A stretch of 64,000 nt of DNA from an uncultured Bacilli bacterium. Lineage in GTDB: Bacteria > Bacillota_I > Bacilli_A > ML615J-28 > CAG-313. Below the pieces are notes generated by a model that did no database searches, was not told the DNA's origin, and was given only the letters and a program-made list of their open reading frames with translations. The translations under genes were made by a program, and so were the position numbers. Shown here piece after piece: positions 1 through 64,000 of this stretch. The stretch covers positions 1 through 64,000 of the forward strand of contig CATLBQ010000006.1 of assembly GCA_949879765.1 (NCBI GenBank), read 5' to 3'. Numbering within the stretch: position 1 is the first letter of the stretch; each line of letters begins with the position of its first letter.

Positions 1-19
1 CACCTTTAGGTCTTCCCAT
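1..19 (-). CDS. 5' end of a truncated minus-strand gene (MGRPKG...), function unknown
   Basis: Reverse complement reads GGAGGTGATGAT-ATG GGA AGA CCT AAA GGT: good RBS plus start codon running off the window edge. Confidence 0.35.
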
Positions 20-205
20 ATCATCACCTCCATATAATTATAACAAAAAATGTTAGCAAACACATTTTTTTTGTGTCTACTAACATTTTACCATTTCAAA
101 TCCCTTATGGGGAGAAAGGATGAATAAAGATAATTCAAAGTTTAAAAAACAAGAAAACGGAATAATGTGGTATAATATATCTATATAATAAGGAAGGAGA
201 AGCCT

Positions 206-1078
206 ATGAAATCAAAAGTTTATTTTTCAAAACAAATCACACCAAGTGAGTTGGTCAAATTATATCACCGGTTAGGAAAAGAATTGACGGGAAATATTGC
301 AATTAAATTACACTCTGGTGAACCTGGAAATCAAAATTTTTTAGGCCCTGATTTCTTTTCAGAAATCATTCATGAAGTGAAAGGGACTGTAGTAGAATGC
401 AACACTGCATATGATGGTGGAAGAGATACCACCGAAAAACATATGAAAACATTCCAACAACATGGTTGGCTAGATGCGTTTAAAGTAGATTTGTTAGATA
501 AAGAAGGTCCCGATTTGGTGTTAGATATTCCAAATGGAAAAGTCATTCAAAAAAATTATGTAGGAAAAGACTTATCTCATTATGATTCAATGTTGGTTTT
601 GTCTCACTTTAAAGGTCATCCAATGGGCGGATATGGAGGAGCACTCAAGCAACTATCTATTGGTATAGCTTCATCTTATGGTAAGGCATATATTCATGGT
701 TGTGGGGTACCAGAAGATATTTGGACATCCAATCATGACCACTTTTTAGAGGCAATGGCAGAAGCAGCAGGTTCTATTGTATCTTATTTCAAGGGGCAAA
801 TTGTATATATCAATGTAATGAAGAATATGTCAGTGGATTGTGATTGTTGTGCTGTTGCGGAAGACCCATGTATAGCTGACATTGGTGTGTTGATTTCTGA
901 TGATCCAGTGGCAATTGATCAAGCTTGTATTGACTTGGTTTATGCTTCCACAGATCAAGGTCGTGCACACTTTATTGAGCGAGTAGAAAGTCGAAATGGG
1001 ATTCATACCATTGAAACTGCAGCTACACTTGGGTATGGTTCTAGAGATTATGAATTGATAAAGATTACTCATGAATAA
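206..1078 (+). CDS. DUF362 domain-containing protein
   Basis: 290-aa ORF with RBS (aaggaggag); Cys-containing CDCCAVAEDPC segment and DDPVAIDQACIDLV ending typical of DUF362 proteins. Confidence 0.75.
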   Translation: MKSKVYFSKQITPSELVKLYHRLGKELTGNIAIKLHSGEPGNQNFLGPDFFSEIIHEVKGTVVECNTAYDGGRDTTEKHMKTFQQHGWLDAFKVDLLDKEGPDLVLDIPNGKVIQKNYVGKDLSHYDSMLVLSHFKGHPMGGYGGALKQLSIGIASSYGKAYIHGCGVPEDIWTSNHDHFLEAMAEAAGSIVSYFKGQIVYINVMKNMSVDCDCCAVAEDPCIADIGVLISDDPVAIDQACIDLVYASTDQGRAHFIERVESRNGIHTIETAATLGYGSRDYELIKITHE

Positions 1079-1646
1079 AGCCTCCATTGCACTTCGAAAA
1101 ATGGTACTGAGTGTATGCTTTTTAGTGATGGGATGGTTGCTTCCTCTTGTGACACTGAGAATCCCAACCATTGGAAATATGCTTTGTCCAATGCATATAC
1201 CTGTCCTTTTGTGTGGGTTCATTTTAGGTCCTAAGTATGGGGGATTAGTTGGATTGATTTTACCCCTCACACGGTCTATATTTTGGGGTATGCCCCCATT
1301 ATATCCAACAGCCATTTGTATGATGGTCGAACTAGCTACTTATGGAATAGTGAATGGTATTGTATATGACCTACTTGGTGCCAAAATGAGAGCCGATGCT
1401 TTGGTTCGCATTTATACTGCTTTGATTGCTGCGATGTGTGTAGGAAGACTATTGTGGGGAGTATCTAGAATGGTCTGTGGCTTATTTGATACAAACAATT
1501 TTACTTGGTCACTTTTTATAACAGGTGCTTTTCTCACTGCTTGGCCAGGGATTCTCTTACAACTGATTCTTATTCCTATACTCATCAAAATGCTTTCTTA
1601 CTTACACATTTTAAAATGGGATACATCTCAAAACAAGGTCAGTTGA
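1071..1646 (+). CDS. ECF transporter S component-like membrane protein
   Basis: Hydrophobic multi-TM protein with CPMHIPVLLCGFILGPKYGGLVG motif typical of ECF S components; overlaps upstream CDS by 8 nt. Confidence 0.7.
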   Translation: MNKASIALRKMVLSVCFLVMGWLLPLVTLRIPTIGNMLCPMHIPVLLCGFILGPKYGGLVGLILPLTRSIFWGMPPLYPTAICMMVELATYGIVNGIVYDLLGAKMRADALVRIYTALIAAMCVGRLLWGVSRMVCGLFDTNNFTWSLFITGAFLTAWPGILLQLILIPILIKMLSYLHILKWDTSQNKVS

Positions 1647-1671
1647 TCTTGTTTTTATTATGAATCATTTT

Positions 1672-1702
1672 TGCATATTATTTTAAAATATGACTCATAC
1701 TA
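1672..1702 (+). promoter_or_regulatory. Putative sigma-G/sigma-F-type forespore promoter of gpr
   Basis: TGCATA-18 nt-CATACTA directly upstream of gpr; resembles B. subtilis sigma-G consensus. Confidence 0.5.
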
Positions 1703-1717
1703 TTTTGAGGTGATAAA

Positions 1718-2773
1718 ATGAATAAAAATGAAAATGCTTATTTTGTAATGGCAAGAACCGATCTTGCTTATGATGAATATCAAAAACATCTTGATGAAGA
1801 TATTCCTGATTTTGTGACACATAGTTATACTTCATTTGATATTCCCATTCATAAAAGTATTGTTGGAGAAAAAGCATCAGAAATTGTGAGTAAAAAACCA
1901 GGGAATTACTATACAATTGATTTATCTAAAATCAATATCCATGATACGCTTCATTTGGAAAAAACGGAAAAAGCGGTTGCGGAAGTCTTAGTAGAATGCT
2001 TAAAAGAAAATCATTTGTTGGGCCAAAAAGCGTTTGTGGTTGGATTAGGAAATAGTAATGTGACACCAGATGCTATCGGTCCAATTGTTATCGATAACAC
2101 AATTGTAACGAGACATTTGGCGAATATGAATGCCCTAAGTGAAGGCTTTTCAAATGTTTGTGCGATGTCACCTGGTGTGATGGGGACAACAGGAATAGAA
2201 ACTTATGATGTTATTGAGACGGTTTTAGAAAAAGTAAAAGCAGATTTTGTAATAGTTATTGATGCACTGGCTACGAATTCAGTTGAACGTATCAATAAAA
2301 CCATTCAAATTACAGATACAGGAATTAAACCAGGATCAGGCGTAGGGAATAAACGGAAAGAAATTTCTTTTGAAACCTTACATAAACCGGTTATAGCTAT
2401 TGGTATTCCTACGGTTGTAGATGCAACAACAATTACAGTCAATACCATTCAAATGGTGCTAAAATATTTAAATTTAGAATTAAATGGAAAAACATCTAAA
2501 GCCAATGCACTTTCATCTACACTCGTGAAGGAAAATTTAAATCAACCACAAGATATTCAAGAACCAACCAAAGCTGCCTTTTTTGGACAATTTGGTACGT
2601 TAAGTGAAGCTGAACAGCGCACACTAGTAGAAGAAGTTCTTACACCTAATGGATTTAATTTAATGGTTACACCAAAAGAAATTGATACGGAAGTGGATGA
2701 TTTGTCTAAAATTATTGCCAATTCGATTAATTTGGCTTTACATCCAGGTCTATATAATGGATATAGTGAATAA
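1718..2773 (+). CDS. gpr: GPR endopeptidase (spore germination protease)
   Basis: MARTDLAYDE..., VVGLGNSNVTPDAIGP, MSPGVMGTTGIET, DALA, GSGVGNKR motifs of GPR (peptidase A25). Confidence 0.93.
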   Translation: MNKNENAYFVMARTDLAYDEYQKHLDEDIPDFVTHSYTSFDIPIHKSIVGEKASEIVSKKPGNYYTIDLSKINIHDTLHLEKTEKAVAEVLVECLKENHLLGQKAFVVGLGNSNVTPDAIGPIVIDNTIVTRHLANMNALSEGFSNVCAMSPGVMGTTGIETYDVIETVLEKVKADFVIVIDALATNSVERINKTIQITDTGIKPGSGVGNKRKEISFETLHKPVIAIGIPTVVDATTITVNTIQMVLKYLNLELNGKTSKANALSSTLVKENLNQPQDIQEPTKAAFFGQFGTLSEAEQRTLVEEVLTPNGFNLMVTPKEIDTEVDDLSKIIANSINLALHPGLYNGYSE

Positions 2774-2791
2774 AATATCTTAGGTGATATT

Positions 2792-3052
2792 TTGAATTAT
2801 AAAGTGAGTATCTTATTGTTATTAGCTATTTTTTCTTTTGTCAATAATTTATTTCTTCATTTTGATCAGTTAAAACAGATGCATCAAGAAGAAACCGTAG
2901 AAGTGTTTTACATGAAAGTAGAACCTGATGTGGAAATGGAACACCCTATTGGTTCGTATGTCAAGACGATTTATGATTACACGATATATTTTATCTTTTT
3001 CTTTAATATTCATGATATTCGTTCTATTATTACGGTCCAAAATTATGCTTAG
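2792..3052 (+). CDS. Small membrane protein of unknown function
   Basis: 86-aa ORF with two hydrophobic segments immediately downstream of gpr. Confidence 0.45.
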   Translation: MNYKVSILLLLAIFSFVNNLFLHFDQLKQMHQEETVEVFYMKVEPDVEMEHPIGSYVKTIYDYTIYFIFFFNIHDIRSIITVQNYA

Positions 3053-3060
3053 GTGAACAA

Positions 3061-3321
3061 ATGAAAAAATTATGTATCATTGCGTTTATTTTATTCATTT
3101 TTATTTTAGGATTAAAAATGGGGGAGACTTCTCATTCCCCTAATGGCATTTTGGAAAATGAAAAAGATAAGTTCGAAACAGAAATTACAACTCCGAACAA
3201 TGGGTATATACCTAAGGCACTTCAACCTGAGGAAAATGTAGTGAATAAGACTGCTCATAAAATTGATCGTATGATTGATCAAGTAGTAGAAAAAATGAAA
3301 AGTATTTTAAAAAAATTATAA
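3061..3321 (+). CDS. Small membrane-anchored protein, possible YqxA/DUF3679-like
   Basis: N-terminal TM followed by short polar tail; position gpr-x-yqxA matches B. subtilis gpr-spoIIP-yqxA order (weak similarity by eye). Confidence 0.45.
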   Translation: MKKLCIIAFILFIFILGLKMGETSHSPNGILENEKDKFETEITTPNNGYIPKALQPEENVVNKTAHKIDRMIDQVVEKMKSILKKL

Positions 3322-3324
3322 ATA

Positions 3325-3358
3325 AAATACCTAAAGAAATGCTCTTTAGGTATTTTTT
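3325..3358 (+). terminator. Rho-independent terminator
   Basis: AAATACCTAAAG-AAATGCT-CTTTAGGTATTTTTT hairpin. Confidence 0.8.
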
Positions 3359-3434
3359 ATTTTCTAGAATGAAACAGTGGCTAAAAAAAGAATAGTTTGA
3401 TATAATATATAAAAAAGACAAGGAGAAAAAGACA

Positions 3435-3749
3435 ATGATCAAGCATATTGTTTGTTTTAAATTTATAAATTCCAATAGCGAGGACTTAGAAAAAGCAAAA
3501 TCGATTTTGCTCTCTATGAAGGGCAATGTACCGATGCTTATAGATGTTACAGTGGGAATCGATTTTTTACATTCGCCACGTTCATACGATTTGATTTTGG
3601 AAACCTATTTTCAGACAAAAGAGGATTTGTCAGCTTACCAAAACGACCCCTATCATTGTGAAGTAGTCAAACAGTATATGCACGCTCATACCCAAGCAAG
3701 TGTTGCAATTGATTATGAATTGGAGGATAATTATGAAATACAAAATTAA
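3435..3749 (+). CDS. Dabb (stress-responsive alpha/beta barrel) family protein
   Basis: MIKHIVCFKF...; VGIDFLHSPRSYDLILET; YQNDPYHCEVVKQYM typical Dabb pattern. Confidence 0.8.
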   Translation: MIKHIVCFKFINSNSEDLEKAKSILLSMKGNVPMLIDVTVGIDFLHSPRSYDLILETYFQTKEDLSAYQNDPYHCEVVKQYMHAHTQASVAIDYELEDNYEIQN

Positions 3750-4455
3750 AGATCATCAAATTGGAGTAGATTTTTGGAATAGTAAACAAGAACTATTTGA
3801 AAGTTTTTATGGCGCATTTTATGAGTTTATCTTCAATCATGGTGGTAAAGAAGATTTAGCTGCACATCAAATCTATAGCAAAGCTGATTTTTATGCTTAT
3901 GCAGATTGGTTTGCGGATGGAAAAGATAGTTGTTATGCGATGGGATTTTCATTTCATTCCTATTATTTAACCGTAGAAGAAGGAGGAAAGTTAGAAAACC
4001 AACCTACAACAACTTTTATTGGTTATTGCTATCAAAATGGCTTATTCACAGATTTTTTAAACTTCTTAATTACCTTCTTTGCTTGGTGGAGAAATGACGA
4101 GGGATGTACTTGCTTTAATCCGTATAATCATGCTGATGACTTTTTCAATTCATCATGGGCTGCACTAGTAGACACCTCTAAACTATTTTATTTATCGGCA
4201 GAAACCGTTTATCATTGGCAATCCTTCCGGGTAAAATATGCACTAGATTACATTCCTGGTGTAATTTTGCATCACCCTATAGATGAAAATGATCGAATGA
4301 GAGTAGCTGGGTATGAATTTAAAGGCTTTGAAAAAGAAGAGAATGAATGGGTTGCTTCTTTTCAAAGAAAAGATACCTATAATTACTGGGAGAAGGAAGA
4401 AAAAACAATTCAAAAAGTGTATGTAGAAAACTATAAGAAGGTAGATCCTGCCTAA
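3733..4455 (+). CDS. Uncharacterised protein sharing a ~150-aa domain with the InlB-repeat lipoprotein at 27161
   Basis: Start at internal Met (MKYKIKDHQIG) after RBS GGAGG; GGKLENQ...FIGYC...WRNDEG...DFFNSSWAALVDTSKLFY matches GGKLEDQ...FIGYC...WRKDEG...DFLASAWASLVDTAKFFY. Confidence 0.8.
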   Translation: MKYKIKDHQIGVDFWNSKQELFESFYGAFYEFIFNHGGKEDLAAHQIYSKADFYAYADWFADGKDSCYAMGFSFHSYYLTVEEGGKLENQPTTTFIGYCYQNGLFTDFLNFLITFFAWWRNDEGCTCFNPYNHADDFFNSSWAALVDTSKLFYLSAETVYHWQSFRVKYALDYIPGVILHHPIDENDRMRVAGYEFKGFEKEENEWVASFQRKDTYNYWEKEEKTIQKVYVENYKKVDPA

Positions 4456-4456
4456 A

Positions 4457-5248
4457 ATGAAAAATTATGCCCTGATTACAGGTGCTAGTAGAGGAATAGG
4501 CCTTGAACTAGCCAAACTTTTCGCAAAGGATGGATATCCTTTGATATTAGTAGCCAGAAGCAAAGATCAATTGGAACGTATTCGAGAAACATTGATCAAC
4601 GCATACCATATAGATGTTGTCATTATGGTTGAGGATTTATCTATTCCTTATATTGCGAAAACTATCTATCAAAACATTGTTCAAAAGGGATTAAGGGTTG
4701 ATTATTTGGTCAATAATGCTGGATTTGGAGATTATGGTCCATTCCTTCAGGCTAGTTTAGAGCGCCACTATGAGATGATTCAAGTGAATGTGTTATCTGT
4801 TATGGAATTGTGCCATTATTTTGCCAATGATATGAAGCAGCATCATTTTGGTCATATTTTAAATGTGGGTTCGATTGCTTCGTTTTTTCCTGGACCTTTT
4901 ATGGCTACCTATTATGCAAGTAAAGCATTTGTGCTTTCTTTTTCAGAAGCATTGAGTAAGGAATTGAGACCCTATGGTATTTTTGTAACTGTACTTTGTC
5001 CTGGCACAACTGATACTCATTTTTTTCAAGTGGCCAATGCATCTAGTGATAAAACGGATTTACTGAAACATATGCGACCAGCAAGTGCATATAGTGTTGC
5101 TCAATATGGCTATCATAAGATGATGAAAAAAAAGGTGATAGCAGTCTATGGAATGAAAAATAGAACTGCTATTTTTATGAATCGTTTGATTAGTAGACGT
5201 TTATCGAGAAATATTGTATATCGTATTCAAAGTGAGCGTTCTAAATAA
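4457..5248 (+). CDS. SDR family oxidoreductase
   Basis: TGASRGIG cofactor motif, NNAG, YYASK catalytic motif. Confidence 0.9.
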   Translation: MKNYALITGASRGIGLELAKLFAKDGYPLILVARSKDQLERIRETLINAYHIDVVIMVEDLSIPYIAKTIYQNIVQKGLRVDYLVNNAGFGDYGPFLQASLERHYEMIQVNVLSVMELCHYFANDMKQHHFGHILNVGSIASFFPGPFMATYYASKAFVLSFSEALSKELRPYGIFVTVLCPGTTDTHFFQVANASSDKTDLLKHMRPASAYSVAQYGYHKMMKKKVIAVYGMKNRTAIFMNRLISRRLSRNIVYRIQSERSK

Positions 5249-5260
5249 AGCGGATGTAAT

Positions 5261-5297
5261 GAAAAATACACACTAGAGGTTCTAGTGTGTATTTGTT
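5261..5297. terminator. Bidirectional terminator between convergent genes
   Basis: AAAAATACACACTAGA-GG-TTCTAGTGTGTATTTGTTT. Confidence 0.75.
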
Positions 5298-6670
5298 TGT
5301 ATATCAAGCGGATGGCGTTTCTCTTTCGGAAAGGTTATGTAAAGCAAAATAGCAAGTATTCCTGCAAAACTGTCGACTATGGGTTGAGCCATAATGACAC
5401 CATAAATGGGAATCCACTGGTTTAATATTAACATTAAAGGAATATCAATGATACCTTTTCTAAGTAAAATGAGAATCAATGCGCGAATATTTTGTTTTGT
5501 AGCCTGAAATATGGTATTGCCCAAAAAAATAAGCGAAGTAAGGGGCATAGAAATGCATAAGATGCGCAAGAATTGGCTTGCATACATAATTGTTTTTTCA
5601 TCTTTTATAAAGAGTTGAACAATGGATCGAGGGAAAATACTAAATAAGATGACACAAAGGGTAGCAAAAATAAGCATAGTTATTCCCGAAAAATAAATTG
5701 CTTTTTTCATTCGGTTGGTGTTGTTTGCTGCATAATTATAGCCAATTAGAGGAAGAATTCCTTGGGATAATCCTTGAGCAAAGGCAATAATACAAAGATC
5801 TACCTTTTTAGCAATACTCACACCCGAGATAGCTGCCTCATCTACATTTGACATTAACTTATTGATGACGGTATTACTCAGTAAAGCCATTAGAGAAAGA
5901 AGAAAACTAGATAGACCAGAACCAATGATTTCTAGCGTGACGTGCTCTTCAATTTTTAAGTTACGCCAATGAAAACGAAGGGGACTTTTATTTTTTGTTT
6001 TGTATAATAATAGAATAAAATAGAAGGTAGCAATCCAATTCGAAAGCAGTGTTGCAATAGCTGCTCCTACTACATTTAAACGAAAAACAAAAATAAAAAG
6101 AGGATCGAGTAGCATATTGATGATACCACCCATAGCGATACCAATGCTCGATTCTTTCGACATCCCTATAGAACGAATTAAGTGGGACAAAGTAAAATTG
6201 AGTACTGATGGTAGTGTACCTAGTATAACAACATAAAATAGATATTGACTTGCAAAAGTATAGGTATTGGTTGTAGCACCTAAAACGGATAATAGAGGCC
6301 TTTGAAATCCCAAAACCAATAATGCATAAGCAATAGATATCAAAATAGAACCCCAAAGACTCACAGTAGCAATTTTTTGGATGCGTTTTTGATTATTTAC
6401 ACCTAAGGCTCGCGATATAGCACTAGCTCCACCAATACCTAACAGATTTGCAATAGCTGTAGTCATCATAAAAGCAGGATGACAGATGGTAATTGCCGCC
6501 ATTTGATAAGTATCATTCAATTGCCCAATAAAATAGGTATCTGCCCAATTATAGATAATTGTAATCAATTGACTAATAATAGTGGGAATGGCTAAATAAC
6601 AAACAGCCTTGGGTATGCTCATTTTTTCAAAAAGAAATTGTTTTTCTTTTAGATTGTTCATAATATTCAC
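5282..6670 (-). CDS. MATE family efflux transporter
   Basis: 12-TM protein with MATE signatures (IPTIISQLITIIYNWADTYFIGQL, GIGGASAISRALG). Confidence 0.88.
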   Translation of the reverse strand: MNIMNNLKEKQFLFEKMSIPKAVCYLAIPTIISQLITIIYNWADTYFIGQLNDTYQMAAITICHPAFMMTTAIANLLGIGGASAISRALGVNNQKRIQKIATVSLWGSILISIAYALLVLGFQRPLLSVLGATTNTYTFASQYLFYVVILGTLPSVLNFTLSHLIRSIGMSKESSIGIAMGGIINMLLDPLFIFVFRLNVVGAAIATLLSNWIATFYFILLLYKTKNKSPLRFHWRNLKIEEHVTLEIIGSGLSSFLLSLMALLSNTVINKLMSNVDEAAISGVSIAKKVDLCIIAFAQGLSQGILPLIGYNYAANNTNRMKKAIYFSGITMLIFATLCVILFSIFPRSIVQLFIKDEKTIMYASQFLRILCISMPLTSLIFLGNTIFQATKQNIRALILILLRKGIIDIPLMLILNQWIPIYGVIMAQPIVDSFAGILAILLYITFPKEKRHPLDIQTNTH

Positions 6671-6765
6671 TCTTTCTTATATTATGTATTTTATCATAAA
6701 AAAGTGATTTTTTCAGTAAAAATGAAAAAAACTTTGAGTGTGTATCACCCAAAGTTTTTTAAGAT

Positions 6766-8289
6766 TTACTTAATAATAGTTGGAACTAAGAAGTAAACAA
6801 GGAATAATGCTGTAACGATAAGTGCCACAATAGAAATTTCCCATTTTGGTTTTTCACCTTTGTTACATGCATATTTAATGACATCTATTAAGAAAGTAAA
6901 TAATGCAATAATAACATAAGTAATTAATCCAAGTCCAATACCATTGGTAATAGAATAAGAAAGTGGCATCATTGCAATAGTAACAAAAGCTGGAACAGCT
7001 GCTTTTGGAGTAGAGAAATCAATATTTTTTACATTAGACATCATTAAAACTCCAACATAAAGAAGTGCACCAGCAGCAGCAGCACTAGGAATAAATGCAA
7101 ATACTGGTAATAAGAAAATAGATAATAAGAATAAAAGAGCAGTAACTAAAGCAGTTAAACCAGTTTTACCACCTACAGCGACACCAGCACCAGATTCAAC
7201 AAAAGTTGTAACAGTAGATGTACCTAAAACAGCACCAGTACAAGTAGCAATAGAGTCAGATAACATAATTTTTCCATAGTTTTGTGGAACACCATTTTCG
7301 TCTAAAAGATTTGCATTTGCACAACATCCAACAACGGTTCCCATTGTATCAAACATATCAATCATCGCAAATGTGATAACAAGCATAATACAAGTCATTA
7401 AAGAACCTTCAGGGAAATTGAAACCTTCTGTGAAAGTAGCAGCAAAGATACCACCTTTACTAGTATCAAATGAGAAGAAGTTTGCAAAATTTTCCCAGAA
7501 TTTCCAAGTTACACCACTTGATTTACCAAGAAGGATATCAATATCGGTAACACCTAAAGGCCAAGCAAGAAGCGTTGCAGCAAGAATACCTAAAACAACA
7601 GCACCTTTAACTTTAAAGTGAGATAATACAGCAATTACAACAAAACTAAATAGACCAACAATAGCCGTTCTAGCTACACCACCAGCAGCCCATGCTTCTT
7701 TTGAATTTAAAGATACAAATTGTAATAATGTATAAGGGTTATCTTGAACAATTCCTGCATTTTGTAATCCAATGAAAGCAATAAAAAGTCCAATACCAAC
7801 TGGAATAGCAGTACGTACCGCTTTAGGCATACCTACAAAAATCAATTCTCTTAGAGTGATGACTTGTCCAGTAGTTTTATTTTTACCAGCAGGAATGATA
7901 GATAAAAGTAAGAATACAATACCACTGATTAAAACTAAAAGCATTGCATTGCCAAATGAGAAGGCAAATCCCATGAATCCACCAAGAATTGAACCTACTT
8001 GAGAGTTAAGTCCCATACCAGAAGCTTGTGCAAGTGGCATTTTAGCAAGTAGAGCCATCAATAATGTACCAATAACAGCACCTAATGCAGTAGCAATAAA
8101 TACAGATGGCCATTTTGGATCTGCAATGTTGAATAGTAAAATTTGGTTAGGGTTAACAGTTAGAATGTATGCCATTGCCAAGAATGTTGCGATACCTGCT
8201 AATACCTCCACTTTTAGTGTTGACCCAGCTTTAGAAACGCCAAAAAAGCTGTCGAGCTTGCCAACATTTTTTTGTTTGTTGTCTTCCAT
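6766..8289 (-). CDS. NCS2 family permease (guanine/hypoxanthine-type)
   Basis: Start MEDNKQKNVGKLDSFFGVSKAGST; NCS2 AzgA-like motifs (GMGLNSQVG, DMFDTMGTVVG); downstream of a purine riboswitch. Confidence 0.9.
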   Translation of the reverse strand: MEDNKQKNVGKLDSFFGVSKAGSTLKVEVLAGIATFLAMAYILTVNPNQILLFNIADPKWPSVFIATALGAVIGTLLMALLAKMPLAQASGMGLNSQVGSILGGFMGFAFSFGNAMLLVLISGIVFLLLSIIPAGKNKTTGQVITLRELIFVGMPKAVRTAIPVGIGLFIAFIGLQNAGIVQDNPYTLLQFVSLNSKEAWAAGGVARTAIVGLFSFVVIAVLSHFKVKGAVVLGILAATLLAWPLGVTDIDILLGKSSGVTWKFWENFANFFSFDTSKGGIFAATFTEGFNFPEGSLMTCIMLVITFAMIDMFDTMGTVVGCCANANLLDENGVPQNYGKIMLSDSIATCTGAVLGTSTVTTFVESGAGVAVGGKTGLTALVTALLFLLSIFLLPVFAFIPSAAAAGALLYVGVLMMSNVKNIDFSTPKAAVPAFVTIAMMPLSYSITNGIGLGLITYVIIALFTFLIDVIKYACNKGEKPKWEISIVALIVTALFLVYFLVPTIIK

Positions 8290-8360
8290 AAAAAGAAGTC
8301 CTCCTTGAAAAATTTTGTTGTAAAAAGCCATAACAGCGGTTTTTTTGATGATTCAATTGT

Positions 8361-8427
8361 ACCATAGTATTATCATTTACGGTGATAATGTAGAAACTCC
8401 CAAACCATATTATTGAGATTATATGAC
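8361..8427 (-). ncRNA. Purine riboswitch (guanine class)
   Basis: Reverse complement GTCATATAATCTCAATAATATGGTTTGGGAGTTTCTACATTATCACCGTAAATGATAATACTATGGT matches conserved J1/2, J2/3 and P3-J3/1 elements; ACTATG implies C74, i.e. guanine specificity. Confidence 0.93.
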
Positions 8428-8515
8428 TTTTACCCCTATATTATATAATAATCAAAAATGTTAGTAAAAGGTTTTTAATTAGAAAACGATTTCAAAAAAT
8501 CCCTTTCGCTTTTAA

Positions 8516-8544
8516 TTGACAAAAAATTTCTTTTTTTATATAAT
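8516..8544 (+). promoter_or_regulatory. Sigma-A promoter of pyrG
   Basis: TTGACA-17 nt-TATAAT, followed 5 nt later by GGGC start. Confidence 0.85.
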
Positions 8545-8568
8545 AATAAGGGCGCCCAAAAGAGCGCT

Positions 8569-8590
8569 ATCCCGATTTATCGGGTTTTTT
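8569..8590 (+). terminator. pyrG leader attenuator terminator
   Basis: CCCGATTTATCGGGTTTTTT hairpin plus U-tract ~20 nt after predicted +1. Confidence 0.8.
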
Positions 8591-8619
8591 ATTTTTTAAA
8601 TGATTTGCAGGAGGTTAAT

Positions 8620-10230
8620 ATGGCAAAATATATATTTGTAACAGGTGGTGTAGTGTCTAGTCTTGGCAAGGGAATTGTTGCCTCATCACTAGGAAGATTA
8701 TTGAAAAATAGAGGATTAAAAGTGTTTATGCAGAAATTTGATCCGTATATCAATGTTGATCCAGGTACAATGAGTCCTTATCAACATGGTGAAGTATATG
8801 TCACAGTTGATGGAGCAGAAACCGATTTGGATTTAGGACATTATGAGCGTTTTATTGATGAAGAATTAACGAAAGAATCTTGTGTAACCTCAGGCAAAAT
8901 TTATCAATCTGTTATTCGAAAAGAACGTGCAGGGGATTATCTTGGAAAAACAGTACAAGTTATACCGCATATCACCAATGAAATCAAGTCAAGATTAATT
9001 TCAGCTGCGACTACTTCAAAGGCAGATATTATTATTACAGAAATTGGAGGAACGGTAGGGGATATCGAATCACTTCCTTTTCTTGAAGCCATTCGTCAAT
9101 GGAGACGAGATGTGGGAATAGAAAATACATTTTATGTGCATACAACTCTTGTACCATTTGTCAAAGCAGCATCAGAATTAAAAACCAAGCCAACACAACA
9201 TAGTGTTAAAGAATTACGTTCATTAGGAATTCAACCAGATATGTTGGTTCTTCGTTCAGAAATGGATATCAATCACGAATTGCGTGAAAAGATTTCTTCC
9301 TTCTGTGACGTAGATAAAAGGGCTGTTGTAGTTTCAAAAGATGTGAAAATTTTATACGAAGTGGCCAATAATTTATTTAATCAAGGTGCAGATCAATATA
9401 TCTGTGACTTCTTTAAATTAGCAACTGAAAAGCCAAATATGGATGAATGGAATGACCTCATTCAAACGATTCGAAAATTATCAGGTGAGGTAAACATTGC
9501 ATTAGTTGGAAAGTACGTTCAATTACAAGATGCGTATATTTCTATTAATGAGGCTCTCAAACATGCGGGATATGTGTTTGGAAAAAAAGTGACAATCAAC
9601 TGGATTCTAGCAGATGATATTACAGATGAAAATGCAAATATGTATTTGCAAGATGTAGATGGCATTTTAGTTCCAGGTGGATTTGGACCTAGGGGAATTG
9701 AAGGTAAAATTGCTGCGATTCGTTATGCAAGAGAAAAACAAATTCCATATTTGGGTATTTGTTTAGGTATGCAACTTGCAACAATTGAATTTGCAAGACA
9801 TGTTATGGGATTGCAAGATGCTCATTCAACTGAACTTTGTGAAACGACAACTCACCCTATCATTGATTATTTACCAAATCAGTATGCGGGTATTAATATG
9901 GGGGGCACACTTCGTTTAGGTGCATATGAGTGTCAAATTCAAGAAGGTTCAGCGGCTTATCAAGCATATCAAAAAACAAATGTTTTTGAAAGACATCGTC
10001 ATCGTTATGAATTCAATAATCAATATTTAGAACAAATGGAAAAAGCAGGTATGATAGCAACGGGTAAAAATCCAGATAGTGGTTTAGTTGAAATTGTCGA
10101 AATAAAGCACCACCCTTGGTTTGTAGCCTGTCAATTTCATCCTGAATTTAGTTCAAGACCCAATAGGGCTCATCCTCTATTCGTAGCATTTATTGAGCAT
10201 GCTTTGGCCTATCAAAAGAATAAGCAATAA
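8620..10230 (+). CDS. pyrG: CTP synthase
   Basis: [20 protein letters not shown]-terminus; GICLGMQ glutaminase motif; start at ATG after GGAGG. Confidence 0.97.
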
Positions 10231-10256
10231 CATATAAAAAACACACAAGTGAAAAT

Positions 10257-11501
10257 TTACTTGTGTGTTTTGTTTATTTCTACATATTTTTTTTGCAATT
10301 TGGCAAATTTAGGCATGCCATTTTCAAACTGAGTATGGGGTTCACCTTGAATGAGAGGTAAAGCATAGTCGATAAAAGAAGATGTAATATCGGCATTTTG
10401 GCCATTTATGAAATGAAGAGGAACTGGTTTCACCAAATTGGCAACATCTTTTAGAGGTACCGATTGGTATTGAATGATATAATTTTCTAATCTTTTCATT
10501 GTCACCATTTGACCAGTGCATCCAGTTAATGCAAACTGGACGGCATATTTACCACAATTATAGGCTTCATCAATATCGGTTAGCGAGGAAAGGTGAGAGG
10601 AACATCTTTGAGGCAAGTTCAATTCAATACTACGAATAGGTAAGTGAAGTTTTTGATTGACGCACTCTGCCAATAACTGGGCAACACCTCCTAATTGTAA
10701 ATGACCAAAATCATCTTCATTGTTGAAGGAGCGATATTGGAGCATATAAATTCCATTTTGATCTTTTATTCCTTCAGAAACAGCAATGAGAGCATGACCT
10801 TTTTGTTGGTATATAGAGGATACCTTTTCTAAAAAATCTGTCATATCAAAAGGAATTTCAGGTAAATAAATCAAATCAGGACCACTATTGGTTAAACTGG
10901 CTAGTTTTGTCCCTGCTGTAAGCCAACCTGCATCACGTCCCATAATTTCGACAATCGTGACTTTTCCTTTAGGATAACAAGCAATATCTTGATAAATTTC
11001 GGCAATTGTTGTTGCAATAAATTTGATACTTGATCCATATCCAGGCGTATGATCGGTTCCAACTAAATCATTATCAATAGTCTTAGGAACACCAATGACG
11101 GTGCAGTCAAAATCGATGCTTTGAAAATATTGACTTAAGTTTAAACAAGTATCCATTGAGTCATTTCCACCAATATAAAAGAAATGAGTGATATGTAGAG
11201 ATTCAAAGACGGATACAATTGCTTTATGAATATGGTCATCTATTTGTGGATTCGGTAATTTAAAGCGAATTGAGCCAAGGATAGAACTAGGTGTAGTCTT
11301 CAGTAATTCGATGGTTTCAGATGATTCTGCATATAAATCAATAATATGGTGATGAATAATGCCATCAATTCCGTTTAATGCACCATATACTGTATCAATT
11401 TCATCATGTAATTTGGCTTCTTCCACAATACCAGCAAGACTTGCATTAATTACTGCGGTGGGGCCGCCAGATTGACCAACTAAGATAGATCCTTTTTTCA
11501 T
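10257..11501 (-). CDS. 6-phosphofructokinase, probably diphosphate-dependent
   Basis: GQSGGPTAVINAS, YIGGNDSMDT (GGND rather than GGDGS), GVPKTIDNDL, MGRDAGWL. Confidence 0.85.
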   Translation of the reverse strand: MKKGSILVGQSGGPTAVINASLAGIVEEAKLHDEIDTVYGALNGIDGIIHHHIIDLYAESSETIELLKTTPSSILGSIRFKLPNPQIDDHIHKAIVSVFESLHITHFFYIGGNDSMDTCLNLSQYFQSIDFDCTVIGVPKTIDNDLVGTDHTPGYGSSIKFIATTIAEIYQDIACYPKGKVTIVEIMGRDAGWLTAGTKLASLTNSGPDLIYLPEIPFDMTDFLEKVSSIYQQKGHALIAVSEGIKDQNGIYMLQYRSFNNEDDFGHLQLGGVAQLLAECVNQKLHLPIRSIELNLPQRCSSHLSSLTDIDEAYNCGKYAVQFALTGCTGQMVTMKRLENYIIQYQSVPLKDVANLVKPVPLHFINGQNADITSSFIDYALPLIQGEPHTQFENGMPKFAKLQKKYVEINKTHK

Positions 11502-11578
11502 ATGTTCACCTCATTTGAGCATATTTTACCTTAAAAAGAAAAATTAGCAAAGTGAAATGGTTTAGTAATCGTTTGCAA

Positions 11579-11612
11579 GAAAAAAGTGTACTTTTAAAAA
11601 GTACACTTTTGT
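11579..11612. terminator. Rho-independent terminator
   Basis: AAAAGTGTACTTTTAAAAAGTACACTTTTG inverted repeat between convergent-side ends. Confidence 0.7.
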
Positions 11613-11615
11613 AAA

Positions 11616-12974
11616 TTATTCTTTTGAAATTATTTTTTCTTCCTTTTCTTTTGGCAAAATCACATTAAGTAAGATACCAAAGATAGTTGCAAGAGCCATA
11701 CCTGAGAATTGGATGTCTGTTGTGAATTTTAACGCACCACCACCAAGACCAATAACGAGCATAACAGATACAATAATTAGGTTTCTTGTTTTAGACATAT
11801 CCACTTTAGAGTCAATCAATGTACGAAGACCATTTGCGGCAATGAAACCATAAAGAATCATACAAACACCGCCCATTACTGCAGCAGGGATAGTTGCAAT
11901 TAAAGTGGTAAAGATATTACAGAAAGAAAGTAAGATTGCAATGACTGCTGCTCCACCAGTAACCCAAACAGAACCAATTTTAGTCATACCTACAACAGAT
12001 GTATTTTCACCATAAGAAGTATTAGCAGGTCCTCCAATCAATCCAGCAAATACAGTTGCAACACCATCTCCAAGTAACGTACGATGAAGACCTGGCTCAC
12101 TTAGATAATCTTTACCAGTAATAGAGCCTAGTACTTTGTGGTCACCAATGTGTTCACAAATGGTCACAAAGGCAAGGGGAATAACAGATATTGCAGCAGC
12201 AAAATTAATTTTTGCCATTGAGATACCTAGACCAAGTTCAGCATCTTTCCATCCGAGGAAAGTAAATTCTGGGAATTTAAACCATTGACTAGGAGAAGTA
12301 ATGACTTCTTTTAAAGGACTAAAATCAATAATAGTACCAAAATTTCCATTTGGAATGAAACCAACAAGGATAGCGACAAGATATCCACCAACAATACCAA
12401 TTAAGAAAGGAATGACTTTTAAAAAACCTTTAGCTTTAATGGATATTACAGCAATCAATAGCATAGTGGCAACGGCTACAATAATGGAACGATAATCATA
12501 TGATTTACCCTCTATAAAAAATCCTGCATTAGATACAGCGCTAGATGCAAGTCCCAATCCAATAACCATGATAGTTGGACCAACAACAATTGGTGGAAGT
12601 AATTTATTTAACCACTTGACACCGACAAATCGAATCACTATAGCAATCATCACATAAATGATACCCGCAATCACAATACCTGTCATTGCACTAGCCATAC
12701 TTCCGCCTAATGCTTCTTTTGCTGCATTGATATAAGCAATATAAGCAAAACTAGAACCTAAATAAATGGGTACTCTGGCTTTGGTACATAGAATGTAGAT
12801 AAGTGTTCCTACGCCTGATGCAAATAAGGCAACAGAGATAGATAATTCGGTTAACATGGGTACTAACACAGTAGCACTGAACATTGCAAAAACGTGTTGG
12901 AAACTAAGCGCAATCCATTTCCCTGTTTTTGGTCTGTCGTTTACGTCAAGAATTAAATTTTTGTTTTCTGACAT
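11616..12974 (-). CDS. Uracil/xanthine permease family (NCS2, UraA-like)
   Basis: Start MSENKNLILDVNDRPKTGKWIALSFQHVFAMFSATVLVPMLT; ICEHIGDH motif typical of UraA/PyrP. Confidence 0.9.
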   Translation of the reverse strand: MSENKNLILDVNDRPKTGKWIALSFQHVFAMFSATVLVPMLTELSISVALFASGVGTLIYILCTKARVPIYLGSSFAYIAYINAAKEALGGSMASAMTGIVIAGIIYVMIAIVIRFVGVKWLNKLLPPIVVGPTIMVIGLGLASSAVSNAGFFIEGKSYDYRSIIVAVATMLLIAVISIKAKGFLKVIPFLIGIVGGYLVAILVGFIPNGNFGTIIDFSPLKEVITSPSQWFKFPEFTFLGWKDAELGLGISMAKINFAAAISVIPLAFVTICEHIGDHKVLGSITGKDYLSEPGLHRTLLGDGVATVFAGLIGGPANTSYGENTSVVGMTKIGSVWVTGGAAVIAILLSFCNIFTTLIATIPAAVMGGVCMILYGFIAANGLRTLIDSKVDMSKTRNLIIVSVMLVIGLGGGALKFTTDIQFSGMALATIFGILLNVILPKEKEEKIISKE

Positions 12975-13013
12975 ATTCTCCTCCTTTGATTTTGATGTGA
13001 AACAAGATGAGGC

Positions 13014-13168
13014 CAATAAAAAATGAGGGCCATAGCCCTCAGCAGCACAATTGGTATTCTAAAAATTTATTAAATATAGAAACGAAGATGTAGATATTTA
13101 ATAAATCTTTATCCTCCATTCATGTAAGCACTTTGTTTGCCAAAGGGCCTTGTTCTCGTTTTCACTAG
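13014..13168 (-). promoter_or_regulatory. Structured leader with intrinsic terminator upstream of the uracil-permease gene
   Basis: Minus-strand promoter TTGCAA-16-TATAAT (-10 at 13174-13179); CTTTG-GCAAA-CAAAG hairpin; 13-bp hairpin ATTTATTAAATAT...ATATTTAATAAAT; terminator GAGGGCTATGGCCCTCATTTTTT before RBS. Confidence 0.6.
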
Positions 13169-13355
13169 GTGCAATTATACTGAAAAAGATTTTAATTGCA
13201 ACAAAAATACACTTATAATTTACAAAAAAACATGAAAAAAGGCAATGTTATTATATAAATACGTAAGTAAAATAGGAGAAAGTAAATAAAAAATGTCTTT
13301 TCTTAATGATTGAAAAAAAATAGGATTTATGCTACAATATGAAACTGGTGATAAT

Positions 13356-14081
13356 ATGAAAGAATTTTTAGAACAAGTTGAAAAAAAATTAGAATTAGTA
13401 GAAAAAGAAGAACAAGACGCAATCCAACAAGCAGCTCAGGTTCTATTCGAAAGTTTTATGAATCAATTGGTTGTGCATGTTTTTGCGACTGGACATTCTC
13501 ATATGTTCATGGAAGAATTGTTTTATCGTGCTGGTGGACTTGTACCGATTAACCCTATATTTGTGCCTAGTCTTATGCAACATGAAGGTGCAATTCGAAG
13601 TACACATCTTGAGCGTTTGTCAGGACTTGCCAAGGAAATTTATAGTTCTATTGAAAAGTTACCCCAAGAACCTTTTATTATTGTATCTAATTCTGGAATC
13701 AATGCTGTGCCTATCGAAATGGCGATGTTGGCCAAACAAGATGGTCATCCTGTCATTGCGATAACAAGCGTAGAAATGTCTACACAAAGTGAATCTCGGG
13801 CTATTCAACAAAAAAAATTATATGAAATTGCGGATATTGTAATTGATAATCATGTTCCCTTTGGAGATGGTGTCCTTGCTTATGAACATACTCCTATTGG
13901 TGCTGTATCTAGTATTATAGGTAGTTTTATTGCTCAAAGTTTGGTTCTTTGTGTAATTGAAAAATATAAAGAAAAAGGAATCACACCACCAATTTATCAA
14001 AGTGCCAATACTCCGGGTGGGGATACTCATAATCAAACCTTGTATACCACTTATCAAACAAGAATTCGGTCATTATATTAA
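13356..14081 (+). CDS. SIS domain-containing protein (UPF0309-like)
   Basis: FATGHSHMFMEELFYRAGGL, IVSNSGINAVPIEMA sugar isomerase-type motifs. Confidence 0.85.
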   Translation: MKEFLEQVEKKLELVEKEEQDAIQQAAQVLFESFMNQLVVHVFATGHSHMFMEELFYRAGGLVPINPIFVPSLMQHEGAIRSTHLERLSGLAKEIYSSIEKLPQEPFIIVSNSGINAVPIEMAMLAKQDGHPVIAITSVEMSTQSESRAIQQKKLYEIADIVIDNHVPFGDGVLAYEHTPIGAVSSIIGSFIAQSLVLCVIEKYKEKGITPPIYQSANTPGGDTHNQTLYTTYQTRIRSLY

Positions 14082-14090
14082 GGAAAAGTT

Positions 14091-14555
14091 ATGGAAGAAA
14101 AAAATTACGCTTTAGTAGGAAGAATTATTGAATCTGTACAACAAATTGAATATGATTTAATACGAGGAGTAAAATATAAAAGGCTATTTCAATTGTTTGA
14201 AAAATACAAAAATGTTTCTCCTCATTTGTTTCAAAAAGTAGAAGAAGATACGACGATGTTGGCTAAAAAAATGACAACTATGACTTTTGGTGAATTAATC
14301 GGCATTGTGAAAAAATATGAGTTGTTGGGAATTGATGATACAGATTATTTAGAGAGTTTATTATCAAAACGAAATCAATTGGTTCACCAATATTTTAAGT
14401 ATAACGAAATGAATCAATGTAGTGAACAGATGAAAACCAATTACTTGACACGTTTTTTAGAAGAATCTTTGGCTTATAGTGAATATTTAACACGTTTGAT
14501 TGATGAAATTCAAACCGATTTGAATTATATAAGTAGTGGAAAATACAATTATTAG
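14091..14555 (+). CDS. Uncharacterised all-alpha, HEPN-like protein
   Basis: 154 aa; contains KRNQLVHQYF (R-X4-H) motif in predicted helical context. Confidence 0.55.
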   Translation: MEEKNYALVGRIIESVQQIEYDLIRGVKYKRLFQLFEKYKNVSPHLFQKVEEDTTMLAKKMTTMTFGELIGIVKKYELLGIDDTDYLESLLSKRNQLVHQYFKYNEMNQCSEQMKTNYLTRFLEESLAYSEYLTRLIDEIQTDLNYISSGKYNY

Positions 14556-14584
14556 TAGATGTGTATACAAAAGGAGTAGATAAA

Positions 14585-16315
14585 ATGAAAGATAAATGTA
14601 CACATTATTTGAAACCCTTTACAAAAAGGCTGATTATTGGACCTATATTTAAATTGATTGAGGCCATTTTTGAATTGATTGTACCTATTTTAATGGCGCT
14701 TATCATTGATGAAGGGGTAAAATACCAAAATAAAACCTACATTTATAGTGTAGGTGCAATCATTATTGTACTAGGAATATTGGGGCTTGGAAGTTCTCTT
14801 GTTTGTCAGTTTAATGCTTCAAGAGCCTCACAAGGATATGGCACATTATTAAGAAATGCTATTTTTCGAAAAATCAATAGTCTATCGCCTAAAGAATTAG
14901 AAAAAGTGGGTAGTGATGCGCTCATCAATATCATGAGCAACGATATTAATCAATTACAACTTGCGGTGGCGATGCTGATTCGTTTGGTTGTTCGTGCGCC
15001 TTTCTTGGTATTAGGAAGTCTTATAGCAGCCTGTATTATTAATTTGAAAATAGGAATGATTTTTTTAGTGATGGTGATTTTCATTGCACTTATTTTATAT
15101 TTTGTGATCAAAGAAAGTTCCAAACGATATACGAAAGTACAAGATAAATTAGATGATTTAAGTGTCATTACAAGTGAAAATTTAAAAGGTGCAAGAGAAG
15201 TAAGAGGATTTGCTATGCAAGCAAAGGAAGAAGAACGCTTCGGAAAAGAGGTAAAGAAATACCAAAAGGAAGCACTCACCATTGCTAAAATTTCGGCATT
15301 GTTGAACCCTTTGACAACCATTGTGGCAAATTTTTCTGTTATTGCTATTTTGTATTTTGGTGGAAAAATGGTTGAAATTGGTACATTATCTCAAGGTGAA
15401 GTCATTGCTTTAGTTAATTATATGAACCAAATTTTACTAGCGTTAATAGTGGTAAGTAACTTGGTCGTTATTTTTACCAAGGCTTATGCTTCTTTGAAAA
15501 GATGCGATGCCCTCCTTGATTTAGATACTTCTATTGAAAATGGTACAATGGTTACATTAGATGAAGCAACAGATGATTTACTTGTGTTTCAGCATGTTTC
15601 ATTTGCATATGATGTGATTACAGAAACATCCATTGAAGATATTAGTTTCACACTCAAAAAAGGACAAACATTGGGGATTATTGGAGGTACTGGATCAGGA
15701 AAATCGACGATTGTTCAGTTGATAGAACGTTATTTTGATGTCACTATAGGAGAAATAGACTACAGTGGACAACCAATTCAACAGATTGATTTACATACGC
15801 TTCGTTCCTCCATTGGTTTAGTTCAACAAAAGGCCGTTCTTTTTAAAGGAACCATTCGTTCGAATTTACAAATGGCTGCCCCAAAGGCAACAGATGAAGA
15901 AATGATCAAGGCTTTAGAGGTTGCCCAAGCCCTTGATTTTGTATTAGAAAAGGGCGGTTTGGATAGCATAGTTGAAGAAAATGGTAGGAATTTTTCGGGT
16001 GGACAAAAACAAAGAATATCCATTGCTATGGCATTGGTGAAACAGCCCAAATTGTTAATTTTAGACGATTCAACTAGTGCCCTTGACTATATGACAGATG
16101 CCAAAGTAAGAAAAGGCATTCGAGAATTTGCCAAAGATATGACATGTATTATCATATCACAACGGGCAAGCAGTTTGAAAGAAGCCAATCAAATCTTAGT
16201 CTTAGATGAAGGAAAAATGATGGGAATGGGAACACATCAGTCATTGATGCGTAGTTGTGCAGTATATCAAGAAATTTGTGCATCCCAAGAATCAAGAGGT
16301 GAAGAAGATGCCTAA
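14585..16315 (+). CDS. ABC transporter ATP-binding protein/permease (heterodimeric exporter subunit)
   Basis: TM domain + Walker A GGTGSGKST, signature FSGGQKQR, Walker B LLILDDSTSALD. Confidence 0.92.
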   Translation: MKDKCTHYLKPFTKRLIIGPIFKLIEAIFELIVPILMALIIDEGVKYQNKTYIYSVGAIIIVLGILGLGSSLVCQFNASRASQGYGTLLRNAIFRKINSLSPKELEKVGSDALINIMSNDINQLQLAVAMLIRLVVRAPFLVLGSLIAACIINLKIGMIFLVMVIFIALILYFVIKESSKRYTKVQDKLDDLSVITSENLKGAREVRGFAMQAKEEERFGKEVKKYQKEALTIAKISALLNPLTTIVANFSVIAILYFGGKMVEIGTLSQGEVIALVNYMNQILLALIVVSNLVVIFTKAYASLKRCDALLDLDTSIENGTMVTLDEATDDLLVFQHVSFAYDVITETSIEDISFTLKKGQTLGIIGGTGSGKSTIVQLIERYFDVTIGEIDYSGQPIQQIDLHTLRSSIGLVQQKAVLFKGTIRSNLQMAAPKATDEEMIKALEVAQALDFVLEKGGLDSIVEENGRNFSGGQKQRISIAMALVKQPKLLILDDSTSALDYMTDAKVRKGIREFAKDMTCIIISQRASSLKEANQILVLDEGKMMGMGTHQSLMRSCAVYQEICASQESRGEEDA

Positions 16316-18032
16316 ACATTTATGGAATCGGTTAAGTAAATATACAGGACTAGTGATTTTAATATTGGGATTAGCTCTTATCAATGTTATGGCGACATTA
16401 TATATACCTGTATTGGTAGGTGATGCAGTAGACTATATTGTAGATAAAGGGGACGTTCATTTTGAGGCACTATATCCGATATTGTTTCAAATAGCTATCT
16501 GTATTGTGGTAGGTAATGTTTTTGGTTATTTATACGAATATATTATGTCTGTGGTATCCGAAGGTATGGTACTCGACTTAAGAAAAGAGACTTTTACTAA
16601 AATCACGCATTTGCCTCTTGCTTATGTAGATAGCCATCGTCATGGTGATATCGTTAGTCTTTTGATTTCAGATATTGAACAAGTATCAAATGGATTGTTA
16701 CAAGGATTTAAGCAATTGTATCGTGGTATAATTATGATTATAGCTACATTGATTTTTATGTTTGTAATCAAATGGGAGGTAGCACTGATTGTTGTTTTAG
16801 TTACACCGCTATCTTTGTTTGTGGCTGCCTTCATTTCGAAGAAATCTCATCAATACTTTGTCAAGCAAGCGAAAGCCAAAGGGGTATTAAGTGGATATAT
16901 TTTAGAAATGGTAAGCAATCAAAAAAAGATTAAAAGTTTGTGTTATGAAGAACAAGCTATTCAAAACTTTGAAAAAATGAATCAAGAGTTGTACGATGTA
17001 GGAATTCATGCTCAGTTTGTTTCTTCTACAACGAATCCTTGTACACGATTTGTTAATGGGTTAGTTTATGCTTTAGTGGGAATTATTGGAGCTATTTTGG
17101 TCATAGAAGACCCTACCCAACTATTTACAGTAGGTAAACTTTCTTCCTTTTTAACTTACGCCAATCAGTATACCAAACCATTTAATGAAATATCTGGTGT
17201 CATCAGCGAGGTTCAATCAGCATTTGCTTCTTATAAACGAGTTGAAGATATTTTGGCTGAGCCAAATGAAATCGATGAGGGAACTAAACATATTGAATTG
17301 CCAGTAGATAGTGTGGAATTTAGACATGTTGTATTTGCGTATACACCAGAAAAACCTCTCATTACAGATTTTAATCTAACCATTGAGAAAGGGCAAAAGG
17401 TGGCCATTGTTGGACCGACAGGTTGTGGAAAAACAACGATGATTAACTTATTATTAAGGTACTATGATCCAATTAGTGGTGCAATTTATATTGATGGTGA
17501 AAATACACTGCATATTCGAAAGGAAAATCTGAGAAAAACCTATGGTTTGGTTTTACAAGATACTTGGATTTTTAAAGGAACAGTTTTTGAAAATATTGCA
17601 TATGCCAAACCCGATGCTACAAAAGATGAAGTCATTCAAGCAGCTAAACTTGCACATGCGGATAGTTTTATCAGACGCCTTCCCCAAGGATATGATACAA
17701 TGATCAATGCTACATCAGGACTTTCACAAGGAGAAAAACAATTGATTACCATTGCAAGGTTAATGATGATGGTACCAGATGTGGTTATACTAGATGAGGC
17801 CACATCTTCTATTGACACAAGAACAGAAAAGAAAATTGTGGATGCATTCAATTATATGATGAAAGGAAGAACAAGTTTTGTGATTGCTCATCGACTTTCG
17901 ACAATTCGTGAAGCTGATATGATTATCGTGATGAATCAAGGAAATATTGTTGAAGTAGGAAACCATCAAACCCTTCTTGCACAAAAGGGATTCTATGAAA
18001 AATTATACCATCAAGGAATTGTAGATAATTAA
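16308..18032 (+). CDS. ABC transporter ATP-binding protein/permease (partner subunit)
   Basis: Walker A GPTGCGKTT, signature LSQGEKQ, Walker B VVILDEATSSID; overlaps upstream partner. Confidence 0.92.
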   Translation: MPKHLWNRLSKYTGLVILILGLALINVMATLYIPVLVGDAVDYIVDKGDVHFEALYPILFQIAICIVVGNVFGYLYEYIMSVVSEGMVLDLRKETFTKITHLPLAYVDSHRHGDIVSLLISDIEQVSNGLLQGFKQLYRGIIMIIATLIFMFVIKWEVALIVVLVTPLSLFVAAFISKKSHQYFVKQAKAKGVLSGYILEMVSNQKKIKSLCYEEQAIQNFEKMNQELYDVGIHAQFVSSTTNPCTRFVNGLVYALVGIIGAILVIEDPTQLFTVGKLSSFLTYANQYTKPFNEISGVISEVQSAFASYKRVEDILAEPNEIDEGTKHIELPVDSVEFRHVVFAYTPEKPLITDFNLTIEKGQKVAIVGPTGCGKTTMINLLLRYYDPISGAIYIDGENTLHIRKENLRKTYGLVLQDTWIFKGTVFENIAYAKPDATKDEVIQAAKLAHADSFIRRLPQGYDTMINATSGLSQGEKQLITIARLMMMVPDVVILDEATSSIDTRTEKKIVDAFNYMMKGRTSFVIAHRLSTIREADMIIVMNQGNIVEVGNHQTLLAQKGFYEKLYHQGIVDN

Positions 18033-18062
18033 AAGTTTAGGTATTCACCTAAACTTTTTTCA
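18033..18062 (+). terminator. Rho-independent terminator
   Basis: AAAAGTTTAGGTATTCACCTAAACTTTTTTC. Confidence 0.8.
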
Positions 18063-18166
18063 AAAAATATCGACATTTTTATTGATTTATTTGCAAGATA
18101 AAAGGGGTTTTTAAACTTGCATAAAAGAATGATTTATGGTATAATAGTTGCAAAAGAGGTGTAGGC

Positions 18167-18856
18167 ATGAATTTACCAAATAAATTAACCATTTTTAGAA
18201 TTCTTTTGATACCTATTATGATGATTGTCTATTCAATTGATCATTTGAGAATGAATAGCATTTTATTTCCAAATTTATCACAAGCTAATTTTATTATTTT
18301 ATTACTCGTGTTTATTGGTGCATTAACTGATTTTTTAGATGGACATATTGCTAGAAAACATAATTTAGTTACGAACTTTGGGAAATTTTTAGACCCACTT
18401 GCGGATAAACTGCTTACATCAACAGCTTTCATTATTCTATTGCAACAAAATATGGAAAATCAAGCATTGACAGTTGAGTATTATAATTTATCTGGAACAA
18501 CTGTGGGGACTTCTAATTTACTATGTTGGTGGATGGTTGTGATTATTTTAGCAAGGGAGTTTATGGTAACGGGTATACGTTTGCTTGCGGCAGGACAAGG
18601 AAAAGTAATTGCGGCTAGTTGGTATGGCAAAATCAAGACAACGATTCAGTTTGTGACGATATTGTTCTTGCTAGCAGGTGGTGCAGTTACTTTGAATGGT
18701 TCAGGAATACATGACTTAGCACTGGGATATGTTATTGTTGCCAAAATACTTATTGTGGCCACTTTAGCCATTACTATTTTTAGCGGATACGATTATCTTG
18801 CCAAAAACATAGATGTAATAAAAGATAAAAGAACAAAACAAAAAAATAAACAATAG
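18167..18856 (+). CDS. pgsA: CDP-diacylglycerol--glycerol-3-phosphate 3-phosphatidyltransferase
   Basis: MNLPNKLTIFRILLIPI; DFLDGHIARKHNLVTNFGKFLDPLADKLL CDP-alcohol phosphatidyltransferase motif. Confidence 0.93.
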   Translation: MNLPNKLTIFRILLIPIMMIVYSIDHLRMNSILFPNLSQANFIILLLVFIGALTDFLDGHIARKHNLVTNFGKFLDPLADKLLTSTAFIILLQQNMENQALTVEYYNLSGTTVGTSNLLCWWMVVIILAREFMVTGIRLLAAGQGKVIAASWYGKIKTTIQFVTILFLLAGGAVTLNGSGIHDLALGYVIVAKILIVATLAITIFSGYDYLAKNIDVIKDKRTKQKNKQ

Positions 18857-18865
18857 GAGAATAGT

Positions 18866-19903
18866 ATGGCTGAAAAGGCAAAACAATTGAAAATAGAAGA
18901 TATTGAGCAACCAACGAAAGATTCTGCAAAACAAAAAGCATTAAGTGATGCGTTAAAATCAATAGAAAAAACGTATGGTAAAGGTTCTATTATGAGACTT
19001 GGTGATGCAAATCAAGAAAAGATAGAAGTCATTCCATCAGGTTCTATCACACTAGATATTGCACTAGGTGTTGGAGGATATCCAAAAGGAAGAATCATTG
19101 AAATTTATGGACCTGAATCAAGTGGTAAAACAACATTTGCTTTGCATGCAATTGCAGAAGCACAAAAAAAAGGTGGATATGCTGCGTTTATTGATGCAGA
19201 GCATGCATTAGATCCAGTATATGCAAAAGCATTAGGTGTAGATACAGATAATTTATTGCTTTCTCAACCAGATAATGGTGAACAAGCACTTGAAATTGTA
19301 GAAGCACTTGTAAGAAGTAATGCAGTAGATATTATTGTAATTGATTCTGTTGCAGCACTCGTTCCAAAGGCAGAAATTGAAGGAGATATGGGAGATAGCC
19401 ATGTAGGGTTGCAGGCTAGATTGATGAGTCAGGCGATGAGAAAATTGGCAGGTATTATTAATAAAAGTAAAACTGTTGCTATTTTTATCAATCAAATTCG
19501 TGAAAAAGTAGGTGTACTATTTGGTAGTCCAGAAACGACATCAGGTGGTCGTGCCCTAAAATTCTATGCAACCATTCGTTTGGACATCCGAAGAGTTGAC
19601 CAAATTAAGCAAGGCACAGAGGCTATTGGTAATTTGACAAGAGTAAAAATTGTGAAAAACAAAGTTGCCCCTCCATTCAAAACTGCAGAAGTAGATTTAA
19701 TTTATGGCAAGGGTATTTCATATGAAGGAGAAGTACTAGATATGGCAACCAATTTAGATATTGTTGACAAAGCTGGTGCGTGGTTTTCATATGAAGGAGA
19801 ACGTTTAGGACAAGGAAGAGAAAACGTGAAAGAGTTATTTAGACAAAACCCTACACTTGCTAAGGAAATTGAACAAAAAATTAGGGAGAAACTTTTAGGG
19901 TAA
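18866..19903 (+). CDS. recA: Recombinase RecA
   Basis: [45 protein letters not shown]. Confidence 0.98.
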
Positions 19904-19930
19904 ACTATGGTATGAGCCATAGTTTTCTTT
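19902..19930 (+). terminator. Rho-independent terminator
   Basis: AAACTATGGTATGAGCCATAGTTTTCTTT. Confidence 0.65.
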
Positions 19931-19956
19931 AAAAAACAAAGAAAGAGGTAAAAAAC

Positions 19957-20583
19957 ATGTCAAAAATTACAATTTTTAATCATCCATTGATTCATCACAA
20001 ATTAACAATTATTCGTGATGAAAACACCAACACAAAAGACTTTAGACAATCTGTAAGTGAAATTGCGAATTTAATGGCTTTTGAAGCAACAAGAGATTTG
20101 CCTTTAAAAGAAGTATCAATTCAAACGCCTGTTGCGCTTGCTAAAACCTATTCATTGAATTGTGATGTCGTTATTGTGCCTATTTTGAGGGCTGGTCTTG
20201 GTATGGTAGAAGGGATTCAAAGTTTAATCCCAACAGCCAAAGTAGGTCATATTGGTTTATTTAGAAATGAAGAAACACTAGAGCCACAATTGTATTACGC
20301 AAAATTTCCAGCTACTTTACCTGATGCAACGGTATTTTTAGTTGATCCGATGTTGGCTACTGGTGGAAGTGCTGTAGCAGCTATTGATATTTTAAAAGAA
20401 AAAGGCGCGAAAAAAATTGTATATTTGGGGATTGTTGGAGTAGATGAAGGTATTACTAATTTACAACAACATCATCCTGACGTGGATATTTACCTTGCTG
20501 CAAAAGATGAAAAATTAAATGAAAAAGGATATATCGTTCCAGGTCTTGGAGACTGTGGTGATAGAATTTTTGGTACAAAATAG
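19957..20583 (+). CDS. upp: Uracil phosphoribosyltransferase
   Basis: [41 protein letters not shown]-binding motif. Confidence 0.96.
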
Positions 20584-20603
20584 AAAAAAGGAAGTAATTA
20601 TTA

Positions 20604-20987
20604 ATGTCTAGACGAAAACAAACCGGTTGTTTAACGATATTAGGTAATATAATTTGGATTATTACAGGTGGAATTGGCACAGCTTTAGGTTGGTTTTTAG
20701 TGGGGGTGCTTTTATGTATGACCATCATTGGTATCCCTTTTGGTAAGCAATGTTTTAAGTTTGCAACCATCACACTTTCTCCTTTTGGAAAAGAAGTAGA
20801 ACTCGATTTTGGAACACATCCAATTATGAATGGAATATGGTTGATATTATTTGGATGGGAAATGTTTGTGGTCTATCTATTCAATGGTATCTTACTTTGT
20901 ATCACTATCATAGGTATTCCTTTTGGTATTCAAGCATTTAAGTTTGGAAAATTGGCTATTTTTCCTTTTGGAGCTAACATCCATTAA
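20604..20987 (+). CDS. YccF domain-containing membrane protein
   Basis: Two tandem hydrophobic CxTIIGIPFGxQxFK units characteristic of YccF. Confidence 0.85.
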   Translation: MSRRKQTGCLTILGNIIWIITGGIGTALGWFLVGVLLCMTIIGIPFGKQCFKFATITLSPFGKEVELDFGTHPIMNGIWLILFGWEMFVVYLFNGILLCITIIGIPFGIQAFKFGKLAIFPFGANIH

Positions 20988-20991
20988 AAAA

Positions 20992-21028
20992 CAAAAGCGA
21001 TTAGCATAAAACTAATCGCTTATTTTTT
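20992..21028. terminator. Bidirectional terminator
   Basis: AAAAGCGATTAGCATAAAACTAATCGCTTATTTTTTATT. Confidence 0.7.
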
Positions 21029-21640
21029 ATTGTTTCTTTTTTCTATAAACATATCTACAACTTGTAAAAAATCAATAGGTGGTTGGAATCCCTTTTTGAC
21101 TAGATAACCAACGTTTTTGAATTCCTCGTAACTAATACTTTTTCTACCTCCTTGTAAAGAAAGCAAATATTTTTCTTTTAATAACGCAGAAGGCAAGATA
21201 TAAACCTCCTGTTTTAAAGGAAACTCAATAATTAAAAAAGCGATTCCGCCCATTCGTTCAACTGTATCTAAATGATAGATTTGATGTTCATAAATGTGAC
21301 CAAAAGAAAAACTAGTACTATGACAACATTTTGCTTCAAAGTCAATATAATAACCTTGATATATGCCGTTATAGTCAGTAGTAGAAGGGGTTTTATAATA
21401 GGCTTCGACAATTCTTGCTTTGTTTCTAGAAGGATAATCTACTTTTACAATTTGAATAGGGGTAGGTTTTTTATAAATAGAAGCAATCCCTTTTTGTAAA
21501 TAGTATGCGCAAGAGTCATTAATCTGATTTTCAAAGTTTGCTCCAAGATTTGCCTTTTGATAATTTCTTTTTGGCATAGTTGGCGTAGTGATTGCAAAAA
21601 TTTTTTTACTTTGATTTGGATAGTTTATTTCTTTTCCCAT
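21020..21640 (-). CDS. recU: Holliday junction resolvase RecU
   Basis: GANFENQINDSC, YYIDFEAKCC nuclease motif, HQIYHLDTVERMGGIAFLII. Confidence 0.92.
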   Translation of the reverse strand: MGKEINYPNQSKKIFAITTPTMPKRNYQKANLGANFENQINDSCAYYLQKGIASIYKKPTPIQIVKVDYPSRNKARIVEAYYKTPSTTDYNGIYQGYYIDFEAKCCHSTSFSFGHIYEHQIYHLDTVERMGGIAFLIIEFPLKQEVYILPSALLKEKYLLSLQGGRKSISYEEFKNVGYLVKKGFQPPIDFLQVVDMFIEKRNNKK

Positions 21641-21806
21641 AATATCACCATCATCATTATATCAATTATTTTAAAAAATATCAAATAAAATTCATAGTAC
21701 AATGCAAAATGTTATAAAATTGAATAAACAAATCATAAAAGATAAGTGATGATAAGGGATATTTTGAATCAAGATAGAATATATATACAAAAAATATGGT
21801 AATTTT

Positions 21807-21835
21807 TTGACTTTTTATGTTATATTTGCTATAAT
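21807..21835 (+). promoter_or_regulatory. Sigma-A-type promoter
   Basis: TTGACT-17 nt-TATAAT upstream of the small membrane-protein gene. Confidence 0.7.
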
Positions 21836-21890
21836 AGGGGCTAGATAGTACTTATTGGATAATGAGGCTATGAAATGAGGAGGAAAAAGA

Positions 21891-22115
21891 ATGAAAACTG
21901 CAGCAAAAGTATTTATTATTATTGGCATGATTTTTACATTTTATTTAATTGTACCCGTTATTGTTGGGGCAATTGCTTTAAGTAAGATGAAAAAGGCTAC
22001 ATCTAGGGATGAACTTACAGGAATTGGAATTGTTACGCTTCTTTTCTGTAATCTTTTAGGAGGTATTTTCTTACTTTGCACAAAAGATGAGGATTATGCA
22101 GAAAATCAACAATAG
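21891..22115 (+). CDS. Small membrane protein of unknown function
   Basis: 74 aa, two TM segments, strong RBS (gaggaggaaaaag). Confidence 0.6.
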   Translation: MKTAAKVFIIIGMIFTFYLIVPVIVGAIALSKMKKATSRDELTGIGIVTLLFCNLLGGIFLLCTKDEDYAENQQ

Positions 22116-22311
22116 AGATGAAGAAAAGAGTTTAAAACTCTTTTCTTTTTTTATGATGTCATTTTCAATCTATAGTTTGTCTTTATATCATTTGACAAAT
22201 TAGGCAATTTTTGATATAATAAACAAGTAAGAAATTATTGTGCAAAGCACGTTTATATATAATTTACATTACAAATCGTTAAAAATAACAAGAAAAAAGG
22301 AGAAAAACAAA

Positions 22312-23886
22312 ATGCCAGATGGAATTTGGATTCTTCTAATTGTTATTGCGCTTTTAGTTGGCGTCCTAGTTGGCGGTTATTTTATGTTCAATCGAGGAAA
22401 ACAAGTGGTTGAAACAAAATTTGAACGCTTAGGAAAAGATGCAGCAAAGATTATTGAAGATGCTGAAAAAGAAGGTCAAGCTCAAAAGAAAGACTTGATT
22501 CGTGAAGGAAAGAAAGAAATTTCAGAAGCAAGAGCGATTTCAGAAAAAGAAATTGCCAATAAGAAATCTGAACTTCAAGAAGAAGCAAGAAAACTAGATC
22601 GTAGAGAAACCAATTTAGAGAATAGATCCGATAATCTTGACAAACGTGAAAGTGGTCTCATTGCAAAAGAAACAAAACTAGAGCAAAGAGTTGCGGAAAT
22701 CGAAAAACGTAATAACAGAATAGAGGAATTGATTACTGAACAAGAACAAAAGTTAATGGAAATTGCAGGCTTAAATCAAGAACAAGCACGTGAAATAGTA
22801 TTTAAACGCTTAGAAGATGAATTGTCAATGGAAATGGCCATTTATGTTAAAGATGTTACAGAAAAAGCAAAATATGAAGCAAACCATAAATCACAAGTTA
22901 TTTTAGCAAATGCTATACATCAATATGCCAATGAAACTGTTCAAGAAAAAACGGTATCCGTTGTTGCATTACCAAACGATGAGATGAAAGGCCGAATTAT
23001 TGGACGAGAAGGACGAAATATTCGTGCCATTGAAGCAGTGACGGGTGTTGATTTGATTATTGATGATACCCCTGATTCAGTGGTTATTTCTTGCTTTGAT
23101 CCGATTCGAAGAGAAATTGCGAGACGTACTTTAGAAATTTTGGTTTCAGATGGACGGATTCAGCCACCTAGAATTGAAGAAGTGTATAATAAATGTACAA
23201 AGGAATTAGAAAATGAAATTCGTGAAGAAGGTGAAAAAGCCGTATTCGAAACTGGAATTGGTAAAATTCATCCTGAATTGATTAAACTTATCGGTCGCTT
23301 GCGTTTTAGAACCAGTTACGGACAAAATGCTTTATCGCACTCAAAAGAAGTAGCCTTTCTTGCGGGAAAATTAGCTGTTGAAATCGGTGAAGATGAAATT
23401 TTAGCAAGACGTGCAGGACTTTTACATGACATTGGAAAATCAACAGACCATGAACAAGAAGGCAGCCATGTGGATATTGGTGTTGAAATTGCAACAAAAT
23501 TTAGAGAAAATAAAGTGGTCATCAATGCTATCGCATCACACCATGGAGATGTTGAAGCCAATCATGTTATTTCTGAACTTGTTGCGGCAGCAGATACGCT
23601 TTCTGCGGCACGTCCTGGTGCACGAAGTGAATCATTAGACAATTATATCAAACGATTACAACAATTAGAAGAATTATCAAAAGAGTTCAAAGGTGTAGAT
23701 AAAACTTATGCATTGCAAGCTGGTCGTGAAGTGCGTATTTTAGTTAAACCAGAAGAAATTACTGATGCAGAAGCATATAAATTAGCACGTGATATTAAAC
23801 ATAAGATTGAAACAACAATGAACTATCCAGGTACCATTAAAGTAACTGTGATTAGAGAAACCCGAGTTCAAGAAGTAGCTCGTTAG
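22312..23886 (+). CDS. rny: Ribonuclease Y
   Basis: N-terminal TM, coiled coil, KH ([15 protein letters not shown]) and HD ([10 protein letters not shown]) motifs. Confidence 0.97.
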
Positions 23887-23900
23887 AAAGTGAATTATAC

Positions 23901-24677
23901 ATGAAATTATTACTCATTGGGGATATTTTTGGAGCCCCTGGTCGAGAGATGATTCTCTCACAAGTCAATTCAATCAAAGAAGAAAAAGGTATTCAATTTA
24001 TGATTGCCAATGGTGAAAATATTGCTCATGGTAATGGTATTACGCAAAACTACTATAAATTTTTGTTGGAAAATCATATTAATGTAGTCACATTAGGCAA
24101 TCATAGTTTTGCGAATCATGATATTTATCATTTCATTGATGAAGCAAAAAATTTAGTTCGACCATTAAATATGCCGAAGGGAGTACCTGGTAAAGGGTAT
24201 GTAACCATTCGGTACAATCAGTTATTGATTACGGTTTTTCAAGTGATGGGACGAACATTCATGAATACTGCTTTAGATTGTCCTTTTCAACGAACAGAAG
24301 AATTATTGAAAGAAGTACCTAGTGATATTTATATTTGTGATTTTCATGGTGAAGCAACTAGTGAAAAACTCGCATTTGCTAATTACTTTGATGGCCGTAT
24401 TCAGGTCATTGTAGGTACACATACACATGTCCAAACAAATGATGCGCATCTCTTACCGAAAGGTACGATGTACATGACTGATTTAGGAATGACTGGACCA
24501 TTAGATGGTATCATTGGAGTAGATCCAACTCCCATTATCAAACGATTTTTGACAGGAATGCCCGTGCGTCATATTCCAATGGAAACGGGAAGAAAACAAC
24601 TGAATGGACTCATTGTGGAAATCAATGAAAGTTCACACAAAGTGACAAATTTCGAGATAGTCAGTGTGATAAAATAA
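23901..24677 (+). CDS. ymdB: YmdB-family metallophosphoesterase
   Basis: GDIFGAPGRE, NGENIAHGNGIT, GNHSFANHD, GTHTHVQTND; directly downstream of rny. Confidence 0.93.
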   Translation: MKLLLIGDIFGAPGREMILSQVNSIKEEKGIQFMIANGENIAHGNGITQNYYKFLLENHINVVTLGNHSFANHDIYHFIDEAKNLVRPLNMPKGVPGKGYVTIRYNQLLITVFQVMGRTFMNTALDCPFQRTEELLKEVPSDIYICDFHGEATSEKLAFANYFDGRIQVIVGTHTHVQTNDAHLLPKGTMYMTDLGMTGPLDGIIGVDPTPIIKRFLTGMPVRHIPMETGRKQLNGLIVEINESSHKVTNFEIVSVIK

Positions 24678-24754
24678 TAAATGTAGGCATATAATTCATA
24701 CTTGATGAATAGGATTAAATGCAATACAGTAAAATGACTAAGGGGGACCATATT

Positions 24755-25018
24755 ATGGAAGTATTAAAAGTTTCATCAAAATCAAAACCAAATTCTGTTG
24801 CAGGGGCACTAGCCAATGCCTTTAGAGAAAAGCAATCGGTAGAAATTCAAGCCGTAGGTGCTGGCTCACTCAATCAAGCGATTAAAGCAATTGCAATTGC
24901 AAGAGGATACGTAGCACCCACAGGAAAAGATTTAATCTGTATACCTGCTTTTAGTGACATTATGATTGATGGTGAAGAACGTACCGCAATTAAATTAATT
25001 GTAGAATCTCGTAAATAA
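24755..25018 (+). CDS. spoVS: Stage V sporulation protein S
   Basis: MEVLKVSSKSKPNSVAGALANAFREK...GAGSLNQAIKAIAIARGYVAPTGKDLICIPAFSDI. Confidence 0.97.
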   Translation: MEVLKVSSKSKPNSVAGALANAFREKQSVEIQAVGAGSLNQAIKAIAIARGYVAPTGKDLICIPAFSDIMIDGEERTAIKLIVESRK

Positions 25019-25041
25019 GTTGGCTATGCCAACTTTTTACT
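25018..25041 (+). terminator. Rho-independent terminator after spoVS
   Basis: AGTTGGCTATGCCAACTTTTTAC. Confidence 0.6.
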
Positions 25042-25057
25042 TACTTAAGGAGGGTAT

Positions 25058-25606
25058 ATGAAATTACCAGTTCTTTGTACAAAAAGACTTATCGTCCGAC
25101 CTTTATCGGTATTAGATGCTGATGATATGTATGAATATGCAAAAACATCAATGGTTGGACCTATGGCGGGTTGGCCACCACATAGTTCTATTGCAGATAC
25201 AATTTCAGTAATCAAAACCATGACTGCACCTTATGGATTAGGCGTTTGGGCTATTGTGTTAAAGGAAACGGGGAAGATGATTGGTACGATTGAATTGTAC
25301 AATCATATTGTTCATTTCAAGGCAGAATTGGGATATTCTCTTAATCCGTCTTATTGGGGACATGGTTATGCCACAGAGGCCGCAAAAGAAGTGATTGCCT
25401 TTGGCTTTGAATATTTAGAACTCAAACGAATAGAAGTCGGTACCTTTATTGATAATTATCAATCACAACGTGTATGTGAGAAGTTGGGATTTATCAAAGA
25501 GGGAATTGCTAGAAGTGGTTATGTACGATACGATGGAAAAGTCTTTGATAAAATGATGTTTGGTATGACCGATAAGGAATATCGTGAAATGTATAAATCA
25601 AAATAA
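25058..25606 (+). CDS. GNAT family N-acetyltransferase (RimJ/RimL-like)
   Basis: TKRLIVRPL, ELGYSLNPSYWGHGYATEAA, NYQSQRVCEKLGF. Confidence 0.9.
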   Translation: MKLPVLCTKRLIVRPLSVLDADDMYEYAKTSMVGPMAGWPPHSSIADTISVIKTMTAPYGLGVWAIVLKETGKMIGTIELYNHIVHFKAELGYSLNPSYWGHGYATEAAKEVIAFGFEYLELKRIEVGTFIDNYQSQRVCEKLGFIKEGIARSGYVRYDGKVFDKMMFGMTDKEYREMYKSK

Positions 25607-25625
25607 GTAAGAAAGAATAGGGATT

Positions 25626-27080
25626 ATGAAAGAAACAAATTACACAAAAATAGTTGAACCATCTTTGAAAGAAGCTAGAAAAAGAAGAAATCAAGAAATC
25701 CATTTGAATATATTTGACCTTAACCCAAAGTATTATAACCTTGGTGTAGGAAAAACTTATATGTTAAAGACCTATGGTTGTCAAGGCAATCTTGCGGATA
25801 GCGAAAAAATTGCGGGAATTTTAGAGATGCTTGGTTTTGAAAAAGCAGTTGATGAAGCTACGGCTGATTTTGTTTTATTCAATACCTGTGCTATTCGTGA
25901 AAATGCCGAAGAAAGGGTATTTGGAGAACTTGGACGTCTTCAAAAGTTCAAAAAAAGAAACCCGACGATGATGATAGGGGTTTGTGGATGTATGCCCCAA
26001 GAAGAAAAGACAATTTTAACGATTAAAACTCGATACCCACAAGTAAATATTGCCTTTGGTACGCATAATATTGCCAATTTACCAGAGTACATTTATGATG
26101 CTATGCATGAAGAGAAAAAAGTCATAGAGGTGTTATCTGTAGAAGGTGATATTTATGAAAATGTGCCTACAGTAAGAGATCATCCGAAAAAAGCTTGGGT
26201 AAATATTATGTATGGCTGTGATGAATTTTGCACATACTGTATTGTGCCATACACAAGAGGAAAAGAACGTTCAAGAGAGCCAGAAGCGATTATTCAAGAA
26301 GTAGAACAACTCGCTGAGTCAGGATATATAGAAGTGACTTTGCTTGGACAAAATGTCAATGCATATGGGAATGATTTTAAAGATAGAAGGTATACTTTTG
26401 CGGATCTGCTAAGGGATCTTCATCAAACATCTATCAAACGTATCCGGTATACAACATCTCATCCCCGAGATTTAGATGATGCTACTATCTCAGCTATGGC
26501 ATTAGGGGGGAACATCATGCCTCATCTTCATTTGCCTGTTCAATCAGGAAATAATGAAGTATTAAAGAGAATGAATCGAAAATATACCAAAGAAGATTAT
26601 CTAGAAAAGATTAAGAAATTAAAACAAGCTGTTCCTCAGATTAGTATAACAACAGATATTATTGTTGCTTTTCCAGGTGAAACAGAAGAACAATTTCAAG
26701 ATACCTTAGAATTGGTTAGAGAAGTTGAATATAGTGGGGCATTTACCTTCATTTATTCTCCAAGGGAAGGAACACCTGCTGCGACATATCCTAATCCATT
26801 GACAGAGGCGGAAAAACATCATCGATTAGATACACTCAATCAGGTTATCAATACCTATGCATTACAAGCACATGAACAATTTATTGATCAAGAAGTGGAA
26901 GTACTCGTCGAAGGACCTAGTAAAAATAATCCCGATATGTTAACAGGATATACACCACAAAATATGTTGGTGAATTTCTCTTGTAATCCAACAACATCAA
27001 TCCAAGTTGGTGATTTGGTTAGCGTAAAAATTAAAAAAGCATTCTCATGGCATTTGTTAGGAGAATTTATAGAAAAATAA
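25626..27080 (+). CDS. miaB: tRNA-2-methylthio-N6-dimethylallyladenosine synthase
   Basis: UPF0004 domain, radical SAM CDEFCTYCIVPYTRG, TRAM domain. Confidence 0.95.
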   Translation: MKETNYTKIVEPSLKEARKRRNQEIHLNIFDLNPKYYNLGVGKTYMLKTYGCQGNLADSEKIAGILEMLGFEKAVDEATADFVLFNTCAIRENAEERVFGELGRLQKFKKRNPTMMIGVCGCMPQEEKTILTIKTRYPQVNIAFGTHNIANLPEYIYDAMHEEKKVIEVLSVEGDIYENVPTVRDHPKKAWVNIMYGCDEFCTYCIVPYTRGKERSREPEAIIQEVEQLAESGYIEVTLLGQNVNAYGNDFKDRRYTFADLLRDLHQTSIKRIRYTTSHPRDLDDATISAMALGGNIMPHLHLPVQSGNNEVLKRMNRKYTKEDYLEKIKKLKQAVPQISITTDIIVAFPGETEEQFQDTLELVREVEYSGAFTFIYSPREGTPAATYPNPLTEAEKHHRLDTLNQVINTYALQAHEQFIDQEVEVLVEGPSKNNPDMLTGYTPQNMLVNFSCNPTTSIQVGDLVSVKIKKAFSWHLLGEFIEK

Positions 27081-27160
27081 AAAAGTAAGAAAAAAAGAAA
27101 AATCCTCAATTATGATATAATGTAATTGGGGATTTTTACGTTAAAAAGGAGATACATGGA

Positions 27161-28867
27161 ATGCAGAATTGGAAAAAAATAGTTGTTAGACTAATGATTA
27201 CTATTGTGTGTGTAGGATTTCTAACCAGTTGTGATGATAAAAATAAGGAACAAGTAACCAGTTATCAAATTCATTACCACTCTAGTGTAACGTTAACGAT
27301 AGATTTACCAAGTACATATACCAAAGACGAAGATATTCAATTACCTGAGCCAAGTATGGAAGGCTACCAATTTTTAGGGTGGTATAGTAACCCTGATTAT
27401 ACAGGAAGTGCAATCACAACGATTGATTCATCTTGGCAAAAGCATTTGGATTTGTATGCCAAATGGGAAAAAATTTATCGGATTACCTATCAATTAGATG
27501 GTGGAAATTTTTCAGAAGAAGTACCCAGTGAGTATAGTTCATTAGATTGCGTTATTCTTCCTATCCCTCAAAAACAAAGAGCCATTTTTAAAGGGTGGTA
27601 TTTTGATCTACATGATCCTCAAAGTGCAGTAGAAAGCATTGAAAAAGGAAATCAAGAAGATATAATATTGTATGCCAAATGGGAAAAGATCTATTTGGTA
27701 ACGCTTCGACCAGAAGGGGGAATAGTGAGTACATCGACCATTGAATTTACCAAAGAGGATGAACTAACTTTAGAAATACCTCAAAAGGAAAATAGTATAT
27801 TTTTAGGATGGTATGATAACTATGATTTTGAGGGAATGCCAATTGAAAAAATCGAAAGAGGTCGAGAAAGTAGTATTATCTTATATGCCAAATGGGTAGA
27901 TGTTTGTCAAATTACCTATCATTTGAATGAAGGAGTTCTATCAGGTGAATATCCAACTTATTATATTCCTGGTGAAGAAACCTTATTGCCTACTTTGACC
28001 AAACAAGGCTATCAATTTTTAGGTTGGTCAGAATATGCAGATGGAAGTGGCAATATTTATTCAAAGGTGCCCGTTAGTTATGAAGAACCTATAGAATTAT
28101 ATGCGGTATTTGAAAAAGCATTTTATAGAATTGAATATGTGATTGGTGAAAATGTTTTTACCAGTAAGCAACACTTGTTCCTTTCTTTCTTTAGTGATTT
28201 TTACGATTATATCGTCAATTATCGGCATGCCGCAAGTCAATTGGAACGCAATAATGTGCGCTCATTAGAGGATTTCTTAAGCATTGCAGGAGCATGGAGC
28301 GGCGGTGGTGCTGGTATGGGCGCAATTGGAAACTTGGCTGCTTCATTTTATTTGGGGATTGATGTGGGTGGAAAATTAGAAGACCAAACAGCCGATCAAG
28401 GGTTTATCGGATATTGTTTAGAGAAAAATCGGTATGTTGAATTTATTTATTTCTTACAAGAATTTTTCTATCACTGGCGAAAAGATGAAGGATATACAGG
28501 TGGACCTAATGATCCCAATCATACAGGAAGCGACTTTTTAGCAAGCGCTTGGGCTTCGCTAGTCGATACAGCAAAATTTTTCTACTATGAAAAAGATACG
28601 TTACCATCATATTTTATCAAAAAAGGCAATATTCCTGCCATGTATGATCGTATCCCTTATGTGTTAGGAGAAGAAAATCCAGAGTTGCCTTATCAATATG
28701 ATTGGGAAAAGGGATTAGATTTACCTACTACGCTTACGATGACAGGATATCGTTTTATGGGGTGGTATGATAATCCAAATTATACTGGCGATGCACTCGT
28801 ACATATCCCAAGTCATCTATTTTCTGATATCAAGGTTTATGCCAAATGGGAAAAAGTAGAAGAATAA
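27161..28867 (+). CDS. Lipoprotein with InlB B-repeat (Listeria-Bacteroides repeat) domains and an inserted unknown domain
   Basis: Lipobox FLTSC; repeated GYxFLGWY...LYAKWEK units; unique block KQHLFLSFF...SAWASLVDTAKFFY...IPYVLG. Confidence 0.85.
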   Translation: MQNWKKIVVRLMITIVCVGFLTSCDDKNKEQVTSYQIHYHSSVTLTIDLPSTYTKDEDIQLPEPSMEGYQFLGWYSNPDYTGSAITTIDSSWQKHLDLYAKWEKIYRITYQLDGGNFSEEVPSEYSSLDCVILPIPQKQRAIFKGWYFDLHDPQSAVESIEKGNQEDIILYAKWEKIYLVTLRPEGGIVSTSTIEFTKEDELTLEIPQKENSIFLGWYDNYDFEGMPIEKIERGRESSIILYAKWVDVCQITYHLNEGVLSGEYPTYYIPGEETLLPTLTKQGYQFLGWSEYADGSGNIYSKVPVSYEEPIELYAVFEKAFYRIEYVIGENVFTSKQHLFLSFFSDFYDYIVNYRHAASQLERNNVRSLEDFLSIAGAWSGGGAGMGAIGNLAASFYLGIDVGGKLEDQTADQGFIGYCLEKNRYVEFIYFLQEFFYHWRKDEGYTGGPNDPNHTGSDFLASAWASLVDTAKFFYYEKDTLPSYFIKKGNIPAMYDRIPYVLGEENPELPYQYDWEKGLDLPTTLTMTGYRFMGWYDNPNYTGDALVHIPSHLFSDIKVYAKWEKVEE

Positions 28868-28883
28868 TGAAATTTTAATTGAA

Positions 28884-28921
28884 ACAAGCAAGATTTGAAA
28901 AACAATCTTGCTTTTTGTTCA
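28884..28921 (+). terminator. Rho-independent terminator
   Basis: AAGCAAGATTTGAAAAACAATCTTGCTTTTTG. Confidence 0.75.
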
Positions 28922-29042
28922 TTTTTTAATCGTTGACGCATAAAATAAATAGAAAGATGTTGCACCTTTTCCTTGGTGGTTTGATATCTTTGTGTCACAT
29001 GTTGGCATTCTTTTGAATATATTACACTGAGGAGGGATATAG

Positions 29043-29555
29043 ATGAGTGAAGTTCGTGAAATCGTAACGAGAGCGGTTCTTGCTAAGGGTAGAAAGACGT
29101 TCAAAATTTGCGAAGGAATTGCATTAGATAACCCACCATATAGTGTTCTTGGATGCTGGGTCATCAACCATGAATTTGAGGCTACCCAAAATGGAAAGCA
29201 AGTCGACATTGCAGGGAACTTTGAAATCAATATTTGGTATGCATATGATAATAACACCAAAACGGAAATCGCCCGCGCTAAGACAGCTTATCAAGGCTGT
29301 ATCAAAGTAAGGGACATTGTATGTGATGCAACTACTGATCACACTGACGTAATTGTTAGAATATTGCAACAACCAACCTGTACGAACGCTTGCATAAAAG
29401 ATAATGTTATTGAAGTAGAAGTTGTCTTTGACGCATTAGCTGAAATCATTGGTGAAACCAAGATGATGGTCAACGTTTATAGTTGCAATGATAACTTTGA
29501 TACCATCGATAACTTGGAAAATGAAATCAATGAAGATTTCATTAGAGAAAATTAA
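29043..29555 (+). CDS. cotE: Outer spore coat morphogenetic protein CotE
   Basis: REIVTRAVLAKGRKTFK, PPYSVLGCWVINHEFEA, VDIAGNFEINIWYAYDNNTKTE; acidic C-terminus. Confidence 0.93.
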   Translation: MSEVREIVTRAVLAKGRKTFKICEGIALDNPPYSVLGCWVINHEFEATQNGKQVDIAGNFEINIWYAYDNNTKTEIARAKTAYQGCIKVRDIVCDATTDHTDVIVRILQQPTCTNACIKDNVIEVEVVFDALAEIIGETKMMVNVYSCNDNFDTIDNLENEINEDFIREN

Positions 29556-29584
29556 AAATCGTTGGAATCCAACGATTTTTCTAT
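29556..29584 (+). terminator. Rho-independent terminator
   Basis: AAAATCGTTGGAATCCAACGATTTTTCT. Confidence 0.75.
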
Positions 29585-29598
29585 AAATAGGAGGAATT

Positions 29599-30060
29599 AT
29601 GAATACACATATTGTGAGAGTCAATGAAAAAATTGAGCGAATTGCTTTAATCTATAATTTGACTGTGGATGAAATTATTAAAATCAATCATCACATCCAA
29701 GATTGGGATCATTTGATACCAGGAACAAAAATTAGACTTCCAGAAATACCTGAAATTGTTCAAACAGAATTAGACAATACGGAGCCTTTTATTGAGGAAT
29801 ACTATCCAAAAATTGATATCGAATCATTACAGACAAAAATCAAACAAGAATCAGTTGTTAATGCATCGCAAAGTATGGACAATGTGACTATGGATAAAAT
29901 AGAAGAAAAGGTATCCACGCTAGAAGAAACAACAGAAGCACCAAAAAAACCAAAACCTAAAGTCATCTACCCCACGTATCCTCCTTATTATATGAATGGG
30001 TATTATCCACCCTATTACCCCAATGGCTATTATCGGTCTACACGTAAAAAGAAAAAGTAA
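29599..30060 (+). CDS. LysM-domain protein with Tyr/Pro-rich C-terminus (SafA-like spore-coat candidate)
   Basis: N-terminal LysM (ERIALIYNLTVDEIIKINHHIQDWDHLIPGTKIRLP) and YPTYPPYYMNGYYPPYYPNGYY tail. Confidence 0.7.
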   Translation: MNTHIVRVNEKIERIALIYNLTVDEIIKINHHIQDWDHLIPGTKIRLPEIPEIVQTELDNTEPFIEEYYPKIDIESLQTKIKQESVVNASQSMDNVTMDKIEEKVSTLEETTEAPKKPKPKVIYPTYPPYYMNGYYPPYYPNGYYRSTRKKKK

Positions 30061-30290
30061 GAATGGATATGAAAATAAAAAGACTCCTTGTAGGGCCTTT
30101 TTGTTTTTTTAGAAAAGGATATAGGAATTCTTCGATGATGATCCAATCTAGAGCGATAAAGATAGGTTATTGCATAGAAAATAAAAGTAGGATGCTATGT
30201 GGAAAAGAAAGGTACTTGAAAAATTGAAAAAAATATGGTATAATGTAATCAAATGAGAAGATAAAAATATATCAAAATGGAGGATCATCA

Positions 30291-31772
30291 ATGAAAAAAA
30301 TAATGATAATGGGAGCCATTTGTACTATAATTCTTTTAATGAGTTGTGTAGGATGTAAAAAGAAAACGGAATGTGAAAAGCATGGGCACCAATATGAGGA
30401 AAAGACACCAACCACTAACGTATGTACAAGATGTGGGTACATAGAATTTGCTTCTGAATCAGAGATTCGAAAGAATTTATCATCTTTTGATATTAGTATT
30501 AATATCAATGGGATAACTTATCGTTTGATTCGCTGTAAAGAAGGATATTATTATGCTAATGGTAAAGAAAATGTTTATGGTTATTATGATGCAATCAAAA
30601 ATGAATCCTATAGTGTTGATTTACTTAAACAACAGAAGATAAAAGTAATCGGTAATTATGACTTTTCTTCACAAATAGAAGATATATTTTATGTATTGCT
30701 ATACCATTTGAGCAGTGATACAATTCAAGGATTATCTACAAGAGAAACTCAGTATTTAGATCGAGACGTCATAGAGTATTATCGTGATTCTACAGAATAT
30801 GAAGAAGTTTACCGGATAGACAATGAAACAGGAGCTTGCTTATATTTTAGTTTAGGTAATTCACTAAAAAAAGTGATTTGTAAAGTAGAAAGTATGTCTA
30901 TAGAAAATGTTGATTTAGAACCATATCAGTCTTATGAATCTTTACAATACGTGGATTTATCTACATTTATTCCCGAAAATCAAGTCATTGAAAATCTTAA
31001 AAACTATCATATTCAATTGACAATTCAAGATAAAGAATTTCAATTTATTTCAGCTACGAATGGATATTATTATGAAGGTAATCAACAAGGATACTTATAT
31101 GATAGTGTAGAGATGAAATGGTATAAAATTGATCATCATACAAAAACCAAGATGCTTTCCGAAGATACGATAGAATTAGAACAAATTGAGAATGAATTGT
31201 TTAAGACATTGACGAGTCATCTCACAAATATTCAGTTAAATTTTTATGCTAAAGATGATACTGAATATATTGGAAGGAAGGTGCATGCTTATGAACGGGT
31301 GACAGTCACAAGTCATATTACGCTAAAAGAATATTATTATGTTGATGTAGAAACTGGAGCGTGTTTGAAAAAAGAAGTCAATACCGCTAAAGCAGTTGTA
31401 ACAAAATTTGAATTGGTAGGGAATATAGATGAATTTTTAAACTATAAGACAGTTGAAAATAATCAATATAAAGAATGGCCTAAGGATCATCCTTATGTAG
31501 AAGGAATATCACCAATTGAATATGGTACTTTCTACTTTGGACAACATACTGAAGATGGACTTCAAATTGGATATAAGGATATACAGAGTAACCATTATTT
31601 GTTAATCAAAGAAAGAATTGTAGCTGCCGGATTTATACTTAATCCAGAAGAAGATACTTTTTCTGATTACAAGTATTATAGAGCAACTAATGATCAACAA
31701 ATAGAAGTTACAATAGAATATACACCAAGTACAGGTATTTTACTGTTGTTCTTTACAGAAGTGGCATCATAA
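30291..31772 (+). CDS. Uncharacterised lipoprotein with internal duplication
   Basis: Signal peptide, lipobox; repeated NL..(~45 aa)..GYYY and Y.(I/V)D.ETGACL motifs in two halves. Confidence 0.7.
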   Translation: MKKIMIMGAICTIILLMSCVGCKKKTECEKHGHQYEEKTPTTNVCTRCGYIEFASESEIRKNLSSFDISININGITYRLIRCKEGYYYANGKENVYGYYDAIKNESYSVDLLKQQKIKVIGNYDFSSQIEDIFYVLLYHLSSDTIQGLSTRETQYLDRDVIEYYRDSTEYEEVYRIDNETGACLYFSLGNSLKKVICKVESMSIENVDLEPYQSYESLQYVDLSTFIPENQVIENLKNYHIQLTIQDKEFQFISATNGYYYEGNQQGYLYDSVEMKWYKIDHHTKTKMLSEDTIELEQIENELFKTLTSHLTNIQLNFYAKDDTEYIGRKVHAYERVTVTSHITLKEYYYVDVETGACLKKEVNTAKAVVTKFELVGNIDEFLNYKTVENNQYKEWPKDHPYVEGISPIEYGTFYFGQHTEDGLQIGYKDIQSNHYLLIKERIVAAGFILNPEEDTFSDYKYYRATNDQQIEVTIEYTPSTGILLLFFTEVAS

Positions 31773-31875
31773 ATGAGGAGATAAATATCTCCTTTTTTTG
31801 ATAGAAAAGGGCTTTTTTCTTTGGAATCACCAAAAGTTATGGTAAAATACAAGAAAAGACAAAGGAGGTGGGCAG

Positions 31876-34608
31876 ATGAGTGTAAAAGAGTATAATACGT
31901 TTTCTGGCCGTATTCGTGAAAGTCTGTTAGAGGATATTCAAGACGAAGAGATGGTCCAAGAATGGTTTGTGAGAATCATTTCTTTGCAATTTTTGATTGC
32001 TAAGGGCATTTTACCCAATTATCAAAACGGAACAAAGGAAGAAGTCATATCGTATTGTGAGATAGAAAATAAGCTATTTCCTCATATTTTTCCAACACAT
32101 ATGGACAAATTAGAAAAGGATTATCCCAAACATTTTTTTACGGTAGAACAAAAAGCTGAATTATCATATCAAATCAATCAACAAACACCCATTGAGCACT
32201 TTGGTGAGTATCTAGAAGATTTTAGGGATCACGAACGGTATCATACTTTTACATCTACGTTACGCAATAGTGATACTCTAGTTGATGAGAAAAATATTTT
32301 TGCGGCTACCCAAATTTTTACCCCTCATATGGTTTGTCAATATATGGTAGATAATACCATTCATACGAAAAATAATTTGTATCATTTGGCTTCATCCCAT
32401 TCTAAACCAGTTGACTTAACTGATTTTACGATAATTGATCCTTGTCTTGGAACAGGCAATATTTTACTTGCTGCTTTACAAAAGTTGATTCAAAAGTATC
32501 AAGAAGAAACAGCGTATCCGCTTGTTGAAATCTATAAACGCATTTATGATCAACATTTGTATGGGTTAGATATTGATGCTACTGTGATTTGCATTGCGAA
32601 ATTTATTTTTGTGATAAAAGCCTTTGAGGATGATCCTACATTTTTAGAACCACGTCATTACACTGTTCCTCACTTTCACTGGATTCCTCAAACTACGAAA
32701 AAAGATTATACAAAACATAAAGCAATAGATGCCATCATTTCTTTATTTCAAAGTGCTAGTTTAAGAGGAAGTTTAATTCAAATTCCAGATTGTCTTCATT
32801 TTCCAAAGGATAAGATGGAAATCTATCCTATTTTAAAGAGATTGTATGATCCTTTTATTCTCCTTCAAAAAAAATATGATGTTGTTTTAATGAATCCGCC
32901 TTATATGGGAAGAAAAGTATTACCGAAAGAAATGCTTGGATATTTAAATCAATATTATTCATATGGTAAATCAGAATTGTATACCGCATTCATTGAAAGA
33001 GGGATTCACTTTTTAAAGCCATCTGGCCTGCTTTCAATGATTACGCTCCACACATGGATGTTTATTCGCTCATTTGCTGCCTTGCGTTATCATCTATTGA
33101 AACATTACCAGTTAACTTCTGTCTTACATCTTGGAAAAAATACCTTTGATAATCTCAATGCATATAATGCACTTGCTATGGCCTTTGTATTGGAAAAACA
33201 ATCACCTTATACCAATACTTGCTTTGTGCAGTTATCGCAATATGATACAATAGAAGAAAAAGAAAAGGGTTTTTTTGAAAAATCAAATTATTATTATCAT
33301 GCGCAAACAAAAATATTAGCAATGGAAAATTATGCTTTTACGTATTGGATAAGTGATCGTGCATTTGATATTTTAAAACATGCCCCGAAATTAGGAAGTA
33401 TTTCCCAAATTCGTCAAGGACTAGCAACAGGGGATAACAAAACTTTTTTACGTATGTGGTATGAGGTCCCACCTCACGAAATAGGATATCATGCAGATAG
33501 TATTGATGCTTTTTGGAGAAGTGGTAAAACATATGCTCCTTATAACAAAGGAGGAGATCAAACAAGATGGTATAGTACAAGTGGCGTAGTGATTCGTTTT
33601 GATCAAGCGGCCTATCAACAACTTCTTTCTCAAGGCAATCATTTGCCATCTCGTCAATACTATTTTCAAAAGGGAATTACGTGGTCGCTATTTGGATTCA
33701 ATAGTTTTAATGTCCGATATAAAGAAGAAGGATATGTATTTGATGTATCTGGTTCCTCTCTTTTTGCCAAAGAAGAAGACATACTTTATTTTCTTGGTTT
33801 TTTGTCTAGCTCTGTTGCATTTTATTTTCTTTCATTATTAGCTCCAACAGTAAATTTTCAAGTAGGAAATATTGCGAGTCTACCCATTTTAATTGATGAG
33901 CAAAAAAAAGAGGAGGTCAGTGCTATAGTCAATCAATTGATTGATTTAGCCAAGTTATTAGATCAAGAAAATGAATTATCTTGGAATTTTAAACCCTACT
34001 GGATACAACTAAAAGGAATGTCGTTTTCTGCTGCTCTAACGCAATATCAAATGTATATTGATGAAATTCAAAATCGGATGGAGCAACTAGAACAACGAAT
34101 GGATACAAAGTTTCAGTCCATTTATCAAATGCAAGTCCCACCACTAGCTCAGGTCAAAAGACAACACCAATCGAACAAAGAAAAGACGAAAAGATTCCTT
34201 TCCTATTTGGCTGGAATGGTTTTAGGTAGATATACAGATCCAGTATACAAAAGCGTATTAGATCACACAAAATTTATTGAATTGGATGTCTTTATTCTAG
34301 AAGTGAGTAGGCTGCTTACCTTGCTGTTTACTGAAACAGCTGAAAAAGAAGTAGAGGATATTCTTGGATATCGTCTTGAAACTTATTTTTCTAATTATTT
34401 TGCGAAAGAGCATATCAAAATGTATCACTATTTGCCAATTTACTGGTATAAAAAAATAAATGATAAACTTTATATAGGATATTACCATACGTTAACGCAA
34501 CAAGTTACGATTGATAAAGCACAAGGGATTCGAGAAAATTATTGCCAAAATCAATTGGCATATCGTCTTGATAAATCAGGATATGATAAAATAGATATAT
34601 CCCTTTAA
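31876..34608 (+). CDS. PglX-like adenine-specific DNA methyltransferase (class I SAM, NPPY)
   Basis: AATQIFTPHMVCQYMVDN, DPCLGTGNIL (motif I), DVVLMNPPYMGRK (motif IV); 910 aa. Confidence 0.82.
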   Translation: MSVKEYNTFSGRIRESLLEDIQDEEMVQEWFVRIISLQFLIAKGILPNYQNGTKEEVISYCEIENKLFPHIFPTHMDKLEKDYPKHFFTVEQKAELSYQINQQTPIEHFGEYLEDFRDHERYHTFTSTLRNSDTLVDEKNIFAATQIFTPHMVCQYMVDNTIHTKNNLYHLASSHSKPVDLTDFTIIDPCLGTGNILLAALQKLIQKYQEETAYPLVEIYKRIYDQHLYGLDIDATVICIAKFIFVIKAFEDDPTFLEPRHYTVPHFHWIPQTTKKDYTKHKAIDAIISLFQSASLRGSLIQIPDCLHFPKDKMEIYPILKRLYDPFILLQKKYDVVLMNPPYMGRKVLPKEMLGYLNQYYSYGKSELYTAFIERGIHFLKPSGLLSMITLHTWMFIRSFAALRYHLLKHYQLTSVLHLGKNTFDNLNAYNALAMAFVLEKQSPYTNTCFVQLSQYDTIEEKEKGFFEKSNYYYHAQTKILAMENYAFTYWISDRAFDILKHAPKLGSISQIRQGLATGDNKTFLRMWYEVPPHEIGYHADSIDAFWRSGKTYAPYNKGGDQTRWYSTSGVVIRFDQAAYQQLLSQGNHLPSRQYYFQKGITWSLFGFNSFNVRYKEEGYVFDVSGSSLFAKEEDILYFLGFLSSSVAFYFLSLLAPTVNFQVGNIASLPILIDEQKKEEVSAIVNQLIDLAKLLDQENELSWNFKPYWIQLKGMSFSAALTQYQMYIDEIQNRMEQLEQRMDTKFQSIYQMQVPPLAQVKRQHQSNKEKTKRFLSYLAGMVLGRYTDPVYKSVLDHTKFIELDVFILEVSRLLTLLFTETAEKEVEDILGYRLETYFSNYFAKEHIKMYHYLPIYWYKKINDKLYIGYYHTLTQQVTIDKAQGIRENYCQNQLAYRLDKSGYDKIDISL

Positions 34609-34613
34609 AATTG

Positions 34614-35372
34614 TCATTCTCTTGGTTCTTCATCAGGCATAGTATGGAATCGAGATAAAAAGGCTTTTGTTCTTTCTTCTTTTGGATGATTGAATACCTT
34701 ATCTGGAGTACCTTCTTCGACAATATAGCCATTGTCCATGAAAATCACTCGAGTGGAAACTTCTTTTGCAAATGCCATTTCATGGGTCACAATCACAAGC
34801 GTTTTTCCAGTAGATTTGAGACCTTGAATCGAAGCTAGGACTTCACCCACCATTTCTGGATCTAGTGCACTGGTTGGTTCATCAAATAAAATCACATCAG
34901 GATTCATACATAAACTTCTCGCAATTGCAACGCGTTGTTTTTGCCCACCAGATAAAGTAGCTACTGCCGCATGGGCTTTTTCTTGCATACCAACCAATGC
35001 AAGGTTAGCAAGAGCAATTTGTTCTGCCTCTTTTTTGGGCATTTTCAATACTTTTCTTGGCCCTAACGTACAATTGTGTAAGACATTATAATGGGGAAAT
35101 AAATGAAATGATTGGAAAACCATACTAATTTTAGAGCGAATCAAAGCGTGATGTTTTGTATTGGCTATAATATCTTCGCCTTTGAAGTAAATAGTTCCTC
35201 CTGTTGGTCGATTGAGTAAATTGATTGAGCGAAGAAGCGTCGACTTACCAGAACCACTTGGTCCAATAATAGAAATAATTTCACCAGGCATAATATCAAT
35301 ATTAATATCTTCTAAAATAACCTTTTGGTCAAACTCCTGATGTAAATGTTGAATTTGAATAATTGGTTCCAT
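34614..35372 (-). CDS. Amino-acid ABC transporter ATP-binding protein (probably lysine)
   Basis: [50 protein letters not shown]. Confidence 0.93.
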
Positions 35373-35382
35373 AAGTTTACTC

Positions 35383-36096
35383 CTAATTTGAACTAGTTAG
35401 TGCTTTTGTTGGAGCACCGATGCGTTTTTCGATTTTTCTCAATAAGAATGAGAAAAATAAAGTTAACCCTAAATACAGAATTGCGGCTATCGTCATAGGT
35501 TCGACAAATAAACTATATTTACTACCTGCAATCTTACACGCATTGTATAAATCAACAATCATAATGACACTCAAAACAGAAGTATCTTTGATATTTACAA
35601 TTAATTCATTGCCGATAGAGGCCATCGCATTCTTTAATGCTTGTGGCAAGCGAATATAAAAGAATGTTTGAAAACTTGTCATACCAATTGATAATCCCGC
35701 TTCAGTTTGATCATTTTGCACACTTTGAATTCCTCCACGTACAACCTCTGTGAGATAAGCTGAAGTATTGAGTGTGACTGTAAATAGTCCCGCAACAATC
35801 GGTGTCCAGTGAATTCCCATTTTATAAAAGGAATAGTAAAATATAACAGCTTGTACAATCATCGGCGTACCTCGAAAGATTGTGACATAGATGTGAATGC
35901 AAGTCTGGGCTATTTTTCGGATCATTTTTTTTCCGTTTGTTTCAAACAAAGAAGCGTTGAGGCTTTGAATACTTCCTAAAAATAAAGCAATGACTAACCC
36001 AAGAAGGGTACCCACAATAGATAACAGTAAAGTTACCCCCACGCCTTTTAAAATAAGGATACCATATTCTTGTAATATTAAACGAAAAAACGCCAT
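35383..36096 (-). CDS. Amino-acid ABC transporter permease
   Basis: HisM/GlnP-type: [50 protein letters not shown]. Confidence 0.93.
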
Positions 36097-36929
36097 TAGT
36101 TTTCACCAGCGTTTACAGCATTTTCCATATAAGTATCGCGCATTTCTGGGCTAATTTTGGCTAATGCTTGATTGATTTTTTCACAAAGAGAAGTATCCAC
36201 TTTGCGTAACCCAACAGAAACGATGGTATCTGCTTCATTTAAATCAAATGCTTCATCTAGTGCAAAATAAGTTAGTGCCTCATCTCTTGAAACAAGTCCT
36301 TTTCCCACAGGTTCTTCTAAAACGGTGAGATCGGCTACGTTCGATTTAATTGCATTGACAATCAAAGGAATGGTCTCTAAGCCTTGTAAATAAGTGCAAT
36401 GAGCATTCTTTTGACTGATTTGTTTGGCCAAAGTATCATAAGTTGTAGACAATTGTCCAATTACTTTTGCACCACTCAATTGTTGAAATGTCTTGGCATT
36501 GACATAAGGAGAATCTTTAAGGCATAGTAAAACATGTTTAGAATGATAGTAAGCATCACTGAATTGAATAGAAAGCTTTCTTTCATCGGTTGGACTCATT
36601 CCCGCAATGATAGCATCAATAGCGCCCGAGTCAAGTGCAGAAATAAGACCATCAAAACTGATTTTCTTGATGACAAGGGTATAGCCTAATTCCTTACAAA
36701 TCGCTTTAGCCATTTGTACGTCATATCCTTCCGCATACCCACCAGATACATTTTCTACGGGATAATTGGTTTCGGTTTTTGTGGTTTCAAGCCAGTTGAA
36801 TGGTGCATAATCACATTCAAGGCCAACAACAAGCGTCTTTTTTGTTTCATCAAATTTTACTTTTTTACAACTGGTTACCGATAATACCATTAAAAAAAGC
36901 ATACCTACATACATTATTTTTTTCATCAT
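36096..36929 (-). CDS. Amino-acid ABC transporter substrate-binding lipoprotein
   Basis: Lipobox SVTSC; SBP family 3 motifs (VVGLECDYAPFNW, GYDVQMAKAI, FDGLISALDSGAIDAIIAGMSPTDERK). Confidence 0.92.
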   Translation of the reverse strand: MMKKIMYVGMLFLMVLSVTSCKKVKFDETKKTLVVGLECDYAPFNWLETTKTETNYPVENVSGGYAEGYDVQMAKAICKELGYTLVIKKISFDGLISALDSGAIDAIIAGMSPTDERKLSIQFSDAYYHSKHVLLCLKDSPYVNAKTFQQLSGAKVIGQLSTTYDTLAKQISQKNAHCTYLQGLETIPLIVNAIKSNVADLTVLEEPVGKGLVSRDEALTYFALDEAFDLNEADTIVSVGLRKVDTSLCEKINQALAKISPEMRDTYMENAVNAGEN

Positions 36930-36950
36930 CATACCTCCAATAGTGTTTAT

Positions 36951-36982
36951 AAAAAAACAAAAAAGCGTGAAGACGCTTTTTA
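36951..36982 (-). terminator. Intrinsic terminator downstream of lysine riboswitch
   Basis: Reverse complement AAAAAGCGTCTTCACGCTTTTTTGTTTTTTT. Confidence 0.8.
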
Positions 36983-37006
36983 TTAATCCATTAGAATTGA
37001 TGAAAA

Positions 37007-37165
37007 CCAACTAGCGCCTCTACTTACGTAGGAGTGTTATAAGTATTTCTTATAACCCCATAAGATATGTATGCCTAAATATCTTATTCGGCGATGATTA
37101 CCTTTTACATTTTTCATTGCATGCCTGCTCCAAATGCTACTCATTTGCATCGCTACCTCTATTCA
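37007..37165 (-). ncRNA. Lysine riboswitch (L box)
   Basis: Reverse complement AGAGGTAGCGATGCAAATGAGTAGCATTTGGAGCAGG...AAAAGGTAATCATCGCCGAATAAG...CTCCTACGTAAGTAGAGGCGCTAG; conserved AGAGGT, GAGTA, TCGCCGAA and AGAGGCGCTA elements. Confidence 0.9.
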
Positions 37166-37248
37166 CTTTTTTGCATTTTAATTATAATTGAATGAATAAT
37201 GAATGTCAAAATAAATGCTTTGATAAAAAATAGGATGCGATTTGATGA

Positions 37249-37506
37249 TCAATTGGGGGTATTTACGGGATAGGTATAAGGGTATGGTTGTGGATATGGA
37301 TAGGGTTGAGGATAAGGGTATGGATATGGCACAGCTTGTGGATAGTAATAGGGCTGAGGTTGGTTGTAGGGTACATAGGTAGTTTGATTGTTACAACAAC
37401 CATTTCTACCGCCTAACCAAAATGGTGCAGTAATGATGGCTGCCCCAGCCAATATAGGAAGCCACAAACGGGGCTGTTGTTGATAGGGAAAATAATTTCT
37501 ATACAT
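37249..37506 (-). CDS. Small Tyr/Pro-rich protein, possible spore-surface component
   Basis: 85 aa; YPYPYPQPYPYPQPYPYTYP tail; RBS present. Confidence 0.6.
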   Translation of the reverse strand: MYRNYFPYQQQPRLWLPILAGAAIITAPFWLGGRNGCCNNQTTYVPYNQPQPYYYPQAVPYPYPYPQPYPYPQPYPYTYPVNTPN

Positions 37507-37556
37507 AATACGACTCCTTCCTTATTATATAATATGAAAGGAAGGAAGAAGTGGTG

Positions 37557-38354
37557 CTATATGATTTCTACATATTGATAAATATATTCTTCTAATGTCA
37601 GATTGGATTGATAGATGATAGTAGCAATCGATACACCAACATATCGAAAATGCCAAGATTCATAAGGATAACCTGTAATATGTTCTTTTCCTTTTGGATA
37701 ACGCAAGATAAACCCAAAGCGATGGGCATTGTCTTTTAGAAAATGAAATTCAGCCGTTTGTTCAAAATATTCAGAAAGACCAGTATCTAAAGTAGCGATA
37801 TCAAGGGCACAACCTGTTTGATGTTCAGATGCACCAGGCTTAGCCACATAATCAGGATTTTTGGCTTGTTCGTATAAATGACTCTGATAGGCATATGAGC
37901 GGTAAGCAGAAAAAATGACCAACTCTAGTCCTAATGAAGTAGCTTCTGTAAATAATTGTTGATACATTTCTTGGGTTTTTTGATCAATCAACATCACTTC
38001 TGATTGACGATGAATTTTAGGTAAAGTGACTTTTTCTAATTGATGTGGGGTAAAATCCGCTTTCAAACGAAAATAGGGATTGACAAATAAATGATGCTCA
38101 CCAAAAGAAAAACTATCATAGTCCCCCTTTTTTAAAAAAGAAGGATGATTGACGAGATTTAAAGTATAGATTAGATTATGATTTTGTTGATAGAGCTGTT
38201 CATATTGTGTATATAGGGCAGGCTGAAAACTACTATACTGCGAAATCTCGGCATAAAATGGATTTGGTTTTTCTTTTTGTAGGAAAGAACACTGGTATAA
38301 TCCAAAGAAAGTAAAACAAGTTAACATAAAGCAACAACTTTTTAATGGCTTCAT
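37557..38354 (-). CDS. M15 family D-alanyl-D-alanine carboxypeptidase (VanY-like)
   Basis: SAYRSYAYQSHLY, PGASEHQTGCALDIA, YESWHFRYVG. Confidence 0.9.
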   Translation of the reverse strand: MKPLKSCCFMLTCFTFFGLYQCSFLQKEKPNPFYAEISQYSSFQPALYTQYEQLYQQNHNLIYTLNLVNHPSFLKKGDYDSFSFGEHHLFVNPYFRLKADFTPHQLEKVTLPKIHRQSEVMLIDQKTQEMYQQLFTEATSLGLELVIFSAYRSYAYQSHLYEQAKNPDYVAKPGASEHQTGCALDIATLDTGLSEYFEQTAEFHFLKDNAHRFGFILRYPKGKEHITGYPYESWHFRYVGVSIATIIYQSNLTLEEYIYQYVEII

Positions 38355-38462
38355 TTGATCACCTCTATATTAGTATGAAATAAAAAAATACTAATATTCT
38401 ATATTTTTTTCGAATTTTGTGGTAAAATAATAAAAAGAAGAAAATAAAAGGAGTTGTAGCAA

Positions 38463-41105
38463 ATGAATAAGATTGTACTGCTTGATGGGAATAGCATTAT
38501 GTTTCGAGCTTATTATGCCACTGCATATACAGGAAATTTAATGAAGACCAGTAATGATTTATATACCAATGCCATCTACGGATTTGTCAATATGATGCAT
38601 AAAATTTTAAGTATAGAAGGAATGACACATATTTTTGTTGCTTTTGATAAAGGAAAAAAAACATTCCGCCATCAAGCCTATGCTGAATATAAGGGGGGGC
38701 GTAAACCTATGCCTGAAGAATTTGCAATGCAAATTCCTTATATCAAAGAATATTTGCACATTTTAGGTGTAAAACAATGGGAAACAGATGAATATGAAGC
38801 AGATGATTTAATCGGTTCTATGTCAGAAAAGGTAAAAGATGCTTTTGATGAAGTCATTGTTATTTCAGGAGATAAAGATTTGTTACAACTGGTTCGTGAT
38901 AATGTGAAGGTGTTTTTAACCAAGAAGGGAATCACAGATTTAGAAGAATATAATATAGATAATTTTCAATCCATCATGGGATTTCAACCGCATCAAATGA
39001 CCGATTATAAGGGTTTGATTGGTGATAATTCTGATAATTTACCAGGGGTATCAGGAGTAGGTCCTAAAACAGCAGTTAAATTATTAGAACAATATCAATC
39101 TTTAGAGAATTTGGTTGCCCACCAAGAAGAACTTAAAGGAAAATTAAAAGATACGCTAGCTCAAGAAAAAGAGATTGCTCTGCGGACAAAGTCTTTAGCT
39201 ACCATTGCTATGGATGCGCCTATTGCATATACGATAGAAGACTTGCAATATAAGGGCGCCAATGTAGTAGAACTAAGAAGTTTTTATGAAACACTTGAAT
39301 TTCAATCTTTTATCAAAAAGATGAATTTGACAGAAGAAATCAAAGCAGAATCTCCAATTGAAGAAAAATGTCTGTATTACTATAATGAATTAGAACGAAC
39401 CCTAGTGGCTCTTGAACAACATGAACAATGGAGTATGGAAGTAGAACTTCAACAAGAAAATTATCATAAAGGGCATATACTAGGAATTGCTTTTTTCATC
39501 AACCAAATTGGATATTATTTAGATGAAAGTTATTTAAATGATATTCGTCTACAACATATCTTGGAAAGTCAAAAGACCATTTATACGATAGATAGCAAAA
39601 AGGTTTATGTTGCATTAGCAAAAAGAGGGATTTTTGTTGAATCATTTGCATTTGATTTTATTTTGGCCAGTTATGTGGTAGATCCCTCATATGGTGCACT
39701 AGAAATCAAAACAATGATGGAAAAATTTTTACCGACACGCTTTGCTTTTGTGGAAGAAATCTTCGGAAAAAAGAGTGTCTATGAGGTACCAGAAGAAAAA
39801 CAATATGCAACTTATATGATGGATAAAATCAGTTATTTAGAAGCATTAAAGGAAAAGATAGATTCTCTTTTAGCAGAAAGAAATCAAATAGCATTGTTAT
39901 ATGAAATTGAAATTCCATTAGCTGTCATTTTAGGAAAAGTCGAAATGGCAGGGTTTAGAGTGAGCAAGGAGCGCCTTCAAGAAATTGGTGTATATTTACA
40001 AGAACAAATTCATGAAAATGAACAAGCTATTGTTGCTTTAGCAGGTCATTCGTTTAATGTAGCTTCTCCTAAACAACTAGGTATAGTCTTGTTTGAAGAG
40101 ATGCATTTGGGAAAAGGGAAAAAAACAAAAACAGGATATTCTACTTCTGCGGAAGTATTAGAAGAACTGGCTAAAACCTATCCGATTGCTTCTTATGTAT
40201 TAGAGTATCGCAAATTTGCAAAGTTATATTCGACCTATGTCGTGGGATTGCTTGCGGAAACGACAGAAACTGATGACCATGTACATACTATCTTTAAACA
40301 ATCGTTAACATTAACCGGAAGACTTTCATCTACAGAACCCAATATTCAAAATATTCCGATTCGAACCGAGGAAGGAAGAATCATTCGGACAGCTTTTATT
40401 CCAAGTTGCAAGGAACATTATTTGTTAAGTGCAGATTATTCTCAAATTGAATTGCGGATTTTGGCTTCTTTATCTGGTTGTAAGGCAATGATTCAAGCCT
40501 TTAATGAAGGAATTGATCTACATGCTTTAACTGCATCCAAAGTATATAACATAGCATTAGATCAAGTGACAAAAGAACATAGAAGAGTAGCTAAAGCGGT
40601 TAATTTTGGTATTGTTTATGGAATGAGTGACTGGGGACTTGCTGAACAGTTACACATTTCACCATATGAAGCGTCGGATTTTATTCGCAAGTATTTTGAT
40701 ATCTATCCAGAAATCAAAACTTATTTGAATCAATGTGTAGAAGAGGCTAAAAAAACAGGTTACACAATAACCAAGTATCATCGAAGACGATATATGAAAG
40801 AAATCAATAGCAGTAATGCGGCACTGCGTAAGTTTTCAGAACGTGCCGCAATGAATGCACCTATTCAAGGTACAGCTGCTGATATTATGAAAATTGCTAT
40901 GATTAAAGTACAAGAAGAATTAGAAAAACATCATTTCAAAAGTAGAATTGTTGCGCAAGTTCATGATGAGTTGATATTAGATGTTGTTCCAGAAGAATTA
41001 GAAGCATTGAAAGTTATTGTCCCAGAAACCATGCAATCAGCAGTATCCATGGAAGTAAAATTTGTTGCTGAGGTGGCATATGGCAAAACATGGGATATGA
41101 AATAG
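38463..41105 (+). CDS. polA: DNA polymerase I
   Basis: 5'-3' exo domain (DGNSIMFRAYYA, GDKDLLQL) and PolA motifs (SADYSQIELRILA, VHDELILDV). Confidence 0.97.
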   Translation: MNKIVLLDGNSIMFRAYYATAYTGNLMKTSNDLYTNAIYGFVNMMHKILSIEGMTHIFVAFDKGKKTFRHQAYAEYKGGRKPMPEEFAMQIPYIKEYLHILGVKQWETDEYEADDLIGSMSEKVKDAFDEVIVISGDKDLLQLVRDNVKVFLTKKGITDLEEYNIDNFQSIMGFQPHQMTDYKGLIGDNSDNLPGVSGVGPKTAVKLLEQYQSLENLVAHQEELKGKLKDTLAQEKEIALRTKSLATIAMDAPIAYTIEDLQYKGANVVELRSFYETLEFQSFIKKMNLTEEIKAESPIEEKCLYYYNELERTLVALEQHEQWSMEVELQQENYHKGHILGIAFFINQIGYYLDESYLNDIRLQHILESQKTIYTIDSKKVYVALAKRGIFVESFAFDFILASYVVDPSYGALEIKTMMEKFLPTRFAFVEEIFGKKSVYEVPEEKQYATYMMDKISYLEALKEKIDSLLAERNQIALLYEIEIPLAVILGKVEMAGFRVSKERLQEIGVYLQEQIHENEQAIVALAGHSFNVASPKQLGIVLFEEMHLGKGKKTKTGYSTSAEVLEELAKTYPIASYVLEYRKFAKLYSTYVVGLLAETTETDDHVHTIFKQSLTLTGRLSSTEPNIQNIPIRTEEGRIIRTAFIPSCKEHYLLSADYSQIELRILASLSGCKAMIQAFNEGIDLHALTASKVYNIALDQVTKEHRRVAKAVNFGIVYGMSDWGLAEQLHISPYEASDFIRKYFDIYPEIKTYLNQCVEEAKKTGYTITKYHRRRYMKEINSSNAALRKFSERAAMNAPIQGTAADIMKIAMIKVQEELEKHHFKSRIVAQVHDELILDVVPEELEALKVIVPETMQSAVSMEVKFVAEVAYGKTWDMK

Positions 41106-41112
41106 GTGAATT

Positions 41113-42546
41113 ATGCCAGAATTGCCAGAAGTAGAAACTGTCCGAAGAACACTTGCGTATCAAATTCTCGGAAAAACGATAACGGATGTTGCAGTATACT
41201 ATGCACCAATGATTGAAAATATTGAGCAAAATCAGTTTATTGAAAAATTAAAACATGAAACGTTTCGAAAAATAGAAAGATATGGAAAATATTTACTATT
41301 TATTTTGGATCATTACACATTGATATCCCATTTGAGAATGGAAGGAAAATACTTTTTAAAATCGATAGATGAACCTAGAAATAAACATGAACACGTTGTA
41401 TTTACCCTAGATAATCAAATTAGTTTTAGATATCATGATACACGTAAGTTTGGTAAAATGGCTTTACTTGCGTCAACAAATTTAATCGAAGTCATGCAAT
41501 ATCCGCCACTTGCGAAACTAGCCAAGGAAGCCACTGATCCTGGTTTTACCAAAGAAGAATTGTATGCACGCCTTCAACATACACAAGTAGCAATCAAAAC
41601 AGCATTACTGAATCAAGAGGTGATTTGTGGTATGGGAAATATTTATGTGGATGAAGTATTGTTTTTAAGTAAAATTCATCCAGAAACCATATCCACTTGC
41701 TTAACAATAGAAGATGCTTCACATATTTTAGAAAATGCTCACTTGGTTTTGGCAAAAGCAATTCAAGCAGGTGGAACAACAATTCGCAGTTATACAAGTA
41801 GTTTAGGGGTAACAGGATTATTCCAATTAGAATTACTGGTACATCAACAGGAAAAAAATCCTTGTTCAATTTGTCAAACAACAATCCAAAAAATCAAAGT
41901 GGGTGGAAGGGGGACATATTATTGTCCTCTTTGTCAGATAAAAAAAAGGCCCAAAATCATTGGTATTACGGGATCGATTGCAACGGGCAAGACAACAGTA
42001 ACGCAGTATCTACGAACCCTTGGCTATAAAGTCATTGATGCAGATGAAATTGTAGCAGAACATAAAGCAATAGGTAGGGCAATTTATAATGTATTAACTG
42101 GTGAGTATGGTAGGAAAATACTGCTTGATAATGGAGAAATAGATGATAGACAATTGGCTAAACTTATTTTTGAAAATGAAGAAAATAGACTGAAAATCAA
42201 TCAAATGGTTCATCCGATTGTGCAGCAAAAAGCTCTTCAAAGCATTTATCGAATGACTGATTCTTTTGTATTCTTGAGTGTTCCATTATTGTTTGAGGCA
42301 GGATTTGATGCACTATGTGATCAAATTGTAGTTGTTTATGCAGAAGATGAAATCCAACTTGAACGACTGATGAAGCGCAACCAGTTATCGAAAGAAGAAG
42401 CCAAGCAACGGATTCAAACACAACTATCTCAACAAGAAAAATGTCAAAAGGCAGACTATATCATTGATAATTCAAGAGATTTGTGTTATACTATAGAACA
42501 AATAAACGAAATGATAAAAGAGGTGAAACAACATTATGGCCATTAG
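41113..42546 (+). CDS. mutM-coaE: Fusion of formamidopyrimidine-DNA glycosylase (MutM/Fpg) and dephospho-CoA kinase (CoaE)
   Basis: N-terminal PELPEVETVRRTL..., zinc finger CSICQ...YYCPLCQ, then IKKRPKIIGITGSIATGKTTV P-loop and CoaE core in one uninterrupted ORF. Confidence 0.93.
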   Translation: MPELPEVETVRRTLAYQILGKTITDVAVYYAPMIENIEQNQFIEKLKHETFRKIERYGKYLLFILDHYTLISHLRMEGKYFLKSIDEPRNKHEHVVFTLDNQISFRYHDTRKFGKMALLASTNLIEVMQYPPLAKLAKEATDPGFTKEELYARLQHTQVAIKTALLNQEVICGMGNIYVDEVLFLSKIHPETISTCLTIEDASHILENAHLVLAKAIQAGGTTIRSYTSSLGVTGLFQLELLVHQQEKNPCSICQTTIQKIKVGGRGTYYCPLCQIKKRPKIIGITGSIATGKTTVTQYLRTLGYKVIDADEIVAEHKAIGRAIYNVLTGEYGRKILLDNGEIDDRQLAKLIFENEENRLKINQMVHPIVQQKALQSIYRMTDSFVFLSVPLLFEAGFDALCDQIVVVYAEDEIQLERLMKRNQLSKEEAKQRIQTQLSQQEKCQKADYIIDNSRDLCYTIEQINEMIKEVKQHYGH

Positions 42547-42907
42547 TGATATGTTTAGAAATAATTTTGAGACGTCTAGTATAAGTAGTAACCCTAAATT
42601 AAGAACAAGGTATTATGGAAATGATTTGCAAACCACGCAACTGCGCGTAACAAATGTACTTAAAAATGCAGGTTTTCAAATGATTCATGTCGATAATTAT
42701 TATCATGAACTTTTATTTGAAGGGAAAAAAAAGCAAGTCATTGTCACTTTATCTGAAATGGGGTTATATGAAACTGGGGTGTTATTGAAGGTGAATACAC
42801 ATTATTTTCTTCCCTTAGGAAGAGGAATCCAATTGATTCAATCGATTTATGATGCCATAGATAAGGTATTAACTTTAAAAAGTAAGGGATATCATGATGA
42901 ACAATAA
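42536..42907 (+). CDS. Uncharacterised protein in polA-dnaI operon
   Basis: 123 aa; start overlaps coaE end, end overlaps dnaB start. Confidence 0.7.
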   Translation: MAISDMFRNNFETSSISSNPKLRTRYYGNDLQTTQLRVTNVLKNAGFQMIHVDNYYHELLFEGKKKQVIVTLSEMGLYETGVLLKVNTHYFLPLGRGIQLIQSIYDAIDKVLTLKSKGYHDEQ

Positions 42908-44198
42908 TTATCCATTATCACATTTAAGTGATTTTGAAGTGATGATAGTTGCCCCATTATCAAATTATGATCAGAAAATATTGTTACAACTCTATATGCC
43001 AATAGTAGGGGATAAGGTAATTTCGTTATATCAAGCTTTATATTCTTTAGTTGCAGAGGGGTGTAATGAATCAAACATCGAACAACATGAAAAGATCGTT
43101 CGTTTGATGCATCTACGTTCTATTGAACGATTTTCAGATATTCGCAATAAACTAGAAGCGATTGGACTAATGGATACGTATTATAGTGACAATTTATATG
43201 TTTATGTGATGAAAAAACCATTAGATGGTATTGCTTTTTTTGAAAATGTAGAATTAGCCACTTTACTAGAATATCAAATTGGTTATGAGGCTTACTTTAA
43301 AACATATTGTGAATTTGTCATGAGAAAATTGGATTTGAGTAAGTTTGAATGTATCAATCATCCCTTTGATGATGTATTTGAACTAGAGTTGTCTGATCGT
43401 ATTTTTGTTTCACAACAACTATTTACAGGGAAGAATAATGGAATTACGCTTTCAGATAAGGCATTTGATTATGCCTATTTTAGCGTTTTGCTGAGTGCTC
43501 ATGATGTAATCAAACCAGAAGTATTAACAGATCAACAATTTATTGATACCATTACAAGATACAGTTTTTTGTATCAACTTTCCCCTGATGAAATGAAAGA
43601 TGTAGTGATTTTATCCTGTAATGAGAAAAAAGAGGTCGATTTAAAAGAAATTGCAACTTATGCCAAAAAGGCATATGAAAAAAAAGGAAAGAAGTTAGGG
43701 GTTATTCCCAAAACAACAATTCATCCTGCCGCAGGAGAAAATGCGAAACTCATTCAGTTTTTAGAATCGGCTAGTCCTAATGAGTTTGTAAAACAAAAAA
43801 CAGGGATTGCATTAACTGCTTCAGAAATTGATATGTTTGATCAATTATTAAAAGATACAGGCATGGGTATTGGGGTATTGAATGTGATGATTGGTTATGT
43901 GCTAGAAGGTTTGGAAGGTCAAATCCCTAGTTATAATTATTTTTTAAAAATCATTCATACTTGGAAAAGAGCAAAGGTGAAATCTACTTTAGATGCTATT
44001 CACTATATCCAGAAAAAGCCCACTTCATCAGGTTATAAAGGAAAGCCAACAAAAGGTGTGCCTGTTTGGTATGAAGATTATCAAAAAGGTATTTTAGAAA
44101 CAAAGCCAGCTGAGACACTTGCACCAACAACAAGTCAACTAGACGAATTAGATGACTTCTTTAATCCGAATAAAAAAGAGGAGAATAAAAATGAATAA
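42894..44198 (+). CDS. dnaB: Replication initiation/membrane attachment protein DnaB (Bacillus-type, DnaD-domain)
   Basis: N-terminal DnaB2-like region; C-terminal DnaD-like VLNVMIGYVLEG..PSYNYFLKIIHTWKRAKVKS; followed by dnaI. Confidence 0.88.
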   Translation: MMNNNYPLSHLSDFEVMIVAPLSNYDQKILLQLYMPIVGDKVISLYQALYSLVAEGCNESNIEQHEKIVRLMHLRSIERFSDIRNKLEAIGLMDTYYSDNLYVYVMKKPLDGIAFFENVELATLLEYQIGYEAYFKTYCEFVMRKLDLSKFECINHPFDDVFELELSDRIFVSQQLFTGKNNGITLSDKAFDYAYFSVLLSAHDVIKPEVLTDQQFIDTITRYSFLYQLSPDEMKDVVILSCNEKKEVDLKEIATYAKKAYEKKGKKLGVIPKTTIHPAAGENAKLIQFLESASPNEFVKQKTGIALTASEIDMFDQLLKDTGMGIGVLNVMIGYVLEGLEGQIPSYNYFLKIIHTWKRAKVKSTLDAIHYIQKKPTSSGYKGKPTKGVPVWYEDYQKGILETKPAETLAPTTSQLDELDDFFNPNKKEENKNE

Positions 44199-45057
44199 TA
44201 GTCGCAATACATTGTTACAAAAAGTACTAAAAGATGATACCATTCGACAAATGGTCAATCAAAATAAACTCAGTTTAGAGGAAGTAGATAAAGATTTAAA
44301 TGTTTTATTGGCCTATATGCTCAAGAAGGAAAAATGTCATCATTGCCAATCTTTATCACAATGTACACAAAATAGTCGTGGCTATCAACCAGAGATTAGT
44401 TATAATGCGATTCATTTTGAATTAAATTATGTTCCTTGTGCTTATCAACAGATTCGTCAAAACGAGCAATTGAAAGAAAATCATTTGATTTTATTGTCTT
44501 GTTCTTTTCAAATGTTCAATTTTGACCAAATTTATATTAACGAAAAACGGAAAAAAGTATTGGCATCCATCAAAACATGTATCAGTAAATATGAGCAAAA
44601 TGAACCAGTAAAAGGAATCTTTCTTCATGGTACATATGGGTGTGGGAAAACCTATTTATTAGCGTATTTAGCAAAACGATTTTCTGAAGCTGGTCATCAA
44701 GTTATCTTTGCTTATTACCCTGATTTGGTTCGTTCTATTAAAAGTGCCATTGGAAGTGGTGATTTAGAAAACTTTATTGAAGAGTTAAAACATGTTGAAA
44801 TTTTAATTTTAGATGATTTTGGTGGAGAAACAAGTAGCAGTTTCATCCGTGATGAAGTTTTAGGTGCCATTCTTCAAGAAAGAATGACAAAAAAATCACT
44901 CACCTTTATGAGCTCTAATTTGGATGCAGCATTGTTACTTGAACATCTAAAAGAAGGAAGTAAAGATGTAGATGTACTCAAGGCCGCTAGAATATATGAA
45001 CGCATTCGTACTTTAATGGAATTCATTGAATTGAATGATCAAAATTATCGAGACTAA
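44191..45057 (+). CDS. dnaI: Primosomal protein / helicase loader DnaI
   Basis: Walker A GTYGCGKTYLL, Walker B LILDDFGGE, N-terminal Cys cluster CHHCQSLSQC. Confidence 0.94.
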   Translation: MNNSRNTLLQKVLKDDTIRQMVNQNKLSLEEVDKDLNVLLAYMLKKEKCHHCQSLSQCTQNSRGYQPEISYNAIHFELNYVPCAYQQIRQNEQLKENHLILLSCSFQMFNFDQIYINEKRKKVLASIKTCISKYEQNEPVKGIFLHGTYGCGKTYLLAYLAKRFSEAGHQVIFAYYPDLVRSIKSAIGSGDLENFIEELKHVEILILDDFGGETSSSFIRDEVLGAILQERMTKKSLTFMSSNLDAALLLEHLKEGSKDVDVLKAARIYERIRTLMEFIELNDQNYRD

Positions 45058-45139
45058 AAGAAGAAATGAAAAAAGGTATTGAAAAAAAATATTTCTAGTA
45101 GTATAATAAAGTGCAAATTAAAAATAGAAAGGAAAGATT

Positions 45140-47632
45140 ATGAAGAAAAGATATTTTATTTTGTGTATCGCAATGACATTGGGACTTTTTTTGGTATCTT
45201 GTCAAAAGAAGGTCAAGGTCACATTCGGTAGTGAAGGTGGAACCGCTGTTTCAGCTGTTGAGACGAAAAAAGGTACCACTATTCAAGCACCAGCTAGTCC
45301 AACTCGTGAAGGATATGTTTTTTTGTACTGGACTTTAAATGGTGAAAAATTTGATTTTTCGACAAAAATCAATGATAACATAACGCTACTTGCCAAGTGG
45401 CAAGATGAATCTGTTCTTCCAGCAATGCCTACACCAACGCATGTTAGGGTAGAAGAAGGCATAGTAAAATGGGATGCGGTTGAAAATGCAGGAGGATATG
45501 TGGTATATGTAGATGGCGTTTCTCATACAGTGAGTACCAACCAATATCCTTTAGGAAATGTCGAAAGTGCAACAATCTCTGTTGTAACGTTACCTAAAAC
45601 GACTGAGTATAAGAAGTCTGTTGCATCAGAAGAGATCCATTATGTTATGGGGCCATCTGAAGCAGAAGTTATGGCTTGTATGGCAGCATTTGGTTTAGAT
45701 GAAACAAGAGTAAACGATGCCACTGTACTTGCGTATGCTTTGAAAAAATATGGTCTAACTATCCAAGAAGTACAAACTATGATGAATGCTGGGGAAGAAG
45801 GAATTCTTCAAGTTTTAGAAAGCAAAAAATTAAATGCTTACCTTGCCTTTGGTCTAATCTACCTGGATATGAATATGCGTTATCAAATCACCAGCAATCA
45901 AGCTGGATTAGAAATGGATTTGACCGAAGCAGAAAAACAAAGTATGCAACAATTGTTTGATACCCTTGTTCAAAGTGGAGCATACACTTCGACTGTTTCA
46001 TCTGTATTTGATGATGATTTATTTATGAATCTGGTTGCACCAAATCTCCTCTTTTCTTTTAGTACTGGCAATGTGTCTTTTAATCCTATTTTGACTTTAG
46101 CATCACAAGCAACTTCAGGTATGATGCCTTATCAAATGAGAAGAAATGGCGAAACAATCACCTTTATAAGTGAAATATTTGAAAAAACATATAGCCTTGA
46201 TTTAGATGAAATTGAAGGTCTGTTGTATGCGGCACTTGGTATGGATGATTATAATACGCTATATTTGTTCTATCAAAAACAACAATCGGTAATTGCTCAA
46301 ATTGCTTATGAAAAAGCCCTAAATGCCCTTGAAGAAAAAGATGGCGCATTAGATGCATATTTGGAACAACATTTAGAAGCCCTAACTACTTTTGTAAGTA
46401 AAAGTTATACCAAGTCAAAAACATTGTTTATGGCTGTTCCTCAATTGGTTGGTTTAGTTCAACAATTGCCAAATATAACGGATAGTACAGAATTTTTAGC
46501 TACACTCAATCAAATTTTAATTTTGAAAAATCAAATGGTTGATGTTGTTAAATCTATTTTGCCTACAGAAACAGAACTGGTTGTCCTCAATGATTTATTC
46601 AATGTCTTCCCTTATGAGGCACTATTCATCAGTATGAATCCAACTCTTTCTAGAATGATGGAAGATATTTCTTTGGAAATGACAAAAGAGGATGTAGCAG
46701 CTATTGTGGATGTCCTTGATTTTATCAAAAAAATTGATAACAAACATTATGATTTGATGGCAATGATTCAATATTTTGTTTTTGGCGATGCAACCAAAGA
46801 AGATGTGGCAATGGCAGAAGTAGGTAAGTTCATGCAGGATTTATCTGTTTTGATATTGGGAAATATTCAAATGAATGGAGGACAAATTGACGCTTATTTG
46901 GATGCGATTCTTGATAAATTAAATACACTACCTATGGATGTTCCGTCTGCTTTTAGCCTATTTTTTGGATTTGAGTTAGATAAAACGGTATTAAAAGAAT
47001 TAGTAGATGAAGTTGTAGTATTGATGAGAACTTTCTCTAAGGTAGAAGTAGATGAGGCATTTATGATTGCCTTTATCACCAATATTATCAATGGAAATAC
47101 ACCAAGTACAGAAGAAATGATGTATGTATTAGAAATTGTATCTCCGGTTCTATTTGATTATATTGATGCATATTATATTGCAACACACGAAAAATATATT
47201 AAGGGAGCTTTGTTCAGCCTAACTTATGGCAATCTTCCTGAAGGTATAACAGTAGATCAAATCTATCAAACCATTTTTGAACATTTTGATGGATTTAAAG
47301 CATATGTACGCTTGCTATTACAAAATCAAATGATTCTATCTAGTGGTGCTACTGATGGAGAAAAAATTTGTTTAGAAAACTATTTGGCCTTTGTTCAAAA
47401 CACCAAGGCAGTAGAAGATGTTAAAGCCGTTTTAGAAATGGTATCCGCATTACAAGGTGTAGATGTAAATGAAAATGACGGATACATATTCTTAAACAAT
47501 CAGCCTGCACAACAAATTCAAGATGCCCTAAATATCTTGGCAAAAGAAACCCCTACGGATGAAGAATTGATGCAATTAGAAACATTACTTCTTTTATTGT
47601 CAATTCGAGAGTATACACCAGGAATAGAATAA
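45140..47632 (+). CDS. Large lipoprotein with N-terminal InlB B-repeat and Fn3-like region and long unknown helical region
   Basis: Lipobox FLVSC; GYVFLYWTLNGEKFDFSTKINDNITLLAKW repeat; VRVEEGIVKWDAVENAGGYVVYVDG. Confidence 0.75.
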   Translation: MKKRYFILCIAMTLGLFLVSCQKKVKVTFGSEGGTAVSAVETKKGTTIQAPASPTREGYVFLYWTLNGEKFDFSTKINDNITLLAKWQDESVLPAMPTPTHVRVEEGIVKWDAVENAGGYVVYVDGVSHTVSTNQYPLGNVESATISVVTLPKTTEYKKSVASEEIHYVMGPSEAEVMACMAAFGLDETRVNDATVLAYALKKYGLTIQEVQTMMNAGEEGILQVLESKKLNAYLAFGLIYLDMNMRYQITSNQAGLEMDLTEAEKQSMQQLFDTLVQSGAYTSTVSSVFDDDLFMNLVAPNLLFSFSTGNVSFNPILTLASQATSGMMPYQMRRNGETITFISEIFEKTYSLDLDEIEGLLYAALGMDDYNTLYLFYQKQQSVIAQIAYEKALNALEEKDGALDAYLEQHLEALTTFVSKSYTKSKTLFMAVPQLVGLVQQLPNITDSTEFLATLNQILILKNQMVDVVKSILPTETELVVLNDLFNVFPYEALFISMNPTLSRMMEDISLEMTKEDVAAIVDVLDFIKKIDNKHYDLMAMIQYFVFGDATKEDVAMAEVGKFMQDLSVLILGNIQMNGGQIDAYLDAILDKLNTLPMDVPSAFSLFFGFELDKTVLKELVDEVVVLMRTFSKVEVDEAFMIAFITNIINGNTPSTEEMMYVLEIVSPVLFDYIDAYYIATHEKYIKGALFSLTYGNLPEGITVDQIYQTIFEHFDGFKAYVRLLLQNQMILSSGATDGEKICLENYLAFVQNTKAVEDVKAVLEMVSALQGVDVNENDGYIFLNNQPAQQIQDALNILAKETPTDEELMQLETLLLLLSIREYTPGIE

Positions 47633-47696
47633 AGTATTCATTTTTACTGAAAAAAATAATATGTTATGGTATAATATAAAATAGTTAAAATGATAT

Positions 47697-47965
47697 AAAG
47701 ACAAAGAACAGGATACGATAGTTAGAACCGAATTGATGAGTGAGGTTGGATAGTGGAAACAACTCAATGACGCCTAATTGTTACTCCCTGGGAGTTGCTG
47801 CTAGAAATAACAGACGTTGTTTTCCCGCGTTAAGGGAGGAAAGTTGCAAAGAGAGAAATCTTTGAACTAAGGTGGTACCGCGCGAAGCAATTCAAAAGCC
47901 GTTGCTTTTTCGTCCTTAGAAAAACGTGTATATAGGCACGTTCTTCTAAGGCTTTTATTTTTTAG
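47697..47965 (+). ncRNA. T-box leader of thrS
   Basis: T-box sequence AAGGTGGTACCGCG (47869-47882) and downstream terminator CCTTAGAAAAACGTG...CACGTTCTTCTAAGGCTTTTATTTTTT. Confidence 0.95.
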
Positions 47966-47981
47966 AAAAGGAGAAAATAAA

Positions 47982-49895
47982 ATGATTCAAATTACATTTC
48001 CAGATTTATCTGTTAAAGCATTTGAAGAAGGAGTTACTCCCCTTCAAATAGCTAGTGGCATTTCAAGTGGACTTGCCAAAAAGTGTGTGATTGCTCGATT
48101 CAATGATCAATTGGTTGATGTATCGAAACCACTCTATGAGGATGGAAAAATTGAGTTGATTACGGATGTATCTAATGGATATGAAGACCTGTTTAACCAT
48201 TCTTGTGCCCATTTATTGGCTGAGGCTATCAAAGCATTGTATCCACAAGCTAGGTTTGGTGTAGGGCCAGCTATCGAAGAAGGCTTTTACTATGACATGG
48301 ATTTAGGTGATATTCAATTGACAGAAGAAGATTTGCCTAAAATTGAAAAGAAAATGCAAGCCTTGGTGGCCGCAGGTGAGACCATTACCCGTTATGAAGT
48401 TTCTAAAGCTCAAGCGTTGTCTTTGTTCCAAGAAGATATCTATAAAACTGAAATTATTCAAGAACTTGAAAATGACGCTGTAATTACCATTTATGAACAA
48501 GGTAATTTCCGAGATTTGTGTAGAGGACCTCATGTATCGAGCACGAAATGGTTAAAACATTTTAAATTATTGAGTATTAGTGGCGCTTATTGGCGAGGAG
48601 ATGCATCCAAAGCCCAGCTACAAAGAATATATGGCACTTGTTTTGCAAGTGAGGAAGCTTTGAAACAACATTTGCACAACCTTGAAGAAAGAAAAAAACG
48701 CGATCATCGTAAATTGGGAAAAGAGCTTGATTTGTTTATGATCAGTGAATATGGTCCAGGACTTCCTTTCTGGTTACCGAATGGGTATATTTTACGTAGA
48801 ACACTAGAAGATTTTTGGATTCAACTTCATCGTGAAAAAGGTTATTCTGTCATCAATACACCGATTATGTTGAACCGTGAATTATGGGAAACATCGGGAC
48901 ATTGGGACCATTACAAAGAGGATATGTTTACCATTGATGTAGAAGATGGTACTTATGCCATTAAACCTATGAATTGTCCAGGAGCGATTTTGGTATATAA
49001 CAATGGTCTCCATTCGTATAAAGAATTACCACTTCGTTATGCGGAATTAGGAAATGTTCATCGTTATGAGGCAAGTGGAGCCTTAAATGGCTTATTTAGG
49101 GTTAGAGGATTTACTCAAGATGATGCACATACATTCCTTCGTGAAGATCAAATCGGAGAAGAAGTGGCAAAGATTATTTCATTATATGACGAAGTATATT
49201 CTGTATTTGGTTTAAATTATGCAATTGAATTATCTACTCGACCAGAAGATAATTTTATTGGTACAGTTGAAGTATGGGATGAGGCAGAAAAAGCCTTAAA
49301 AGAAGCTTGTCTTGCAACAGGGCATGCATTTAAAATTAACCCTGGAGATGGTGCTTTTTATGGTCCTAAATTAGATTTCAAATTGAGAGATTCAATGAAC
49401 CGAATTTGGCAATGTGGTACAGTGCAACTAGATATGCAACTACCTGGCCGTTTCAATTGCAAATATATTGCGGAAGACGGATCAAAACAAACACCAGTAA
49501 TGATTCACCGGGCTTGTTTTGGTTCATTAGAGAGATTTATTGGTATTATTACAGAACATTTTGCTGGCGCATTTCCACTTTGGCTTGCGCCAAGACAAAT
49601 GGTGATTATTCCAGTTAACGTAGAAGCACATGGTGCATATGCAAAAGAAATTGAAACGCTATTGCAACAAGCAGGTATCCGCGTTTCTATTGATGCACGT
49701 GATGAAAAAATGAATTATAAAATTAGAGAAGCTCAAATGAAAAAGATTCCATATACGCTTGTATTAGGAAATCAAGAACAAGAAAATCGTACGATTACAT
49801 ATCGTCATCATGGTTCAAATGAATCGTTTACAATGGGATTGAATGATTTTATTGAGATGATCATCACTGAAATCAAGACTTTAGGAAAAGAATGA
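47982..49895 (+). CDS. thrS: Threonyl-tRNA synthetase
   Basis: TGS domain, HSCAHLLAEA, MNCPGAILVY, class II motifs, anticodon domain. Confidence 0.97.
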   Translation: MIQITFPDLSVKAFEEGVTPLQIASGISSGLAKKCVIARFNDQLVDVSKPLYEDGKIELITDVSNGYEDLFNHSCAHLLAEAIKALYPQARFGVGPAIEEGFYYDMDLGDIQLTEEDLPKIEKKMQALVAAGETITRYEVSKAQALSLFQEDIYKTEIIQELENDAVITIYEQGNFRDLCRGPHVSSTKWLKHFKLLSISGAYWRGDASKAQLQRIYGTCFASEEALKQHLHNLEERKKRDHRKLGKELDLFMISEYGPGLPFWLPNGYILRRTLEDFWIQLHREKGYSVINTPIMLNRELWETSGHWDHYKEDMFTIDVEDGTYAIKPMNCPGAILVYNNGLHSYKELPLRYAELGNVHRYEASGALNGLFRVRGFTQDDAHTFLREDQIGEEVAKIISLYDEVYSVFGLNYAIELSTRPEDNFIGTVEVWDEAEKALKEACLATGHAFKINPGDGAFYGPKLDFKLRDSMNRIWQCGTVQLDMQLPGRFNCKYIAEDGSKQTPVMIHRACFGSLERFIGIITEHFAGAFPLWLAPRQMVIIPVNVEAHGAYAKEIETLLQQAGIRVSIDARDEKMNYKIREAQMKKIPYTLVLGNQEQENRTITYRHHGSNESFTMGLNDFIEMIITEIKTLGKE

Positions 49896-49944
49896 TTTAG
49901 AAAATAGGCTATTTTTATTGGCAAATTTAGTGTCACAAAACAAC

Positions 49945-49978
49945 AAAAACGTCTCACTTTTTTGAGACGTTTTTCCTT
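49945..49978. terminator. Rho-independent terminator after thrS
   Basis: AAAAACGTCTCACTTTTTTGAGACGTTTTTCC. Confidence 0.85.
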
Positions 49979-50258
49979 TACAAATTTGTGTCGTTTATGG
50001 TATTATAATATGGTAAATTTGCTTGTGATTTAGATTTTTGCTATGCATTGGACCCCCTTGTTTGATGTAAATTGTTGGATATTTGGATGAAGTAAAATGA
50101 TCCTTTTTTCCTTTTTTAAATGAACAAAAAGCAAAAAAAAGAGACATGTTTATCGAAACAAATTGTAGGATTTTGTGAGAATGTATAGACTCATCCAAGT
50201 TTATTTTTTGTTTTTTAGACAAATTTGTCAAAAAATGCGTAACAAAAGTGTCAATTAC

Positions 50259-50287
50259 TTGCATAAATAGGACAAATTTGTTATAAT
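50259..50287 (+). promoter_or_regulatory. Sigma-A-type promoter of candidate sRNA
   Basis: TTGCAT-17 nt-TATAAT. Confidence 0.6.
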
Positions 50288-50292
50288 GTTGT

Positions 50293-50376
50293 TGTAAAGT
50301 AATTTTACTGAGGACAACTAGTGGGCTTCCCTGCTCTATCTTTGCCTAGTTGTCCTCACTAAGATTGCTTTTTTTT
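50293..50376 (+). ncRNA. Candidate small RNA with long hairpin and U8 tail
   Basis: AAGTAATTTTACTGAGGACAACTAG (50297-50321) pairs with CTAGTTGTCCTCACTAAGATTGCTT (50346-50370): one mismatch and two G-U wobbles; 24-nt loop TGGGCTTCCCTGCTCTATCTTTGC; poly-T. Confidence 0.6.
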
Positions 50377-50423
50377 CACCCTTTTGGACTTTTTGCATAT
50401 ACTAAGGTTGAGGAGGGGAAAGA

Positions 50424-50900
50424 ATGAATAATTTTAATAACTATGGAAAACGAATTGATTATGTAGAGTATACCGTAAAAAAAGGGGATACCCTTTATAA
50501 TTTGGCTAAAAAGTACGATACTACTGTATCTGATTTAACGGATATCAATATGCTTACATCATCAACAATATTTCCAGGACAAGTGTTGATTATACCAAAA
50601 CAAAGTGCTAGTGATGATGATTACTATTTTGAAAACTATACAGTAAAGCCAGGGGATACCATTGACGTAATTGCAACAAAGTTAGGTGTAGATCCAATTC
50701 TTTTGGGGCTATATAATGATTTTGCGGGATTCCAAATTATGCCTGAGCAAGTTTTAAAGATACCTCGCAACAATACGTATATTGTGAAACAAAATGATAC
50801 AGTGGATACAATTTTATCTTCAACCAATCGCACCGCAGACCAGTTACTTCGGGCAAATGCTGGAACATGGCTAAAATCTGGAAATAAGATCTATTTATAA
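50424..50900 (+). CDS. LysM-domain protein with about three tandem LysM modules
   Basis: VEYTVKKGDTLYNLAKKYDTTVSDL..., ENYTVKPGDTIDVIATKLGV..., NTYIVKQNDTVDTILSSTNRT... Confidence 0.88.
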   Translation: MNNFNNYGKRIDYVEYTVKKGDTLYNLAKKYDTTVSDLTDINMLTSSTIFPGQVLIIPKQSASDDDYYFENYTVKPGDTIDVIATKLGVDPILLGLYNDFAGFQIMPEQVLKIPRNNTYIVKQNDTVDTILSSTNRTADQLLRANAGTWLKSGNKIYL

Positions 50901-50903
50901 AAA

Positions 50904-50937
50904 TAAAATGCTTCTTGCGAAGCATTTTTATTTTTTA
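50904..50937. terminator. Terminator between convergent genes
   Basis: AAAATGCTTCTTGCGAAGCATTTTTATTTTTT. Confidence 0.8.
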
Positions 50938-51296
50938 TTTTCAATATGATTGACAATCGCTTGGAATGTTTCCTCACTTAAATCATGCTCAATTTTACAA
51001 GCATCTAATTTAGCAATTTCATAAGGCACTCCTAACTTTACAAAATAGGAAGTTAGTAATGTATGTCTGGTCCACATTTTTTCTGCTATTTGAGAGCCTT
51101 CTTCAGTCAGCGTAATGATACCAGAAGAAGATATCTCAATTAACTGGCTTTTTTTCAAATTATTGATAGCTCTAGAAACGCTGGCCCTAGAATAATTGAA
51201 AGATTGTGCAATATTGATTGAGCGAACCTGTTTACCTTCCTTTTGCAACATTAAAATTCTTTCTAAATAATCCTCTGCTGATTCATACAATTGCAT
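50928..51296 (-). CDS. DtxR/MntR-family metal-dependent transcriptional regulator
   Basis: ESAEDYLERILMLQ, RASVSRAINNLKKSQLI, GSQIAEKMWTRHTLLTSYF, DACKIEHDLSEETF. Confidence 0.9.
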   Translation of the reverse strand: MQLYESAEDYLERILMLQKEGKQVRSINIAQSFNYSRASVSRAINNLKKSQLIEISSSGIITLTEEGSQIAEKMWTRHTLLTSYFVKLGVPYEIAKLDACKIEHDLSEETFQAIVNHIENKK

Positions 51297-51358
51297 ACAT
51301 TCACCTCACTGATACTTTATTATAACATAAAAGAAAAAGGAGTACAAATGATATAACT

Positions 51359-51481
51359 TGTTACCTTCTGCTAACAAAAAAGTGTATTTTGGTTGCAATT
51401 GGTGGAGGGTAAGCGTATAATAACGTTGATGTTAGCGGTAGCTAACTAAAATTAAACGATACGTGTTAGTCTATGCTAACA
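51359..51481. promoter_or_regulatory. Three 18-bp palindromic operator candidates between the regulator and feoA
   Basis: TGTTACCTTCTGCTAACA (51359-51376), TGTTAGCGGTAGCTAACT (51430-51447), TGTTAGTCTATGCTAACA (51464-51481). Confidence 0.75.
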
Positions 51482-51492
51482 GAAAGGAAAGT

Positions 51493-51708
51493 ATGATTCC
51501 ATTAATTATTGCGGAAGGCAAAAAAAATTTATTTGTAAAACAGGTGGTTTCTGATGATAAAACCAAACGACATTTAGAAAATCTAGGGATTTTAAAAGGA
51601 TCAGAACTCAAGCTTATTCAAAGCAATCATGGTCATGTGATTGTCAAGGTAAAAAAGGGGAGACTAGCCCTGAATCAAGAACTAGCTAGTCGTATTTATG
51701 TAGAGTAA
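51493..51708 (+). CDS. feoA: FeoA domain protein
   Basis: KTKRHLENLGILKGSELKLIQSNHGHVIVKVKKGRLALNQELASRIYV. Confidence 0.85.
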   Translation: MIPLIIAEGKKNLFVKQVVSDDKTKRHLENLGILKGSELKLIQSNHGHVIVKVKKGRLALNQELASRIYVE

Positions 51709-51723
51709 AGAAAGAGGTAAAGT

Positions 51724-51954
51724 ATGGAAAAGTATTTAAATGAATTATCACCCAAAGCGTTTGGAACAGTAAAAAAAATCCTAGCAGAAGGGAAGATGAA
51801 ACGAAGATTATATGATATGGGGGTGACTCCTGGTGTAGGTATTGTCGTAAAAAAATTTGCACCGATGGGTGATCCGATAGAGATTACCATTCGGGGATAT
51901 GAGTTGACGATTCGTAAATCGGAAGCACAAACAATTCTAATGGAGGTAAAATAA
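51724..51954 (+). CDS. feoA: FeoA domain protein
   Basis: KRRLYDMGVTPGVGIVVKKFAPMGDPIEITIRGYELTIRKSEA. Confidence 0.92.
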   Translation: MEKYLNELSPKAFGTVKKILAEGKMKRRLYDMGVTPGVGIVVKKFAPMGDPIEITIRGYELTIRKSEAQTILMEVK

Positions 51955-51956
51955 TT

Positions 51957-54173
51957 ATGAAAATAGCATTAGCAGGAAACCCCAATTGTGGGAAGACCAC
52001 CCTATTTAATTCTTTAACTGGTGCAACCGCACATGTAGGCAATTGGCCTGGTGTTACAGTAGATAAAAAAGAAGGCTGGTATAAAAAACTACCTGAGCAC
52101 ATTCAAATTGTGGATTTACCAGGAATTTATTCGCTTTCTCCTTATACACCAGAAGAGATTGTTTCGAGAAACTTTATTGTAGATGAAACACCAGATTGTG
52201 TCATCAATGTGATTGATGCAACCAATTTAGAAAGAAACTTATATTTGACCACCCAAATTCTTGAAATAGATGTCCCTGTTGTCATTGCCTTAAATATGAT
52301 GGATGTGGTACAGAAACATGGTGGAACAATCGATGTACAAACCATAGAACAGACATTGCAAGTACCTGTGGTTGAAATATCTGCATTAAAGAATGAAGGT
52401 ATAGCGCAATTGATGAAAGTAACTTATCAAGAAGCAAAGCAACCAAGAAAGGGAACAAGTTTGTTCACTGATACAACGCTTACGACATACATTCAATGTG
52501 TACAAGCGAAAATGGAACAACAAAATGTAACGAATTCATTATTTCATGCAATCAAGTGGATTGAAAAAGATAGGATAGAGCGCTCCAATCAAGAAGTGGT
52601 CATCAAAGATACCGAACAATGGGAGAAAAAAATCGATACAAGTGCATTTGATGGGGATATGGAAGGAATGATTGCGGACGCAAGATATCAATATATTGCC
52701 CAGTCTTTTGCCAAGATGAGTCAAAATAAAAAAGGATTAGAATCTACTACAACATCAGACCGAATGGATCGGGTGTTGACGCACCGGATTTGGAGTATTC
52801 CACTTTTTTTATTGGTAATGTTTATCGTATTCCATTTTGTTTTTAGTGAGGATTTATTCTTTTTAAATGGTTTATTTGGGATAGAAATATCTAACCCTGG
52901 TTGGATTAATTTCCTGACAGGAATGGGATATGAAGATATTTTAGCAGAAACAATAGAAAATGGCGAAGCGGCTGTTTTAGCAGGAATTCCTTCCTTAGGT
53001 GTTTTCTTGCAAAACTGGATGGGTTGGCTCACGGGTTCAGTGATTGATTTGGTTTCTGGTATTATGCCAGAAGGTACGTGGTACACAGGGTTGATTTGCG
53101 ATGGTTTACTGACAGGACTCGATGCTATTTTTAGTTTTTTACCACAAATTTTATTGCTTTTCTTATTCATTTCCATTTTGGAGGACTCTGGGTATATGGC
53201 ACGGGTAGCCTTTATTATGGATAGAGCATTTCGCAAGTTTGGTTTATCAGGTAAAGCCTTTATTCCATTACTTATGGGTTTTGGTTGTTCAGTTCCAGCG
53301 ATGATGGCAACCAAAACACTAGAAGATGAAAAAGAAAGAGATTTGGCGATAAGGTTATCCCCTTTCTTTAGTTGTGGAGCTAAAGCCCCTATTTGGGCTA
53401 TGCTTGCTGCGGTGGTTGCAGGTAGCTTTTTAGGAGATATTTTTGTTTTCTCCATTTATGTGTTAGGTATTGTGGTAGCGATTGTATCTGCACTACTCAT
53501 GAGGGCATTCGGTAAAAAAGTTGACGTTCCTCCGTTTATTATGGAATTGCCTGCCTATCATATGCCTCAATTTAAAAATTTGATGGCACATCTGTGGGAA
53601 AAATTCAAACATTTCATCTATAAAGCTTCCACCATTATTACCGCATCGATTATTGTAATTTGGTTTTTATCCAATTTTCAGTGGGCATTTTGGACGGGTA
53701 TGGTTGATGATATCAGTGAAAGTATGTTAGCAGATTTAGGTAGAGTACTTCAGTATGTATTTTACCCTTGTGGCTGGAGTATGGGACAAGATGGCTGGAA
53801 GTATACGGTAGCATCTATTACAGGACTCATTGCCAAAGAAGATGTTGTAGGTACGATGAGTACATTAGGACTTACGGAAGACACCATCGCTTTAAGCAAT
53901 GCGGCCATTTATGCTTTTGCGGCTTACAATTTATTTACACTTCCTTGCTTTGCGGCAGTGGCTACTGCCAAAAGTGAAAGTACAAAAAAAGGTTTCTTAG
54001 TGACAATGGCTTGGTGGCTAGGCGCATCCTATGTCTTATCAATGGTTATTTTCTGGATGGGCAAACTCTTTGAAATAGGATGGTACTTGGGGTTATTGGC
54101 TATAATTGTTTTAGTGGTTGCTATGGTACTTCTTGGTGAGTTTGTTGTTAAAAAACGAAAAGTTGCGAAATAG
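51957..54173 (+). CDS. feoB: Ferrous iron transport protein B
   Basis: GNPNCGKTTLFN G1, DLPGIYSLSPYTPEE, FeoB Gate motifs; 738 aa. Confidence 0.96.
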   Translation: MKIALAGNPNCGKTTLFNSLTGATAHVGNWPGVTVDKKEGWYKKLPEHIQIVDLPGIYSLSPYTPEEIVSRNFIVDETPDCVINVIDATNLERNLYLTTQILEIDVPVVIALNMMDVVQKHGGTIDVQTIEQTLQVPVVEISALKNEGIAQLMKVTYQEAKQPRKGTSLFTDTTLTTYIQCVQAKMEQQNVTNSLFHAIKWIEKDRIERSNQEVVIKDTEQWEKKIDTSAFDGDMEGMIADARYQYIAQSFAKMSQNKKGLESTTTSDRMDRVLTHRIWSIPLFLLVMFIVFHFVFSEDLFFLNGLFGIEISNPGWINFLTGMGYEDILAETIENGEAAVLAGIPSLGVFLQNWMGWLTGSVIDLVSGIMPEGTWYTGLICDGLLTGLDAIFSFLPQILLLFLFISILEDSGYMARVAFIMDRAFRKFGLSGKAFIPLLMGFGCSVPAMMATKTLEDEKERDLAIRLSPFFSCGAKAPIWAMLAAVVAGSFLGDIFVFSIYVLGIVVAIVSALLMRAFGKKVDVPPFIMELPAYHMPQFKNLMAHLWEKFKHFIYKASTIITASIIVIWFLSNFQWAFWTGMVDDISESMLADLGRVLQYVFYPCGWSMGQDGWKYTVASITGLIAKEDVVGTMSTLGLTEDTIALSNAAIYAFAAYNLFTLPCFAAVATAKSESTKKGFLVTMAWWLGASYVLSMVIFWMGKLFEIGWYLGLLAIIVLVVAMVLLGEFVVKKRKVAK

Positions 54174-54195
54174 AAAAGGAGATAAGTGAAGATAG

Positions 54196-54348
54196 ATGGA
54201 ATGGTTTGAATATCTCATCATTGCGATGGCCATTGTGCTTGTTCTACTCCCGGTTGTTTTGAAATTTAAAAACCGAAAACAAGGAAAAAGTGGATGTAGT
54301 TGTAAATGTGATGGCTGTCACCAAGCATGTCCCTTTAAGAAGAAATAA
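54196..54348 (+). CDS. FeoB-associated Cys-rich membrane protein (not in ORF track)
   Basis: 50-aa ORF MEWFEYLIIAMAIVLVLLPVVLKFKNRKQGKSGCSCKCDGCHQACPFKKK: TM plus CSCKCDGCHQAC. Confidence 0.85.
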   Translation: MEWFEYLIIAMAIVLVLLPVVLKFKNRKQGKSGCSCKCDGCHQACPFKKK

Positions 54349-54413
54349 ATTAAAGGGTTGTATAGTAACATAAATCATGATGAATAGATAGAGTAAATGA
54401 TTTGTAAAATAAA

Positions 54414-54472
54414 AAGAAACACAGTAGATGGGGGAATTTCACATAAATTATCCCCAAACAGCGGTGTTTCTT
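54414..54472. other. Nested inverted repeat / candidate RNA hairpin between the two feo loci
   Basis: AAGAAACAC...GTGTTTCTT enclosing TGGGG(G)AATTT-CACAT-AAATTATCCCCA. Confidence 0.5.
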
Positions 54473-54605
54473 ATTGATTTGAGGGCGAAATCTTTACAAA
54501 ATAGAGCATTTTGTGGTATATTATATAAGGAAAAAACTCCTATGAAAGAAGAAAGAGATAAGTATCTTATTGTCTACTTCAAAATATAATGAAAAGAGGG
54601 AAGTT

Positions 54606-54863
54606 ATGAAACATCTAAAGAAAGGTCAAAAGGGGCATTTGTCTGATTTAACAATTGGTCAAATTGCACGTGTAACAGGATTACATAATGATAGTAGAGC
54701 TGTACGCAGAAGACTTTTGGATATGGGGATTACAACAGGAGTGGAAGTAAAAGTAAAAAAAATTGCGCCATTAGGAGATCCTGTAGATATTGAACTACGA
54801 GGTTATGAACTTTGTATTCGAAGAAAAGACATGGAAAATATTGACATCGAGGTAATAAAATAG
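54606..54863 (+). CDS. feoA: FeoA domain protein
   Basis: VRRRLLDMGITTGVEVKVKKIAPLGDPVDIELRGYELCIRRKD. Confidence 0.93.
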   Translation: MKHLKKGQKGHLSDLTIGQIARVTGLHNDSRAVRRRLLDMGITTGVEVKVKKIAPLGDPVDIELRGYELCIRRKDMENIDIEVIK

Positions 54864-56842
54864 TGATGAAAGTTGCATTGATTGGAAATCAAAATAGTGG
54901 TAAAACAAGTTTATTTAATATATTGACAGGAACTAACCAAAAAGTGGGTAATTGGCCAGGTGTAACGATTGAACGAAAAGAAGGAAAAATTAAAGATACG
55001 GATATTACGATAGTCGATTTACCAGGCATTTATTCGTTAAGTCCCTATACCGCAGAAGAGGAAGTTTCTAGACAATATATTTTAGAAGAAAAACCAGATG
55101 TGGTGATCAATATTGTTGATGCCACATCAATTGAAAGAAGTTTATATTTAACGACTCAATTACTGGAGTTAGATACAAAAGTCATTATTGCTCTCAATAT
55201 GGCAGATATGTTAGAAAAAAAGCAGATTCGTATTGATGAGCAAAAATTAAGTGAATTATTGCATACCTCCATTGTGAGAATTTCTGCTTTGAAACAAACA
55301 GGAATCGATGAACTGATCCAGTTGATTCGTAGTCAGTCTATTTTAGAGAATCATCACCAAAAAATTTATGCTCCTCGTGTAGAAGATATTCTGGATTATA
55401 TTATGCGACATAGGGGATGCAATCGTTTTGAAGCGGTTAAAATCTTTGAAAAAGAAGAACGATACCTGGGGTATGTGACAGATAGCATTTTATACAGGAT
55501 TGATCAAATAGAAAAAAGCTATCAATATGATACAGAGCAAATTATTGCAAATGAACGTTATAATTTTATTACGCATATTAAAAATCAATGTGTAACACAA
55601 CCTAAAAATGTGGTCACCATTACAGATCGATTGGATAAAATTTTACTCAATAAGTGGCTAGCTATTCCTATTTTTGCTTGCATTATGGCACTCATTTATT
55701 ATTTAGCCGTTGGTGTTGTAGGCTCATGGACAGTGGACTTGGTGGATGGGGCAATTCATTCTTTTTCGGGATGGGTTGCGGAAACACTACATCATCTAGG
55801 TGCAAGCAGTTGGATCATTAGTTTAATTTGTGATGGTATTATCAAAGGGGTTGGGGCAGTACTCAATTTCGCTCCCCAACTGGTAATTTTGTTTTTATGT
55901 ATTGCTATTTTAGAAACAAGTGGATATATGTCAAGAATTGCGTTCTTTTTAGACAAAGTATTCAAAAAATTTGGTTTAAGTGGCAAATCATTGATTCCTT
56001 TTATTGTCGGGTCTGGATGTAGTGTACCTGGTATCATGACTGCACGAACAGTAGAAGATGAAGATGAACGAGCCATCACAATTGTATGTACGCCTTTTAT
56101 TCCTTGTTCAGCCAAATTACCTATCATTGCTATGTTTGCAGGAGCATTTTTTGATCAATATAGTGGTTTGATTACAGTTTCTTTGTATTTTCTTGCGATT
56201 GTGATTATCTTAATTTCTTCGGTTATTTTAAAAAAATTCTTTTTCAAAGGCAATCCTTCTTCATTTATTTCGGAACTTCCAGAATATAAATTGCCATCAA
56301 TCAAATACGTATGTCGTGATGTCAGTGAAAAAGTCATTGCATTTATCAAAAGAGCAGGAACAGTGATTTTAATTTGCTCTATTGTTGTATGGTTTTTATT
56401 ATCATTCAATTGGAAATTACAGTATGGTGTCAATGTAGAAGACTCTATTTTAGCATCAATTGGTAATGTATTTGCTTGGGTATTTTATCCTATGCTTGGG
56501 GAATGGTCTTGGGGAGCAACTGTATCTGCTATTCAGGGGTTAGTGGCCAAAGAACAAGTTGTATCTAGTATGAATATTATTGCAGGACTAGCAGAAGAAT
56601 CACAAGATGTAACTGCCTTATTTGGTAGTGGTGTATTTGGATTCTTTAATCCTGCTAGTGCTTATGCATTTTGTATGTTTAATTTATTTTCTGCCCCATG
56701 TTTTGGTGCTATTGGTGCCATGCGCAGGGAATTAGGCTCAACCAAACGGATGTTTCAAGCTATTTTATTTCAAACAGGACTAGCTTGGATATTGGGCTGT
56801 CTTGCCTTTGGGGTGGGTTCACTTATATTACATTTTATTTAG
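54863..56842 (+). CDS. feoB: Ferrous iron transport protein B (second copy, shorter)
   Basis: GNQNSGKTSLFN, DLPGIYSLSPYTAEEEVSR, FeoB Gate motifs; 659 aa. Confidence 0.96.
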   Translation: MMKVALIGNQNSGKTSLFNILTGTNQKVGNWPGVTIERKEGKIKDTDITIVDLPGIYSLSPYTAEEEVSRQYILEEKPDVVINIVDATSIERSLYLTTQLLELDTKVIIALNMADMLEKKQIRIDEQKLSELLHTSIVRISALKQTGIDELIQLIRSQSILENHHQKIYAPRVEDILDYIMRHRGCNRFEAVKIFEKEERYLGYVTDSILYRIDQIEKSYQYDTEQIIANERYNFITHIKNQCVTQPKNVVTITDRLDKILLNKWLAIPIFACIMALIYYLAVGVVGSWTVDLVDGAIHSFSGWVAETLHHLGASSWIISLICDGIIKGVGAVLNFAPQLVILFLCIAILETSGYMSRIAFFLDKVFKKFGLSGKSLIPFIVGSGCSVPGIMTARTVEDEDERAITIVCTPFIPCSAKLPIIAMFAGAFFDQYSGLITVSLYFLAIVIILISSVILKKFFFKGNPSSFISELPEYKLPSIKYVCRDVSEKVIAFIKRAGTVILICSIVVWFLLSFNWKLQYGVNVEDSILASIGNVFAWVFYPMLGEWSWGATVSAIQGLVAKEQVVSSMNIIAGLAEESQDVTALFGSGVFGFFNPASAYAFCMFNLFSAPCFGAIGAMRRELGSTKRMFQAILFQTGLAWILGCLAFGVGSLILHFI

Positions 56843-56850
56843 GAAAACAT

Positions 56851-57018
56851 ATGAAACCAATAGATATTGTTATTTTAGTGATATTGATTGCTAGTGTGGT
56901 GGCTATTGGCTACTTTGCATTTTGGAAGCATCGGAAAGATCCCTGTAGAGGATGTCCTTATGCAAAACATTGTAGCAATCCTTGTGATCAAGATAAAAAT
57001 AAAGATCCTAAAAAGTAA
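56851..57018 (+). CDS. FeoB-associated Cys-rich membrane protein
   Basis: MKPIDIVILVILIASVVAIGYFAFWKHRKDPCRGCPYAKHCSNPCDQ; start downstream of the listed ORF start. Confidence 0.85.
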   Translation: MKPIDIVILVILIASVVAIGYFAFWKHRKDPCRGCPYAKHCSNPCDQDKNKDPKK

Positions 57019-57181
57019 AACGTTTGCATTTTATTTTATAAAAAGATAAAATAGAATTAAATTTGTATGGATGAATTACTAGTAGATAGATGAATATTTG
57101 TTAGGCGATGATTTTCACAATATGTAATTTTAATTCAACTCTTCTAGTAATAGGAGAGTTTTTTGTTCTCCATTTTTACGA

Positions 57182-57490
57182 ATGGGATATAAAACATCTG
57201 TTCAATTATATTTTAAATTACAAGAAAAACAAATGTATGAAAGAGTGGGAGTGGTTGCGAATGTTTCTGCTTTTGTCCAAGGGTGTACCTTCCTTCCTGA
57301 TTTATCGGGTGCAGGATATACTCCATTTATAAAAGAATATGTTGAAAGAGAAAAAGCATTTACAACAGAAAAGGAAAAGAACAACTATGTTAGCCAAGCT
57401 ATCAACTCATTAGGGGATGGAAAAGAAAGAAATATAGTTGAATTATTTCAAATGATTCACGATTATGTGTATGGTGAGGTTACATCATAA
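57182..57490 (+). CDS. Hypothetical protein
   Basis: 102-aa ORF with plausible soluble composition; start codon uncertain (57182 or 57233). Confidence 0.4.
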   Translation: MGYKTSVQLYFKLQEKQMYERVGVVANVSAFVQGCTFLPDLSGAGYTPFIKEYVEREKAFTTEKEKNNYVSQAINSLGDGKERNIVELFQMIHDYVYGEVTS

Positions 57491-57590
57491 AGGAATGATT
57501 TGTAAATCGTTAGTTCAGGGATTGAACTAGCGATTTTCTTTTCAAAACAAACAAAATATGGTATACTACAATCAAAAGGATAGTGATACA

Positions 57591-58901
57591 ATGAAAGCAG
57601 TAACAATCATAGGAGCAGGATTAGCAGGAAGTGAAGCAGCTTATCAACTTGCAAAGAGAGGATATGATGTCAAACTATATGAAATGCGTCCAGAAAAAAT
57701 GACTAGTGCACATCAAACGGGTGATTTCGCAGAACTCATATGTAGCAATTCGTTACGTGCAGCTGGAATTGAAAATGCAGTAGGACTCCTAAAAGAAGAG
57801 ATGCGTTTGCTGGATTCTCTAATCATTCAAGCAGCAGATGCAACCCGGGTAGAAGCAGGTGGTGCGCTTGCTGTAGATAGAGAAGCTTTTTCTCATTATA
57901 TTACAAAAACATTGTCCACAATGGAACATATTGAGATTATTCGAGAAGAGGTGAAAACTATCCCAAGTGGACCGGTGATTATTGCCTCTGGTCCTTTGAC
58001 AAGTGATGCGTTACATCAAGAGATTGGCAAATTATTAGGCACATCGTATATGTATTTTTATGATGCGATTGCACCTATTGTAACATATGATTCAATTGAT
58101 CATGATAAGGTATTTTTAGCCTCGCGTTATAATAAAGGTGAGGCAGCTTATTTAAATTGTCCAATGAATGAAGCAGAATTTAATGCTTTTTATGAATTTT
58201 TGATTCATGCTGAAAAAGTCATACCCCATGATTTTGAAATGAAAGTATTTGAAGGATGTATGCCAATTGAGGAAATGGCTCTTAGAGGAAAACAAACTCT
58301 TTTATTTGGACCTATGAAACCTGTAGGCTTAGATGACCCAAGAACAGGAAGATGGCCGTATGCGGTTGTTCAACTTCGACAAGACAATTTAGCCAAAAGT
58401 TTATATAACTTGGTTGGATTTCAAACTCATTTGAAATTTGGTGAGCAGAAGAAATTATTATCACTTATACCAGGATTAGAAAAAGCCAACATTGTACGTT
58501 ATGGTGTAATGCATCGCAATACCTATATTCATTCGAAAAAATTATTAAATAAAGGTTATCAATTGATAGACCATCCACAGATTTTCTTTGCTGGTCAAAT
58601 GACAGGAGTAGAAGGATATGTCGAGTCTGCTTCTAGTGGTTTAGTAGCAGGGATAAATATGGCAAGATATTTAGAACAAAAGGAGATTTTGCCACTTGAT
58701 GCTACTACAGCAACAGGGGCATTGGCGAATTACATTTCTTATCATCCTGAGATTACTCCACCAGATACATTTGAACCGATGAATGTGAATTTTGGTATTT
58801 TTGAAAGTCTATCAGGAAAAATATATAAAAAGGAAAGAAAAAAAGCATATGCTACAAGAGCATTAGCGCATATCAAACAATTGATTAGTGAATTAGAATA
58901 A
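57591..58901 (+). CDS. trmFO: Methylenetetrahydrofolate--tRNA-(uracil-5-)-methyltransferase
   Basis: [46 protein letters not shown]. Confidence 0.96.
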
Positions 58902-58908
58902 AAAGGAG

Positions 58909-59919
58909 ATGAGGGACTTGGCACTAAAAAAAACAGTTAGAGGTAATGCAAAATCGTCTAAACGCTCTAGTTTAGGAAGAGGTGTCCAAGTAGATACAAG
59001 CAAAGAAAAAGTAACTCAAGCCATTGCAAAATACAAATTGTATTTAGAAGCCGAGAAGAATTATTCACCATATACTGTTCAAAATTATTTAAAAGATATT
59101 CAGGATTTTTCAATGTTTTTAGAAGAACAAAAGTATGGGCATCTGTTGCGTATTCAAACAGAAAACATTGCGAGATATTATATTTCCCATTTGGTTGCTA
59201 GTAATTATAGCCGTAAAAGTATTGCCAGAAAGGTGTCTAGCTTACGTGCTTTTTACCGCTATTTGGTTGTAGAAGGTATGCTCACGATGTCTTATTTTGA
59301 TAATGTTGAAACACCGAAAATTGAGAAGCAATTGCCTCATTTTTTATATCAAAACGAAATAGAAATGATGTTTGCTTCGATTGATAAAACAAAACCACTA
59401 GGCTTAAGGGACTATGCATTGTTGGAACTTTTGTATGGTTCTGGTCTTCGGGTAAGTGAAATTTGTGCGATTACTGAAAAAAATTTGGACTTTCCAAATG
59501 AAATGATTAAAGTATTTGGAAAAGGTCATAAAGAACGATATGTGCCGTTGAGTGATAGAAGTATTCAATCTTTAAAAGAATATATGTATGTGGCACGTCC
59601 CGCTTTGATTCGAAAAATTGAACAAAATGCAACAGATATTTTGTTTGTGAATAAGAATGGAGGGCCACTTACTCCAAGAGGAGTACGGGTTATTTTAGAC
59701 AATATTATTGAGCGTACTGCGGAAGTAGGGCATGTCTATCCACATATGATTCGCCACACTTTTGCCACCCATTTATTGGATGGAGGAGCTGATTTAAGAA
59801 GTGTTCAAACTATGTTAGGTCATGAAAATTTGTCAACTACTCAAATATATACGCATGTTTCTAAAGAACAAATCAAGGAAACCTATATGCAAAATCACCC
59901 TAGACAAAATAGGAAATAA
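58909..59919 (+). CDS. xerC: Tyrosine recombinase XerC
   Basis: SAM-like N-domain and LLYGSGLRVSE, HMIRHTFATHLLDGGADLR, MLGHENLSTTQIYTH. Confidence 0.92.
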   Translation: MRDLALKKTVRGNAKSSKRSSLGRGVQVDTSKEKVTQAIAKYKLYLEAEKNYSPYTVQNYLKDIQDFSMFLEEQKYGHLLRIQTENIARYYISHLVASNYSRKSIARKVSSLRAFYRYLVVEGMLTMSYFDNVETPKIEKQLPHFLYQNEIEMMFASIDKTKPLGLRDYALLELLYGSGLRVSEICAITEKNLDFPNEMIKVFGKGHKERYVPLSDRSIQSLKEYMYVARPALIRKIEQNATDILFVNKNGGPLTPRGVRVILDNIIERTAEVGHVYPHMIRHTFATHLLDGGADLRSVQTMLGHENLSTTQIYTHVSKEQIKETYMQNHPRQNRK

Positions 59920-59943
59920 TTGATAAATAATAAAGGAGAAAAT

Positions 59944-60429
59944 ATGATAATAATGGAAAAAGCATCCAAAGAGGATGCAAAGAATTTATTGCAAATTCAA
60001 AAAGATGCGTTTGCTGTTTATGCTGCAAAATATGGCGATTTCGATAGCAATCCATACCATATGGATTTACATAGAATGGAATTCAATATTCAATATCGAT
60101 TTGGACAATATTATAAGATATTAGATGCTGATACCCAACAATTGATCGGGGGACTATTTTGTTTTGAATTAGATGATCAAGAAATTATGAAAATTGCTCA
60201 GTTTTATTTTATACCAGCCTATCAGCATTTAGGTTATGGCAGTGTTGCACTTACCCAATTGTTTAATCAAAATCCAATGGTCAAAAAGTGGTTTGTAGAC
60301 ACCATATTACAAGAAGAATATAATGTTTCTTTCTATCAACATATGGGATTTGAAATTATTGATGAAGAAGAAGAACATGAAGGACTTAATTTTGTCACAT
60401 TATTAAAGAAAGTTGAACCTATACAATAA
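59944..60429 (+). CDS. GNAT family N-acetyltransferase
   Basis: YFIPAYQHLGYGSVALTQLF; YQHMGFEIIDEEE. Confidence 0.8.
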   Translation: MIIMEKASKEDAKNLLQIQKDAFAVYAAKYGDFDSNPYHMDLHRMEFNIQYRFGQYYKILDADTQQLIGGLFCFELDDQEIMKIAQFYFIPAYQHLGYGSVALTQLFNQNPMVKKWFVDTILQEEYNVSFYQHMGFEIIDEEEEHEGLNFVTLLKKVEPIQ

Positions 60430-60463
60430 TTTCATTGACCCACAAAATATGTAGTTATATTGT

Positions 60464-60492
60464 TTGATAAAAAAAATAAATTGTGTTATAAT
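60464..60492 (+). promoter_or_regulatory. Sigma-A promoter of rpsB operon
   Basis: TTGATA-17 nt-TATAAT. Confidence 0.75.
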
Positions 60493-60519
60493 AAGAAATG
60501 GCAAAAAATACACATAAGA

Positions 60520-60583
60520 ATGGAGTAGGCCGTCGCGTTTATCAATTGGCGTGCTGTACAAAGAAGTTCTTAGAGGCCAAAAC
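60520..60583 (+). promoter_or_regulatory. Candidate structured rpsB leader
   Basis: GGAGTAGGCC...GAGGCCAAAAC closing pair within a ~110-nt 5'UTR. Confidence 0.4.
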
Positions 60584-60608
60584 AAAATAAAATGGAGGAT
60601 ATTAAAAT

Positions 60609-61490
60609 ATGGCTGTAATTACAATGAAGCAATTACTAGAAGCTGGTGTTCACTTCGGTCATCATACTCGCCGTTGGAACCCTAAAATGAAAGAGTATAT
60701 TTTTAATGAAAGAAATGGTGTATACATCATTGACTTACAAAAAACTGCAGATAAGATTGAAGAAGCTTATGCTGCAATGGTGAATATTGTTAGAAATAAC
60801 AATAAAGTATTATTTGTAGGTACAAGAAAACAAATTCAAGATATCATCAAAGAAGAAGCAACACGTGCTGGTCAATATTATGTAGATCAACGTTGGCTTG
60901 GTGGAACAATGACAAACTTTAAGACACTTCGTAAATCCATTGCGAAACTTCATAAATATGAAGAAATGGAAGCTGATGGTACATTTGAAGTGCTTCCTAA
61001 AAAAGAAGTTATTGCTATCCGTAAAGAAATGGAAAAATTAGAAAATTTCTTTGGCGGTATCAAAGATATGCAACAATTACCAGGTGCTCTATTTGTAGTA
61101 GACCCTAAAACTGAACATAACGCAGTAGCAGAAGCAAGAAAATTACATATTCCTGTATTCGGTTTAGTAGATACAAACTGTGATCCAGATGATGTAGATT
61201 ATGTTATTCCAGCAAATGATGATGGTGTAAGAGCTGTACGTTTGATTGTAGGTGTAATGGCTAATGCAGTATTAGAAGGTAATGGTGAAGCAGTAGAACC
61301 TTATGTTTTACCAGAAGAAGAAAAAACAGATGAACCTCAACGCCCTGCTAGAGGACAACGTCCAGAACGCTTTGAAAAAAGACCAAGAAAAGAAAGAGCT
61401 CCTCGTCCTGCTAAAGTAGAAGAAGCTCCAAAAGAAACTACAGAAACAGTGAGTGAAGCTACTCCTGTAGTAGAAGAAAAAGCTGAATAA
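60609..61490 (+). CDS. rpsB: 30S ribosomal protein S2
   Basis: [36 protein letters not shown]; acidic/basic C-terminal extension. Confidence 0.98.
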
Positions 61491-61514
61491 TTGAATTAAC
61501 CAAGGAGAAAAAAT

Positions 61515-62414
61515 ATGATTAGTGCATCTTTAGTTAAAGAATTAAGAGAAAAAACTGGCGCTGGTATGATGGATTGCAAAAAGGCGCTTACAGAATGCAA
61601 TGGGGATATTAGTGCTGCTGCAGACTGGCTACGTGAAAAAGGAATTGCCAAAGCCGCTAAAAAGGCAACAAGAATTGCTGCAGAAGGATTATGTGATGTT
61701 GCTATCAATGGTAACAAAGCTTATTTATATGAATTGAATTCTGAAACAGATTTCGTTGCAAAAAATGAAAAATTTATTACTTTATTGCAACAAATTGGTG
61801 AGGCTTGTGTGGCTAATGATACAGCATGTGAAAAATGTGCACTTGCTGCAAAATGTGGTGATCAAACCATTGAAGAACTGATTGTTGCTGCAACAGCTAC
61901 AATTGGTGAAAAAATTAGTTTACGTCGTGTAGTTAAAGTAGAAAAAGCAGACGATGAAGTATTTGGTGTGTATAAACACAATGGTGGTAAAATCGTTGTT
62001 TTATCTGTTATCAAAGGAACAGATGCAGTAGTGGCAAAAGATGTATGTATGCATGTTGCAATGTACAATCCACGCTATTTAGATGAGTCTTCAATCAATG
62101 CTTCTGATTTAGATCATGAAGCAGAAGTCATCAAAGCAGAAATTGCCAATGATCCTGCTAATGCATCAAAACCTGCCAATATTATTGACAAGATGGTAAT
62201 GGGACGTTTAGCTAAATTTAAAAAAGAAATTTGCTTAGTAGATCAAGCTTTTGTTAAGGATCCTAGTGTAACGGTTGCACAATATTTAGCAAGTAAAAAT
62301 ACAAAAGCAGTAAATTATGTACGTTTTGAAGTTGGTGAAGGTATGGAAAAGCGTAATGATGATTTTGCTGCAGAAGTTGCTGCTGCCGCTGCCGCTGCTG
62401 CAAATAAAAACTAA
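61515..62414 (+). CDS. tsf: Elongation factor Ts
   Basis: LVKELREKTGAGMMDCKKAL; TDFVAKNE; HVAMYNPRYL. Confidence 0.97.
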   Translation: MISASLVKELREKTGAGMMDCKKALTECNGDISAAADWLREKGIAKAAKKATRIAAEGLCDVAINGNKAYLYELNSETDFVAKNEKFITLLQQIGEACVANDTACEKCALAAKCGDQTIEELIVAATATIGEKISLRRVVKVEKADDEVFGVYKHNGGKIVVLSVIKGTDAVVAKDVCMHVAMYNPRYLDESSINASDLDHEAEVIKAEIANDPANASKPANIIDKMVMGRLAKFKKEICLVDQAFVKDPSVTVAQYLASKNTKAVNYVRFEVGEGMEKRNDDFAAEVAAAAAAAANKN

Positions 62415-62440
62415 TCCAAAAGATACAATAGGAGGATACG

Positions 62441-63148
62441 ATGAAAGACACAGTGCTATTAAAATTATCTGGTGAAGCTTTAGCCAAGACAAATGGCATT
62501 GGCATCGATATGAAAAAAGTAAATGAAATAGCAACTGAAGTGAAATCTTTGCTAGATACGGGTGTTTCTATCGGTATTGTAATTGGTGCAGGCAATATAT
62601 GGCGTGGACGGGATGCGTTAGAAAATGGAATGGATAGAGTTTCGGCAGATCAAATGGGGATGCTTGGAACTGTACTGAATGCCTTGGCTTTTGCTTCTGC
62701 TTTGAAGCAATTGCAAATTGGCACACATGTAATGAGTGCTATTCCTGTTGGCAATATGGCTGAACCTATGCAAGTTGAGCAGGCAAGAAAAGTGCTTGAA
62801 AAAGGAGAAATTGTCTTATTTGCAGGTGGAACAGGAAACCCATATTTTAGTACTGACACTACTGCCGCATTAAGAGCAGCAGAAATTCAGGCTAGTACTA
62901 TTTTAATGGCCAAAAATGGAACCGATGGCATCTATGATGCTGACCCAAGAAAAAATCCACATGCCCATCGCTTTGAAACCATTACCTATCAAGAAGTATT
63001 ATCTAAGCACCTTGGTGTAATGGATTTAACGGCAGTCACACTTTGTGAAGATTTAGGTATCAAGACTATTGTATTTGATATGGGAATAAAGGGAAATATT
63101 AAAAAGGTAATGCAACACCCTGAAATAGGTACTGTTGTTACCAAATAA
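62441..63148 (+). CDS. pyrH: UMP kinase
   Basis: LLKLSGEAL, GAGNIWRG, FAGGTGNPYFSTDTTAALRA, DADPRKNP. Confidence 0.97.
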   Translation: MKDTVLLKLSGEALAKTNGIGIDMKKVNEIATEVKSLLDTGVSIGIVIGAGNIWRGRDALENGMDRVSADQMGMLGTVLNALAFASALKQLQIGTHVMSAIPVGNMAEPMQVEQARKVLEKGEIVLFAGGTGNPYFSTDTTAALRAAEIQASTILMAKNGTDGIYDADPRKNPHAHRFETITYQEVLSKHLGVMDLTAVTLCEDLGIKTIVFDMGIKGNIKKVMQHPEIGTVVTK

Positions 63149-63172
63149 AAAATAGAAATGGAGAACTGGAAT

Positions 63173-63730
63173 ATGCCAAAAGAAATTATGCGTCAAGCAG
63201 AAGAAAAAATGCAAAAAACAATTGATGCGGTGAAAAAAGATTTTGCAACAATTCGCACAGGAAAAGCCAATCCAAGCGTTTTAAATGGTGTTATGGTGGA
63301 ATATTATGGATCACCAATGCCAATTCATCAAATTGCAAGTGTTTCTGCTCCAGAACCACAAATGATTATGATTAAACCTTATGACAAGTCCATTTTAAAA
63401 GGAATTGAAAAGGCAATTCAAACTGCAGGATTAGGATTAAATCCCCAAAATGATGGTGATATTGTACGAATTCCTATTCCACCTCTAACTGAACAAATTC
63501 GTAAGGATTTAGTAAAAACAGCGAAGAAATTAGCAGAAGATAATAAAGTTGCCATCCGAAATATTAGACGTGATGCAATGGATCAACTGAAAAAGATGGA
63601 AAAAGATTCACTTATTTCTGAAGATGAATTGAAACGTCGTAGTGATGAAGTTCAAAAATTAACAGATAAATATATCGAACAAATTGATAACCTTGCAAAA
63701 AACAAAGAGCAAGATATTATGGCCATCTAA
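63173..63730 (+). CDS. frr: Ribosome recycling factor
   Basis: TIRTGKANPSVLNGVMVEYYGSPMPIHQIASVSAPEPQ. Confidence 0.97.
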   Translation: MPKEIMRQAEEKMQKTIDAVKKDFATIRTGKANPSVLNGVMVEYYGSPMPIHQIASVSAPEPQMIMIKPYDKSILKGIEKAIQTAGLGLNPQNDGDIVRIPIPPLTEQIRKDLVKTAKKLAEDNKVAIRNIRRDAMDQLKKMEKDSLISEDELKRRSDEVQKLTDKYIEQIDNLAKNKEQDIMAI

Positions 63731-63745
63731 TATAAGGAGAATACC

Positions 63746-64000
63746 ATGCTAAAATCTATTGCCATAAAAAATATAACAGCACTGAATCAACTATTAGGTA
63801 TCCAACAAGCAGAAGATACACTTTATGGAGAATACGCAGGATATCATTATTCCGTAAATGTAATCAATAATGGTAGCGTATTGATGTACCAAATGTCTAT
63901 GTTAGTGAGTAATACGTTAGATAAGGATACTATAAAAGCCTTGCAAAAAGAAATCAAAGGAACTATTTCGTTTTCTGGAATTGATCAAATGGTTGTTCTT
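63746..64000 (+). CDS. 5' part of an uncharacterised CDS truncated by the window end
   Basis: ATG after RBS TAAGGAGA; open frame MLKSIAIKNITALNQLLGIQQAEDTLYGEYAGYHYSVNVINNGSVLMYQMSMLVSNTLDKD... to the edge. Confidence 0.6.
   Translation, partial: MLKSIAIKNITALNQLLGIQQAEDTLYGEYAGYHYSVNVINNGSVLMYQMSMLVSNTLDKDTIKALQKEIKGTISFSGIDQMVVL

Follow-up and report, generated by a model that had tools for sequence, protein, structure and literature searches.

Our analysis of the window, a 64,000-nt stretch of DNA from an uncultured Bacilli bacterium, indicates that the interval between thrS and a LysM-domain gene holds a real, conserved structured RNA element, which very probably makes a hairpin RNA of ~80 nt (a predicted transcript). 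This RNA is very likely a genus-specific sRNA, and we hold, at slightly better than even confidence, that it is XRE-repressed and acts in trans through a C-rich loop on Shine-Dalgarno (SD) sequences. The structure, conservation, compensatory changes, synteny, and operator-like sites described below were read from sequence.

The locus begins with a sigma-70-type promoter on the plus strand (50259-50287), comprising a −35 element, TTGCAT (50259-50264), a 17-nt spacer, and a −10 element, TATAAT (50282-50287), with a predicted start at about 50294-50296. The candidate sRNA (50296-50376, plus strand) is a long hairpin with a U8 tail, identified by its rank among T-run folds, by covariation in the genus, and by a model search. 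Specifically, the 5′ arm (50296-50321) pairs with the 3′ arm (50346-50371) to form, in order, 12 bp including two G-U pairs, a C·C mismatch (50308/50359), and 13 perfect bp, and the intrinsic terminator has a T8 run (50369-50376, plus strand), a T-run being conserved in each of the genus's five genomes. Hairpin, promoter, and U8 tail lie exactly where a sequence-only reading of this DNA had located them, and thrS, which ends at 49895, has its own terminator as that reading had stated, a terminator-like hairpin at about 49945-49974. The 24-nt loop (50322-50345) was described there as exposed; its C-rich part is exposed, but the loop is not open throughout, since a mini-hairpin of 3-4 bp had been overlooked. 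In particular, GGGC (50323-50326) pairs with GCUC (50333-50336) in a 4-bp apical mini-hairpin, GGGC-UUCCCU-GCUC (50323-50336, plus strand; called from pair probabilities in four distinct RNAs), so that UUCCCU (50327-50332) and UAUCUUUGC are what stays exposed in the loop.

The segment 50240-50380 folds with an energy of −42.2 kcal/mol (z = −5.2), and 0 of 200 shuffles folded equally well. When 78-nt segments ending at runs of six or more T were ranked on both strands of the window's own genome (n = 5306), the segment containing the hairpin had the lowest folding energy of all (−35.0 kcal/mol, rank 1). The second most stable T-run hairpin (−34.3 kcal/mol) lies on the minus strand of contig C27, at reverse-complement position about 5172, and its arms contain GACAAA and TTTGTC. 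A small-ORF check inside the RNA found no conserved reading frame through it, and the promoter region is overlapped by one listed ORF only (49995-50264, minus strand, 89 aa), which is without support.

The hairpin was compared across the five genomes of an Anaeroplasma-like genus, G000 to G004, of which G000 is the window's own. G000 and G001 are 99% identical here, leaving only four distinct hairpin sequences; the G001 locus matches a contig that was deposited under the name Anaeroplasma bactoclasticum. Because a DNA search returned only the near-identical G001 copy, the distant copies were located by synteny, through orthologues of the LysM gene (Pfam PF01476; 50424-50900, plus strand). Each of the five genomes has one hairpin copy, always between thrS and the LysM gene. 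A T-tailed hairpin precedes LysM in 5/5 genus genomes and does not do so in the family's other genera, in which the thrS-LysM gap contains neither hairpin nor XRE gene; in G008 and G009, for example, LysM comes directly after thrS.

The four distinct hairpins have diverged much in sequence with their plan unchanged: 12-14 outer pairs, one mismatch, 13-14 inner pairs, a 3-4-pair mini-stem whose loop is C-rich, a spacer, and a U tail. In the genus alignment, 97.7% of cells pair and 10 of the 27 stem pairs carry two-sided changes. This degree of pairing was reached by 0 of 500 shuffles, and sliding the partners by 1-3 columns left 37-58% paired. The comparative search thus bears out the proposed stem, which stays paired through compensatory changes within the genus. 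A covariance model built from the genus sequences found a single locus in each genome of the genus and nothing convincing in 38 other genomes of the order. A match in G031 (E = 0.009 per genome over 43 genomes) spans 35 nt only and was taken as chance, and reverse-strand matches at the same loci were expected because the hairpin is near-palindromic. Occurrence at one fixed place per genome, in single copy and with the same neighbours, rules out a transposable element or MITE, the origin that the sequence-only reading had named as an objection to its own proposal.

A stem followed by a T-run is a textbook terminator, whose pairing would be kept for termination alone, and the hairpin might accordingly serve just as an insulator that halts stray transcription, the RNA itself being idle. 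We give this explanation a low probability: thrS already has a terminator, a promoter just 5′ of the hairpin would be purposeless, the stem is far longer than the genome's other terminator-like folds, and the C-rich apex and the mid-stem mismatch are kept, though unneeded for termination. An independent small RNA, as originally proposed, is instead well supported by the promoter, the terminator, the separation from thrS, and the compensatory conservation in five genomes, with the transcript as a prediction from these features.

Comparison of the flanking DNA points to a regulator of the XRE/Cro type. In G002, G003, and G004, a divergent gene encoding such a protein (about 93 aa) lies between thrS and the hairpin. 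No XRE gene adjoins the hairpin in the window or in G001, a tblastn search found no trace of an XRE gene remnant in the window, and two XRE paralogues (43-51% identity) are present elsewhere in the window's genome. The closest of its paralogues (L098:3376-3640, contig C3 of G000) is divergent from a birA-like gene, and a strong inverted repeat beside this birA-linked gene resembles a BirA operator. Beside the XRE paralogues, no hairpins of similar type were found.

Three operator-like sites, with no strand assigned, lie at the hairpin promoter in the window: the palindrome GACAAATTTGTC (50218-50229), which is the genome's only perfect GACAAAWTTGTC; the imperfect AACAAAAGTGTC (50241-50252), which is the weakest of the three and lies 30 bp before the next; and GACAAATTTGTT (50271-50282), which sits in the promoter spacer and is placed relative to the −10 element as in G003 and G004. 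In those two genomes, the hairpin promoter is TTGATT-17-TATAAT; its spacer holds a GACAAAAWTGTG site, and 30 bp downstream of that site comes another operator-like site, a palindromic one. In the alignment, the window's −10 element is about 30 bp further downstream than theirs, at the second operator. G002 has an imperfect operator-like site only, with no perfect GACANNNNTGTC, and GACA...-like sites spaced by about 30 bp also occur at XRE paralogue promoters in relatives. Perfect GACANNNNTGTC palindromes number 22 in the five genomes, fewer than the reversed-pattern control in each genome, and 8 of the 22 lie either beside XRE genes or at the hairpin promoter (binomial 2e-19, a value overstated by the relatedness of the loci). 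A GACAAAATTGTC site in contig 54 of G004 was put aside because it is inside a gene. In viral contigs, AATAACTAGGNNGGCCCCCC was unmatched, and the XRE query returned 12 relatives with 32-57% identity. The distribution of sites suggests that GACANNNNTGTC is the likely XRE operator, with binding putative, and that the hairpin RNA is probably under XRE-type repression by the adjacent gene or by a paralogue; in the window's species, we infer repression by a paralogue.

The sequence-only reading had linked the hairpin to the nearby DtxR/feo locus, and dtxR and feoA do lie within 1.2 kb. An iron-regulated sRNA under DtxR is suggested by this position alone, and we regard it as highly improbable: DtxR-type repeats, GTTAGCGGTAGCTAAC, are found between dtxR and feoA and are absent at the hairpin promoter, where the palindromes are GACANNNNTGTC sites that track XRE genes instead. 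The DtxR/feo link is unsupported. In the dtxR-feoA interval itself (51333-51480), the GTTAGCGGTAGCTAAC inverted repeats are joined by related TTAG..CTAAC stretches, and both are plausible DtxR-type operators.

The apex of the mini-hairpin reads UUCCCU, UCCCU, CCCCC, or CCCCCU, depending on the RNA, and its probability of being unpaired is at least about 0.9 in each of the four distinct RNAs; the exact letters UCCC occur only in G000/G001 and G002. Candidate targets were sought by a duplex scan of the start regions of G000 (about 99%) and of about half of G003, with 486 orthologue pairs joined. The best joint match is an HTH regulator (G000:C18:9244, plus strand), with SD AGAGGGGGAAG and nine Gs in G003, whose joint rank product is below the minimum of all 40 shuffled-loop controls, a lenient control in that shuffling breaks the C-run. 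The match was rejected as proof of a dedicated target, the G-run SD also being found in several genera without the RNA. For this regulator (L149:9204-9244 on contig C18 of G000; L256 in G003), the run varies from GGGGG to nine Gs and is common to the genus and several other genera of the family, with an ordinary SD in G005, G006, and G009; the nine-G run of G003 could be phase-variable. The suggestion that the loop targets G-rich SD sequences thus retains a conserved, exposed C-rich loop, but target prediction gave no specific target.

The LysM gene is itself a possible target, in cis. Pairing of its SD, GAGGAGGGGA, with the window's loop is feasible: among start regions it ranks 26th of 1314 for G000 and 49th of 632 for G003, so a cis effect on LysM may exist. 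The hairpin could then be a leader or attenuator of LysM, at which XRE-controlled transcription stops unless read-through is allowed, and within that mRNA the C-rich loop may mask the LysM SD as well. Synteny with LysM, fixed in 5/5 genus genomes, argues for such a role; against it, LysM has a promoter-like site of its own after the hairpin (50375-50403), genera that lack the hairpin likewise carry the CATATANTA stretch ahead of the SD, no alternative antiterminator fold is seen in the short leader, and the LysM SD of G004, GAGGAGUGA, has lost its GGG run despite a six-C loop. We consider a leader function unlikely. At 50390-50424, as in LysM orthologues across the family, CATATANTA is immediately 5′ of the SD, placed as if the LysM promoter almost overlapped the ribosome-binding site.

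Under the favoured explanation of a trans-acting sRNA, the locus would produce a short hairpin RNA with its own transcription and intrinsic termination, restricted to one Anaeroplasma-like genus. A small XRE/Cro-type protein would repress the hairpin promoter from GACANNNNTGTC sites, and would be supplied by the divergent neighbour gene in three species and probably by one of the two paralogues in the window's species. Upon relief of repression, the RNA would accumulate, protected by its 25-28 bp stem, and its C-rich loop (UUCCCU here) would pair with G-rich SD sequences and block ribosome binding in trans. Action on SD sequences in trans is favoured because UCCC motifs have been described as SD-binding seeds in S. 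aureus, Listeria, and B. subtilis (PMC3961350; PMC4132741). A more elaborate history is doubtful, and we offer it as speculation: a cassette of XRE repressor and terminator-hairpin sRNA would have entered the thrS-LysM gap, would control by loop-SD pairing a regulon including the transcription factor with the G-run SD, and in one lineage would have outlived its adjacent repressor, the sRNA passing to a paralogous one.

Rfam 15 has no family reaching its gathering score at the hairpin, and permissive thresholds, applied to the window and G003, gave chance-level matches only, far below gathering scores; the Rfam check raised by the sequence-only reading therefore assigns the hairpin to no known family. 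Elsewhere in the window, a purine riboswitch (8345-8446) and a lysine riboswitch (37004-37169) are both on the minus strand. A search of the open-access literature found no small-RNA study of Anaeroplasma. The locus offers an sRNA candidate of conserved structure, together with its likely repressor and a seed open to testing. Were the favoured explanation true, the blocking of ribosome binding by a UCCC loop, described for Staphylococcus, Listeria, and Bacillus, would extend to a Mollicutes-related group, and the locus would be an example of an sRNA retaining operators after loss of the adjacent repressor gene.

The arrangement resembles that of E. coli DicF, an sRNA from a locus under the Cro/CI-type repressors DicA and DicC, in that a small RNA is found at a Cro/CI-type-repressor locus. 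DicF arises by processing of a longer transcript of a prophage operon, whereas no prophage genes were seen around the hairpin.

The loop invites comparison with low-GC Gram-positives, in which UCCC loop motifs bind SD sequences (PMC3961350; PMC4132741). Staphylococcus aureus RNAs of the RsaA/RNAIII type (PMC3961350) likewise have an unpaired UCCC seed and an intrinsic terminator in a low-GC Gram-positive-type genome, but they consist of several hairpins and have proven targets, whereas here there are one long hairpin, with its own apical loop as the seed, and candidate targets; the two have no sequence homology. In Listeria LhrC (PMC4132741), a UCCC motif in the terminator loop can bind the target SD, as is proposed here; LhrC, induced through LisRK, exists in five copies with three CU-rich sites, whereas the hairpin RNA described here has one copy and one site and is apparently XRE-repressed. 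Its own promoter and intrinsic terminator are present as sequence features, as in these RNAs, and it probably belongs to the known Gram-positive UCCC, or C-rich-loop, kind of sRNA.
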